From assembly GCA_014190435.1 (NCBI GenBank), contig BJGJ01000007.1, positions 1 through 51,143 of the forward strand: a stretch of 51,143 nucleotides of DNA, read 5' to 3'. Made by a program: the position numbers and the translations under genes. This DNA is from Methylocystaceae bacterium (GTDB taxonomy: Bacteria; Pseudomonadota; Alphaproteobacteria; Rhizobiales; Beijerinckiaceae). The notes below the pieces were generated by a model. The model searched no databases. It was not told the origin of the DNA and worked only from the letters and a program-made list of their open reading frames with translations. Shown piece after piece: positions 1 to 51,143 of this stretch. Position 1 is the first letter of the stretch; each line of letters opens with the position of its first letter.

Positions 1-324
1 TCTGGCGGTAATCATGTGCGTGTGCAGAGCGCTGAAAAAGTGTTCTGCCATTTGATGTTTGGCGTTCTTGTTATCACGGTTGAGCAGATCATGCGGCTTG
101 TGACCTAGCCAAACCCCACGCGACACCGCCTTGAAGGCTCAAATCCGATCACCGGAGGGACAGCCACGCCTTGATCAGGCCTATTAACGCTTAGTTTTTG
201 GCAATAGGCCTAAAAATCCCCTATAAGACATTCTCTTGTGAAAGTTTGCGCACAAAAGCGCCTTGTGCGCGCTCAAAACGTCAAGAGTTTTGCAAGAGGC
301 TATCTAAGTATCATTTAACCATAA
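1..324. other. Left-edge region without a recognised gene
   Basis: No gene is recognised here. On the minus strand a frame is open from the left edge back to a stop at 139-141, with a possible GTG at 126; on the plus strand frame 1 is open from base 1 to a TAG at 106-108. Either could be the end or beginning of a gene cut by the window edge, but neither translation matches a family I know and neither has a clear ribosome binding site. The rest (about 170-292) holds three inverted repeats listed separately, lying just downstream of the aminotransferase gene. Confidence 0.3.
177..292. repeat. Cluster of three inverted repeats downstream of the aminotransferase gene
   Basis: Three successive hairpin-capable repeats are visible: AGGCCTAT at 177-184 with ATAGGCCT at 204-211; GCGCACAA at 248-255 with TTGTGCGC at 263-270 (8 bp stem, 7 nt loop); and CAAAAC at 274-279 with GTTTTG at 287-292. 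They follow the 3' end of the leftward aminotransferase gene, so one may serve as its terminator, although none is followed by a convincing U-tract on that strand. Confidence 0.45.
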
Positions 325-1773
325 TTAGCCGCTCATGCGGGCCTTGATTGCATTTTCGGCCAGCGTTTTGCCGAGTGACCACACTGCTGCAGGAGCATTA
401 TGGGCGTCTGTAATAACGCTATTGAATGAGCTTTCAATCCAATCACAATCAGAATCTGTAATCGTTAAGGGCGGCAAGAGCTTAATCGTATGATTGCCGT
501 GACCGGCTACTTGAGTGAGAACCTTATGCTCTTTGAATAATGGAATTGAAATCAGCTGACAGAACAGACCAGAATTGGCTGTTTCTAGAAGATTCCACGC
601 AGCTTTTAATTTGAAGGATTGAGGCGGGCCAAATTCAAGGCCGATCATTAATCCTTTACCTCTCGCGTCACAAACTAACTCAAATTGATCAACCATTTTT
701 TTGAATGAGTGAAGTAAGCGCTCTCCTTTTGCAGCAGCGTTTTCGATCACGCGTTCTGATTTCATAACCTCTAGCGTTGCAATACCTGCAGCCATCGCCA
801 AATCGGTTTTACTAAAAGTAGAGCCATGTACAACAGCTCGATCCATGCGATCAAATGTTTTATCAAAAATTGCTTTACGCGTTAGGACCGCGCCTACTGG
901 GACATGTCCGCCTGAAAGCGCCTTAGCGACTACAACCATATCAGGCTCAACGCCGGGAAAATGATCAATTGCGAAAAATTTACCCGTGCGACCTAGACCA
1001 GTTTGAATTTCATCTGCAACAAAAAGCGTATTATATTTTTTACATAATGCCTGGGCGTTAATTAAATAATCATCCTGAGGAATGTTAACGCCCTTGCCTT
1101 GAATGGGTTCAACAAAAAAAGCAGCATATTGTCTTGTTGCCAAGGCTGCTTCTAGGGCCGGCAGATCATCAAATGGGACTTCTTGCGAATTCGGCAGTAG
1201 CGGACCAAATCCTTTCTTAAAAATCTCATCGCCATTCATTGACAATGAGCCATAAGTCAACCCGTGAAATGAATGAGATAAATGCAAGATTCCAGCGCGT
1301 CCAGTTGCCGCTCTAGAAAACTTAATGGCAGCTTCAATAGACTCCGCACCAGAATTTGCAAAAAAAACTTTATCTAACCAGGGCGTGTGTTCCAACAGCA
1401 TTTCTGCTAACACGCCTGCAAGCACAGAAACATCTAACTGAACCAAATTGGGTAATTCTGCATCTAACACATTGACCAACGCATCTCGTATGTAAGGATG
1501 GTTTCGCCCAAGAGCGAACACGCCCCAACCGCTTAACAGATCAAGATAGCGATCGCCTTTGCGGTCCCATAAATATGGGCCAGAACCCCGCGTGAAGCCA
1601 ACATCATAACCAATTGTCTTGAGAACACGGACCCACATCTCATTGAGATTATCTGAATGAAGCGTGTAGCGCTCGCTCTCTCGCGTGGCGACGCGTTGCA
1701 CGAGAGTCGAGGCCGATGGAAATTCTAATTCCGACTTTGTGACATCACGCAATATGGCCATAGATGCATTCAT
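325..1773 (-). CDS. Class III PLP-dependent aminotransferase, HpnO-like (aminobacteriohopanetriol synthase candidate)
   Basis: The 482-residue product is a fold-type I, class III aminotransferase (acetylornithine/ornithine aminotransferase relatives). Seen: the cofactor-site NSGAE at 140-144, the VADEIQTGLGRTG block at 252-264 with the PLP-binding Asp254, and the Schiff-base lysine Lys284 in VVVAKALSGG. It is longer than ArgD (about 400), with an N-terminal extension of about 50 residues and a C-terminal tail containing VWSLGKTLAENA. That layout resembles HpnO, which in hopanoid producers such as Rhodopseudomonas makes aminobacteriohopanetriol; this is recalled family knowledge, not a search. 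No other hopanoid gene lies in the window. A general diamine or ornithine aminotransferase remains possible. The ATG at 1773 is the first start in the frame. A strong hairpin (1823-1858) lies just upstream. Confidence 0.65.
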   Translation of the reverse strand: MNASMAILRDVTKSELEFPSASTLVQRVATRESERYTLHSDNLNEMWVRVLKTIGYDVGFTRGSGPYLWDRKGDRYLDLLSGWGVFALGRNHPYIRDALVNVLDAELPNLVQLDVSVLAGVLAEMLLEHTPWLDKVFFANSGAESIEAAIKFSRAATGRAGILHLSHSFHGLTYGSLSMNGDEIFKKGFGPLLPNSQEVPFDDLPALEAALATRQYAAFFVEPIQGKGVNIPQDDYLINAQALCKKYNTLFVADEIQTGLGRTGKFFAIDHFPGVEPDMVVVAKALSGGHVPVGAVLTRKAIFDKTFDRMDRAVVHGSTFSKTDLAMAAGIATLEVMKSERVIENAAAKGERLLHSFKKMVDQFELVCDARGKGLMIGLEFGPPQSFKLKAAWNLLETANSGLFCQLISIPLFKEHKVLTQVAGHGNHTIKLLPPLTITDSDCDWIESSFNSVITDAHNAPAAVWSLGKTLAENAIKARMSG

Positions 1774-1822
1774 TTTGCTGGCTCCAATAGCTTTCAGACG
1801 AAACCTAATTTAGGCCGCCGAG

Positions 1823-1858
1823 GGCGCATCAATATAAATACGGGATATTAAATGCGCC
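1823..1858. repeat. Long hairpin upstream of the aminotransferase gene
   Basis: GGCGCAT at 1823-1829 pairs with ATGCGCC at 1852-1858, and an inner AATAT/ATATT pair extends the stem across a small internal loop, leaving about 9 nt in the loop. It lies 50-85 bp before the leftward start at 1773, so it could be a 5' UTR structure or operator of that gene, or the beginning of a rightward transcript ending at 1990. Confidence 0.5.
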
Positions 1859-1960
1859 TGAATGAAGCCTCAAAACCTAATGATTGAGATCGCTGTGATC
1901 TTTCTCTTAAATGGCTGAAGCTTCGATATTAAGGAGTTTCATAGCACGTCGACGGGTTTA

Positions 1961-1990
1961 GGGCTATTCTTTTTAATAGCGCCTTTTTTT
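1961..1990 (+). terminator. Rho-independent terminator-like hairpin with U-tract
   Basis: GGGCTATT (1961-1968) pairs with AATAGCGCC (1975-1983, one bulged base) across a short T-rich loop, and is followed directly by seven T residues on the plus strand. There is no plus-strand gene upstream of it: the preceding 190 bp are the upstream region of the leftward aminotransferase gene. The simplest reading is the 3' end of an unannotated small RNA starting between about 1790 and 1900. Confidence 0.55.
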
Positions 1991-2216
1991 GTTAATTGCC
2001 AATAACTTCCACACTCCCAAACCTTAGTAAATTAGACCCTTTGTATCCACAGCCTTATAGATCCAGCTGACAGATTGCGGCTTGGAAGGGCCGCGGCTAA
2101 TGATATGTTAGCGGATGATTCACACTGCGCTTATGATTCGATTTTTGTAAGAGCGCAGAAAATTTTATTTTAGGGTGAGATCAATCCAACAATAGATCCG
2201 TCAATCGGGGGTTAAT

Positions 2217-2792
2217 GTGACTTTTCAAAATGAGCTTGAGCCCACCGCAATTGAAGCGGAACAAAATGATCTAGAATTAGAATTATTTGAAGTTGCTGGA
2301 CGTATTAAGTGGTTTGATGTTTCTAAAGGATACGGTTTCGTAATTCCAGATGATGGCTCAGTAGATATTCTCCTTCATGTAACGATTCTGCGTCGTAGTG
2401 GATTTCAAACGGCTTTTGAGGGAGCTCGCGTTGTTTGTGAGGCGCAAAAAAGATCGAAAGGTTTTCAAGTTTTTCGTGTCGTCTCAATGGATGAGGCGAC
2501 AGCTGTTCACCCATCTATGGCTGCAGTAGCGCGCACGCATGTTCAGGCTAATCCAACAAGTGGTTATGAGATAGCTATTGTTAAATGGTTTAATCGCGTC
2601 AAGGGTTTTGGTTTCCTCACGCGGGGTGAAGGAACAGAAGATATTTTTCTGCATATGGAAACTGTACGCCGTTATGGAATGATAGAGCTAAAACCAGGCG
2701 ATAGCATACTTGTTCGTTATGGAGATGGCGCTAAAGGTTTAATGGCTGCGGAAATTCGACCGCTTGAAGCAAAAACATCGCCATCGCACTAA
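2217..2792 (+). CDS. Cold-shock protein with two CSD domains
   Basis: A 191-residue cytoplasmic nucleic-acid-binding protein with two cold-shock domains. The first (about 27-90) has the RNP1-like KGYGFV and an RNP2-like DILLHV; the second (about 118-182) has KGFGFL and DIFLHM. Two tandem CSDs in one chain are usual for one alphaproteobacterial CspA-type group, which acts as RNA chaperones or antiterminators. The start is GTG at 2217: the overlapping ATG at 2215 stops at once, and a G-run at about 2207-2211 can serve as ribosome binding site. The gene is followed 50 bp later by a DUF192 gene on the same strand, as is common for this pair in Rhizobiales. A second double-CSD gene lies at 30336-31091. 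Confidence 0.9.
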   Translation: MTFQNELEPTAIEAEQNDLELELFEVAGRIKWFDVSKGYGFVIPDDGSVDILLHVTILRRSGFQTAFEGARVVCEAQKRSKGFQVFRVVSMDEATAVHPSMAAVARTHVQANPTSGYEIAIVKWFNRVKGFGFLTRGEGTEDIFLHMETVRRYGMIELKPGDSILVRYGDGAKGLMAAEIRPLEAKTSPSH

Positions 2793-2843
2793 AGATCTTT
2801 CTTGTTGATCTAGGTGAGGCGCTCACATTTCAAGGCGCATATT

Positions 2844-3332
2844 ATGTTATCAACCTTACTAAAGTTCCGTAAGTTATACATTGCATCAGAAATGTTTTTT
2901 TTATTAATTTGCCCTCCAGTGCATGTTGCAATTGCTCAGTCTCATGATCCAACAGATCGACTGCTTGTCATCACAGCAACGGGTAAACACAGCTTTACTC
3001 TTGAAATTGCAAAAACAAATGAAGAGCGCGCCAAGGGCTTAATGTTTCGAAAATCAATGCCCAATGATCATGGCATGCTATTTATTTTTCATGACGAACG
3101 CCCGATATCCATGTGGATGAAAAACACGTTTATCCCTCTTGATATGATCTTTGTCTCTCAGGAAGGCGTGGTCACCAGTATTATTGCAGATACAACGCCA
3201 CTATCAGAGGAAATCATTACCTCAGAGCGTCCGGCCCAAGGGGTCATAGAGGTCAATGGCGGCGTCGCCCAAAAAATTGGTTTAGCGCCGGGAGACCAAA
3301 TCCGGCATCCTCTGTTTCCTATAACTCCCTGA
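2844..3332 (+). CDS. DUF192 family exported protein
   Basis: 162 residues from the chosen start. An N-terminal hydrophobic stretch (about 12-30, ending near AIAQ) looks like a signal peptide, followed by the DUF192 domain (about 42-155) with the family marks ERAKGLMFRKSMP, GMLFIF and MWMKNTFIPLDMIFV. The family consists of small beta-rich, presumably periplasmic proteins of unknown function. I chose ATG 2844 because AAGG sits 8 nt upstream and it gives a normal signal peptide; a GTG at 2814 would add ten residues. It probably shares a transcript with the cold-shock gene upstream. tRNA-Pro follows 126 bp downstream. Confidence 0.85.
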   Translation: MLSTLLKFRKLYIASEMFFLLICPPVHVAIAQSHDPTDRLLVITATGKHSFTLEIAKTNEERAKGLMFRKSMPNDHGMLFIFHDERPISMWMKNTFIPLDMIFVSQEGVVTSIIADTTPLSEEIITSERPAQGVIEVNGGVAQKIGLAPGDQIRHPLFPITP

Positions 3333-3458
3333 AAAAAATCGGGGATCTAATCCACATCTTGCTCTTTTTTGCCAGTTTAACGCCTTGTGAGACTTTCTCG
3401 CACGTGCTAGCGAGAGGAATATTATTGGGTCTCGCAATTTGCGGCATCTAGCGTTTAA

Positions 3459-3535
3459 CGGGGTATAGCGCAGCCTGGTAGCGCATCTGCTTTGGGAGCA
3501 GAGGGTCGCAAGTTCGAATCTTGCTGCCCCGACCA
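3459..3535 (+). tRNA. tRNA-Pro (TGG)
   Basis: A complete 77-nt cloverleaf. The acceptor stem CGGGGTA pairs with TGCCCCG, the anticodon stem TCTGC pairs with GCAGA around the loop TTTGGGA (anticodon TGG), the T arm is GCAAG-TTCGAAT-CTTGC, and CCA is encoded. It reads proline CCA and, by wobble, other CCN codons. Confidence 0.97.
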
Positions 3536-3593
3536 TAACGCACTGGATGGCCAGACTAGGGGCCAGGCGAAAACATTCATTCTCAGAGGCTCA

Positions 3594-3905
3594 ATGTCTG
3601 CTCGTATTTACCGTCCCGCTCCTAGTGCGACACAGTCAGGTCCCGGAGCGGTGAAGCCATGGAAGCTTGATTATGATCCAGAGACGCCTCGCGCGTTAGA
3701 CTCCTTGATGGGTTGGACCAGTTCATCGGATATGAAGCAACAAATCCGATTGCGGTTTGACACCAAAGAAGAAGCGATTGCTTATGCCGAACGCAATAAT
3801 TTGCCCTATCGCGTTGAAGAGCCCAGGGAGAATTTAGCGGCGCGTCGAAAGACCTCTTATTCTGATAATTTCAAAACTAGCCGCGTCGGCCTCTGGACCC
3901 ACTAA
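3594..3905 (+). CDS. NDUFS4-type complex I accessory subunit (ETC complex I subunit conserved region)
   Basis: The 103-residue protein carries the ETC complex I subunit domain (the NDUFS4/18-kDa family, PF04800): MSARIYRPA at the N-terminus, the central [10 protein letters not shown], then [16 protein letters not shown] and a basic C-terminus with YSDNF. Alphaproteobacteria and mitochondria share this supernumerary subunit, which sits by the N-module of NADH:ubiquinone oxidoreductase on the cytoplasmic side. ATG 3594 is chosen because AGAGG lies just upstream and it gives the standard N-terminus; an earlier in-frame start would run into the tRNA. The gene lies alone between tRNA-Pro and tRNA-Arg, away from any nuo operon, which is the usual arrangement. 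Confidence 0.9.
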
Positions 3906-3949
3906 ATCTGAGAATAAGAAGTCCAAAGACTGGACCCATTGTTATGCTC

Positions 3950-4026
<77 letters not shown>

Positions 4027-4414
4027 CCATTCCATATGCTAGGGCGCAATCTAAAGGCCCAATATGCTTCAAATTACAATGCGTTCTTAAATCACATTTG
4101 CCGCCCGAAGTTAGAATGCGATCAAGACACATGCGGCTGATTTATGATGTCTTGTTAAGTTTTCCCGCCATTGAGTGATTATGCCCAGCCATCTGAGCGG
4201 TAAAAACCTCTCAGCGGCGTTTCATAATGCCTCTTAGCTTGCAGCGGTGAGCCTATAGAATGCTCCGCTGCCCTTATCCAAACACACATACTTTGGTTTC
4301 ATCGGTTAAATGAACAAAAGCGATGTTGCATAGACAAGTTCTGGGAAACTTATGAGCCCATAGAAGCAAGCTGAGAGTTGCCAGAACCATTTAGAAACAT
4401 GATTTCTGGATACT
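4027..4414. other. Gene-free stretch with one strong hairpin
   Basis: No convincing coding frame is seen. The only clear structure is the hairpin 4241-4271, listed separately. Confidence 0.5.
4241..4271. repeat. Strong hairpin in intergenic DNA
   Basis: GCAGCG-GT-GAGC (4241-4252) pairs with GCTC-CGCTGC (4262-4271): ten base pairs with a two-base bulge and a 9-nt loop. No U-tract follows on either strand, so it is not an obvious terminator; it may be part of a structured RNA. Confidence 0.45.
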
Positions 4415-4522
4415 TCACTTTACCAAATCATCAACCGCCCAAAGAAGAGCAACGCTGACACAAGTAACGAGAAAAGCGATAAATGGCGTGAAGTCATCAA
4501 AGTGAGTTATATGTTTTCTCAT
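4415..4522 (-). CDS. Tiny single-pass membrane protein, unknown
   Basis: A 35-codon frame starting MRKHITHFDD and ending DDLVK. It is supported by a perfect Shine-Dalgarno AAGGAGG 5 nt before the ATG at 4522, and by one hydrophobic segment (about residues 13-29, FIAFLVTCVSVALLWAV) flanked by charged ends. That fits a small single-pass inner-membrane peptide, perhaps a subunit or regulator of a larger membrane complex. I do not recognise the family. An inverted repeat (4544-4571) lies just upstream. Its isolation and short length mean expression is inferred only from the ribosome binding site. Confidence 0.6.
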   Translation of the reverse strand: MRKHITHFDDFTPFIAFLVTCVSVALLWAVDDLVK

Positions 4523-4543
4523 TTTAGCCTCCTTAGAGGCCCG

Positions 4544-4571
4544 ACCGTATTTTTTATAATATTTATACGGT
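4544..4571 (-). promoter_or_regulatory. Inverted repeat upstream of the tiny membrane protein gene
   Basis: ACCGTAT (4544-4550) and ATACGGT (4565-4571) are perfect inverted arms around 14 AT-rich bases. The element ends 22 bp before the ATG at 4522 and about 9 bp before its Shine-Dalgarno site. It could be an operator, or the -10 region plus leader hairpin of that gene. Confidence 0.35.
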
Positions 4572-4718
4572 TCTTACAGGGCTTCGCGTTCAAACTTTAA
4601 TAGGCCTATATCTGAGCCTATGCTCATTAATTATAAATGCAAGCAAGAAATTGATCGTATTAATGAAGAGATAAGCAATCTCGGCAGTTTCTTCAAAGAT
4701 CACAATACCTTAATTAAA

Positions 4719-4955
4719 TTAAGCTGACGCCCAGGTTGTGCGATGGCGCACAAAGGACTCATCTAGATCACCCTCTAACTCGGCCCGAACAAGGCTTAGA
4801 AAAATATCATCAGCATCTCTATCGATGTGAAAAGACCCGGTGAGACTTTCAATTGTTGAAAGATAAGATGCGCAGCGTGGGCCAATGGAAGAAAAGTTTT
4901 GATGATTTTTATCACACAGAATTATTGCTTGAGATAATGCTGCATTAGAAATCAT
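4719..4955 (-). CDS. Small hypothetical protein
   Basis: A 78-residue soluble, mostly helical-looking protein with an acidic C-terminal half (RAELEGDLDESF) and no membrane segment or recognised motif. The ATG at 4955 has AAAGG about 9 nt upstream. No family is recognised. It stands alone in a gene-poor region, so a real but lineage-specific gene and a chance frame are both possible. Confidence 0.45.
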   Translation of the reverse strand: MISNAALSQAIILCDKNHQNFSSIGPRCASYLSTIESLTGSFHIDRDADDIFLSLVRAELEGDLDESFVRHRTTWASA

Positions 4956-5741
4956 ACTCTTAGCCTTTAACCAGAACGTATTTAGTATTTAGATGCTATA
5001 ATTTAGGCGAGATTGAGATGAAAATAAGAGAGCTCAATTACAACGACTCCTTATCGTTAAGGACGGGTTAATTGTATAAATGAGCAAAAATTACCTAATT
5101 TATTGACGTCTCTTTTTTTTCTGAGCGGAGAAATATCTCTTATTACATCATAGGATAATACTTTTTTTATTACTCTCTATCTCTGTGGCAGGGAAGATTA
5201 GTCAGAGCTTGAGTGGCATATTATTTTTTTATACTGATCTTCGATGTTGTATTTAATCCTCAGAGTAAAGACGATTTAAAACCGATCATGTCTTATGTAT
5301 TCCTTCTGCTACGAAGCATACTATGATTAATCATTGGCGGTTTGATGCCAAGGAGAGTGGTTGAGCTAAACTTGGCGAGGCTGTAAATGAACTATATGAC
5401 TGGGCAAAACAAAAATTTCTTTTTGATCCGAACTATTTTAGTAAAAGAATATGATAAATTTTACAGTAAATTATGCGTTAATAGATCATTTGGCAGTCTA
5501 TAATTTATTTTCATCCGCAAATATTCATTAAGGACACTGGGATTAGCCTTAAGCATTATCGGAAAGACCGTGCGAAAGTCTTTTTGCAGTTGTCATTGTT
5601 CTGTAAGAGCTTAGAAAAGAGTTTCTGACATCAGAGGTTAAGCAAAAGGATAGGCTCATAAAAATGTCCGCCCGGATATCTTTATTGCGGCCATGTTAAT
5701 CCATTAACCGAACCTTAAAGTAAGCCTGCTAAGTTGATTAC
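4956..5741. other. Gene-poor AT-rich stretch
   Basis: No intact gene is recognised. It contains the probable remnant at 5269-5454 (listed separately) and a weak terminator-like hairpin, AAAGAC at 5563-5568 with GTCTTT at 5578-5583 running into T residues. The last 100 bp probably hold the promoter of the GcrA-like gene at 5742. Confidence 0.5.
5269..5454 (+). pseudogene. Possible small gene interrupted by one in-frame TGA
   Basis: A single frame runs from 5269 to a TGA at 5452-5454 with one internal TGA at 5362-5364. From the ATG at 5323 it reads 13 residues, the stop, then AKLGEAVNELYDWAKQKF and 11 more residues. The second part has protein-like composition (an amphipathic helix and an aromatic tail), suggesting a TGG-to-TGA or similar point mutation in a small gene. 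No family is recognised and chance is not excluded. Confidence 0.3.
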
Positions 5742-5963
5742 ATGGCTGAAACATCTAAAACCACTGGAACTAAAGCCGCAAAGTCTAGCTCGATGCTTCC
5801 TGGCGTCGATTTTCACAATCTGCGCGTGGGAATGTGTAAATTTCCCTTAGGCGGCATTGATGATACGCCAGATAGGTTCTGTGGCGAGCCTGCTATTGAA
5901 GGTGGCCCATATTGTCCTGAGTGCGCCAAAAAAGCATATAGCCGACCAGAGCGACGCAGATAA
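5742..5963 (+). CDS. GcrA-like C-terminal domain mini protein
   Basis: 73 residues. After a low-complexity N-terminus (lysine, threonine, serine, about 1-20) comes a domain that matches the C-terminal part of the cell-cycle regulator GcrA: NLRVGMCKFPLGG, then RFCGEPAIEGGPYCPECAKKAY. In GcrA this C-terminal region contacts RNA polymerase sigma-70 domain 2. The N-terminal helix-turn-helix domain that reads methylated GANTC sites is absent, so this is a stand-alone GcrA-C protein and not GcrA itself. The four cysteines (Cys at about 32, 47, 58 and 61) could bind a metal. The ATG at 5742 lacks a clear Shine-Dalgarno site. Confidence 0.75.
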   Translation: MAETSKTTGTKAAKSSSMLPGVDFHNLRVGMCKFPLGGIDDTPDRFCGEPAIEGGPYCPECAKKAYSRPERRR

Positions 5964-6393
5964 TTCTTAGTGCTTTTTTCACCTAAATGTTTTCCTGTCT
6001 CCTTGTCCAGGGAGCGTTGGAGTCGTGCCTGCAATTTTCAATCAATAAAATAATGGCTTTAGCTAAGCGTTTCGCTATCAAGAAGCGTAATGATCTGAGC
6101 TCAGCAATCCCCATTACCCTCGCAACAACCGACCATCTCTATGCGTGTAAGATCGGGCAATTAAGCCTTTAACCCTCGATCAGCCTTTTGCTGATGGGAG
6201 GGCATTGAGTGATCAGAAAGATCCCTCAATGAGATGTCTTCTTTAAATTGCATGCACACAGTATAGCCTGCGCGTTATCGCTCAGGTAGAAGGGACGGAT
6301 CAGAAAGATACCCTGGGCTGCTTGACGCGTTAGCTGTTACAGTGGATTGGTGAGATTCTGACTGGCGTTGAGTAAGTTATTGATTTTAAAAAT
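5964..6393. other. Gene-poor stretch with paired hairpins before tRNA-Arg
   Basis: No gene is recognised. A 61-codon open frame (5987-6172) has no ribosome binding site and no protein-like pattern. Two adjacent strong hairpins (6173-6231) and a repeated GATCAGAAAGAT are the only clear structures. Confidence 0.5.
6173..6231 (+). repeat. Two adjacent hairpins, second with GATC palindromic arms
   Basis: Hairpin 1: CCCTC-ATCAGC arms at 6173-6184 pair with GCTGAT-GAGGG at 6190-6202 (11 bp with a small internal loop). Hairpin 2: CATTGAG at 6203-6209 and GATC at 6211-6214 pair with GATC at 6220-6223 and CTCAATG at 6225-6231, leaving a 5-nt loop. The core GATCAGAAAGAT of hairpin 2 recurs at 6298-6309. 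No U-tract follows. This may be a structured RNA or a double terminator. Confidence 0.45.
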
Positions 6394-6470
6394 GGCCCCG
6401 TAGTTCAGCTGGATAGAACAACTGCCTTCGAAGCAGTGGGTCGGAGGTTCGAATCCTTCCGGGGTCGCCA
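6394..6470 (+). tRNA. tRNA-Arg (TCG)
   Basis: A complete 77-nt cloverleaf with encoded CCA: acceptor GGCCCCG/CGGGGTC, D stem GTTC/GAAC, anticodon stem ACTGC/GCAGT around loop CTTCGAA (anticodon TCG), T arm GGAGG-TTCGAAT-CCTTC. It should read CGA and perhaps other CGN codons. It differs from the tRNA-Arg(TCT) at 3950 at only a few sites, with paired changes in the D stem, so the two look like paralogues separated by an anticodon change. Confidence 0.95.
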
Positions 6471-6501
6471 TACATCGTTAGACAATTTAGGGGCCTAAGC
6501 C

Positions 6502-7179
6502 GTGTTGTTTAAACTTCTGCTGACAGCGTCCCTCATCATCGCTTCAACACACTCTGTCCAAGCACAAGATTTACTAGATTTTTTATTTGGTTCAGGCACC
6601 CCCCAAAAAGCAGCGCCGCCCACGAACCGTCAACAGGAACGTACTGAAGGCGCGGGAGAGGAAATAGAGGGAACTGCAGAAGCAGGTCCCTCAACCGGCG
6701 GTTATTGTGTACGAACCTGTGATGGATATTTTTTTCCCTTGATTAAATCATCTCGAGCTTCCAGACAGGAGTCATGTGAATTCGCCTGCCCATCATCTCC
6801 GGTTGAAATCTATGATGGTGGCAGTATTCAATACGCCCGTAATCACGCTGGTCAGCGCTATAGTGCTCAACCTTTTGCTTTCGCGTTTCGTACCAAAACT
6901 GTTGCAAATTGTAATTGTAACAATCCTCAATCTGCTCAATCAGACTCAATTAAATTATCACGCAGCGACCCAACCTTGGCCTCTGGAGATATCGTCATAG
7001 AGGATACTGGTGCCTTTGTTTATGACGGAACGGCATTTGTGCCCCTTGCACGAGCAAAGGGGGTTTCGAGCCAAATGCGGCAGCGGATTTTATCCATGCT
7101 AAAAGGCAATGGCGAAAAGAGTGGCAGACAGACTGATTCTGATCCAGCCTCTCAACCAGCGCCTTCACCGCACAACTAG
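6502..7179 (+). CDS. DUF2865 family exported protein
   Basis: 225 residues. The N-terminus is a signal peptide (hydrophobic about 3-16, cleavage expected near VQAQ), then a low-complexity linker rich in E, G, T and P, then the DUF2865 domain (about 67-185), recognised by YCVRTCDGYFFPL, SCEFACP and a CNCNNP segment. The six or so cysteines suggest disulfides in the periplasm. The tail is polar. The family's function is unknown; it is frequent in Rhizobiales. GTG 6502 is chosen because AGGGG lies about 8 nt upstream; the TTG at 6505 is an alternative. The gene follows tRNA-Arg by 31 bp. Confidence 0.8.
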   Translation: MLFKLLLTASLIIASTHSVQAQDLLDFLFGSGTPQKAAPPTNRQQERTEGAGEEIEGTAEAGPSTGGYCVRTCDGYFFPLIKSSRASRQESCEFACPSSPVEIYDGGSIQYARNHAGQRYSAQPFAFAFRTKTVANCNCNNPQSAQSDSIKLSRSDPTLASGDIVIEDTGAFVYDGTAFVPLARAKGVSSQMRQRILSMLKGNGEKSGRQTDSDPASQPAPSPHN

Positions 7180-7274
7180 CCGCAAAGCCATTAAAGCTTA
7201 TCTATCAGCTTTGGCCTTGTCGGGTTAATTCCCAATTAGTTGATTTATGACAATCAGAGGCGACGGGAGCATGC

Positions 7275-7469
7275 ATGTTGTCTTGGTATCAGGCTCTCAT
7301 ACGAAAAATACAAAGTTTAGGCTTTCTCGATCAAACTGATGCAATCTTTACCGGCGCGATAAGCCCAACCAAATATACAAGAATGAGGGGTGCAAGAGGT
7401 ATCTTTATTGCATGGATTAAGGTGATAAGTATCGCAGCCTTTAATTCTGGATTTTTTATAATCTCATGA
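7275..7469 (+). CDS. Small hypothetical protein (doubtful)
   Basis: A 64-codon frame with ATG at 7275 preceded by GGGAG at a spacing of 5 nt. The product is basic with a hydrophobic C-terminal third (about 44-63). No family is recognised. It ends 10 bp before the Nudix-like gene, so it could be a small upstream gene of the same transcript or a chance frame. Confidence 0.3.
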   Translation: MLSWYQALIRKIQSLGFLDQTDAIFTGAISPTKYTRMRGARGIFIAWIKVISIAAFNSGFFIIS

Positions 7470-7479
7470 GTGTTTCTCA

Positions 7480-7953
7480 GTGAAACCAATTAAAGAAAAA
7501 AAAGATACTGATAACAAGAACAAACGCATACAATACGCTGCTCTGCCATGGCGTTATAGCAAACACGAGGGGGTTGAAATACTTCTGGCAACCTCAAGAG
7601 AAACACGGCGTTGGGTGATACCTAAAGGCTGGCCAATGAAAGGCCGTAAACCTCATATTACTGCTGCGCTAGAGGCTATGCAGGAAGCTGGATTACACGG
7701 AAAAATAGAAAGAAAAAAAATTGGCGAATACACATATAATAAACGATTGAAAAATGACTTGGTTGTCCCATGCATAGTGGATGTTTATTCCTTAGAGGTT
7801 TTTAGACAACGAAATAAATGGCGTGAACAAAATCAAAGGATCATTCACTGGTTTCCTTTTAAGATTGCCGCCGCTCAAGTCGATGAAACAGATTTGCGCG
7901 AACTTATACTCAACTTTGGCGCAACAAAGTTAGTTAAACAGACAAGCGCTTAA
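7480..7953 (+). CDS. Nudix-fold protein with an eroded Nudix box
   Basis: The 157-residue protein aligns by eye with the small Nudix hydrolases of the diphosphoinositol/diadenosine polyphosphate type (Rhizobiales DIPP-like proteins): QYAALPWRY, LLATSRETRRWVIPKGWPMKG, and a C-terminal WFPFKIAAAQV helix region. The Nudix helix is degenerate: where relatives read REAYEEAG, this one has LEAMQEAG (64-71), so the conserved Arg and the first Glu of the EE pair are replaced by Leu64 and Gln68; Glu65 and Glu69 remain. It may be weakly active, altered in specificity, or non-catalytic. The start is GTG 7480. It converges on metC, overlapping it by 20 bp. Confidence 0.75.
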   Translation: MKPIKEKKDTDNKNKRIQYAALPWRYSKHEGVEILLATSRETRRWVIPKGWPMKGRKPHITAALEAMQEAGLHGKIERKKIGEYTYNKRLKNDLVVPCIVDVYSLEVFRQRNKWREQNQRIIHWFPFKIAAAQVDETDLRELILNFGATKLVKQTSA

Positions 7954-9115
7954 ATCCATTGCGCAGATCTTCAATCAAATCATCAATATCTTCTAGTCCG
8001 ATAGAAAATCGTACAGCTGGACCAGTACACTGCCACTGTGTCGCTGTTCGATAGGATTTACAATCAAAGGGTAAAACGAGACTTTCGAACCCGCCCCACG
8101 AAAAGCCAATCCCAAAGAGCTGAAGACTATCTATAAATGCATCTAAAGATTTTTTCTCAATTGGATTAAATATAACTGAAAAGACGCCAGAGGATCCTAA
8201 AAAGTCTCGACGCCACAAATCATGCCCCGGATGATCTGACAGAGCAGGGTGCAATACCTGAGCAACTTCACCTTGTTGTTTAAACCACTGCGCTAATTGA
8301 ACACCCGCTTTTTCCTGCGCGCGGAGGCGCAAGGCCATTGTCCGCAGGCCTCTTAATGCGAGCGAAGCATCATCAGGAGAGGCGCCAATTGCAAAAGAAT
8401 TAAATGTTGATCGCAGACGTTTTGACCATTTTTCATTAGCTGAAATCAAGCCAATTAAAATATCTGAGTGACCAGATAAATATTTAGTCCCAGCCTCAAT
8501 AGCTAGGTCTGCGCCTCTTTGATGTGGTGGAAAAAATAATGGCGTAGCCCATGTGTTGTCTAGAATGATACAAATATCATGCGCATGTGCAGCATTGGAT
8601 ATTGCTGGAACATCCTGAATTTCCATACTCTGAGAACCAGGCGACTCTACTAGGATTGCCGTTGTATCAGCCCGAATTAAATCTGAAATACTTTTACCCA
8701 TAAGCGGATCATAATATTCAACGATCACGCCAAATTTCTTAAGTATAGTATCACAAAATGATCGAGTTGGTTGGTAGACAGAGTCAGTAACAAGAATATG
8801 AGCGCCAGCTCTCGTAGCAGTTAATAAAGCCAGATCGACAGCAGCAAGACCTGAAGGAACAAGAACTGTATCATAAGCGCCAGATATTTCCGACCAAGCT
8901 TGTTCTAAAGCTCGCGTCGTTGGCGTACCTTTCGTTCCGTAAGTATAAGGTTGATCTAGACTTTCAAGTTTTTCTACATTGGGAAATAAGACGGTTGATC
9001 CTCGATAGATAGGTGTATTAATGAATCCAAAATGGTCAAATGGATTACGTCCTAGTTGAGTGATCCGAGTAGAGATATTCCATTCCTGACGCTTACTCTT
9101 GTCATCTTTGGACAT
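7934..9115 (-). CDS. metC: Cystathionine beta-lyase
   Basis: A 393-residue Cys/Met-metabolism PLP enzyme, expected to split cystathionine to homocysteine, ammonia and pyruvate on the way to methionine. Motifs seen: the YTYGTKGTPTTRALE substrate loop near 57-71, VPSGLAAVDLA at 86-96, the cofactor Asp186 in LDNTWATP, and the Schiff-base Lys211 in GTKYLSGHSD. Length and N-terminal form agree with the alphaproteobacterial MetC branch rather than gamma-synthases. The gene stands alone; the 3' end overlaps the convergent Nudix-like gene. I saw no SAM riboswitch in the 125 bp upstream. Confidence 0.85.
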   Translation of the reverse strand: MSKDDKSKRQEWNISTRITQLGRNPFDHFGFINTPIYRGSTVLFPNVEKLESLDQPYTYGTKGTPTTRALEQAWSEISGAYDTVLVPSGLAAVDLALLTATRAGAHILVTDSVYQPTRSFCDTILKKFGVIVEYYDPLMGKSISDLIRADTTAILVESPGSQSMEIQDVPAISNAAHAHDICIILDNTWATPLFFPPHQRGADLAIEAGTKYLSGHSDILIGLISANEKWSKRLRSTFNSFAIGASPDDASLALRGLRTMALRLRAQEKAGVQLAQWFKQQGEVAQVLHPALSDHPGHDLWRRDFLGSSGVFSVIFNPIEKKSLDAFIDSLQLFGIGFSWGGFESLVLPFDCKSYRTATQWQCTGPAVRFSIGLEDIDDLIEDLRNGFKRLSV

Positions 9116-9240
9116 TTAATTTCTCATCATCGTCAATAATGGGTCAGGTTTCGTCGTTTTATGTCACCAAGAAAATGTATGATAAGCTTATCCTATATCA
9201 GGGATAAATTCTATCTTCTGAGATGATATTCTCCTTAATT

Positions 9241-9777
9241 TTACGACAAAATTATTTTCTTTTGCGCGCGAGACCACCACTCTTTTAAAGCCGTAATATT
9301 TGGTGAAACATCCTCAGATAAGGGTCCTGAAAAGTGGCGCCATTCATTTCTATAGTGGGGAGACACAGCAGTCACGACAGGTATACGGGCCAACATTGCG
9401 GACCGAAAGGCATCACATAAACCATAACCTGAAGCTTCTTGTTTCGAAAATTTGCTTATAAATATTAAATCAATGCCTAATTGCGCGGATTTTTCAATAG
9501 CACCGCAGGCTAACGCCAGCTCTGATGAATCTAAATTACAAGCAACAGAACCAGGTCCTAAATCTTGGGAAAGAGCGAAGGTCTTAGGAGTATTGATGTC
9601 GCGTAGAATAATTTTAGGCTTTGCCGCACCCGAATATACGCGATCTTGTGTAACGCCCGCAACGAGAATTGTATCCGCAGCAAGAAGACGCGCAAATTGA
9701 CGCATGAGATCCTGAACATCAACCTCATGCTCGCTAGGGAGAGCAGCAATTGGGACAGGAGACGGTCTAGGAAACAT
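9241..9777 (-). CDS. DUF2478 NTPase-like protein
   Basis: 178 residues, with the DUF2478 features: RDINTPKTFALSQDLGPGS-type loop in the first half, LIFISKFSKQEASGYGL in the middle and PVVTAVSPHYRNEW near the end. Relatives are small nucleoside-triphosphatase-like proteins often annotated near molybdate or molybdopterin genes. Unlike full NTPases it shows no clear Walker A motif at the N-terminus. The mogA gene in this window (42099) is too far away to count as context. It lies 125 bp upstream of metC on the same strand and may share its transcript. Confidence 0.65.
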   Translation of the reverse strand: MFPRPSPVPIAALPSEHEVDVQDLMRQFARLLAADTILVAGVTQDRVYSGAAKPKIILRDINTPKTFALSQDLGPGSVACNLDSSELALACGAIEKSAQLGIDLIFISKFSKQEASGYGLCDAFRSAMLARIPVVTAVSPHYRNEWRHFSGPLSEDVSPNITALKEWWSRAQKKIILS

Positions 9778-9993
9778 CCCAAAAGGCCTTATATAACCGA
9801 CAACAATAGTGATCCGTATCTATATAGATTATCACAGCTTGAGGCTATGAAAAATACAATTAGCTATGGTCTCTCCATGAGAACATAATCAAAGTTACCA
9901 AGTGGATCTAATATAATAATAAGTCAAAACTGTATAGATTTTAAATCAAAGACATTAAGCCGGCATTGCTAAATTAGCCAATCAATCAACAAA

Positions 9994-10374
9994 TTATTTT
10001 ATAACGGCTTTGTGATTACTGTCATTAGTTATCATGTATTTTAAGCATGCTGGTTTTGAGTTTATTAAAATAGCAACCTTACTATGAGATTTATTACAAA
10101 ATATTTCTACACCAACTTTAGGAATATTTTGCAAATCTAATTGTGGCGCAATATCATTTATAAAGACGCTAAATTTAGCATATCTATATGTAAATTTATA
10201 TGGGGGCTGAAGCGTTTTTATTTTAATCACTATTGATGTAAAAAGTTCAGTAATCCGCTGGATTATTACTTTAAAAACTAAAGACTTCTTATTTCTTCTC
10301 GCCGAACTTGGGTATGAGAATAAGCGCAAAGGTGTCCTTGATCGTCTCTTGGTATCTTTAAAAACCATTATCAT
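9994..10374 (-). CDS. Hypothetical basic protein
   Basis: A 126-residue, strongly basic product (runs such as KDTKRRSR and ARRNKKS near the N-terminus) with a beta-rich-looking second half and no membrane segment. No family is recognised. It starts 12 bp after the stop of the D,D-carboxypeptidase gene, and AGGA overlapping that stop region could act as its ribosome binding site, so it may be translationally linked to it. Codon use is more AT-rich than in the neighbours. Confidence 0.4.
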   Translation of the reverse strand: MIMVFKDTKRRSRTPLRLFSYPSSARRNKKSLVFKVIIQRITELFTSIVIKIKTLQPPYKFTYRYAKFSVFINDIAPQLDLQNIPKVGVEIFCNKSHSKVAILINSKPACLKYMITNDSNHKAVIK

Positions 10375-10386
10375 CCGACGATCTTC

Positions 10387-12057
10387 CTAATTCTTTGTCA
10401 CAAAACAGCCAAGGCCTGAACGTTTCAAAACTTTACAAGCAGCTTCAGCGCTTTGCTGTTCCAATCCTGCAAAACGGGCCCGATATAAGGTCTCGTTACC
10501 TTTTTGAACTTTCTCGGTAAAAGCTTTTACCTGAGGCGGGAGGCCTTGGAGTTGTATTTTGGCTTTATCTAAAAGCATATTGGCTTTTTCATTACTCTCG
10601 GCGGCGGCAATCTGGATCATCCAGCCAGAACGAATCGGCCGACTTGATTCAACCTCGCCATGTGACTGATTGTTTGTCGGGCGCAAGGTCGAAGGCGTCG
10701 TTGAGTATCCGCTCACAGAAACCGATTTTGCCACTCTCGTGGTCGTCGAGCCATCTTGTATAAGCGTAGAACTTAAATTGAGCGAAGCCACACGCTTTTT
10801 TTTATCAAGATCAGGCATGACCATTTTTGTCTTCTGGACACCTGAGACAAAGGCAGGACGAATAATTTGAAAGTGAGTTAAAACTTTTTCTTGAAGCGGC
10901 GAAGCTATAGGTTCTGATTGAGCGCGGGCCGTTCCAACTGGCTCAGCGTCTATATTGCTTGATGAGACAAGCCGGCCGCCGACTTTTTGAGTCGGTTCTT
11001 TACCCAGACTATTCTCAACAAGGGCTTGAGAGACTCTAGCTGGCTTAGAGGGGAAATTAACCTGATTATTGGCGTCATCATTCCCCTGTGTAGAGTTATT
11101 ATCCTCTGTAATTGCTGAAGCGCTACGGATCGACGATCCCTCACCAATATGCTTTTCGATGAGACCAGCCATGATGGCGTCACGAGAGCCAGCGGATACT
11201 CCGCCCATAACAACTGCAACAATATGATGGTGTCCGCGCCGAACTGAGGTAAGCAAATTAAATCCCGAAGCGCGCGTATAACCTGTTTTAATACCGTCCA
11301 TGCCTTCTACGCGGCCAAGTAAGTGATTATGGTTTCGATGTAGGGTGCCATTATAGGCAAAAACATGCGTTGAAAAATATTTATAATACTTTGGAAAACG
11401 TTCCTGAATAGCGCGCCCAAGAATAGAAAGATCTCGCGCCGTTGTTACCTGATCAGGATCTGGTAAGCCTGATGCATTTTCATAATGTGTTTGCGCCATA
11501 CCAAGCGAATGTGCTTTATTGGTCATTATTTGCGCGAACGTATGCTCATTTCCACCAATGTTTTCTGCAATCGCACAGGCGATATCATTCGCTGATTTAG
11601 TAACCAAAGCCTTTATTGCATTTTCAACTGTGATTGTTTGACCCGGCGCTAGTCCAAGTTTTGAAGGAGCCTGCGCTGCCGCATGGGAAGAGATCATTAA
11701 AGGAGTATCTAAGCGCAAACGACCTTTTTCTAACTGCTCAAATAGTAAATATAAGGTCATTACTTTTGTTACTGATGCGGGATGACGCAATTCATCTTCA
11801 TTGCGCGCATAGAGTGCGTGACCATTATAAGCGTCAATGACAATCGCAGCAAAACCATGATAACGCCCAATTGTGTCATTCTCTGCGCTGCTATGATTAA
11901 AGCGAGAGTGAGCATGGCTAATTTGCGAAGAAGAATGGTGCCGTCGGGCATGAGCAGGCAAAATGAATGAAAGACAAGCGGCGCTCAGTGACACAACAAA
12001 CAAAGCGCGACGCATATTATGAGGCGCTGGTTTTGTTTTCTCACTCAATATCGTCAT
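10387..12057 (-). CDS. D-alanyl-D-alanine carboxypeptidase (low-molecular-weight PBP) with SPOR domain
   Basis: A 556-residue exported peptidoglycan enzyme. It has a signal peptide (about 14-37, ending PAHA), a histidine/serine-rich stretch, then a peptidase S11 domain with the three penicillin-binding motifs: SVTK at 95-98 (nucleophile Ser95), SAN at 155-157 and KTG at 257-259. A long polar linker (about 310-470) leads to a C-terminal SPOR domain (about 475-556) that should bind denuded glycan at the septum. This DacC/DacF-like layout is common in Rhizobiales. The ATG at 12057 has GAGG about 8 nt upstream; an internal ATG at residue 15 could also start the signal peptide. Confidence 0.9.
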   Translation of the reverse strand: MTILSEKTKPAPHNMRRALFVVSLSAACLSFILPAHARRHHSSSQISHAHSRFNHSSAENDTIGRYHGFAAIVIDAYNGHALYARNEDELRHPASVTKVMTLYLLFEQLEKGRLRLDTPLMISSHAAAQAPSKLGLAPGQTITVENAIKALVTKSANDIACAIAENIGGNEHTFAQIMTNKAHSLGMAQTHYENASGLPDPDQVTTARDLSILGRAIQERFPKYYKYFSTHVFAYNGTLHRNHNHLLGRVEGMDGIKTGYTRASGFNLLTSVRRGHHHIVAVVMGGVSAGSRDAIMAGLIEKHIGEGSSIRSASAITEDNNSTQGNDDANNQVNFPSKPARVSQALVENSLGKEPTQKVGGRLVSSSNIDAEPVGTARAQSEPIASPLQEKVLTHFQIIRPAFVSGVQKTKMVMPDLDKKKRVASLNLSSTLIQDGSTTTRVAKSVSVSGYSTTPSTLRPTNNQSHGEVESSRPIRSGWMIQIAAAESNEKANMLLDKAKIQLQGLPPQVKAFTEKVQKGNETLYRARFAGLEQQSAEAACKVLKRSGLGCFVTKN

Positions 12058-12180
12058 CCTATACGCCTCAGTCTATCAACAATTAAGAGCGGGTTGCGTT
12101 GACTATCAACAGTGTCCGGTAAATGTCAGACTTACCTCAGTCGGGTTACTTACGCGTTAAATCCGGCCTTTTTAATATAT

Positions 12181-12226
12181 TGCACTGCAACATAAAACTT
12201 GACACTATTTGTGCAGTGCATATAAT
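12181..12226 (+). promoter_or_regulatory. Near-consensus sigma-70 promoter with TGCA-rich inverted repeat (possible PhaR operator)
   Basis: TTGACA at 12199-12204 and TATAAT at 12221-12226 are both perfect consensus hexamers, 16 bp apart. TGCACTGCA (12181-12189) and TGCAGTGCA (12212-12220) are inverted copies flanking the -35 element, the second lying in the spacer. PhaR, the polyhydroxyalkanoate-responsive repressor of phasin genes, is known to bind TGC-rich sites of this type; its binding here is inferred. Confidence 0.7.
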
Positions 12227-12299
12227 AAACACTCTGATGCAACAGGTTCTGCAAGGCCTCTCCCTTCCTTGCGGCCCTATTTGAAACAGGAAAAGCGTC

Positions 12300-12638
12300 A
12301 TGGTCGCTAATTTCGATAGTGTTCAGCAAATCGGCAAAGAGCAATTTGAGGCGGCTTCAGCATCCGCCGCAGCAGTCACCAAAGGTTGGCAGAGCATCGC
12401 CGCCGAAACGACTGATTTCTCGAAGAAATCCTATGAAAAGAGCCGAGCGCTGGCTGAAAAGCTGCTTGCTGTCAAAAAAATTGAAGAAGCGCTGCACCTT
12501 CAAACTGAATATGCCAAGGGCGCTTATGAAGATTTTGTCTCTAGCGCCAGCAAATTTGGCGAGCTCTGCACAGTGATGTCGAAAGAAGCGCTAAAACCCT
12601 TTGAAAGCGTTTCCAAGCACTTCACACCAGGTAAATAA
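12300..12638 (+). CDS. Phasin family protein
   Basis: A 112-residue, almost entirely helical protein rich in Ala, Lys, Glu and Ser, without a signal peptide. It shows the Phasin_2 pattern: an N-terminal helix (QQIGKEQFEAASASAAAVTKG), then YEKSRALAEKLLAVKKIEEAL and LQTEYAKGAYEDFVSSASKFGEL. Phasins coat polyhydroxyalkanoate granules in the cytoplasm and control their size. The gene is monocistronic: a consensus promoter lies about 75 bp upstream, the ribosome binding site is ACAGGAAA before ATG 12300, and a clear terminator follows at 12663. No pha synthase gene is in the window. Confidence 0.85.
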   Translation: MVANFDSVQQIGKEQFEAASASAAAVTKGWQSIAAETTDFSKKSYEKSRALAEKLLAVKKIEEALHLQTEYAKGAYEDFVSSASKFGELCTVMSKEALKPFESVSKHFTPGK

Positions 12639-12662
12639 GCCTTAGGAGCCAAACATTTTCCT

Positions 12663-12694
12663 AACCCGACAGGGCTGACCTGCCGGGTTTTTTT
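12663..12694 (+). terminator. Rho-independent terminator of the phasin gene
   Basis: AACCCG-A-CAGG (12663-12673) pairs with CCTG-C-CGGGTT (12679-12689) around a GCTGA loop, and runs into seven T residues. It lies 25 bp after the phasin stop codon. Confidence 0.9.
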
Positions 12695-12819
12695 AACAAA
12701 ATAATTTAGGTTTTTAATTTCAACTATCTGCGCTTCGCGATACTCTTGGCGACAATTTTAAAGTTCTTTCGAGACGAATCAGCGTCAAAAAAAGCTTCCT
12801 TCCAGTCAAGCGCGAGACC

Positions 12820-15800
12820 ATGCTTTCAAGCCCCAACGCCTTTGTCCATTTACATCTTCACACCGCATTTTCTTTGCGGGAAGGGGCTTTGACATTATCA
12901 AAGCTCATTGATCTGGCCGTTCACGACTCACAGCCAGCGCTCGCCATAACAGACACCAACAATCTTTTTGCTGCTCTGGAGTTTGCTGAAAAAGCAGCAA
13001 AATATGGCATACAGCCAATCACGGGCATTCAACTTTCTGTCGACTTTGCTGATGGGGATACGGGTTCCGCAATGATGCGAGAAAGATCCTTCGGCAACGT
13101 CGTTTTGCTTGCGAAAACAGAAGATGGCTACAGAAATTTAATGCGGATAGCTTCGCGGGCCTATCTTGATCCCGAACAGGGCGATCTTCCGCATGTTTCA
13201 CTCTCTACCTTGAAGATGGATGCTCAAAACCTCATTGCACTATCCGGCGGTCCTGATGGGGGAATAGATCGCGCATTTGCTTCCGGCAACGCGGAACTTG
13301 CCACTCGGCGCGTTAAAACTCTTGAAACGATATTTCAAGACAAATTCTATATCGAATTACAGCGTCATAATCTTCAGCAAGAAAGAGAGATCGAGCCCTT
13401 GCTCCTCGATCTTGCCTACCGTCGCGGCTTGCCCTTAGTTGCAGCAAATGAGACCTATTTCGCTTCTGTTAACGATTTTGAGGCGCATGACGCGCTCCTC
13501 TGTATTGCTGATGGTACTTTAACAGGCGTGAGTGATCGCCGACGCGTTTCTCAAGAGCACCGTTTCAAAACTCAAGCTGAAATGGTGCAGATTTTTTCAG
13601 ATCTTCCAGAAGCGACAATTAATACTATAGAGATTGCCCGTCGTGTATCGTTTCGGCCGCAAACACGTAAACCAATCATGCCGCGTTTTATCCAAGAAAA
13701 TAAACCTGATAATGCGCTTGATGAAATTGAAGCTCAGGAATTACGCCGCCAGTCACATGACGGGCTTATGCAACGCCTTGCACTACACGGACCTGCGCCC
13801 GGCCATTCAAGTGAGGAATATCTAAATCGATTAAACTTTGAATTAGATGTTATTGAAAAAATGCGTTTTCCTGGTTATTTTCTAATTGTTTCGGACTTCA
13901 TCAAATTTGCAAAATCTCAAAATATTCCCGTCGGGCCGGGGCGCGGCTCAGGGGCGGGTTCGCTTGTAGCTTATGCGCTAACGATTACAGATCTTGATCC
14001 CGTTCGTTTTGGTTTATTTTTTGAACGATTTCTTAATCCTGAACGAAATTCAATGCCGGATTTTGACATTGATTTTTGTCAGATACGACGTAATGAAGTT
14101 ATCGATTACGTCAGAACGCGATACGGAGAAGATCGCGTCGCTCAAATCATCACTTTTGGATCATTTCTTGCTCGAGGGGTTTTAAGAAGCGTTGGACGCG
14201 TTCTGGAAATGCCCTTGGGCCATGTTGATAAACTAGCCAAACTTGTACCTCAAAATCCAGCCAAACCGATTACGCTCGCAGAAGCACTGGCAACTGAGCA
14301 GAAATTACGGGAAGAGGTTGAAAAAGATGAGAAAGTCGCCAGGTTATTTAAAATCGCTGGCGCTCTAGAAGGTTTATACTCAAACGCCTCAACCCATGCA
14401 GCAGGCATTGTTATTGGTGATAGACCTCTCCATGAGGTGACGCCTCTTTATCGTGATTCAAAATCTGACATGCCAGCAACTCAATTTAATATGAAATGGG
14501 TTGAACCTGCTGGTTTGATTAAATTCGATTTTCTTGGGCTAAAAACACTTACTGTACTTGCAATGGCCAGCAACCTCGTACGCCGTCGTAGTGGGGAATT
14601 CAAATTAGAAAATATCGCATTAGATGATCCAGAAACATATGCGATGCTTGGGCGCGGCGAAACTATCGGCGTATTTCAACTTGAAAGCGCAGGCATGCGT
14701 AAGGCGCTTGTTGAAATGCATGCAGATAGATTCGAAGATATCATTGCCTTAGTGGCGCTTTATCGACCAGGACCAATGGCGAATATACCAACATATTGCG
14801 CTGTAAAACTTGGGGATGAAGAGCCCGACTATATCCATCCAGCAATTGAACCAATCTTGAAAGAAACTTTTGGCGTTATCATTTATCAAGAACAAGTTAT
14901 GCAAATTGCTCAAGTTTTATCAGGATATTCTCTTGGTGAGGCTGATAACCTCCGTCGCGCAATGGGTAAGAAAATTAAGTCGGAAATGTCCGCCCAACGC
15001 GATCGTTTTGTTACCGGAGCCGTTGAAAGAGGCTTAACTAAGAATAAGGCTAACGAAATTTTTGATCTTCTAGCGAAATTCGCTGACTATGGGTTTAATA
15101 AAAGCCATGCTGCAGCCTATGCGCTTATTGCATACCAGACAGCTTGGTTTAAGGCCCATTATCCAGCAGAATTCCTCGCTGCATCAATGACTTTTGATAA
15201 AAATCAGACGGATAAACTCGCTGAGTTTCGTGATGAGGCGCTAAGAATAGGCATTACTGTCGACCCCCCTTCAATTTGCCATTCCGGCGTCGATTTTGAT
15301 GTAGCGATTGACGAAGATGATAAGCTTACAATCCGCTATGCCTTATCAGCAATTAAAGGCGTAGGCGAAGGCCAGGCGGACTCACTCGTTCGTTCTAGAG
15401 GCACCCTGCCATATAAAGATCTTGCTGATTTTGCCAATCGCATTAATCCCAGAGAAGTTAATAAAAAAGTTTTAGATAATCTTGCAGCCTGTGGCGCCTT
15501 TGATGAATTATTAGAAAATAGAGCATGTGTTTTTGCTTCAATTGAAACTATTCTTGCAGCGGCAAATCGACATACAGATGATCGAAAAGCTGGGCAAAAT
15601 GCATTGTTTGGTAAGGATGAAGCAGAAACATTAGCGCTGGCAAAGGTGCCCCCATGGCCAATCGCTGAGACGCTAAAGCGTGAATATGAAGCGGCAGGCT
15701 TCTTTCTTTCAGGACACCCTTTAGACGCCTATGAGTCTTTGATGTCGAAACTCCGCGTTTCGAGATGGGGTAAATTTACTGCTGATGTCAAAAAAGGAGC

Positions 15801-16281
15801 AACAGCCGGACGACTTGCGGCAGTTGTTTTAGATAGAGCTGAAAGACGCACAAAATCAGGCTCAAAGATGGGTATTGTCCAGCTTTCAGATGTGAGCGGC
15901 CAATATGAAGCGATCCTATTTCAGGAGGGCTTAAATCAATTTAGAGATAAGCTTGAAAAAGGCGCTGCCGTTTTACTAACGCTCTCAGCATCAATAGATG
16001 GCGATGATGTGCGTGCACGAATTATCTCCGTTGAATCGTTGGAAATCGCTGCGGCGCGTGCTCAAAAAGGCATTCGTATTATTTTAAATAATGCTGCGCC
16101 AATATTAGACATTAAAAATAAATTAACTAAAAAAGGCGAGAGAGAGGTCTCAATCCTCTTTAAGCGCGAAAAGTCGCCAGAAGAAATAGAGATCCGACTG
16201 CCTGGCGGTTATTCAGTCAATCCGGAAACAGCCCATGCACTTCGCGCTGTTCCTGGCGTGTTAGAAGTTGAATATCTGTAA
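12820..16281 (+). CDS. dnaE: DNA polymerase III subunit alpha
   Basis: 1153 residues, normal for DnaE1, the replicative polymerase. In order: PHP domain (FVHLHLHTAFSLREGALT at 8-25), the polymerase palm with GPGRGSGAGSLVAYAL and the catalytic PDFDIDF near 410-416, fingers (YRPGPMANIP, EQVMQIAQVLSGYSLGEAD, the FNKSHAAAYALIAYQTAW block), helix-hairpin-helix (ALSAIKGVGEGQADSLV), and an OB-fold near 985-1060. The start is ATG 12820. It is followed by lipA after 78 bp. It is the ordinary DnaE1, not the shorter error-prone DnaE2. Confidence 0.97.
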   Translation: MLSSPNAFVHLHLHTAFSLREGALTLSKLIDLAVHDSQPALAITDTNNLFAALEFAEKAAKYGIQPITGIQLSVDFADGDTGSAMMRERSFGNVVLLAKTEDGYRNLMRIASRAYLDPEQGDLPHVSLSTLKMDAQNLIALSGGPDGGIDRAFASGNAELATRRVKTLETIFQDKFYIELQRHNLQQEREIEPLLLDLAYRRGLPLVAANETYFASVNDFEAHDALLCIADGTLTGVSDRRRVSQEHRFKTQAEMVQIFSDLPEATINTIEIARRVSFRPQTRKPIMPRFIQENKPDNALDEIEAQELRRQSHDGLMQRLALHGPAPGHSSEEYLNRLNFELDVIEKMRFPGYFLIVSDFIKFAKSQNIPVGPGRGSGAGSLVAYALTITDLDPVRFGLFFERFLNPERNSMPDFDIDFCQIRRNEVIDYVRTRYGEDRVAQIITFGSFLARGVLRSVGRVLEMPLGHVDKLAKLVPQNPAKPITLAEALATEQKLREEVEKDEKVARLFKIAGALEGLYSNASTHAAGIVIGDRPLHEVTPLYRDSKSDMPATQFNMKWVEPAGLIKFDFLGLKTLTVLAMASNLVRRRSGEFKLENIALDDPETYAMLGRGETIGVFQLESAGMRKALVEMHADRFEDIIALVALYRPGPMANIPTYCAVKLGDEEPDYIHPAIEPILKETFGVIIYQEQVMQIAQVLSGYSLGEADNLRRAMGKKIKSEMSAQRDRFVTGAVERGLTKNKANEIFDLLAKFADYGFNKSHAAAYALIAYQTAWFKAHYPAEFLAASMTFDKNQTDKLAEFRDEALRIGITVDPPSICHSGVDFDVAIDEDDKLTIRYALSAIKGVGEGQADSLVRSRGTLPYKDLADFANRINPREVNKKVLDNLAACGAFDELLENRACVFASIETILAAANRHTDDRKAGQNALFGKDEAETLALAKVPPWPIAETLKREYEAAGFFLSGHPLDAYESLMSKLRVSRWGKFTADVKKGATAGRLAAVVLDRAERRTKSGSKMGIVQLSDVSGQYEAILFQEGLNQFRDKLEKGAAVLLTLSASIDGDDVRARIISVESLEIAAARAQKGIRIILNNAAPILDIKNKLTKKGEREVSILFKREKSPEEIEIRLPGGYSVNPETAHALRAVPGVLEVEYL

Positions 16282-16359
16282 AAAAACAAATTAATTATCT
16301 GACACCGCCCAATAATCTGCAGCAAAAAAATTTGTCAAAGAATATGTAAGGCTAAAGTT

Positions 16360-17328
16360 GTGACAGATGACATAAATTATCGGCCAAAATTCATTAGTGA
16401 AGAAAGACCTCGCCATCCAGAGAAAGCATTTCGTCCGGATCATGAGCCCATACCAAAACCTGACTGGCTGCGCGTAAAGGCTCCTGGTACACTGGGCTGG
16501 AACCAGACCCTGGAGTTGCTCACTCAGTATAAAATTACCACGGTCTGTCAGGAAGCCGCGTGTCCAAATATTGGTGAATGCTGGCAAAAGAAACATGCTA
16601 CTTTTCTCATCCTTGGGGATATTTGCACGCGCGCCTGCGCATTTTGTAATGTGGCGACTGGTCGACCTGAAGCTTTGGATAGAGAAGAGCCAGACCGCGT
16701 TGCCGCCGCTACAAAAGCGCTCGAGCTGACTCATGTCGTGATCACATCCGTTGATCGTGATGATCTTGATGATGGTGGGGCAGGGCATTTTGTCGCCACC
16801 ATAAAGGCAATACGATCCCAATGTCCGCAAACAACAATAGAAATTCTTACACCAGATTTTCTAAAAAAAACAGGCGCTTTGGAGCAACTGATAGAGGCTA
16901 AACCAGATGTTTTTAATCATAATATAGAAACAGTACCCTCTCTTTATCCGACGGTTCGACCGGGTGCGCGTTATTTTCATTCAGTCCGACTGTTGCAACG
17001 CGTTAAGGAGATGGCGCCCACTATGGTGACTAAATCTGGTCTTATGCTCGGACTTGGCGAAAATCGGCATGAAATTTTGCAGGTCATGGATGATTTGCGC
17101 TGCGCGCATGTAGATTTTTTAACATTAGGTCAATATTTGGCGCCTAGCCGAAAGCACCATCCAGTCGCCCGCTATCTTACCCCCGAGGAATTTTTTACAC
17201 TAAAACAACTCGCAGAAACGCGTGGGTTTAAACTGGTAGCGGCTTCGCCATTGACGCGCTCGTCATATCATGCTGCCCAAGATTTTGATAAATTGAAGCA
17301 AGATCAACAAAATTGCCTAAATCAATAG
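16360..17328 (+). CDS. lipA: Lipoyl synthase
   Basis: A 322-residue radical-SAM enzyme that inserts two sulfurs into octanoyl groups on lipoyl domains. Both clusters are visible: auxiliary-cluster cysteines 63, 68 and 74 ([12 protein letters not shown]) and the radical-SAM motif CTRACAFC with Cys89, Cys93 and Cys96; the C-terminal RSSYHA motif carries the serine ligand. The start is GTG 16360 with AAGG about 8 nt upstream. In many Rhizobiales lipA follows pdhABC-lpd; here it follows dnaE, and pdhABC lies about 30 kb away. The next gene (ratA-like) is the usual downstream partner. Confidence 0.97.
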
Positions 17329-17405
17329 TCTAAACAAGCTCTAGAGTTTACTTAACCGAGAACCTAAATATCATTGATCTCTAACCATATTCACAATACA
17401 AAAAA

Positions 17406-17882
17406 ATGAAGAGATTCCACACCAAGAAAATTATTCCCCATAGCCCATCCAATATGTTTCAATTGGTGAGCGATGTCGAAAATTATCCTAGCTTTGTTCC
17501 TCTTTGTGAGAAGATGCGGGTTATAAATCGACAAACAACTGCGCCTGGTATTGTTACGCTTGTCGCAGAGATGACTGTTGGCTTTAAGGCAGTTTGTGAA
17601 CGCTATTCAAGTAAAGTCGTCTGCGATGAAAGTAGATCTGAAATAAATGTCAGTGCGATAGACGGTCCGTTTCGGCGTCTTAATACATGTTGGCGATTTA
17701 CGGATGCAAGCGACGATGAGTCATCAATAAAACGCTGTCTTGTCGACTTTTCTATTGAATATGAGTTTAAAAGCCTAGCGCTTGGACTGATTATGGGCGC
17801 GATGTTTGATAAGGCCGTGCATAATTACACGGAAGCCTTTGCAAAACGCGCAGATATAATCTTTAGATCACAAAAGATTTAG
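17406..17882 (+). CDS. RatA/COQ10-type START-domain protein
   Basis: 158 residues forming a polyketide-cyclase/START domain of the Coq10/RatA family. Family marks are HSPSNMFQLVSDVENYPSFVPLCEKM at the N-terminus (only partly quoted: DVENYPSFVPLC at about 22-33), the central FKAVCERY and WRFTD strands, and the final helix GLIMGAMFDKAV. In alphaproteobacteria these proteins are thought to bind or deliver ubiquinone; the RatA name comes from a proposed ribosome-association toxin in E. coli. It follows lipA by 77 bp and its 3' end overlaps the convergent cinA-like gene by 4 bp. Confidence 0.85.
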   Translation: MKRFHTKKIIPHSPSNMFQLVSDVENYPSFVPLCEKMRVINRQTTAPGIVTLVAEMTVGFKAVCERYSSKVVCDESRSEINVSAIDGPFRRLNTCWRFTDASDDESSIKRCLVDFSIEYEFKSLALGLIMGAMFDKAVHNYTEAFAKRADIIFRSQKI

Positions 17883-18370
17883 TCAACAAGCAATGCGCAT
17901 AATAAATCTAACGCTTTTTTTGTCGCTTCCATGCGGATCATCTCACGAGAGTTCAGTCCAAATTTTTTCTCTAGAAAGTTAATGGGTTGGTTGCGTTTAA
18001 CATAACCAAAAAAAACAAGTCCTACAGGCTTTTCAATTGTGCCGCCGCCTGGCCCAGCAATCCCTGTAATCGATATAGCGCAATCAACTTGACTATTATT
18101 TAGGACGCCTAAAGCCATTTCACGCGCTGTTTGCGCGCTTACAGCGCCATATTTTTCTAGGGTTTCCTCAGAAACACCCAACATTTGTGATTTTGACTGA
18201 TTTGAGTAGGTAATAAACCCCCGTTCAAAGACAGATGACGCGCCAGGGATTTCAGTCAAACTAGCGGAAACCATGCCGCCAGTACAAGACTCAGCTGTCG
18301 CGAGGGTTAAATTCATCTTCTGGGCGCGTTTAATAATTTCCTGCGCTTTAGCGTAAAGCAATGATTTCAA
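17879..18370 (-). CDS. pncC: CinA C-terminal domain protein (nicotinamide-nucleotide amidase, PncC-type)
   Basis: 163 residues consisting only of the CinA C-terminal domain: TAESCTGGMVSASLTEIPGASSVF-type block (about 26-48), ITYSNQSK, the YGAVSAQTA segment and the ITGIAGPGGG loop (about 100-109). This domain hydrolyses NMN to nicotinate mononucleotide and ammonia in pyridine-nucleotide salvage. The N-terminal MoCF-like COG1058 domain of full CinA is absent, as is usual in this group. It lies last in the leftward set ispDF-arfB-pncC, 28 bp after arfB. Confidence 0.88.
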   Translation of the reverse strand: MKSLLYAKAQEIIKRAQKMNLTLATAESCTGGMVSASLTEIPGASSVFERGFITYSNQSKSQMLGVSEETLEKYGAVSAQTAREMALGVLNNSQVDCAISITGIAGPGGGTIEKPVGLVFFGYVKRNQPINFLEKKFGLNSREMIRMEATKKALDLLCALLVD

Positions 18371-18398
18371 AATCAGACCCTCAAGCCCGGTTTGTTTT

Positions 18399-18821
18399 TT
18401 ATTCCTGTGATGGCCGGCTGCGAAGATTTTTGACAGTACTACGTAATTTTTTTCCCTCTAAACGACGTAATTTAGCGCCATATGTCGGTTTTGTTTTGAT
18501 CCTTGGCGGAGACGGGGGCTCTGCTGCTTTGATAATGAGATTCTTAAGACGTTCTAGCGCATCCTCTCGATTACGTTGTTGTGTGCGATATCGCTGCGCC
18601 TCGATTAGTATTACCCCTTCTTTTGTAGCTTTTCGTCCTGCAAGTCTTAATAATTTTTGACTTATTTCAAATGACAAATTTTGACAGTCTTTGGCGTTAA
18701 ATCTCAAGCGAACGCAGGTTTCTACTTTTTGTACGTTTTGTCCGCCTGGACCTGAAGATCTGAGAAATTCATAGGAAATTTCAGCGTCATCAATAAAAAT
18801 ATTTCTTATGATATGGATCAC
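18399..18821 (-). CDS. arfB: Alternative ribosome-rescue peptidyl-tRNA hydrolase ArfB
   Basis: 140 residues, the length of ArfB/YaeJ. The catalytic GGQ is at 26-28 (SSGPGGQNVQK), and the C-terminal tail is strongly basic (KLRRLEGKKLRSTVKNLRSR), the part that enters the empty mRNA channel of stalled ribosomes. It lacks the codon-recognition domains of RF1 and RF2. It frees nascent chains on ribosomes lacking a stop codon. It is the middle gene of the leftward ispDF-arfB-pncC set, 39 bp downstream of ispDF. Confidence 0.9.
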   Translation of the reverse strand: MIHIIRNIFIDDAEISYEFLRSSGPGGQNVQKVETCVRLRFNAKDCQNLSFEISQKLLRLAGRKATKEGVILIEAQRYRTQQRNREDALERLKNLIIKAAEPPSPPRIKTKPTYGAKLRRLEGKKLRSTVKNLRSRPSQE

Positions 18822-18860
18822 TTCATCACCAATGATCCAGATTAAAAACTAGCGCATTCA

Positions 18861-20135
18861 TCAAGAGGGCAGTCGAATTGTTGCGATCGCTAATGCAGCG
18901 ATCCCTTCTTTACGACCAGTAAACCCAAGACCTTCCGTTGTTGTGGCTTTAATCGCAACTCTATCAACGTCAAGCGCCATAAGGGCGGCAAGGCTGTGTC
19001 GAATACGATCTCTATGTGGACCAATTTTAGGCGCTTCACAAATAATAGTTGCGTCTAGATGCGCAATCATGCCGCCTCTTTCTCTTATCCGCTGACAGGC
19101 GTGCTTCAGAAATATTCTAGACGCCGCTCCTTTCCAACGAGGATCGCTTGGCGGAAAGTGGGCTCCAATATCTCCTTCTGCGATTGCGCCCAACAGTGCG
19201 TCGGTTATCGCATGCATAAGCACGTCGGCGTCTGAGTGACCGGCCAGTTTAAATACATGCGCGATCTCTACGCCACCCAGCCACACCTGATCGCCAGGCT
19301 CAAAGGCATGGACATCATAACCTTGTCCGGTGCGAATATCTGGTAAATCTGCGTAGGTATGCTGCTTTATTATGTCCATAGCGCGATCAAAATCCTCTGG
19401 CGTTGTGAGTTTGAAATTTTTTGTATCCCCCAAGAAGAGATGCACGCTGTAACCAGCAAATTCTGCAATCATGGCATCATCTGTATACTCGCGAAGCCCA
19501 TCAGCAGCTTTCCGATGCGCCTCTAAAATCAACAAAAATTGAAAGGCTTGTGGCGTTTGCACGGCGCGTAAACAGTGACGGTCTGGCGTAGCGACAACCA
19601 TGAGCTGGTCATTAACTTGCTTGACTGTGTCGGTTAAGGCGACGCCTGGCGCGGCTGCGCCATATGTTTGCGCAGAAACGACCGCGCGCTCAACTATTGC
19701 CGGATCCACAAAGGGACGGGCCGCATCGTGTATAAGCACAACATCTGGGGGCGTCCGGTTCGCCAAAGCCTCTAATCCAAGCCTCACGCTTTCCTGTCGC
19801 GTGGCTCCGCCAAATACAGCAGGTTGCACCAGTGCGCGCGCCTGCGGCGTTAAATTCGTTAGGCATTCTTCGTAAAGTTCCTGATCATCGGCATGGATAA
19901 CTACCTGAATGATGGCCTTAGGCGCACACACGTGTAAGGCTGAAAGCGTATGCGAGAGAACAACGCGATTGCCCAAAAATCGATATTGTTTGGGTATGCC
20001 CTCGCCGGCGCGGGAACCGCGGCCCGCAGCAACAACTAAATAGGCGATGGTATTCTTTGGTCTGAGCTCGGGCGCTTTTTCAATCATTCTGGCTCTGTGT
20101 CGTTTTTCTCCGGTGTCGTCAAATTCTCGAGGCAT
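18861..20135 (-). CDS. ispDF: Bifunctional IspD/IspF isoprenoid enzyme
   Basis: 424 residues in two parts. Residues about 28-250 are IspD (MEP cytidylyltransferase): VVAAGRGSRAG, PKQY, and HDAARPFVDP. Residues about 262-424 are IspF (MECDP synthase): GQGYDVHAF with the zinc-binding Asp and His, AGHSDADVLMHAITDALLGA and DIGAHFPPSDPRW. Together they catalyse steps 3 and 5 of the methylerythritol-phosphate pathway; the fusion is typical of alphaproteobacteria. The start at 20135 has GGGA just upstream, though Met17 (20087) would remove a charged leader. It is divergent from dusB with only 47 bp between, so the promoters overlap. Confidence 0.96.
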   Translation of the reverse strand: MPREFDDTGEKRHRARMIEKAPELRPKNTIAYLVVAAGRGSRAGEGIPKQYRFLGNRVVLSHTLSALHVCAPKAIIQVVIHADDQELYEECLTNLTPQARALVQPAVFGGATRQESVRLGLEALANRTPPDVVLIHDAARPFVDPAIVERAVVSAQTYGAAAPGVALTDTVKQVNDQLMVVATPDRHCLRAVQTPQAFQFLLILEAHRKAADGLREYTDDAMIAEFAGYSVHLFLGDTKNFKLTTPEDFDRAMDIIKQHTYADLPDIRTGQGYDVHAFEPGDQVWLGGVEIAHVFKLAGHSDADVLMHAITDALLGAIAEGDIGAHFPPSDPRWKGAASRIFLKHACQRIRERGGMIAHLDATIICEAPKIGPHRDRIRHSLAALMALDVDRVAIKATTTEGLGFTGRKEGIAALAIATIRLPS

Positions 20136-20182
20136 TTTGTCCCATTGCCATAGAAAGAGGCATTGCTTATAAGACGGGCAAG

Positions 20183-21229
20183 ATGTTTGATGCCCAGAAA
20201 TTAGGCTCTCCTGTCGACCATAGACAGGTAAAGGTTGGCGAGGTCGCTCTCGATGGTCGTGCCTTCCTGGCCCCTATGGCTGGCGTCACGGACTTTACCA
20301 TGCGCGTAATTGCTGAGCGCCACGGCGCTAGTGTGACTGTGAGCGAGATGATTACGGGCAGGGGTATTTTACGCGGTGATAGAGAAACAACCCATCGGAT
20401 TCGCTCAGGTTATCGACGAGCGCGCTCAGCCCCTCGCGCCATTCAAATCGCCGCTAGAGATGTGCGCGACATCGAAATTGCCTCCCGGCATGCCGAAGCG
20501 AGCGGAGCTGACTGGGTCGATATAAATATGGGTTGCCCCTGCAAGCGCGTAACGGGTGGAATGGCTGGAGCTGCTCTGATGCGCGATTTGGATCAAGCAA
20601 CTTCTTTGATTGTCTCTGCGCGCCGCGCTGTAAAAATTCCCATCACCCTCAAAATGCGCCTGGGATGGGACGCCAGTTCCATTAACGCGCCTGAATTAGC
20701 GCGCCGCGCGGAAGGCGAGGGTGTCGCACTGATTACGGTTCATGGTCGCACGCGACAGCAATTTTACTCAGGTCAGGCGGATTGGCAGGCTATTGAACAG
20801 GTTAAATCTGTCGTGCGCATCCCTGTAGTGGCTAATGGCGACTGTGCGTCAATTGAAGATGCGCGCGCAATGTTAAACGCGTCAGGCGCAGACGCAGTTA
20901 TGATTGGCCGCGCAGCAATTGGCCGTCCCTGGCTTGTTGGCGATATTGCTCATTTTTTAACAACCGGAACACAGCGAGAAAGTCCAGCTATTAAAATACG
21001 CGGCGCCATCGTCAAGGAACATCTTCATGGACTTATTTCACTGATGGGCGAAGCGGGTCTGCGACATGCGCGTAAGCATCTCGCTGCATATGTGGAGCAT
21101 AGCTTTGACGCGGCAGATCACGTGATTTGCAAATTAAAACAGCAACTCTTAACCACCTCATCCATGAATGAGGCTTATGATTTAATTGATCAGATTTTTT
21201 TAAGTGATTACGCTGAGGTTGCAGCATGA
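20183..21229 (+). CDS. dusB: tRNA-dihydrouridine synthase (NifR3)
   Basis: 348 residues with an FMN-binding TIM barrel: [12 protein letters not shown] at 30-41, the catalytic cysteine region [19 protein letters not shown] (Cys118 and Cys120), [12 protein letters not shown], and [11 protein letters not shown]. It reduces uridine in the tRNA D-loop. Its stop overlaps the ntrB start by 4 bp (ATGA), so the two are translationally coupled; the dusB-ntrB-ntrC order is the old nifR3-ntrBC operon of alphaproteobacteria. Confidence 0.96.
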
Positions 21230-22404
21230 CCATTCAACCAAACGCACCCAATGCAAATAAAAACCAAAATCAAAACACAATTGATATTACACAGTCTCGA
21301 TTACTGGCAGGTATTTTTGAGTCTCTCCCAACAGCCTTAATTACCGTTACTCTTGAGGGGTATATTGCAGACGCGAATGCGGCGGCTGAGGCTTTTTTTG
21401 AATTGGGTAGACAACTCCTTATTGGTCAAAAAATTGATCGCTTGTTGCCCTTTGGGTCCCCACTGATCACGCTTATTGAACAAGTTCATGCCCGAGGCGC
21501 GCCGATCAATGAATATAAAATTGAGATTGGACGTCCCGGCCAAGATCTAGAACGTCGCTTCGATGTTCATTGCGCCCCTCTGCCAGATTTGGATGGCCGG
21601 GTAATCGTGATGCTGCAGGAACGAACCATTGCTGACAAAATTGATCGCCAGCTCAATCATCGAAATGCCGTTCGGTCAGTTTCTGGAATGGCCTCAATGC
21701 TCGCCCATGAAATAAAAAACCCTCTTTCCGGCATTCGCGGCGCGGCGCAATTGTTAGAAACAGGCCTCAATGACTCTGACAGAGCCCTAACCCGGCTGAT
21801 TTGCGAAGAAACAGATCGCATTGTGCGTCTGGTCGACCGCATGGAAGTCTTTTCAGACGCGCGGCCGCTGAAACGAGAACAAGTCAACATACATTCTGTT
21901 TTAGATCACGTTAAACAGATCGCCAAAAGCGGATTTGCGCGCCATTTACGTTTTACCGAGGACTATGACCCGTCCTTGCCGCCTTTATATGCAAACCGCG
22001 ATCTCCTCATTCAAGCATTCCTCAATCTCGTAAAAAATGCTGCAGAGTCCATCGGTGACTCTGTCGATGGCGAGATTACCTTGAAGACGGCGTTTCGGCC
22101 TGGCGTGAGCTTCAGAACATTTGGCGAAAAAAACCCGGTGGGCCTACCTTTAGAATTAAGCGTAAAGGACAATGGACCCGGCATATCTCAGGACATAGCG
22201 GCTAATCTTTTTGAACCATTCATTACAACAAAGGCTTCTGGAACTGGCCTCGGTCTTGCACTGGTAGCCAAGATTATCAACGACCATGGCGGCGTGATTG
22301 AATGCGACTCAGTGATGCGCAGAACGGTATTTAGAATATTAATGCCCATGTATCGCCCGGAGCCTGTAGGGTCTGACCTTTCACCGTCCAAGAACAATCA
22401 ATGA
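21226..22404 (+). CDS. ntrB: Nitrogen regulation sensor kinase NtrB
   Basis: 392 residues and no membrane segment, as expected for cytoplasmic NtrB. A PAS domain (about 25-130) precedes the dimerisation/phosphoacceptor helix with His161 in [19 protein letters not shown] and the ATPase domain: N-box [10 protein letters not shown]1 DNGPGI, F-box FEPFITTK and G2 GTGLGLALV. It phosphorylates or dephosphorylates NtrC according to PII state. It is coupled to dusB upstream and 31 bp from ntrC downstream. Confidence 0.95.
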
Positions 22405-22435
22405 TCACTCTTTTTGAGCCTGGGAGTTCGTATTT

Positions 22436-23908
22436 ATGAATCGTGGGGAAATACTTGTTGCAGATGACGACGCAGCCATCCGCACCGTTGTTGCCCAGGC
22501 ACTCTCGCGCGCAGGTTATGAAGTACGCACTACGGGAACGGCGGCGACGCTTTGGCGCTGGGTTCAGGCTGGGGAAGGGGACTTGGTCGTTACAGACGTC
22601 GTCATGCCTGACGAAAATGCCTTTGAATTACTCCCTAGGATCAAAAAACTCAGACCTGAATTGCCAATCATTGTGATGAGTGCGCAAAATACTTTTATGA
22701 CCGCCATCCGCGCCTCAGAGCGCGGAGCTTATGATTATTTGCCAAAACCCTTCGATTTGAAAGAATTTGTAAGCATCGTCGGGCGCGCTATGGCGGAGCC
22801 ACGCAAATCGTCAAAGAATGATGAGCAAGAAGAATTAGAGGGGATGCCCTTAGTGGGCCGCTCTCCTGCGATGCAGGAAATCTACCGCTCCCTCGCCCGC
22901 TTAATGCAGACCGACCTCACCGTGATGATTAATGGAGAGTCTGGCACAGGCAAGGAACTCGTTGCGCGCGCGCTTCATGATTATGGCAAACGTAAAAAAG
23001 GGCCGTTCGTTGCCGTTAATATGGCGGCGATACCGCGCGATTTGATCGAAAGTGAGCTTTTTGGCCACGAAAAAGGATCTTTTACTGGCGCAAGCCAGCG
23101 CTCAGCAGGGCGATTTGAGCAAGCCGAAGGCGGTACGCTTTTCTTAGATGAAATAGGCGATATGCCTATGGAAGCCCAAACCCGGCTCCTGCGCGTATTA
23201 CAACAAGGCGAATATACAACAGTTGGCGGACGCACGCCGATCAAAACAAATGTGCGTATCATTGCCGCAACGAATAAAGATTTACGGATTTTAATTCAGC
23301 AAGGATTATTTCGCGAAGATCTCTACTTCCGTCTCAACGTTGTTCCCTTAAGACTTCCGCCTCTTCGCGAGCGTACAGAAGATATTCCAGATCTGGTCAA
23401 CCACTTCTTTAAAGCTGTGGTGAATGAGGGCTTACCTCAAAAATATATTGATCAATCCGCTCTCGAACGGATGAAAAAATACCGTTGGCCTGGCAATATC
23501 CGCGAACTGGAAAATCTCATCCGTCGTCTAGCCGCGCTCCATCCGCAAGAAATGATTTCGGACTCACTTGTTGAAACTGAACTCAACCAGGAATTCTATC
23601 AACCCGCGCCAGAGATAAGTGGTCAATCGTCAGGGGCCAGTTTTAACGAAGGCGATCACGGTCAAACCTTGTCGACATCAGTCGAGCGGCATCTCACCAA
23701 GCTCTTTCGTGATTGCGGAGAACAATTACCGCCGCCAGGTCTTTACCATCGAATCTTGCGAGAAATCGAAATACCGCTAATTACCGCTGCATTAGCCGCA
23801 ACGCGTGGCAACCAAATTAAAGCCGCTGAATTGCTGGGCCTTAACCGCAATACGCTGCGAAAAAAAGTCAATGATTTAGATATACGCTTAATGCGCTTGC
23901 CACGTTAA
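22436..23908 (+). CDS. ntrC: Nitrogen regulation sigma-54 activator NtrC
   Basis: 490 residues. The receiver domain (1-120) has the phosphoacceptor Asp54 in VVTDVVMP and Lys104 in LPKPF; the AAA+ domain has Walker A GESGTGKE at 167-174, the sigma-54 contact loop as GSFTGA at 214-219 (Ser in place of the usual Ala), and Walker B TLFLDE at 234-239; the Fis-type helix-turn-helix is at the C-terminus ([19 protein letters not shown]). It activates nitrogen-scavenging genes. GGGAG lies about 11 nt before the ATG. Confidence 0.96.
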
Positions 23909-23942
23909 GAAAGGCGTCCCTCCAGGGCGCATACATCTCACC

Positions 23943-23984
23943 AGGCCGAGGAATCGGTAATTGCCACCCCCTCCGGCTCGGCCT
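23943..23984 (+). repeat. Inverted repeat between ntrC and ntrY
   Basis: AGGCCGAG (23943-23950) and CTCGGCCT (23977-23984) are perfect 8-bp inverted arms, 26 bp apart, ending 11 bp before the ntrY start. A shorter G+C-rich hairpin (GCG-CCC with GGG-CGC) precedes it near 23914-23931. Together they could attenuate or process the transcript between ntrBC and ntrYX; no U-tract is present. Confidence 0.4.
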
Positions 23985-23995
23985 ATAGACAAATC

Positions 23996-26263
23996 ATGGC
24001 ATTAACCGAGAATGCATCGGCCAAGGAACCGAGCGCGGCGGCCGCACGCGCATGGATCGGTCCGCTCATAGCGGTCGGAGCAGCTGCCTGCGCCCTAGCT
24101 ACATTTTTACTTGTCTCAAAATTTGGAAAAACATCGCCAACCGACGGGCGCATGATCGCTTTATTTGTCGGCAATGGCGCCTTAGTGACCATTCTACTAG
24201 TCATGGTTATCATTAAAGCCTTTCGGCTTTATCGAGTCTGGCGCCAGGGAGAGTCAGCCGCTCGCCTGCACGTTCGCATTGTTGGCATTTTTGCTGTCAT
24301 TACGCTTGTGCCAGCTGTTTTACTCGCCATTGCCGGGTCTATGACTTTGGAACGCGCCCTGAATCCCACATTCATGTCAAGCGTGGGATTATTTGTTCAT
24401 AATACCGCTAAGGCGGCAGAGGCTTTTCAATCCAGCCAATGCCAAGCGCTCTTGCAAGAGGCTCAGTTAACCGCCTCGGATCTCGATCGCGCCCGAATGC
24501 TTTTTACCTCCGACCGGACTTATTTCCATCAAGTGTTTGCAACACGGGCTTATTTTCTGGGTTTCTCTGTTGCTGCGTTAGTTAAGTCTAATGGAGAAAT
24601 CGTCGATCGCGTTGATGTTGCAGAAAATGCTTCCGCAATTGTTATTGCGCCGCCCAAGTCTGAATTTGATAACGCTAGAAGCGGCGAACCGCTTTGTTTG
24701 ATGATTGATGATGGCAAAAGCTTTGTCGCCTTACGATCTCTCAGCGCCTTCACAGATACATTCCTTTATGTAACGCGCCCAATTGATCCTTTTGCTATTG
24801 AGTTTCCTAAAGAGACTCAAAATCTGATCAATAAATACGAAGCATTTGACGCTTTTCGTTCAGCCGTGCAACGCGCATTTGTTTTAATGTATGCATTGCT
24901 CACGACAATCATGCTGCTTTCATCAATTTGGTTTGGGTTAGACTTCGCTGATAGATTAATGTCGCCAATTCGCACGCTTATTGCGGCGACAGATGAGGTC
25001 TCAGCTGGTAATTTTGATGTGCAGGTCAAGGTAGATCGCTCTCATGGCGAATTGGCTCGACTTGGAGATGTATTTAATAAAATGACCGCAGAATTGGATT
25101 CGCGGCAAAGTCGATTGATTGAAGCCAATCGGATCAACGACGAACGCCGTGAATTTACCGAAGCTGTTTTAGCTGGCGTGCCGGCTGCTGTCATTGGCGT
25201 TGACTCGGATAATCATGTTACCGTTATTAATCGCTCTGCTGAGGAATTGTCTTTGACCGAGGCTCAAGGCCAAGCCACGGTCGGGGCGGCTATTCGTGAT
25301 GCGATCCCTGAGGTTGAACAAATTTTACTTGACGCTGCTGAGGTATTCCCTCGATCCGTTCAAAGCCAAATCACTTTAAAGCGCGGCATATCTGAACACA
25401 CATTCAATATTCGCGTTACCTCCGCGCATGCCGAAGGCGAACAGAAAAATTTCGTTGTTACTTTGGATGATATTACGGATCTGATCACGGCGCAGCGCAC
25501 TTCCGCCTGGGCGGATGTCGCCCGGCGTATCGCCCATGAGATCAAAAATCCGCTCACGCCAATTCAACTTTCTGCAGAACGCCTTAAACGCAAATATGGC
25601 CGATTAATTACGCAAGATAGAGATATTTTTGATCAATGCACCGACACCATCGTTCGTCAGGTTGATGATATCAAACGTATGGTTGATGAATTCTCTTCCT
25701 TCGCACGCATGCCCAAAGCAAAACCGGAACGAGACGATCTAAATGCCTGCATACGCCAAGTGATCTTCCTCATGCGCGTTGGTAATGCGGACATTGAAAT
25801 TGTCGAAAACCTCCCGACAACGCCGACCTTTGCTCATTTTGATCGCCGCCTGCTGTCGCAAGCGCTGACCAATCTGATTAAAAACGCCATTGAGGGTATC
25901 GCCGCCAGGGAAGAGGGCGCTAATGAAGAATCCGGACGCGTTGACGTAACAGTTGCAGTTCATGACGAGTGGGCGGAAGTTGATATAATTGACAATGGCA
26001 AAGGTTTTCCGGCTATGAACCGACAACGTTTGCTCGAACCTTATATGACAACTAGATCTGAAGGCACTGGCCTTGGCTTGCCAATTGTCGCTAAAATCAT
26101 CGAAGATCATGGCGGACGGCTGGAATTGCTCGATGCGTCAAGCGGGAAGGGTGCCTGTGTGAGGATGACCCTCCCACTGGCTCCCGAAGAAAAGAAGACT
26201 GATGCGTCGCTGGATGTTGCGGCTACAGATAATGAGAAGATGATCAAAAGGGGCGAGGCGTAA
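23996..26263 (+). CDS. ntrY: Membrane sensor kinase NtrY
   Basis: 755 residues. The N-terminus has three hydrophobic segments (about 17-40, 51-72 and 88-112), then an extracytoplasmic region to about 290, a fourth segment (about 293-320), a HAMP linker, a PAS domain (about 385-490) and a kinase core with the phosphoacceptor His in [17 protein letters not shown] (about 513), N-box LTNLIKNAIEG, DNGKGF and GTGLGLPIV. NtrY partners NtrX in nitrogen and redox control. The ATG at 23996 lacks a clear Shine-Dalgarno site. Its stop overlaps the ntrX start (TAATG). Confidence 0.95.
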   Translation: MALTENASAKEPSAAAARAWIGPLIAVGAAACALATFLLVSKFGKTSPTDGRMIALFVGNGALVTILLVMVIIKAFRLYRVWRQGESAARLHVRIVGIFAVITLVPAVLLAIAGSMTLERALNPTFMSSVGLFVHNTAKAAEAFQSSQCQALLQEAQLTASDLDRARMLFTSDRTYFHQVFATRAYFLGFSVAALVKSNGEIVDRVDVAENASAIVIAPPKSEFDNARSGEPLCLMIDDGKSFVALRSLSAFTDTFLYVTRPIDPFAIEFPKETQNLINKYEAFDAFRSAVQRAFVLMYALLTTIMLLSSIWFGLDFADRLMSPIRTLIAATDEVSAGNFDVQVKVDRSHGELARLGDVFNKMTAELDSRQSRLIEANRINDERREFTEAVLAGVPAAVIGVDSDNHVTVINRSAEELSLTEAQGQATVGAAIRDAIPEVEQILLDAAEVFPRSVQSQITLKRGISEHTFNIRVTSAHAEGEQKNFVVTLDDITDLITAQRTSAWADVARRIAHEIKNPLTPIQLSAERLKRKYGRLITQDRDIFDQCTDTIVRQVDDIKRMVDEFSSFARMPKAKPERDDLNACIRQVIFLMRVGNADIEIVENLPTTPTFAHFDRRLLSQALTNLIKNAIEGIAAREEGANEESGRVDVTVAVHDEWAEVDIIDNGKGFPAMNRQRLLEPYMTTRSEGTGLGLPIVAKIIEDHGGRLELLDASSGKGACVRMTLPLAPEEKKTDASLDVAATDNEKMIKRGEA

Positions 26264-27630
26264 TGGCAAGCGATATTCTCATTGTCGACGATGAAGCAGA
26301 CATTCGGGAGTTAGTTGCTGGAATCTTGAGCGATGAAGGTCACGGGACACGTACGGCTAAGGACGCTGATGAAGCCCTTGCCGCAATAGCTGCAAGACGG
26401 CCCCATCTGGTTTTTCTTGATATCTGGCTGCAAGGGTCACGCCTGGATGGGCTTCAGGTTCTTGAAGAGATCCAAAAACAACATAAGGGTTTGCCCGTGG
26501 TCATGATTTCAGGTCATGGCAATATTGAAACAGCCGTGAGCGCCATTAAGATCGGTGCCTACGATTTCATTGAGAAACCGTTTAAATCAGACCGCTTGGT
26601 TCTGGTCGCAGAGCGCGCGCTAGAAGCCTATCAACTTCGCCGTGAAATTTCTGCGCTCCGACAAAGAGCTGGTGCCTTTGATAAAATCGTCGGCTCTTCT
26701 CCCTCAGCCCATCAACTACAGCAACTGGTTGCCCGCGTTGCCCCTGTGAACTCTCGCGTTATGATTACTGGTGCCCCAGGAACAGGCAAGGAGCTTGCTG
26801 CCCGATGTATTCATGAAGCTTCCTCCCGCGCCGGAGGCGCCTTTGTGGTCATTAATTCTGCGACCATAACGCCGGAAAATATGGAAGTTGAGCTTTTTGG
26901 ACGTGAAGGCTCTGGCGTCGAACGCAAAGTTGGAGCGCTGGAAGAGGCCCATGGCGGAACATTATTCCTGGATGAAATCTCCGACATGCCTATGGACACT
27001 CAGGCTAAAATCCTCAGGGTTTTAGTCGATCAGTCCTTCCAACGCGTCGGCGGCACCACAAAAGTTCAAGTCGATGTGCGGGTCATTTCCTCTTCAGCCC
27101 GCGATCTTGCCTTCGCCATCGAAGATGGAACACTCAGAGAAGACCTGTTCCATCGGCTGGCGGTCGTACCAATCCGCGTGCCTTCCCTGGCGGAGCGTCG
27201 TGAAGATATTCCCGCATTGATTGAGTATTTCATGGACAATATGTCCGCTGCCTCTGGGATGCCGCGTCGTCAGATTGCTGAAGATGCGTTAGCCGTGTTG
27301 CAGCTGCACGATTGGCCCGGCAACATTCGACAATTAAAAAATAATGTCGAACGTTTGATGATCCTGACCGCGGGCGAACAAGGCGCGACGATCACTGCGG
27401 ACATGTTGCCGGCTGATGTTGGCGAACTGGTTCCCGCAACGCCCGCTGGCGTAAAAGGCGAGAAGCTCATGAGTCTGCCGCTTCGGGAGGCGCGAGAAGT
27501 CTTTGAACGGGAATATCTGATCGCGCAGTTGAACCGTTTTTCTAACAATATTTCCCGTACCGCAGAATTTATTGGAATGGAACGCTCAGCCTTACACCGA
27601 AAACTGAAGTCGCTCTCAGTAGATCCATAA
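26263..27630 (+). CDS. ntrX: Response regulator NtrX
   Basis: 455 residues: receiver domain with Asp53 (FLDIWLQG) and Lys105 (IEKPF), AAA+ domain with Walker A GAPGTGKE at 170-177 and Walker B TLFLDE at 233-238, and a C-terminal Fis-like helix-turn-helix (NNISRTAEFIGMERSALHRK). The sigma-54 contact loop GAFTGA is missing; the corresponding place (about 214-224) reads GREGSGVERKV. NtrX proteins of many alphaproteobacteria lack this motif and are thought to act without sigma-54. GGGGCGAGG before the start is a good ribosome binding site, and the gene is coupled to ntrY. Confidence 0.95.
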   Translation: MASDILIVDDEADIRELVAGILSDEGHGTRTAKDADEALAAIAARRPHLVFLDIWLQGSRLDGLQVLEEIQKQHKGLPVVMISGHGNIETAVSAIKIGAYDFIEKPFKSDRLVLVAERALEAYQLRREISALRQRAGAFDKIVGSSPSAHQLQQLVARVAPVNSRVMITGAPGTGKELAARCIHEASSRAGGAFVVINSATITPENMEVELFGREGSGVERKVGALEEAHGGTLFLDEISDMPMDTQAKILRVLVDQSFQRVGGTTKVQVDVRVISSSARDLAFAIEDGTLREDLFHRLAVVPIRVPSLAERREDIPALIEYFMDNMSAASGMPRRQIAEDALAVLQLHDWPGNIRQLKNNVERLMILTAGEQGATITADMLPADVGELVPATPAGVKGEKLMSLPLREAREVFEREYLIAQLNRFSNNISRTAEFIGMERSALHRKLKSLSVDP

Positions 27631-27839
27631 TATCAAATAATAATGGACTGTAATTGATTTTTTAGATTAGATATAGATTGATCGCTTATTTAAGAGGTGA
27701 GGCTAAGACTTGTGTCTTGCACTCAAGCAGTAGAGAGGCTCTAATACCAAGAGATGCGGCCATAAAAATAATAATCAATCCTGGGAAGGGGCGGCTCTAA
27801 ACCGCTCGGCTCAACAACAAGAATAGAGCAGGACAGCCG

Positions 27840-28094
27840 ATGTCGTCAGAAAAAATGCAAAACCTTCAAGATACTTTTTTAAATTTTGTAAGAAAAAATA
27901 AAGTTCCCCTGACAATCTTCCTCGTAAATGGCGTTAAGTTACAGGGCATTGTAACCTGGTTTGATAATTTCTGTCTCTTATTGCGTCGAGACGGCCATTC
28001 CCAGCTCGTCTACAAGCACGCTATTTCGACAATCATGCCTGGGCATCCAGTCCAGATGTTTGAACCCGAGGAAGACGGAGAAAAACCAAGGTAA
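27840..28094 (+). CDS. hfq: RNA chaperone Hfq
   Basis: 84 residues with the Sm fold: Sm1 [22 protein letters not shown] (quoted in part: VNGVKLQG) and Sm2 [12 protein letters not shown], plus the short acidic tail usual in alphaproteobacteria. It forms a hexamer that pairs small RNAs with mRNAs. AGCAGGA lies about 8 nt before the ATG. The 208-bp gap after ntrX probably holds its own promoter. hflX starts 5 bp after the stop. Confidence 0.97.
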
Positions 28095-28098
28095 TTAG

Positions 28099-29439
28099 TT
28101 GAATTCCATATTCACCCCAGAACTTCCAACGGAGAGTGTTGGCGGCGCGCGCACACTCGTCATCGGTCCCTATCACTCAAAAGAAGCACTCACTGCCGCA
28201 TCCCGCCATCCTGACGCGAGATTGGACGAGGCTGAAGGTTTAGCGCTGGCGATCCATCTTGAGATCGCTGCAAAGGCCCTGGTGTCCCTTAATGAGATCC
28301 GACCCGCCACCTATCTTGGGAAGGGAAAAGTCGAAGAGTTCGCCGCGCTCATTAAGGAAAATGACATTGAAATTGTAAGTATGGATTGCCAACTCTCACC
28401 TGTTCAGCAACGCAATTTAGAACGGGCTTGGGACGTTAAAGTTATTGATCGCACCGGTCTCATTTTGGAAATATTTGGCGAAAGAGCCCGTACTCGAGAA
28501 GGTTCCCTGCAAGTAGAGCTTGCACATCTTGCCTACCAAAAATCTCGTTTAGTTCGTTCATGGACGCATCTTGAACGACAACGCGGAGGATTTGGCTTCC
28601 TAGGAGGACCTGGTGAAACCCAAATCGAGACCGATCGTCGGCTGATTGCCGAACGGATGCGAAAAATTGAACAGGATCTAGAAAAGGTAAAACGCACACG
28701 AGGACTTCATCGCAAAACGCGTCGCGATGTGCCCTACCCAGTGATTGCGCTTGTTGGATATACCAACGCCGGTAAATCTACGCTCTTTAACCGCCTAACC
28801 CATGCCGATGTCCTTGCCCAGGATATGCTTTTTGCAACCCTTGATCCCACACTTAGACAGATAAAATTGACGCATGGCGGGAAAGCCTTACTATCAGACA
28901 CAGTCGGCTTCATCTCTGACTTACCGACGATGCTGATTTCAGCCTTTCGCGCCACTTTAGAAGAAGTCACGTTAGCAGACGTCATCTTACATGTGCGCGA
29001 TGTCTCACATGAAGACTCAGATGCACAAGCCCATGATGTTGAGCAAATTCTCGATGAATTAGGGTTAAAGAGTGAAGATGAAGAGCGAATAATTGAAGTT
29101 TGGAACAAGATTGACGCACTCGATCACGACAGGCGAGAAGCCTTAACCCTCGCTACCAGAGGCTTTGCCAAAAATAAGCGGCCCATGCTGGTTTCAGCAG
29201 TATCAGGGGAGGGCCTAGAGGGCTTGCTGGCCCGCATCGAGGCAATTCTTGCGGTTAATCGCTTGACGCTTAGTCTCGATATTGCCCCTGAAGATGGAAA
29301 GGGACTGGCTTGGCTTTACGCACATACGGAAGTCTTAGCACGGAATATTAAGAGTAACGGGTCAACGCATGTTACGGTCCGCATTGCTCCTGAACGAGAA
29401 GCAGAGGTTCGAAAACGGTTCGAGCTAGGGCCGGCTTAG
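28099..29439 (+). CDS. hflX: Ribosome-splitting GTPase HflX
   Basis: 446 residues: N-terminal HflX domain with the glycine-rich RGGFGFLGGPGETQIETDRR block (only GGPGETQIE quoted as key, about 172-180), a coiled helical segment, then the G domain with G1 GYTNAGKST (about 219-227), G3 DTVGFI and G4 NKID. It splits stalled or hibernating 70S ribosomes. The start is TTG 28099 with AAGG 7 nt upstream, only 5 bp after hfq, so the pair is co-translated as in most proteobacteria. Confidence 0.94.
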   Translation: MNSIFTPELPTESVGGARTLVIGPYHSKEALTAASRHPDARLDEAEGLALAIHLEIAAKALVSLNEIRPATYLGKGKVEEFAALIKENDIEIVSMDCQLSPVQQRNLERAWDVKVIDRTGLILEIFGERARTREGSLQVELAHLAYQKSRLVRSWTHLERQRGGFGFLGGPGETQIETDRRLIAERMRKIEQDLEKVKRTRGLHRKTRRDVPYPVIALVGYTNAGKSTLFNRLTHADVLAQDMLFATLDPTLRQIKLTHGGKALLSDTVGFISDLPTMLISAFRATLEEVTLADVILHVRDVSHEDSDAQAHDVEQILDELGLKSEDEERIIEVWNKIDALDHDRREALTLATRGFAKNKRPMLVSAVSGEGLEGLLARIEAILAVNRLTLSLDIAPEDGKGLAWLYAHTEVLARNIKSNGSTHVTVRIAPEREAEVRKRFELGPA

Positions 29440-29453
29440 CCGCAATTAACCAA

Positions 29454-30254
29454 CTATTTTTCGTATTTTTTTGCTTCAAGCCACAAAAGCTCCATCTCCG
29501 CGAGCGTTGCTTCTGCGGGGCTGCGCGCCTGCTGCTTCAAGCCTGCTTCTATATAGTGAAAGCGTCGCTCAAATTTTCTATTAGCGGCCCTTAACGCTTG
29601 CTCTGGGTCTACGTCCACATGTCGGGCAAGGTTGACAATAACGAATAGGAGATCGCCGATTTCTTCCTCTAATTCCGGCGTCGGCAAAAGCTCATGTGTT
29701 TTTAGTTCTGCAGCAACTTCTTCAGTCTCTTCACGAACTTTATCAATAACCAGCTGGGCGTTATTCCAATCAAAGCCAACTTTTGAGGCTTTTCTTTGTA
29801 ATTTGACCGCCCGCGTTAGAGCTGAAAAAGCCAGGGGCACACCGTCAAGAAGGCTTGAGGACTGAGCCTTTTGTTTCAATCGCTTCTCTTCAGCTTTTAT
29901 GTCATCCCACTGACGTAAGACAGCCTCTGAAGACAGCCCCTCTTGTTCACCAAAAACATGCGGGTGTCGTCGGATTAGCTTTTCACAAATAGCCTCAACG
30001 ACATCCGTAAAATCAAAACAATTCTTTTCCTCCGCCATTCTTGCATGAAATATTACTTGCAAGAGAAGGTCACCCAACTCTTCCCTAAGATCGCCCATGT
30101 CGTTTCGCTCGATGGCGTCGACAACTTCATAAGCTTCTTCAAGAGTGTAGGGCGATACGGATGAAAAATTTTGCTCCAGATCCCATGGGCACCCCGTTAT
30201 CGGAGTGCGCAGGGTCGCCATAATTTCAATCAGACGATTGATGGCATGAGACAT
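29454..30254 (-). CDS. mazG: Nucleoside triphosphate pyrophosphohydrolase MazG
   Basis: 266 residues with two MazG domains. The N-terminal copy has GCPWDLEQ, EEAYEVVDAIE and EELGDLLLQVIFHARMAEE with the metal-binding EExxE helices; the C-terminal copy has KVREETEEVAAEL and EEEIGDLLFVIVNLARH. It hydrolyses NTPs and dNTPs to monophosphates, cleaning nucleotide pools and influencing ppGpp. It converges on hflX with 14 bp between. The ATG at 30254 has only a weak upstream purine stretch. Confidence 0.94.
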   Translation of the reverse strand: MSHAINRLIEIMATLRTPITGCPWDLEQNFSSVSPYTLEEAYEVVDAIERNDMGDLREELGDLLLQVIFHARMAEEKNCFDFTDVVEAICEKLIRRHPHVFGEQEGLSSEAVLRQWDDIKAEEKRLKQKAQSSSLLDGVPLAFSALTRAVKLQRKASKVGFDWNNAQLVIDKVREETEEVAAELKTHELLPTPELEEEIGDLLFVIVNLARHVDVDPEQALRAANRKFERRFHYIEAGLKQQARSPAEATLAEMELLWLEAKKYEK

Positions 30255-30274
30255 GAGGAGCCGCTTTAAAGGTT

Positions 30275-30311
30275 AAAAAAAACGCCGCGTCCTAAATAGA
30301 AAGACGCGGCG
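30275..30311 (-). terminator. Rho-independent terminator of the cold-shock gene
   Basis: On the minus strand CGCCGCGTC (30311-30303) pairs with GACGCGGCG (30291-30283) over an 11-nt loop and runs into eight U residues. It lies 25 bp after the stop of the double cold-shock gene and before mazG, so it ends the cold-shock transcript. Confidence 0.92.
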
Positions 30312-30335
30312 CAAAACCATCATAAAGATAAGCAA

Positions 30336-31091
30336 TTAGGCCAAATTGATCGACAACGCCTCACGGCCTTTTGCGGTATCAACCACCTGCATGATTACAG
30401 GCTGTCCTTCTAAGAGCCTGTTCAGACCGGATGGGCTGAGGATCGAAATATGAACAAAGACGTCTTTGCCACCGTCGTTTGATTGAACAAAACCAAATCC
30501 TTTGGTCTCATCAAACCATTTTACAGTACCAGAAACTGGCACTGCAGATGACGGATCTGGAGCCTGACGACGTGGACGCGGACTATCATAGCCACCGCCA
30601 CCATCGCCACGGCCGCCGCCATAGCCGCCATCACCACGACCACCGCCATAACCGCCGCTATCTCTGCCGCCGCCAAAACCGCCGCTGCGGGGAGGTGGGG
30701 GTGGCGCACGCTCAGCTGCGCCTTCAAGATCAACGCTTAAAACGCGCGCGACTTGCTGTCCTTTAACAGAATTAGTGACTTGAACTTCAAGTTTCGCGCC
30801 TGGCGGCAAGGAGTCATAGCCAGCAGCCTGAACAGCGCCAATGTGAAGAAAGGCGTCGCCAGTACCATTGCCGAGTTCTACGAAACCAAAGCCCTTGTCA
30901 TTTTTAAACCATTTTACAATGGCTTCGACGGAGGGACCTTCCATCGGCGGCGGAGGCGGGGCGTCTCCGAAACCACCGCCACCAAATGGGGACCGGGGTG
31001 GCCGACTTTGTCTTGGGGCATCATATCCAAACGGGACATCATCATCAAAACCGCGCTTGCGCGGACCCCGGAAATCTCTACCTTTGCTCAT
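30336..31091 (-). CDS. Cold-shock protein with two CSD domains and RGG/glycine-rich linker
   Basis: 251 residues. A basic, glycine/proline-rich N-terminus (1-52, with RGPRKRG and PPPPP) precedes CSD 1 (about 54-120: KGFGFVEL, DAFLHI). A linker (about 121-180) made of GGYGGGRGDGG repeats, RGG-like, leads to CSD 2 (about 184-251: KGFGFVQS, DVFVHI). The CSDs bind single-stranded nucleic acid; the RGG and proline tracts resemble plant glycine-rich cold-shock proteins and suggest multivalent RNA binding or condensation. It is monocistronic, with its own terminator. The repetitive linker DNA produces open antisense frames that I take as shadows. Confidence 0.92.
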   Translation of the reverse strand: MSKGRDFRGPRKRGFDDDVPFGYDAPRQSRPPRSPFGGGGFGDAPPPPPMEGPSVEAIVKWFKNDKGFGFVELGNGTGDAFLHIGAVQAAGYDSLPPGAKLEVQVTNSVKGQQVARVLSVDLEGAAERAPPPPPRSGGFGGGRDSGGYGGGRGDGGYGGGRGDGGGGYDSPRPRRQAPDPSSAVPVSGTVKWFDETKGFGFVQSNDGGKDVFVHISILSPSGLNRLLEGQPVIMQVVDTAKGREALSINLA

Positions 31092-31769
31092 GTTACTTGC
31101 TCGTCTCCGCCAAAACCGGCAAGACTTTTATGTCAAACTCTTGCGCCCATGCCTATTGGTCGGTTGACTTAACGTAACCGGTCAGAGGCCATGAGGTATG
31201 CGTTTTGAATGTCATATAGTCCCGCGCGAACACTGCTTTTTAGCAGATTTAGATGACGATGGCGAAATATTTTCATGAGATACGAATTTTTTTTCTTCAT
31301 CCAATTAAGCTCAAAGTGATTTGCCGTAAAAGCGGCTTCAGGGAAACACTGGAAGAGGTGGCGAGGACGCGTCAGTGAAGGGGCTTTTTGGCAGACTAAG
31401 TCAAAAAATTGATTACTCAATACAGATAAAGCGTTTGATGAATTATTGAACCTAACTGTTTATAATTTCGAGATTTAATAACAATGAGCTTTACCACTGT
31501 AAGACTGTCGCGCTTGACCTTGTGAAGGAAAACAATTTTCAAAAAACGATTGCTAGTTGTGACGAGACAGTCAACAGACTTTTAAAACAATACGAACAAA
31601 GTCGGGAAGAAATCGACTTAAATCTAACAACAAATAGCTGAGAACAATTAGGCCGCTATCGGTAGAACACGAGCCAAGATCAGGACAGGCCGCTTCCCAA
31701 AGATATACACCCTATATTCGTATAATCTATATTATGGAACCAAATTGATCTTAATTTCCCTGTAACTGA
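31092..31769. other. Gene-poor stretch between the cold-shock gene and the MBL hydrolase gene
   Basis: No recognised gene. A weak minus-strand frame is listed at 31169-31420. On the plus strand a 39-codon frame from GTG 31522 to the TGA at 31639-31641 encodes a polar, coiled-coil-like peptide (LLKQYEQSREEIDLN) but has no ribosome binding site. An AT-rich part near 31710-31740 contains TATAAT-like sequence. The promoter and long 5' UTR of the cold-shock gene probably lie in the right-hand part of 31092-31300. Confidence 0.4.
31169..31420 (-). CDS. Hypothetical small protein (doubtful)
   Basis: An 83-codon frame starting with TTG at 31420, with an internal ATG at about residue 41 that would give 43 residues. 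The second half (basic, then SSVRAGLYDIQNAYLMASDRL) looks protein-like; the first half does not. No family or ribosome binding site is recognised. It lies upstream of the cold-shock gene on the same strand. Confidence 0.28.
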   Translation of the reverse strand: MSNQFFDLVCQKAPSLTRPRHLFQCFPEAAFTANHFELNWMKKKNSYLMKIFRHRHLNLLKSSVRAGLYDIQNAYLMASDRLR

Positions 31770-32564
31770 CTATACTGCGAGCTTTAGCCCATCATAAGCG
31801 ACGGTGACATTATGCGGCACAATTGCTGACAGCGCCGCATAATCGAGATCAACATGCAGATCTGTTAAGACAGCGTGTTTCGCCCCGTAGCGCTCAACAA
31901 GCCCAAGCGCCTGTTCAACATTCAGATGTGTGCCGTGACGCTGATACCGCAAGGCGTCAATAATCCACAGATCAAGTCCTTGCAGATAGATTTCGCTCTC
32001 TGGCGGGATCGAATGTAAATCTGGCGTATAGGCAATATTGCCAAAACGAAATCCAAGCGCATCCATATCGCCATGATCCAAACGAAATGGCGTTGCCGTA
32101 ATCGCGCCGCCGGGCCCCTGGATCGTTACAGATGATCCAGGATGTAGCCTGTGCTCGACCATCAAGGGCGGATAAAAACTTCCTGGCGGCGTTTCAAAAA
32201 TATAATCAAATTTATGAGATAATCTCAAAGATGTCGGCTCATCCATATAGGCGGGAATGCGCCGCCCATTCATAATCACAAGACCACGCAAATCATCAAT
32301 CCCATGCGTATGATCGGCGTGAGGATGCGTATAAAGCACAGCGTCAAGGCGCTGGACATTGGCGGTGATTAACTGCTCTCGAAGGTCCGGGCCAGTATCA
32401 ACGAGTATCTGTGTAGATTGATGATCTTGGCCCATCGTCAGTAAGATTGAACACCGACGACGACGATTTAGAGGGTTCTCGGGATCACATTTACCCCAGC
32501 CCTGCCCCACGCGCGGCACGCCGCCAGAGGAGCCACAGCCAAGAATTGTAACTGAAATCGTCAC
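31770..32564 (-). CDS. MBL-fold metal-dependent hydrolase, PhnP-like
   Basis: 264 residues in a metallo-beta-lactamase fold: N-terminal LGCGSSGGVPRVG, the metal-binding HPHADHTHGIDDLR (about 79-92) and a later DHGDMDALGF and DLHVDLDY. These features match the PhnP-type phosphodiesterases (cyclic phosphate cleavage), though those near tatD in alphaproteobacteria have no assigned substrate. The GTG start overlaps the tatD stop by 4 bp, so the gene is translationally coupled and third in the metG-tatD-MBL operon, a standard alphaproteobacterial arrangement. Confidence 0.85.
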   Translation of the reverse strand: MTISVTILGCGSSGGVPRVGQGWGKCDPENPLNRRRRCSILLTMGQDHQSTQILVDTGPDLREQLITANVQRLDAVLYTHPHADHTHGIDDLRGLVIMNGRRIPAYMDEPTSLRLSHKFDYIFETPPGSFYPPLMVEHRLHPGSSVTIQGPGGAITATPFRLDHGDMDALGFRFGNIAYTPDLHSIPPESEIYLQGLDLWIIDALRYQRHGTHLNVEQALGLVERYGAKHAVLTDLHVDLDYAALSAIVPHNVTVAYDGLKLAV

Positions 32565-33352
32565 GTCCCGCCCTCCAAGGGCGGCATTTTAGAAAACAGC
32601 CGCAACGCATTTTCAGTAGTCTGACGCGCTATTTCTGCCTCATTAACTTCTTTGATTTCCGCCAATACCCTAGCCGTATCGACAACATAAGCTGGCTCAT
32701 TTCTTTTTCCTCGATGCGGTATTGGAGCAAGAAAAGGCGCATCCGTTTCTACGAGCAGATGAGAGAGCGGTAGTTTTTTAGCAATGTCTCGAAGAGATTG
32801 AGAGTTTTTAAAAGTTAATACGCCAGAAAAGGAAATATAGACGCCGAGTTCAATCGCGGCATGAGCTAAAGGCTCGCCGCTTGTGAAACAATGCAACAAG
32901 GCTTTAAAAATGCCTTTGGACATTTCCTCTTTTAAGATTGTTGCGCAATCTTCATCCGCATCCCGTGTATGGATAACAAGGGGTAAGCCTGTCTGTCGGG
33001 CAGCCTCAATATGCGTTAAAAAAACCTGCCGAGAGATGTCTCGAGGCGCCGTATCATAATGATAATCTAGACCAGCCTCTCCAAGACCGACGCATTTGGG
33101 ATGGCGCGACAAAGTTACGAGATCGTCGACGGTTGGCATCGCTTCTTCATGTGCATGATGAGGATGCGTTCCAACAGTAAAAAATACATTTTCGTATTTT
33201 TCCGCAACTGCTTTGACTTGCCCAAAGCGCGATAGATGCGTCGAAATAGTAATCATGCGTTTAACGCCACGCGCTTGAGCGCGGGCGATAATTTCAGCTT
33301 GATCCGGCGCAAAATCCGGGAAATCAAGATGACAATGCGTATCAATCAGCAT
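32561..33352 (-). CDS. tatD: TatD family DNase/hydrolase
   Basis: 263 residues of the TatD/YcfH amidohydrolase-type TIM barrel: IDTHCHLDFPDF (3-14, metal-binding His6 and His8), GLGEAGLDYHYD with the bridging Glu, PLVIHTRDADED, LHCFTS and ETDAPFLAP. Family members are metal-dependent 3'-5' exonucleases or deaminating hydrolases. It sits between metG (12 bp upstream) and the MBL gene (4-bp overlap). Confidence 0.92.
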   Translation of the reverse strand: MLIDTHCHLDFPDFAPDQAEIIARAQARGVKRMITISTHLSRFGQVKAVAEKYENVFFTVGTHPHHAHEEAMPTVDDLVTLSRHPKCVGLGEAGLDYHYDTAPRDISRQVFLTHIEAARQTGLPLVIHTRDADEDCATILKEEMSKGIFKALLHCFTSGEPLAHAAIELGVYISFSGVLTFKNSQSLRDIAKKLPLSHLLVETDAPFLAPIPHRGKRNEPAYVVDTARVLAEIKEVNEAEIARQTTENALRLFSKMPPLEGGT

Positions 33353-33364
33353 GTTTGAGCGCGC

Positions 33365-34957
33365 CTAATTTTGATCTAGCGCCAGTGTGGCGGGATCGAG
33401 CTCAATGTCCTCGATATAGCGAGGAAAAATCGGTGCCGGAGGCGGCAAGGGCGCGCCCTCTTTTAAAGCGCCCTGGGGTCCAGCGTTGAAAAAATCGCGC
33501 TCATCTGGCCCAACCCCCAAGAGATCAAGAAGCTTAGTGGCTGCTTGCGGGATAAAGGGCTGAAGCGGCAAAGCCAGTCGACGCAACGTCTCTGCAGTAA
33601 CATATAGGACAGTTCGCATCCGATCAGGATCTGTCTTTTTCTTCGACCACGGCTCTTCACTGGCAAAATAACGATTTGTTTCGGCGACAACGCGAAAGAT
33701 TTCTGCAAGCGCCTGGTGAGGTGCGTAACTATCCATGGCGCGGCGCGAAGTGCTTAGAGCAGCCTCAGCCTGATCAAGAATATCCTGATCTTGGGGCAAA
33801 ATTACCCCCCTGAGCGGCACAACGCCCTCACAGTTCTTAGCGATCATGGAGAGCGACCGTTGCGCTAAATTCCCAATATCATTGGCTAGATCTGAGTTGA
33901 TCCGATTAACAATGGCCTCATGTGAGTAATTGCCATCTTGTCCAAAAGGGATTTCTCGCAAGAAAAAGTATCGTAACTGATCAACACCATAGCGCTCAGC
34001 CAATGCGAGCGGATCGATGACATTGCCCAAAGATTTTGACATCTTCTCCCCACGGGAGAATAAAAATCCATGCACAATGATTTGCTTGGGAAGCGGCGCT
34101 TGGGCAGACATTAAAAAGGCTGGCCAATAAATCGCATGGAAACGCGTGATGTCCTTACCGATGATATGTGCGTCTGCCGGCCAATAACGCGCGCGAGAAT
34201 CATGCTGATCCGTTAACCAGGCTGTAGCGGTGATGTAATTGGTCAAAGCATCAACCCAAACATACATCACATGGTCAGATTTAGTTTGGGGACTGGGCGG
34301 GATTGAAATACCCCAGTCAAAAGTGGTTCGAGATACTGAAAGATCCTGCAAACCTCGTTTTACAAAAGCGACAATCTCATTTTTGTAATGTTCAGGGCTA
34401 ATAAACTCAGGATGGGCAGCATAATGCGCAAGGAGTTTTTCTGTGTAATTAGACAGACGGAAAAACCAACTCTCCTCCTCAACCCACTCCACAGGCGTGC
34501 CTGTTGGCGCAAATTTTTTACCCTCTCGCTCCGTTAACTCTCCCTCATCGTAATAGGCTTCATCCCGGACAGAATACCAACCAGAATATTTTGACAGATA
34601 GAGATCGCCGTTGGCCTCCATCCGCCTCCAAATTTCCATAACCGCTTGCTTATGGCGGTCTTGAGTTGTGCGGACAATATCGTCGGCGCGCGCATTAAGC
34701 GCTTCACCCATTCGAGCGAATTGCGCCGCTGTATGATCCGCGAGCTGCTGCGGGGTTAGGCCTTGCTGTTGGGCTGTCCGCTGCATTTTTTGTCCATGTT
34801 CATCCATGCCGGTGATAAAAAGGACATCATGCCCATCAAGCCGTTTCCACCGCGCAAAGACGTCAGTGGCGATCCGTTCATAGGCATGGCCAATGTGTGG
34901 CGCGCCATTGGCGTATGGAATGGCGGTGGTGATCATATAGGCTGGGCGATTGGACAT
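33365..34957 (-). CDS. metG: Methionyl-tRNA synthetase
   Basis: 530 residues, class I synthetase. The HIGH motif appears as PHIGH in AIPYANGAPHIGHAYE (13-28), the KMSKS motif as EKMSKSLGNVI (about 304-314), and the anticodon-binding helices follow. It lacks the C-terminal tRNA-binding EMAP-like domain, as in the short MetG form of alphaproteobacteria, and lacks the Cys4 zinc knuckle. First gene of metG-tatD-MBL, divergent from hemC with 169 bp between. Confidence 0.97.
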   Translation of the reverse strand: MSNRPAYMITTAIPYANGAPHIGHAYERIATDVFARWKRLDGHDVLFITGMDEHGQKMQRTAQQQGLTPQQLADHTAAQFARMGEALNARADDIVRTTQDRHKQAVMEIWRRMEANGDLYLSKYSGWYSVRDEAYYDEGELTEREGKKFAPTGTPVEWVEEESWFFRLSNYTEKLLAHYAAHPEFISPEHYKNEIVAFVKRGLQDLSVSRTTFDWGISIPPSPQTKSDHVMYVWVDALTNYITATAWLTDQHDSRARYWPADAHIIGKDITRFHAIYWPAFLMSAQAPLPKQIIVHGFLFSRGEKMSKSLGNVIDPLALAERYGVDQLRYFFLREIPFGQDGNYSHEAIVNRINSDLANDIGNLAQRSLSMIAKNCEGVVPLRGVILPQDQDILDQAEAALSTSRRAMDSYAPHQALAEIFRVVAETNRYFASEEPWSKKKTDPDRMRTVLYVTAETLRRLALPLQPFIPQAATKLLDLLGVGPDERDFFNAGPQGALKEGAPLPPPAPIFPRYIEDIELDPATLALDQN

Positions 34958-35126
34958 AGAGTTGATCTAGCGCGCTTTCTTCAGCTGGGAAAGCTATGCG
35001 CTAATCAAGATTTCAATTAAAAGGGCGCAAGTTTCCATTTTACAAAGCCCAATCCCGATGAAGGCAGCTCGCCTTGCCCTTCTTTGTGTTCCTTTAGTCC
35101 CAACTTTTTGGAGACAATGAGCGATT

Positions 35127-36053
35127 ATGACATTTGCAAGTCTGCGTATCGGAACGCGCGGAAGCCCACTGGCTTTAGCCCAAACTCACATTGTGCGGAC
35201 AAAATTAGCCCTAGGGCACCGGATCGACCTTGAAAATTTGACCGTTGAGGTGATCAAAACAACTGGGGATCAAATCCAAGATCGCCCCTTATCTGAAGCA
35301 GGCGGCAAAGGACTTTTCACAAAAGAACTGGACAGCGCCCTCCTAGCGAACGTCATTGATCTTGCCGTTCATTCCTCAAAAGACCTCCCAACCCGCTTAC
35401 CCAGCGAGATCATCATTGCGGGCTATTTATTGCGTGAAGATCCCCGTGACGCTTTGATTAGCCACACCGGTCAAACGCTCGATGAATTAGCGCCAGGCTC
35501 AATTGTCGGCACAGCTTCATTACGCCGTGCAGCGCAAATCAAGCGACGGCGACCTGACCTGCAAACAACCCTTTTGCGGGGCAATGTTGAAACACGTTTG
35601 CGTAAGGTTCGTGAGGGAGAAATAGATGCCACGCTCTTGGCGGCTGCTGGCCTTAATCGTTTGGGACTGAAGCATCACATCAGCGCCCTACTCTCTTTAG
35701 AAGATTTTCCGCCTGCCGTCGGACAAGGAGCCATTGGTATCACCTGCCGCAGCAATGATCCTGAGACACGAAAGGCGCTTGACCCTCTTTTGGATCAAGC
35801 AACAGGCTATGCGCTAATGGCGGAGCGCGCTTTTCTTACCACTTTGGATGGATCCTGTCGGACGCCCATCGCCGGTTACGCCCAGATTCTGGGCGATGAG
35901 TTACACTTTTATGGCGAGGTATTGAAAGAGGATGGAAGCGCCTTTGTCTGCGTGCGCAGAGCGGGACGCGCCCTTGATGCGACAAAACTAGGCGCAGATG
36001 CTGGCCATGAATTGCTTCTACGTCTTCCACAAGGCGCCATGGGGTCTTTGTGA
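35127..36053 (+). CDS. hemC: Hydroxymethylbilane synthase (porphobilinogen deaminase)
   Basis: 308 residues, normal length. Motifs: IGTRGSPLALAQ (7-18), HSSKDLPT with the catalytic Asp, GTASLRRAAQIKRRRPDL, GNVETRLRK, and LDGSCRTPIAGYA holding the cysteine that carries the dipyrromethane cofactor. It polymerises four porphobilinogens to hydroxymethylbilane. ATG 35127 is used; GGAG lies 13 nt upstream. Its stop overlaps the hemD start by 4 bp. Confidence 0.97.
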   Translation: MTFASLRIGTRGSPLALAQTHIVRTKLALGHRIDLENLTVEVIKTTGDQIQDRPLSEAGGKGLFTKELDSALLANVIDLAVHSSKDLPTRLPSEIIIAGYLLREDPRDALISHTGQTLDELAPGSIVGTASLRRAAQIKRRRPDLQTTLLRGNVETRLRKVREGEIDATLLAAAGLNRLGLKHHISALLSLEDFPPAVGQGAIGITCRSNDPETRKALDPLLDQATGYALMAERAFLTTLDGSCRTPIAGYAQILGDELHFYGEVLKEDGSAFVCVRRAGRALDATKLGADAGHELLLRLPQGAMGSL

Positions 36054-36760
36054 AACCGATCTTGATTTTAAGGGCCGAAGAAGACGCGCTGCGTACCGCA
36101 GATAAATTACGCCAATTTGGTTTTGAGACCATCCTCTCTCCCGTCATTAAAATTTGTGCAACTCACAGCAGAGCCCCAAAAGCTGCCTATGACGCCTTGA
36201 TTGCCTCAAGCGCCAAAGCTTTTGAAACAGCTGAAGATATCCAGAACTTTACGCATTTGCCCGTACATGCGGTTGGCGCCAAAACTGCGATGAGCGCACA
36301 GGCTAAAAATTTTGCGCCTGATATTGTCGCCGGCAATGCAGAGGCGATCTTGCCTCTTTTAGTTCAAAAATATCACAAGCCAGTGCATTTTCTCTATCTG
36401 GCAGGGAGAGATCGTCAGTCATTTTTAGAAGATGGGTTACAACAAGCTGGTCATATCATAACAATTCATGAAGTTTATAAGGCTGAAGCAGCACATCAAC
36501 TGACGAATGAAGCAGAAATTTTATTAAGAGAAAATCAACTTTCAGCAGCCTTGCATTATTCAAAACGTAGCGTTGAAATTTTTATTCAGTTGATGAAATC
36601 TGCGCAACTGAGCGAGAATTTAGGTAAAATAGATCATTTCGCTTTATCTAAAGATGTGGCCAGTCCGCTAGAGTTAATGCAGCTATCGCCTTATGTCGCG
36701 GACAAACCAAATGAAACGCAGCTGCTGAAATTAGCGATCGAAAAACTACACGGGCAATAA
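36050..36760 (+). CDS. hemD: Uroporphyrinogen-III synthase
   Basis: 236 residues, poorly conserved as is usual for HemD, but with the recognisable frame: ILRAEEDALRTADKLRQFG at the N-terminus, ALIASSAKAFETAED, VHAVGAKTAMSAQ, FLYLAGRDRQSFLEDGL, and ALHYSKRSVEIFI. It closes hydroxymethylbilane with inversion of ring D. The GTG start overlaps hemC (GTGA), which supports the assignment. It converges on cysG, whose product uses uroporphyrinogen III. Confidence 0.92.
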   Translation: MKPILILRAEEDALRTADKLRQFGFETILSPVIKICATHSRAPKAAYDALIASSAKAFETAEDIQNFTHLPVHAVGAKTAMSAQAKNFAPDIVAGNAEAILPLLVQKYHKPVHFLYLAGRDRQSFLEDGLQQAGHIITIHEVYKAEAAHQLTNEAEILLRENQLSAALHYSKRSVEIFIQLMKSAQLSENLGKIDHFALSKDVASPLELMQLSPYVADKPNETQLLKLAIEKLHGQ

Positions 36761-36773
36761 GTAAAGTCGGAAG

Positions 36774-38183
36774 CTATTCTTCTGAAAGCGCTCGACCAAT
36801 CAAGAGCATCACGGGTCCGGAAAGATTTTGTTCTGTGATGCGCGTAGGCAAATCCGCAATGGTTCCTTTGATAATTTTTTCCTCAGGAGAAGAAGCCCGT
36901 TCAATCAAATAGGCTGGCGTATCTGCAGGCAATCCCTCTTTCAAAAGCCGCGCAGAAAGCGCTGGCAAAGTGCGATGGCCCATATAGACCGCCGTTGTCG
37001 CTCGCGGATCTGCAAGCGCCCGCCACTCAAAATCTTCCGGAAAATCTCCATCCTTACTGTGGGCTGTGATAAATTGAAGGCGACGGGCTGTTTCTCGACT
37101 GGTGAGAGAGGCGCCAATAGCTGCAGCGCCGGCACAAGCCGCCGTAACGCCTGGGATCACTTCAATCTCAAGACCTGCTTGGCGCATTGCCGTTATTTCT
37201 TCATTCGCCCGACCAAAGATCATCGGGTCTCCCCCCTTAAGGCGAACAACATGTTTGCCTTCGCGCGCCAAGGAAACAAGAAGATCCGTGATTTCTTCTT
37301 GAGGCACAGAGGGTGCGTATCCACGCTTACCGACATTGATCCGCGTTGCTTCACGCCGGGCAAAATCTAAGATGCTGGCCGGCACGAGATCATCAAACAA
37401 AACGACATCTGCTCCTGCGAGCGCGCGCATGCCTTTGAGCGTAATTAATTCAGGATCGCCTGGTCCTGCGCCAACAAGCGTAACGCGTCCCTGATTGATT
37501 GCTTGGCCTGCAGCTTGTGTCTGCGCCAAGAGATCCTCTCGATGCGCATCCGTCGGAGTGGTTTCGATATCTTGAAACGCAAGACGGGTGAACCGTCGCC
37601 AAAATTCTCGTCGACCAATAAAATCCAACCCTGAGGTAAGGATTTTTGGCCGCCATGCTTGAGCCGCCCGGGCCCATGCCGCAAAACTTGCAGGTACTAA
37701 GGTTTCAATACGACCGCGAACAGCTTGAGCAAAAACGGGGGATGCGCCGCCAGTAGAAACCCCGATCACTAAAGGCGAGCGGTTAACGATTGCGCCCATA
37801 ATAAAATCGCTCATCTGAGGGCGGTCGGCTAAATTCAGCGGGACACCGGCCTCATCAGCAATTTTGCGCGCGTGATCAGCCTCTTCATCATCAAATGTTG
37901 CGCCAAATGCCAGCGTTGCGTTTGTAAAATCCTCCACCCGAACGCAACGCAAATGCAAGGAAACATTTCTACGCGTTTGGGCGATTTCACTTACCCGAGC
38001 ACAGGGCGAGGCGGTGTAGATATCGACACGCGCGCCGGTCGCCGCAACGAGGTCGGCTTTCCAAGCAGCGCCCTCGCCGCCGCCGATGACCAAAACCCGT
38101 TTTCCCTCCAAAGGATAAAAAACAGGCAGGGTTTCCAGTGGCTGCATTGCATCTGAGGCGATCGGGTCAGCTTTCCGGCTCAC
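36774..38183 (-). CDS. cysG: Siroheme synthase CysG (precorrin-2 dehydrogenase/ferrochelatase plus SUMT)
   Basis: 469 residues. The N-terminal part (about 14-215) is the NAD-binding CysG-B domain (KRVLVIGGGEGAAWKA; VIGVSTGGASPVFA). The C-terminal part (about 232-469) is the SAM-dependent uroporphyrinogen-III methyltransferase: VTLVGAGPGDPELITLKG, VVLFDDLVP, VVRLKGGDPMIFGRANEE, and VIPGVTAACAGAA. It turns uroporphyrinogen III into siroheme for sulfite and nitrite reductases. No sulfite-reductase gene follows here. It converges on hemCD with 13 bp between. Confidence 0.95.
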   Translation of the reverse strand: MSRKADPIASDAMQPLETLPVFYPLEGKRVLVIGGGEGAAWKADLVAATGARVDIYTASPCARVSEIAQTRRNVSLHLRCVRVEDFTNATLAFGATFDDEEADHARKIADEAGVPLNLADRPQMSDFIMGAIVNRSPLVIGVSTGGASPVFAQAVRGRIETLVPASFAAWARAAQAWRPKILTSGLDFIGRREFWRRFTRLAFQDIETTPTDAHREDLLAQTQAAGQAINQGRVTLVGAGPGDPELITLKGMRALAGADVVLFDDLVPASILDFARREATRINVGKRGYAPSVPQEEITDLLVSLAREGKHVVRLKGGDPMIFGRANEEITAMRQAGLEIEVIPGVTAACAGAAAIGASLTSRETARRLQFITAHSKDGDFPEDFEWRALADPRATTAVYMGHRTLPALSARLLKEGLPADTPAYLIERASSPEEKIIKGTIADLPTRITEQNLSGPVMLLIGRALSEE

Positions 38184-38214
38184 GGGGCTCCTCTTGGTGA
38201 AAAATAAAAGCCAT

Positions 38215-38248
38215 TAAAAAAGAAAAGCGGCCTCAACTGGGCCGCTTT
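38215..38248 (-). terminator. Rho-independent terminator of the cytochrome c gene
   Basis: On the minus strand AAAGCGGCC (38248-38240) pairs with GGCCGCTTT (38232-38224) over a 7-nt loop and runs into a T-rich tract (38223-38215). It lies 28 bp after the cytochrome stop codon. Confidence 0.9.
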
Positions 38249-38275
38249 CCAATAAAGCAATTTGCGGAATAAGAA

Positions 38276-38674
38276 TTATTTCTTTTTTCCGTCAGCGCCA
38301 AACTGAGCAAGATACGTCCAAACATCATCGCCATCCTTGTCTGAGGCAAGACCTTGGAAAATCATCTTTGTGCCAGCAACCTTGCCTTTTGGATTTTTGA
38401 CAAATTCTTTGAATGATGCCTCATTCCAAGTAATGCCAGATCCCTTCATGGCTTCTGAATAGTTGTAGCCTTCAGCAGCGCCTGCAGCACGACCATCAAG
38501 ACCGTTCAATTGCGGCGCAACGGCATTTTTGGCGGTCTCGCCAACTTGGTGACAAGCCTTGCACTTGGCAAATACTTTTTCACCCGCAGCAGCATCGCCA
38601 GCAGCGAAAGCCTGGCCGGTTGATACGGCGAGAGCGACGCTCGCGGCGAACGTCAGCAGGGTAATCGGCTTCAT
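38276..38674 (-). CDS. Class I cytochrome c (c550/c2 type), exported
   Basis: 132 residues from the chosen start. A signal peptide (1 to about 24, ending AFAA) leads to a mono-heme cytochrome with CKACHQ (heme attachment CxxCH, about 38-42) and the distal methionine in GTKMIFQGL. The C-terminal helix (DVWTYLAQF) is typical of mitochondrial-type cytochrome c. It carries electrons in the periplasm between the bc1 complex and oxidases. I start at ATG 38674 because GGAAAGGAACGAGG precedes it; the longer frame to 38821 lacks a signal peptide in place. Monocistronic, with its own terminator. Confidence 0.92.
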   Translation of the reverse strand: MKPITLLTFAASVALAVSTGQAFAAGDAAAGEKVFAKCKACHQVGETAKNAVAPQLNGLDGRAAGAAEGYNYSEAMKGSGITWNEASFKEFVKNPKGKVAGTKMIFQGLASDKDGDDVWTYLAQFGADGKKK

Positions 38675-38888
38675 CCTCGTTCCTTTCCTCAGTAACGACC
38701 GCTTTATCTTGGCGGCCGATTTATAAAACTTTTTCCGCCTCAAGTACCTTAGCTCTGGCTTGATCGGCTGGAACCTACAACGAAGGCCCCCTCCGAGACA
38801 ATATCCTCGAATCGTGCCCATTAGGCTGTTGTTATACGCCAGTTTTAATGAACGGAAACTGAAACCAATACTTTTACCTGTGCTGCAG

Positions 38889-39524
38889 TTAACTAACCCG
38901 CCTGAGCGTTAGATTCACCCGAACGCCCAAATCCCCCAGTGGCGGCGGCAACGCCGCGCCAATTGTGGGAAGAATACGGTCGACCCCATGGAAACATCGA
39001 CGCGCTGGTCCCTTTAAAACAAGCGCATCGCCTGTGGAAAGGACAAAAGTTGAACTCGGATCGTTGCGCTTCTGTCCCCCAAGTCGAAACCGGCAATCAA
39101 AGCCTAAAGAAAGTGAAAGTATAGGGGCGGACAGGTCAATTTCGTCCCGATCTTGATGCAGGGCCATCTTCGCCTCAAGATCATAAAGATTAACAAGACA
39201 GGCTTCCGGCGGCTTAGGATATTGCGTGAGTGCATCCCAAATTTCCAGCAATGGAGAAGGGATGGCCGGCCAGGCAAGTAGAGTTTCAGGATGAGCGTTT
39301 ACATAACGGTAGCCTAGGGCTTTATCGCTCATCCACCCTAGCGGGCCGCAATTTGTCATGCGAACAGACATTGGTACGCCGGTTCGAGGCATATAGGAAA
39401 CAAATAATGGGGCCTGCTGAATAATTTTGATTATGTGCGCGCTCACGTCACACTGAACGCTTGGTGTTAGAAAGCCAGGATAATGATAAGCGCCAGGACA
39501 ACTGCGTATTTCATTACAAAACAT
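38889..39524 (-). CDS. alkB: DNA oxidative demethylase AlkB
   Basis: 211 residues of the Fe(II)/2-oxoglutarate dioxygenase fold: MTNCGPLGWMSD (substrate lid), NLYDLEAKMALHQDRDE with the iron ligands His and Asp of HxD, LGFDCRFRLGG, the third ligand in RCFHGVDRI, and the 2-oxoglutarate-binding RVNLTLR at the C-terminus. It reverses alkylation on bases such as 1-methyladenine and 3-methylcytosine. ATG 39524 is used, with AGGA about 10 nt upstream. It stands alone, with no ada nearby. Confidence 0.93.
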   Translation of the reverse strand: MFCNEIRSCPGAYHYPGFLTPSVQCDVSAHIIKIIQQAPLFVSYMPRTGVPMSVRMTNCGPLGWMSDKALGYRYVNAHPETLLAWPAIPSPLLEIWDALTQYPKPPEACLVNLYDLEAKMALHQDRDEIDLSAPILSLSLGFDCRFRLGGQKRNDPSSTFVLSTGDALVLKGPARRCFHGVDRILPTIGAALPPPLGDLGVRVNLTLRRVS

Positions 39525-39705
39525 TGGCCAGTCCTAAGTTTACCGTTAGCGCTTGGTCTATTGACGCCTGAGACAATATATAAATATTCCTTCTCCATCA
39601 GGCGAGAGAGAAAATACCCGCACTGATCGAACGCATTAGGAAAGATCGTAAATTGGCAAAGCGCCCTGTAAAAATAGCATAAGAAATCCCAACACCGGAT
39701 TAGCA

Positions 39706-40491
39706 ATGAGCTCTGAACCTGAAAAACTAATCGAAACAGTGACGAGCAGCTACGCCTCAGCGCGTAGCATTATAACAAAATTTTCACATCTCTTGTCATT
39801 CATGACTTTTAAAATCAAAAGAGGCAAATCCGATGAAAATATCGCGGCTCTAGAAACGCATTTAACGTTGACACAAGAGCAAAAACAAATGCTCGTTGCG
39901 CTTTCGTCAACTAAGCCTGGGGCTAATTTCATTGATGAAAAGATTCAAGATATGAACCGATCAGCATTTCATCGATCGGCCTTCTTACTAAACGCTTTTT
40001 TGCAATTTTTCTTTGTCGATATTGGCGCGCAGATGGCTGTTTCTATAATTTGGATTAAAGTATTTTTCGTTGTCGCCAATTTAATACTTGCATTTATCGC
40101 ACATATTTCAAAATTAATGAGCTATGATGAACTTCTCGCTGGTCCAAATGCATTGCCGCCGAGGCGAAGACTATTTGGGTTATTAACCAATCGTCGATAT
40201 AATCGCGCAGTTAAGAAAAAATCGCGTCCCTATGCGCGGCAAGCCTGGCGCGAAAACAATCTCTATCGACCTGCTTATTTTATTAATGCAACACTGATTT
40301 TTATTGGCGGTCAATTTATTTTACCTCTTGATCGGCTGATATTCCCATTTGGGCTGATCTTTGGAAAAATTATTGGCTTGCTGACAACACTCGCAACGAT
40401 TTTTGATGTTTGGCGCGGCATTAAATCTGGTGATGATGCACGAATAGCGCGCGAAAAAGAGGTCAGCATTTACCGAGATTTAAATATATAA
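39706..40491 (+). CDS. Unknown membrane protein
   Basis: 261 residues. A polar, probably cytoplasmic N-terminus (1 to about 85) is followed by two hydrophobic blocks: about 92-140 (two segments) and about 195-245 (two segments), with a strongly basic loop between (PPRRRLFGLLTNRRYNRAVKKKSR region, about 152-176; only key residues noted) and a charged C-terminal tail. No family motif is recognised. The gene stands alone between alkB and the convergent gpmA, 9 bp from the gpmA stop. Frame and composition are clearly protein-coding. Confidence 0.75.
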   Translation: MSSEPEKLIETVTSSYASARSIITKFSHLLSFMTFKIKRGKSDENIAALETHLTLTQEQKQMLVALSSTKPGANFIDEKIQDMNRSAFHRSAFLLNAFLQFFFVDIGAQMAVSIIWIKVFFVVANLILAFIAHISKLMSYDELLAGPNALPPRRRLFGLLTNRRYNRAVKKKSRPYARQAWRENNLYRPAYFINATLIFIGGQFILPLDRLIFPFGLIFGKIIGLLTTLATIFDVWRGIKSGDDARIAREKEVSIYRDLNI

Positions 40492-40500
40492 AATCTGCAG

Positions 40501-41130
40501 TCACTTATGATGAAGCACCTGCCGCCATGCAACAGTTGAATCGGCGTTAAGCTGATAGACAATAGGGACGCCTGTCGAGATCTCAAGCGTTGACACAGTC
40601 TCAGACGTTAACTGATCAAGCACCATCGCCAAAGCACGCAAGGAGTTGCCGTGAGCAACAACAAGAACGCGTTCTCCCCTCATCACTGGCGGAAGAATAC
40701 GCTGACAATAAAATGGCAAGACACGGGCGACTGTATCTTTCAGGCTTTCCCCTCCTGGCGGCGAAACATCATAGGAACGTCGCCAAAGACGAACTTGTTC
40801 CTCTCCCCATTTTTCACGCGCTTCATCTTTATTCAAACCAGATAAATCGCCATAATGACGCTCATTTAAGGCTCTGTCGCGTATTGTTGGAATATTAGAT
40901 TGTCCAAGCTCTTCAAAGATCAGCGAGAGCGTGTGCTGTGCGCGCACTAATGCAGAAGTAAAACCGATGCTGAATAAAAGATCTAATTTTTTTAATTCAC
41001 ATCCAGCCTGACGCGCCTCTTGAACGCCCAAGGGCGTAAGATCCGGGTTTTTCCAACCGGTAAAAAGATTCTGCGCATTCCATTCGCTTTGACCATGGCG
41101 GACCAAGACTAAGGTACGGGTGATGCTCAT
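40501..41130 (-). CDS. gpmA: 2,3-bisphosphoglycerate-dependent phosphoglycerate mutase
   Basis: 209 residues, the short alphaproteobacterial form. The phosphohistidine motif is [10 protein letters not shown] (8-17); [15 protein letters not shown], the [15 protein letters not shown] segment and the second catalytic His in [11 protein letters not shown] follow. It interconverts 3- and 2-phosphoglycerate in glycolysis and gluconeogenesis. It lies 15 bp downstream of dapB on the same strand, a common Rhizobiales pair. Confidence 0.95.
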
Positions 41131-41145
41131 TGTCTCTGTCCCTCT

Positions 41146-41958
41146 TTAACTCGACAGACCAAGGACATCAGCCATAGAGTAAAGTCCTGGAGACTTGCCG
41201 CGGGTCCATAGAGCCGCCGCTAAGGCGCCGCGGGCAAAAATACCGCGATCCTCAGCATGATGAGACAAGACAAGTCGTTCTCCAGCGCCCGCCAAAATCA
41301 CGGAGTGATCTCCTATTACGGTGCCGCCGCGCAGGCTTGCAAAACCAATCTCGCCGGGCGTTCGGGGACCGGTTATTCCATCACGCGCCTTGACGCTATG
41401 CGCCGTAAGATCAATGTTACGTCCTCGCGCAACCGCTTCGCCAAGCAACAAGGCCGTACCAGACGGAGCATCTACCTTTTGGCGATGATGCATTTCTATT
41501 ATTTCTGCGTCCCACGCTGGACCAAGCGCCTTTGCCGCCCGTTCAACTAAAATTGCAAGTAAATTAACTCCCAAACTCATATTGCCAGAGCGCACGACTA
41601 CGGTGTCTTGCGCGGCAATTGCAATTTTTTCTAAATCTTCTTCTGTAAGACCGGTTGTGCCTATAATATGCGCAACTTTATTTTTGGCTGCCGCCTGCGC
41701 CATAACAACTGTCGCCTCAGGCCGTGAAAAATCGACAATGACATCGGCTTGCGAAAGCGCTGCAGAGACATCGCTGGTCACAACGACGCCATTGGGTCCC
41801 TGCCCGAAGACAGCACCGCTATCTGCTCCCAGTGTCGGCGCAGTTTCACCTTCCAAAGCGGCGACAAGACGTAAACCAAGCGTGTCGGGTATCACCTGGG
41901 TGAGCATCCGACCCATCCGTCCAGCGGCACCAACAAGAACCAGACGCAAGTCGCTCAT
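41146..41958 (-). CDS. dapB: 4-hydroxy-tetrahydrodipicolinate reductase
   Basis: 270 residues. N-terminal NAD(P)-binding [11 protein letters not shown] (9-19), the [11 protein letters not shown] region, and the catalytic-site block [19 protein letters not shown] with the conserved His-His and Lys. It makes tetrahydrodipicolinate for lysine and diaminopimelate. It is the first gene of dapB-gpmA. Confidence 0.96.
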
Positions 41959-42098
41959 TTTTCCGCCACCTCCGAAAAACTCCCTCCGCCAAAGTTTTCT
42001 AATGCAGGCGAAGCGACATCTCCTATACAGTCCGTAACAGGAGAAGAGAAGATGAGCTTAAGAGCGGATAGAGATAAAATACCTACCTAATCGGATAG

Positions 42099-42644
42099 TT
42101 ATTTGCTGGCAGGCCGCTTAGTTTGAACCCACGCCGGATCAGTGTCGAGAAAGGCCGCGCCTAAAAGATCCAGACAATAGGGAATGGCGGGCATAACGGC
42201 GTTGAGACAGAGTTCGATAGCAACAGGCTTACCGGGCAAATTCACCACCAAGCATTTTCCACGATGTGCTGCGATTTGGCGAGAAAGAATGGCTGTTGGC
42301 GTCTGCTCCAAGGAGACTTTCCGCATTAATTCGCCAAATCCTGGCAATTCCCTTGGACAGGCTGCCTGTGTCGCCTCCGGCGTAAGATCTCTGGGACTAG
42401 GTCCTGTCCCGCCAGTTGTTACAATAAGATCGCAGGAAAACTGATCGACCAGCTCGATCAATGTGTCGCGGACACTGTCAAAGCCATCAGGAATTATTCT
42501 TTTTTCAAAACGAAATGGCGTAATTAATATTTTATTAAAATAGGCTTCAATTGCTGGTCCGCCCTTATCTTCATATAAACCAGCGCTGGCTCTGTCTGAA
42601 ATTGTCACAACCCCAATAATTGCTTGCGTTTGCTCAACGCCCAT
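42099..42644 (-). CDS. mogA: Molybdopterin adenylyltransferase MogA
   Basis: 181 residues in the MoCF fold: GVVTISDRASAGLYEDKGGPAIEAYF near the N-terminus (key block TISDRASAGLYEDKGG), TTGGTGPSPRDLTPEAT with the MPT-binding GGTG, and NLPGKPVAIELCLNAVMPAIPYCLDL. The SAGxYEDxGGP motif favours MogA over MoaB. It activates molybdopterin with ATP before molybdenum insertion. It is an isolated gene between thiC and dapB. Confidence 0.9.
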   Translation of the reverse strand: MGVEQTQAIIGVVTISDRASAGLYEDKGGPAIEAYFNKILITPFRFEKRIIPDGFDSVRDTLIELVDQFSCDLIVTTGGTGPSPRDLTPEATQAACPRELPGFGELMRKVSLEQTPTAILSRQIAAHRGKCLVVNLPGKPVAIELCLNAVMPAIPYCLDLLGAAFLDTDPAWVQTKRPASK

Positions 42645-42767
42645 AGAGAACTCCCAACTAATCTTGACGCGTAACCACTCATGACAGCCTCACTTTTATA
42701 GGCGAGCCGTTTCGTGTTTCCGTTTGAAATTACTGACTCGAGAAAAAACGATCATCATAAACGATGC

Positions 42768-44660
<1,893 letters not shown>

Positions 44661-44710
44661 TCAGAGGAAACATCAGCAAAATCGACTGTTTAAGTCGCTT
44701 TTTCAACTGG

Positions 44711-44782
44711 CTTCCCTCCGCCGGCATTATCCGGATCAGGTTCGACGGGTTCATCTCAGCCACCAAAGCGGCGCCCCTCGCC
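44711..44782 (-). promoter_or_regulatory. TPP riboswitch (THI element)
   Basis: Read on the minus strand, the region has the conserved thi-box parts: GAGGGG-GC at the 5' side (44782 on), GGCTGAGATGAACCCG, then GAACCTGATCCGGATAAT, GCCGGCGGAGGGAAG at the 3' side (44711). These form P1-P5 of the thiamine-pyrophosphate aptamer. It lies about 100 nt before the thiC start, so thiamine pyrophosphate should repress thiC, probably by hiding the ribosome binding site, since no terminator is visible between. Confidence 0.95.
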
Positions 44783-45052
44783 AAGATAGATAAGTTACAG
44801 CCTTCTCCTCAAGCTCGCAAGGTTAAGCGATTTGAGAGACAAAGTGAGCGAGAAAGGAGATTTAGGCCCATTTTGGAAATCTACTATTTTCTAATCAAAT
44901 TAGAATGTGAAACAAAAAAGAGCTGCTTACAGATTTCTCTCCCGTATCACGGAATTGCGACTGTAATATCTATTGAATTTAACAACTCTTAAAATCAACA
45001 GATGCGTGTCTTGTTATTAGATGCGTGTCTTGTCATTTTTTACGTCCAATGC
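44783..45052. other. Intergenic region between the thiC leader and mrp
   Basis: No gene is seen. The thiC promoter should lie near its left end. A 19-bp tandem repeat (45000-45037) is listed separately. Confidence 0.5.
45000..45037 (+). repeat. 19-bp tandem duplication
   Basis: AGATGCGTGTCTTGTTATT (45000-45018) is followed immediately by AGATGCGTGTCTTGTCATT (45019-45037), identical but for one T/C change. It ends 15 bp from the stop of mrp. Two copies only; a recent slippage duplication or paired site. Confidence 0.8.
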
Positions 45053-46180
45053 TTATCCAACAATGATGTTGGGCGCTTGTTTCCTTTTTTGTGTTTCTAA
45101 TAATGTCTTAATTTTAGCAGCTAGCCCCAAATAGACGCCTGCTTGTGGACTATTAGGCTCAGAGCTGACGATTGGATGGCCTGTGTCAGATGTTTCTCGA
45201 ATACGCATATCAAGCGGAGCCTCACCTAGAAACGGCACTGAAAGCTTTTCTGCATCATGCCGCGCGCCGCCATGAGAAAAGATTTCTGACCGCCCACCAC
45301 AATGCGGACATTGGAAATAACTCATATTTTCAATTATGCCCAGGATAGGCGTTTCGACCTTCTGAAACATAGCGACTGCGCGACGCGCATCTATAAGCGC
45401 GAGGTCTTGAGGCGTTGAAACGATAACAGCGCCTGAGAGAGCAGCTTGCTGTGCAATCGTGAGTTGGACATCTCCTGTTCCTGGGGGCATATCAATGACC
45501 ATTACATCAAGTTCGCCCCACTTAACCTCATTCAACATTTGCATCAGCGCTTGCGTAACCATTGGTCCACGCCAAACCATTGGCGTTTTCTCATCAACGA
45601 GGAACCCCATGGACATGATTTTAACGCCATAGGCCTCGAGGGGGATAAGCTTTCCCGCCTCAACCGCAGGCTTTTTATTGAGACCAAAAAGCCTTGGCGC
45701 CGAAGGCCCGTAGATATCAGCGTCCAGCAATCCAACGCGCCAGCCCTGCGCGGATAGGCCTAACGCTAAGTTTGCCGCTGTCGTCGATTTCCCTACGCCG
45801 CCCTTGCCTGAAGCGACCGCAATCATAAACCGAACATTCTTCGATGAAGTTGCCGTGGAATGACGCGCTGAGGGCTGCGCTGCGTGCTTATGATCATGAT
45901 CATGATTATGATCGTGTTTATGAGACGTCTGGACGGAACCTATGGCGCGATCTGCTGTCAGCGTTACAATTGCCGCATCAACGCCAGGAACCGCTTTTAT
46001 CGCAATCTCTGCGTTTCGACGCGCCACTTCCCAAGGTTGAGACTTTTGGGGATCCCCTGTCAGCGAAACAAAGGCTTTCCCCTCAGAAATAACAATCCCA
46101 CTCACAGCACGCGTTAGAGAAACGCCACCAGGAGCATAAATATTTTCAAGCGCTTTAAGAATATCTTGTTCGTTGGGCAT
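45053..46180 (-). CDS. mrp: Iron-sulfur cluster carrier Mrp/ApbC
   Basis: 375 residues: an N-terminal MIP18/DUF59 domain (1 to about 80), a histidine-rich linker (about 87-108, nine His alternating with Asp/Lys), then a ParA-like ATPase with the deviant Walker A SGKGGVGKS at 124-132, DADIYGPSAPRLFG, PPGTGDVQL, and the cluster-binding CPHC near 285. It transfers Fe-S clusters to target proteins. Codons for the His-rich linker form an ATGATC-type repeat in the DNA (near 45885-45925). It stands alone downstream of pdhC. Confidence 0.94.
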   Translation of the reverse strand: MPNEQDILKALENIYAPGGVSLTRAVSGIVISEGKAFVSLTGDPQKSQPWEVARRNAEIAIKAVPGVDAAIVTLTADRAIGSVQTSHKHDHNHDHDHKHAAQPSARHSTATSSKNVRFMIAVASGKGGVGKSTTAANLALGLSAQGWRVGLLDADIYGPSAPRLFGLNKKPAVEAGKLIPLEAYGVKIMSMGFLVDEKTPMVWRGPMVTQALMQMLNEVKWGELDVMVIDMPPGTGDVQLTIAQQAALSGAVIVSTPQDLALIDARRAVAMFQKVETPILGIIENMSYFQCPHCGGRSEIFSHGGARHDAEKLSVPFLGEAPLDMRIRETSDTGHPIVSSEPNSPQAGVYLGLAAKIKTLLETQKRKQAPNIIVG

Positions 46181-46331
46181 AGGCTAACAATCTAAAAAAG
46201 GTTAAGGCTTATATGAGGCTAAGATACCCATCGTCTAGTCCTATATAAATTCAAGAGCAAAAAACACTTAAACCGACGGGCTTATTTCCAATAGCAGACA
46301 TTATTAAGTTAAAATGAAGTTCTTATAAGTC

Positions 46332-47273
46332 TCATGCGAACATGCTCGCAGGATGTTCAATAAAGTGCTGAATTTCTGCCAATAATTGCGCACCAAGCGC
46401 GCCATCAATCGCACGATGGTCGCATGTCAGCGTTAAGGTCATGACTTTTGCTGCAACAGGAACGCCATCACGCACAACAACGCGATCTTCTCCCTTGCCG
46501 ACTGCAAGAATTGTTGATTGAGGCGGATTGATCACGGCGTTAAAGCGTTTAACGCCATACATTCCTAAATTAGAAACAGAACTAACGCCACCTTCGTATT
46601 CTTCAGGTATAAGATTACGCTCTTTAGCGCGCCGAGCAAGCACCTTAATCTCATCAGAAATTTCTCGAACAGATTTTTTCTCTGCAAACTGTATGATTGG
46701 CGAAATTAATCCTCCCGGCACAGAAACCGCAACACCAATATTGGAGTGTTTATGTTTCAACATTGCTTCTGGAGTATAGGTTACATTTGCCTCCGGAACA
46801 CGCTGCAAGGCAAGCGCCAGGGATTTAATTAAATAATCATTAATTGACGTTTTCCATAAACGCTGACCATCTGAGGTCTCAGGCGCATCTCCATTGAAAT
46901 CCTCACGCAGCCGCATGAGATTATCGATTTCACAATCCACATCCAGCGAGAATTGAGGAATGTTCCTAGCGGATTCTGTTAATCTGCGCGCTATAGCTTT
47001 TCGCATTAGCTGATGCGAGATTTCTTCATAACTCCCGATTACATAATAGCGTCGCGTATGATCCTTCTCATCTATCGGTGAGATAGTATCTCGATAAGCT
47101 TTTAGGGATTGATCTACACTTGGTCGATGAGCATCAAAAGAAAGAATATCTTTTTCAATAATTCTTCCATGCGGACCAGTTCCAACAACTCCCTTAAGAT
47201 CAATCGATTTATCTCGTGCTAAGCGGCGGGCCAGCGGCGTTACAAAAATCCGTGGAGCTTCTCGTGAAATCAC
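46332..47273 (-). CDS. pdhC: Dihydrolipoamide acetyltransferase (E2) lacking a lipoyl domain
   Basis: From GTG 47273 the product has 313 residues, against roughly 420-450 for usual E2. It contains only the peripheral-subunit-binding domain (about 7-45: FVTPLARRLARDKSIDL, GTGPHGRIIEKDI) and the acyltransferase core with the active-site DHRAIDG near the C-terminus. The N-terminal lipoyl domain with its DKA lysine is missing. The open frame extends upstream to 47387, but that part overlaps the end of pdhB in another frame and is not E2-like. No start has a good ribosome binding site; TTG 47279 is an alternative. The frame is +1 relative to pdhB, so a frameshift would give a single PdhB-PdhC chain. 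Confidence 0.85.
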   Translation of the reverse strand: MISREAPRIFVTPLARRLARDKSIDLKGVVGTGPHGRIIEKDILSFDAHRPSVDQSLKAYRDTISPIDEKDHTRRYYVIGSYEEISHQLMRKAIARRLTESARNIPQFSLDVDCEIDNLMRLREDFNGDAPETSDGQRLWKTSINDYLIKSLALALQRVPEANVTYTPEAMLKHKHSNIGVAVSVPGGLISPIIQFAEKKSVREISDEIKVLARRAKERNLIPEEYEGGVSSVSNLGMYGVKRFNAVINPPQSTILAVGKGEDRVVVRDGVPVAAKVMTLTLTCDHRAIDGALGAQLLAEIQHFIEHPASMFA

Positions 47274-47289
47274 CGCCAATTGATCACGT

Positions 47290-48675
47290 TTAATCCCGGT
47301 AGAGAACGGCTTTTGCCGAATGAATGATTTCCTCAATGCTTGGCAAAGCAAGTTTTTCAAGATTTGCCGCATACGGCATAGGTACATTTTTACCGGTTAC
47401 ACGCAAAATTGGCGCATCGAGATAATCAAAGGCTTCTTCTTGAATACACATAGCGAGTTCAGCAGATATGCCGCATTGCGGCCAACCTTCTTCAATTGCG
47501 ACACAGCGGCCTGTTTTTTTTACTGATTGGATTATTGTTGGTAGGTCCATCGGCCGCAAAGTACGGAGATCTATGACCTCCGCTTCTATCCCTTCTTTAG
47601 CGAGCTCCCCAGCTGCAGCTAGAGCGTATATAACGCCGATTGAGAAAGAGATGAGTGTTACATGCTCGCCAGCCCGCGCGATGTATGCGCGACCAATCGG
47701 CAAAACAAAATCTTCGATGGCGGGGACATCAGCGCTTTTGCCGTATAAAATTTCATTTTCTAGGAAAACGACAGGATTATCGTTTCGGATCGCCGCCTTA
47801 AGTAGGCCTTTAGCGTCTCGTGCGTTAGAGGGCGCGATCACAATCAATCCCGGGATCTGCGCATACCAAGCCGCGAAATCCTGGCTATGTTGAGCCCCAA
47901 CGCGCGCTGCTGCGCCATTTGGTCCTCGAAACACAATCGGACAGTTTATTTGACCGCCACTCATGTAAAGGGTCTTCGCAGCCGAATTCACAATGTGATC
48001 GATTGCCTGCATTGAAAAATTAAACGTCATAAATTCTATAATTGGCCGCAACCCGGCAAAAGCTGCGCCAATGCCAATGCCTGTAAAACCATATTCTGTT
48101 ATAGGCGTATCGACGACGCGCTTTGCGCCAAATTCTTGTAAAAGCCCCTGCGTCACCTTGTAGGCACCTTGGTATTCTGCAACCTCTTCACCCATAATAA
48201 AAACATCAGAGTCGCGCCGCATTTCCTCAGCCATGGCGTCCCGTAACGCCTCACGCATTGTCATCGAAATCATCGTTGTGCCAGCGGGAATTTCTGGCGC
48301 GTCGATTGGGTGACGCGTGCTTGACGGCGCTGCATCGGGCTCAATCGAGTGTGGTGTGCTTATTTCTTCAGAATGTGTATTTTTTGTAAGTTCGGAAGAT
48401 GACGGGGCTGCGCTGATATCATCAAGGCTTCCACCCTCTTCAACCATGATAGCGATTGGCGCATTTACCGCCACATGTTCCGTACCTGCTGGAATGAGGA
48501 TCTTTGCCAAGACGCCATCATCTGCAGCTTCAACCTCCATCGTCGCCTTATCGGTTTCGATTTCAGCAACGACATCTCCAGCACGAACGCTATCCCCTTC
48601 GTTTTTCAACCATTTGGAAAGTTTGCCCTCCTCCATGGTTGGTGACAGCGCTGGCATTAAAATATTTATACTCAT
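47290..48675 (-). CDS. pdhB: Pyruvate dehydrogenase E1 beta subunit with N-terminal lipoyl domain
   Basis: 461 residues. A lipoyl domain (1 to about 80, lipoyl-lysine Lys43 in [11 protein letters not shown]) is joined by a Ser/Pro/Glu-rich linker (about 85-130) to the E1-beta transketolase-like domains ([14 protein letters not shown], the [17 protein letters not shown] block, and the C-terminal EEGWPQCG). The fused lipoyl domain is the alphaproteobacterial form. With E1-alpha it decarboxylates pyruvate. It lies 12 bp downstream of pdhA. In this operon it carries the only lipoyl domain seen. Confidence 0.96.
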
Positions 48676-48687
48676 CCCTGACCGCCT

Positions 48688-49683
48688 TTACATCAACACG
48701 TCAGTAAAGAGTTCCTTGACTTCAGGCTCTTTATCTGCAGTTGCAAATTCAACGGCCTCAGCAACAATCTTGCGCACGCTTGCATCAATCTTTTTTAATT
48801 CTTCTTCACTCACGCCGTCCGCTAAGAGTCGCAAGCGCACTTGTTCAATCGGATCATGTTCCTCACGCATCCGATCAACTTCTTCCTTAGAGCGATATTT
48901 TGCTGGATCAGACATAGAGTGACCGCGATAGCGATAGGTCAAAATCTCCAGTAAATACGGTCCCTTTCCACTTCGACACCAGTCAATTGCTTCTGATGCA
49001 GCCGCCTTTACGACACGAATATCCATACCATCGATCTGCTTGGCGGGGATCGAAAAAGCTTCCCCTCGACGATGACATTGCGTCTGAGCTGTTGCGCGTG
49101 AAATAGCCGTGCCCATCGCATAACGATTATTCTCAATGATAAAAACAATAGGCAACCGCCAAAGTGCCGCCATATTAAAACTTTCGTAGACCTGTCCCTG
49201 ATTTGCGGCGCCTTCGCCAAAAAAGGCTATAGAGACGCAGCTATTCTCACGATAGGCATTCGCAAAAGCGACGCCTGCGCCGATGGGTGCGGGAGCTCCA
49301 ACTATGCCATGCCCACCATAGAAATTTTTTTCGCGCGAGAACATATGCATAGAGCCGCCCTTGCCCTTAGAATAGCCGCTGCGCCGTCCGGCTAACTCCG
49401 CCATCACGCCCTTAGCATCCATGCCCATGGCGAGCATATGACCGTGATCGCGATAACTTGTTGTAAATTGGTCGCCCTCTTTCGCCGCCATTTTTACGCC
49501 GACAACAACAGCCTCTTGGCCAATGTAAAGATGACAAAATCCAGCGATCACGCCCATGCCGTATAATTGACCGGCCTTTTCTTCAAATCGCCTAATGAGC
49601 AACATTTCACGCAGCGCAAAGAGTTCTTCATCACGGCTTAAGCCCATTTGCGCAGAGGTGGGGCTGATTTGATTATGCGCCAT
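48688..49683 (-). CDS. pdhA: Pyruvate dehydrogenase E1 alpha subunit
   Basis: 331 residues, thiamine-diphosphate-binding. Seen: the RRFEEKAGQLYGMG N-terminal helix, GFCHLYIGQEAV, YRDHGHML, the TPP motif FFGEGAANQG ending IIENNRYAMGT (Glu in place of the commoner Asp of GDG), and the phosphorylation-loop region YRYRGHSMSDPAKYRSKEE (key RGHSMSDP). First gene of pdhABC; the promoter should lie in the 80 bp before it. No lpd (E3) gene follows pdhC. Confidence 0.96.
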   Translation of the reverse strand: MAHNQISPTSAQMGLSRDEELFALREMLLIRRFEEKAGQLYGMGVIAGFCHLYIGQEAVVVGVKMAAKEGDQFTTSYRDHGHMLAMGMDAKGVMAELAGRRSGYSKGKGGSMHMFSREKNFYGGHGIVGAPAPIGAGVAFANAYRENSCVSIAFFGEGAANQGQVYESFNMAALWRLPIVFIIENNRYAMGTAISRATAQTQCHRRGEAFSIPAKQIDGMDIRVVKAAASEAIDWCRSGKGPYLLEILTYRYRGHSMSDPAKYRSKEEVDRMREEHDPIEQVRLRLLADGVSEEELKKIDASVRKIVAEAVEFATADKEPEVKELFTDVLM

Positions 49684-49763
49684 TATGTAACTCTACCGCT
49701 CCCAATATAATGAGTGTGACGCATTGCCATAAAACTTATGAGTAAACTGAAAAACAAGATCGA

Positions 49764-50540
49764 TTAGCGATTATCAAGTTGCGATTGAAGCTCATCAGCA
49801 AAAGCCATAATTCGACCCGCATTGGTGCCAAAGTCATGGCGACCATAGCGCGTGATTGAGCGAAGATCGATCCTTGTTTGTCCAGGCAAAGGTTTAAGAC
49901 GGACGGTGACATCTTCATCGATCCCCATAATTAAAGACTGGTCAACAAAGTCGGCGTGTCCTTCTCCGGTCCTTCCGCCAGGCGGACGCTTATCAACCAA
50001 GCGCCACCCAAGTGCATTGGCTGTTTTTAAAATAAGGGCATAGGCTTCATCTGGATCGAGATCGATCACAATCGGCTCAATATCAGGATAGGCAGGTCGT
50101 TGTGCTTGCCTTGCGCTAAGAGCAATACCCTGAGGCTGAAATCCCTTACGCGCATCATAGGCGGTGCCGGATAAGGAGAAATACGGCGGGTTTTCTATAT
50201 CTGTGCTGATATCCGACAAGATCGGCAACCGTATGGCCTCATAGGCAAGATAACCTGGATAGGCCAATGTAGCTAAAGCGATCATCGCTCCTGCTGCGCT
50301 CGCGCCAATACCTCTTCGACCCGTATTCCAAATGATGACGCAGGCTACGCCAAATAACAAAAGCGCGATTGACGCCAAGCCAACAGCTCCGCCCAAAGAG
50401 GCAAGCGCTGAAGCAGGATCAATAATGTGTAACCGCACAAGCAAAAGAGATAAAAGAGCGACAGTAGCGGCAAAGACAGCAACCCGTCTGCTCCAAAGCG
50501 CGGCCTCAGACCAAGGCTCAAGAGGGATTTGTCTGCGCAT
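49764..50540 (-). CDS. DUF1499 membrane protein
   Basis: 258 residues: three hydrophobic segments (about 18-38, 47-70 and 80-99), then a DUF1499 domain (about 140-255) with AYPDIEPIVI-type start, ALGWRLVDKRPP, ADFVDQSLIMGIDEDVTVRL (only partly needed) and the final FGTNAGRIMAFADEL. Domain function is unknown; it is common in alphaproteobacteria. The gene begins inside the last 23 bp of a tiny upstream ORF (50518-50646) that has a perfect Shine-Dalgarno site, suggesting translational coupling. It lies 80 bp upstream of pdhA on the same strand. Confidence 0.85.
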   Translation of the reverse strand: MRRQIPLEPWSEAALWSRRVAVFAATVALLSLLLVRLHIIDPASALASLGGAVGLASIALLLFGVACVIIWNTGRRGIGASAAGAMIALATLAYPGYLAYEAIRLPILSDISTDIENPPYFSLSGTAYDARKGFQPQGIALSARQAQRPAYPDIEPIVIDLDPDEAYALILKTANALGWRLVDKRPPGGRTGEGHADFVDQSLIMGIDEDVTVRLKPLPGQTRIDLRSITRYGRHDFGTNAGRIMAFADELQSQLDNR

Positions 50541-50646
50541 ACAGTGCTCCGCCGCATCTCCAAAAAATCATTAGCACCAATAAACTATTGGCAGTTAATA
50601 GCAAAAGAAGGCGAAAGCGACAAAAACAAGACTTTACGGCGGTCAT
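50518..50646 (-). CDS. Tiny hydrophobic ORF upstream of and overlapping the DUF1499 gene
   Basis: A 42-codon frame beginning MTAVKSCFCRFR and ending YAQTNPS. It has the best ribosome binding site of the region, AAGGAGG exactly 6 nt before ATG 50646, and one hydrophobic segment (about 13-29, LLLLLTANSLLVLMIFW) preceded by basic residues, like a signal anchor or signal peptide. Its end overlaps the DUF1499 start by 23 bp in another frame. It may be a small membrane partner of that protein or a leader peptide. No family is recognised. Confidence 0.55.
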   Translation of the reverse strand: MTAVKSCFCRFRLLLLLTANSLLVLMIFWRCGGALYAQTNPS

Positions 50647-50736
50647 TAGAGCCCTCCTTAGGGGATCATTAACGAGATTGGGGGATATAGAGGGAAATCT
50701 ATGTAATAACGCCCGATCTGATGAAGAGATTTGATT

Positions 50737-50940
50737 ATGTTAGAACGACCGCTCAACGATTTGACTGATGACCTCCAACAAGGCCATCCGCATGATCTCT
50801 TGGCCAAACTATATCGAGAGATTGGCATTTCAGCGGTGGCGGCCGCACTAGAGGTCACAAAAAGCGTCCCAGCTCCAGAAAAAACAACAGAGGCCACCGG
50901 TAGCGCAACCTCTGCCGCCAAAACGGACCTTGCAGCCTAA
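50737..50940 (+). CDS. Small hypothetical protein
   Basis: 67 residues from ATG 50737. The first half (LNDLTDDLQQGHPHDLLAKLYREIGISAVAAALEV) is helical and protein-like (part shown only as LLAKLYREIGISAVAAALEV); the second half is a low-complexity Ala/Thr/Ser/Pro tail. A weak AAGAG lies upstream. No family is recognised. It is divergent from the DUF1499 pair and convergent with tuf. Confidence 0.5.
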   Translation: MLERPLNDLTDDLQQGHPHDLLAKLYREIGISAVAAALEVTKSVPAPEKTTEATGSATSAAKTDLAA

Positions 50941-50977
50941 TTTAAGCGCAAATAAGCAACACAAAAATCAATTGTAA

Positions 50978-51003
50978 TGACACGCGCTAATTATCGCGCG
51001 TCA
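50978..51003. terminator. Possible bidirectional terminator hairpin
   Basis: TGA-CGCGC (50978-50987, two bulged bases) pairs with GCGCG-TCA (50996-51003) over an 8-nt AT-rich loop. It lies between the convergent ends of the small gene at 50940 and tuf at 51017. On the tuf strand a T-rich run follows only after about 11 nt, so the call is tentative. Confidence 0.4.
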
Positions 51004-51016
51004 CCTCAAGCGTTGA

Positions 51017-51143
51017 TTACTCGATGATTGACGCAACGACGCCGGCGCCGACAGTTCTGCCGCCTTCTCGGATTGCGAAACGCAATTTTTCTTCCATGGC
51101 GATCGGCACAATCAAGCTGACCTCCATCGTCACATTGTCGCCC
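51017..51143 (-). CDS. tuf: Elongation factor Tu, C-terminal part (cut by window edge)
   Basis: Only the last 41 codons and the stop are in the window; the gene runs off the right edge. The translation contains [35 protein letters not shown] and the end ASIIE, which is the domain III C-terminus of EF-Tu and diagnostic. EF-Tu brings aminoacyl-tRNA to the ribosome. Confidence 0.97.

Follow-up and report, generated by a model that had tools for sequence, protein, structure and literature searches.

The pyruvate dehydrogenase (PDH) locus of this Methylocystaceae bacterium carries an E2 gene, pdhC, whose product has no lipoyl domain, and we conclude, with a probability of roughly 80%, that the locus encodes a working complex whose swinging lipoyl arm sits on E1 and not on E2. 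Active-site coupling in 2-oxoacid dehydrogenase complexes rests, in the textbook view, on a swinging lipoyl arm that E2 carries: E1 acetylates the lipoyl domain, the acetyl group passes to E2, E3 returns the arm to its oxidised state, and a binding domain docks E1 or E3. The window analysed here is the whole stretch of 51,143 nucleotides from contig BJGJ01000007.1 (assembly GCA_014190435.1), and the features on which the argument depends are given below in its coordinates.

46332-47279, minus strand: pdhC, pyruvate dehydrogenase E2 without a lipoyl domain, 315 aa (open reading frame, Pfam; probable start, placed by alignment of relatives)
46338-47033, minus strand: PdhC acetyltransferase core with the DHRAIDG motif (Pfam PF00198, E 7e-73)
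47142-47249, minus strand: PdhC peripheral subunit (E1/E3)-binding domain (Pfam PF02817, E 5.1e-15)
47280-47292, minus strand: pdhB TAA stop (47292-47290) and ten-base spacer to the likely pdhC start (from the sequence; spacing equal in the relative G015)
47290-48675, minus strand: pdhB, E1-beta with an N-terminal lipoyl domain, 461 aa (open reading frame, Pfam, NCBIfam NF008854)
48445-48663, minus strand: PdhB lipoyl domain, residues 5-77, the only one found at the PDH locus (PF00364, 73.4 bits)
48547-48549, minus strand: codon for K43 of PdhB, the expected lipoyl-lysine, which we assign from general knowledge of the motif (from the sequence)
48688-49683, minus strand: pdhA, E1-alpha, upstream of pdhB and in the same direction (open reading frame; Pfam PF00676)
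16435-17298, plus strand: lipA, lipoyl synthase, elsewhere in the window (TIGR00510, 364.5 bits, cut-off 310.25)

The first-pass annotation of this DNA had described pdhC as opening directly with the E1/E3-binding domain and lacking a lipoyl domain. That description holds. The open frame, which runs from 46332 to 47387 on the minus strand (351 aa) and lies one base off the pdhB frame, matches only E3_binding (residues 47-82) and 2-oxoacid_dh (residues 119-350) in the Pfam domain search, with no match to PF00364 (lipoyl). The DHxxxDG core and the subunit-binding domain expected of a textbook E2 are therefore both present, and the N-terminal lipoyl domain is absent. Compared with the mitochondrial-type PDH E2 model, TIGR01349, the binding domain and core of the window PdhC align end to end, but the first 134 profile positions are missing: the alignment covers positions 135-436 of 437 and scores 343.5 bits, below the NCBIfam cut-off of 445. 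For PdhC from another genus of the family (L065), the same model is matched over positions 1-437 with 542 bits.

The same annotation had given the frame as 46332-47387. A frame of that extent is present as described, but the gene most likely starts at 47279, judging from the start sites of relatives; in the stretch ahead of the pdhB stop, 32 codons are, as had been stated, pdhB sequence read out of its own frame. Translation probably begins with the TTG at 47279-47277, ten bases past the pdhB TAA, because this codon lines up with the ATGGCG at which many Methylocystis pdhC genes open. The residues that follow it, MAVISREAPRIF, can be aligned to MALVTPDSGAPRIF and to comparable starts from other species. 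A GTG at 47273-47271 is also a possible start. By eye, no prominent Shine-Dalgarno-like stretch precedes pdhC, in agreement with the earlier remark that the gene has no good ribosome binding site.

In the window PdhB, the lipoyl domain is followed by two E1-beta (transketolase) domains (Pfam), separated from it by a linker of 56 residues according to the profile models, and the protein scores 806.8 bits against NF008854 (NCBIfam cut-off 454). Of the 53 PDB sequences listed for PdhB, not one has a best-matching stretch that takes in both the lipoyl and the E1-beta portion. Between the window and G015, dN/dS is ~0.10 for pdhC (dN 0.087, dS 0.88) and ~0.07 for pdhB (dN 0.063, dS 0.91). The lipoyl-less pdhC is under purifying selection.

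The missing domain is not peculiar to this assembly; the lipoyl-less E2 that the first-pass annotation had pointed out is real, being kept across the genus and seen in independent assemblies. Our genus sample comprised 38 same-genus genomes and the window genome (G000). No PdhC was obtained from G012, G020, G028 and G034, and 35 Methylocystis PdhC loci were read, two of which (G008 and G029) are cut by a contig end, leaving 33 with a readable start. In 33 of 33, the window included, the E2 frame consists of the binding domain and core with no lipoyl match, and a lipoyl-less E2 frame was likewise found in 10 of 10 sampled genomes of the sister genus, g42, which we take to be Methylosinus. The binding domain, the core and the DHRAIDG-type motif are retained in these proteins. 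Profiles for this 43-genome survey were built from the loci fetched here, and Pfam and NCBIfam were run only on the window and some chosen relatives. PdhB was found to bear a lipoyl domain in 37 of the 43 genomes (31 in the survey, five in longer stretches from G004, G014, G018, G024 and G038, plus G007); in G001, G011, G019, G030, G031 and G032 the DNA examined did not reach the PdhB lipoyl region, and the domain is present in every genome (37/37) where PdhB is readable far enough. The window E2 falls inside Methylocystis in the E2 tree. Among the matches listed, the closest named matches of a related E2 include M. rosea SV97, M. silviterrae FS and M. suflitae NLS-7. All 10 g42 genomes match PF02461, presumably pmoA/amoA, so that g42 looks like a methanotroph genus.

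Lipoyl carriers were typed in eight near-complete Methylocystis genomes (G002, G006, G007, G010, G021, G022, G024 and G038) and in the sister genome G079, with the outgroup G077 left out. All 69 lipoyl/biotinyl hits at E 0.001 or better were typed by sequence and neighbours. They comprise nine SucB (DKV motif), nine PdhB, nine E2s of a leucine-degradation-type cluster (AKA motif, read in eight), AccB (EAMKT), carboxylases (EAMKM; one by its N-terminus only), GcvH, HlyD-like or comparable weak fragments, and the additional E2 that G010 and G024 possess. The neighbours of the branched-chain-type E2, read in G022, G079 and G007 and named from sequence, are leucine-dehydrogenase-like, HMG-CoA-lyase-like and carboxylase genes. 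Among the 69 typed hits there is neither an E3 with a lipoyl domain nor a free lipoyl protein, and they include no further pyruvate-type E2 in six of the eight Methylocystis genomes or in G079. With all lipoyl-type hits typed, PdhB is the sole PDH lipoyl carrier in those six.

G010 and G024 differ. Each has a second PDH-type operon whose E2 bears its own lipoyl domain (ETQKG motif). The full order was read in G024 (L164), where this E2, which is above no NCBIfam cut-off, comes after an E1-alpha that scores as pyruvate dehydrogenase (TIGR03182, 436.2 bits, cut-off 393.85) and an E1-beta without a lipoyl domain (NF006667, 404.1 bits, cut-off 321), with an acetyl-CoA-synthetase-like gene adjoining; in G010 (L163) the synthetase-like gene and the E2 were read. 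The first-pass annotation had named a second full-length pyruvate E2 elsewhere in the genome, if it were the expressed one, as telling against its own reading, and that objection has force as to the presence of such an E2 in G010 and G024, but not in general. The second operon could supply PDH activity or even lipoyl groups in these two genomes, and finding it slightly weakens the case for an arm on E1.

The competing explanation that fares best, although we consider it improbable, is that lipoyl groups are borrowed in trans from SucB, from the branched-chain-type E2 or, where present, from the second PDH-type E2, with the PdhB domain secondary. SucB and the branched-chain-type E2, both with lipoyl domains, are found in all eight typed Methylocystis genomes, and a precedent exists in OdhA, which, according to PMC8146983 and PMC7568260, depends on the lipoyl groups of another E2, that of pyruvate dehydrogenase. 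The actinobacterial OdhA, an E1-E2 fusion, resembles PdhC in having an acyltransferase active site and no lipoyl domain of its own; it is unlike PdhC in that it is a single E1-E2 chain served by the lipoyl groups of AceF, the other E2, whereas here the frames are separate and the stop is kept. Borrowing would also be the less economical route, given a PdhB lipoyl domain that is tethered to the very E1 needing it and is never missing where it could be read.

A little less probable again is that a normal pyruvate E2 elsewhere does the work and pdhC is a minor enzyme or a relic. The second lipoyl-bearing E2 of G010 and G024 would fit this idea, as would the state of the window genome, a 2.16-Mb assembly of 167 contigs that is only 66% complete; because of that incompleteness, the absence of a further E2 from the window genome has to be judged from its relatives. 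Six of the eight near-complete relatives, however, have only SucB and the E2 of the leucine-degradation-type cluster besides pdhC, and pdhC is under the selection described above. What can be read of the window genome agrees with them: it holds two E2 genes, pdhC and SucB, together with four transketolase-domain matches, assigned by size and place to PdhB, SucA and transketolase- or DXS-like frames. PF00364 is matched above its cut-off in four places, namely SucB, PdhB and two biotinyl frames. The E3 candidate (480 aa) starts at its FAD domain, and no lipoyl match was found on its contig.

Nor did a hidden lipoyl gene turn up in the seven gaps between pdhB and pdhC that were read: the lipoyl profile, run on every frame of at least 40 codons in the loci concerned, matched nothing but the PdhB domain at E ≤ 0.01. 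What these gaps contain is a short antisense gene, frames of other, unrelated kinds, or a small hydrophobic frame. At L077, L078, L076 and L048 the antisense gene has 160-172 codons and is presumably DUF29-like; L048 has further frames as well.

The first-pass annotation had also proposed that a deletion and a +1 shift joined the E2 to PdhB, so that a frameshift, programmed or accidental, would yield a single lipoyl-E1beta-E2 chain. Frames one base apart, and a window pdhC without a good ribosome binding site, are what would commend this idea, which we regard as very unlikely. Both genes lie on the locus in 35 genomes, and in eight further genomes no pdhB was present on the locus examined. The distance from the pdhB stop to the first codon of the PdhC binding domain is 35-55 nt in 19 of the 35 (40 in the window) and 133-1250 nt in the other 16, and the stop stands ahead of the binding domain in all 35. 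In G007 (L111, L118) pdhB and pdhC are unlinked, at C1:729924 and C1:2319321, and its PdhC is divergent. A fused PdhB-PdhC frame was not seen in any of the 43 genomes. Because many pairs are widely spaced or unlinked, the family cannot depend on a fusion made by frameshifting. The comparison of pdhBC junctions in relatives that had been suggested thus gave a lipoyl-less PdhC throughout, with a separate pdhB stop in every pair; the proposed deletion was right in that pdhC has lost a lipoyl segment, but the loss is ancient and did not join pdhC to PdhB by a frameshift. pdhC stands as a gene of its own and is probably translated by coupling where it abuts pdhB, and coupling in such tight arrangements is a reasonable way to account for the poor start of the window pdhC. 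As for an assembly or binning error at the junction, the 167 contigs are the one thing in its favour, and we set it aside, together with chance, as having next to no likelihood, because G015, which is 86% identical to the window, has the identical junction, the absence of the lipoyl domain is conserved genus-wide, and G022 and G006, assembled in one or two contigs, have the same architecture.

Outside the two genera, PdhC has a lipoyl domain in 25 of 26 comparison loci, which were drawn from family members, Caulobacteraceae and others (the count omits L056, L068 and L072, which contig ends truncate, and the split locus L147). The exception is L148. PdhB has its lipoyl domain in 25 of the same 26, the remaining locus (L140) being cut. 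In an E2 tree of 63 distinct sequences, Methylocystis and g42 form one clade (support 99/98), and the lipoyl-less trait needs two changes, the second being L148; the tree puts a single loss before Methylocystis and g42 diverged. The L148 locus belongs to G749, which is 2.3 Mb in size and represents a different family, and in which pdhA, a lipoyl pdhB, a pdhC frame of 322 codons and an lpd-like gene stand in a row. The order of G749 is represented by four genomes in the collection. Two of these, G602 and G682, retain the PdhC lipoyl domain, and G499, on one contig, has a PdhC frame of 288 codons that opens at the binding domain beside a lipoyl PdhB. Sharing of one loss by G749 and G499 gave a p-AU of 0.247, on a long branch. 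The PdhC lipoyl domain has thus been lost independently at least two times in Alphaproteobacteria.

In a class-wide search, 298 of 387 genomes matched. Among the matches listed, the E2 frames have at least 417 codons except in the window, G749, G805, G476 and G753, with the proviso that the length of a frame does not by itself establish a lipoyl domain and that short E2s among the weaker matches may be missed; G499 fell below the threshold of this search and was found by a later one. Short E2 frames in G455, G338, G376 and G213 (L136-L139), G753 (L149) and G080 (L068) run off contig ends and were discounted as evidence, and that of G476 was discounted likewise, judging from its coordinates. 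G805 (L147) was rejected as a lipoyl-less case: its PdhC lipoyl domain and the rest of its E2 lie in two overlapping frames, as a real split or a sequencing error. The lipoyl tree, which is poorly resolved (78 columns), gave no sign that the PdhB lipoyl domain had been replaced by that of PdhC. The PdhB lipoyl domains of the two genera have one origin in 64% of its bootstrap trees, and the window's own domain is not firmly placed.

Because the lipoyl-less E2 is conserved and selected and PdhB is the only PDH carrier in six of eight relatives, an E1-borne arm is the best-supported reading, which supports the main inference of the first-pass annotation that the complex runs on the lipoyl domain of E1-beta. 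If E1-beta bears the only arm, all three visits, to E1, E2 and E3, fall to it. The domain content, the conservation, the lack of another PDH carrier in the six relatives and the one ancestral loss in the two genera come from the sequences; for the lipoylation of PdhB, the docking and the route of the arm, we suggest the following. Each PdhB would present one lipoyl domain on a flexible linker. E1 would decarboxylate pyruvate and acetylate the lipoyl domain of its own or a neighbour's E1-beta. E1 would be docked to the PdhC core through the PdhC subunit-binding domain, allowing the E1-beta arm to visit the acetyltransferase site, and the arm would then pass to E3, docked on an adjacent binding domain, for reoxidation. 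PdhC would serve as scaffold and catalyst only.

A longer PdhB linker was considered as a compensation for the missing arm but is not borne out: linkers of 53-89 residues in the two genera, compared with 41-83 in the comparison set (some genomes counted twice, relatedness uncorrected), overlap in range and are not clearly longer than in loci with two carriers. The linker between the binding domain and the core of PdhC (47034-47141 in the window, minus strand) measures 32-42 residues in the lipoyl-less clade versus 39-52 in the comparison set, with relatedness uncorrected. As a guess, a shorter PdhC linker may keep E1 and its arm nearer the core.

With the alphaproteobacterial PDH of the Zymomonas mobilis type (lipoyl E1-beta, NF008854), the window locus shares PdhA, the lipoyl PdhB, the PdhC binding domain and core, and the gene order; it differs in that PdhC there retains its own lipoyl domain, as in 25 of the 26 comparison loci. 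The PdhC of Z. mobilis itself reportedly has one. For Mycoplasma hyopneumoniae, Matic et al. (2003) are said to have described a PDH with the lipoyl domain on PdhD (E3). Short NCBIfam E2 models, NF008815 (308 positions) and NF011416 (347 positions), place the binding domain close to their beginning, and we take them to stand for Mycoplasma and Streptococcus proteins. PMC7873978 states that PDH lipoyl domains are usually on E2, with exceptions on E3, as on PdhD of M. hyopneumoniae, and, in Zymomonas, on E1; its text places the Zymomonas domain on PdhA, whereas the title it cites says E1-beta. The M. hyopneumoniae complex would thus share with ours an E2 without a lipoyl domain, to judge from the domain on PdhD, but its arm is on E3, whereas in our locus E1-beta bears the arm and the E3 candidate lacks one. 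Because E2s without a lipoyl domain, their arm being placed on another subunit, are already known (E3 in Mycoplasma), the arrangement is surprising to a specialist yet not without precedent. The passages considered from PMC10415282, PMC4433191 and PMC3610235 contain nothing decisive. Among the matches listed, the titles and abstract starts of the open-licence PMC literature, which leaves subscription papers uncovered, gave no such arrangement for Methylocystis, Methylosinus or other Alphaproteobacteria.

The lipoyl-less E2 is real, conserved and recurrent, and is most simply explained by an E1-borne arm. We also think it likely, though with somewhat less confidence than we attach to the locus itself, that the E1-borne lipoyl domain of Alphaproteobacteria is a full acyl carrier, that the complex can do without the E2 lipoyl domain, which has been shed at least twice, and that PDH coupling in Methylocystis and its sister genus comes wholly from E1, mirroring the E3 arm of Mycoplasma. 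If true, a natural complex with its only arm on E1 would show that attachment of the arm to the core is unnecessary, and it would allow the purpose of the lipoyl domain on the alphaproteobacterial E1-beta to be tested cleanly. Cultured Methylocystis species carry the lipoyl-less E2, which makes the proposal directly testable. Lipoyl proteomics and annotation that expect a lipoylated pyruvate E2 would misread Methylocystis.

Within Methylocystis, the window genome and its closest E2 relatives, G015 and G008, form a sub-lineage of small genomes (2.1 Mb at 98% completeness for G008). Their GC content at the pdh locus is 46-48%, that of the whole window being 47%, and the window and G015 sit on a long branch in the E2 tree. 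PF02461 has no match in these three genomes and one to four in the four other Methylocystis and ten g42 genomes tested; either methane oxidation was lost, or multicopy pmo genes were dropped in binning. The window also contains a TPP riboswitch at 44696-44788 (minus strand, 72.7 bits), and the gene downstream of it is presumably thiC-like.
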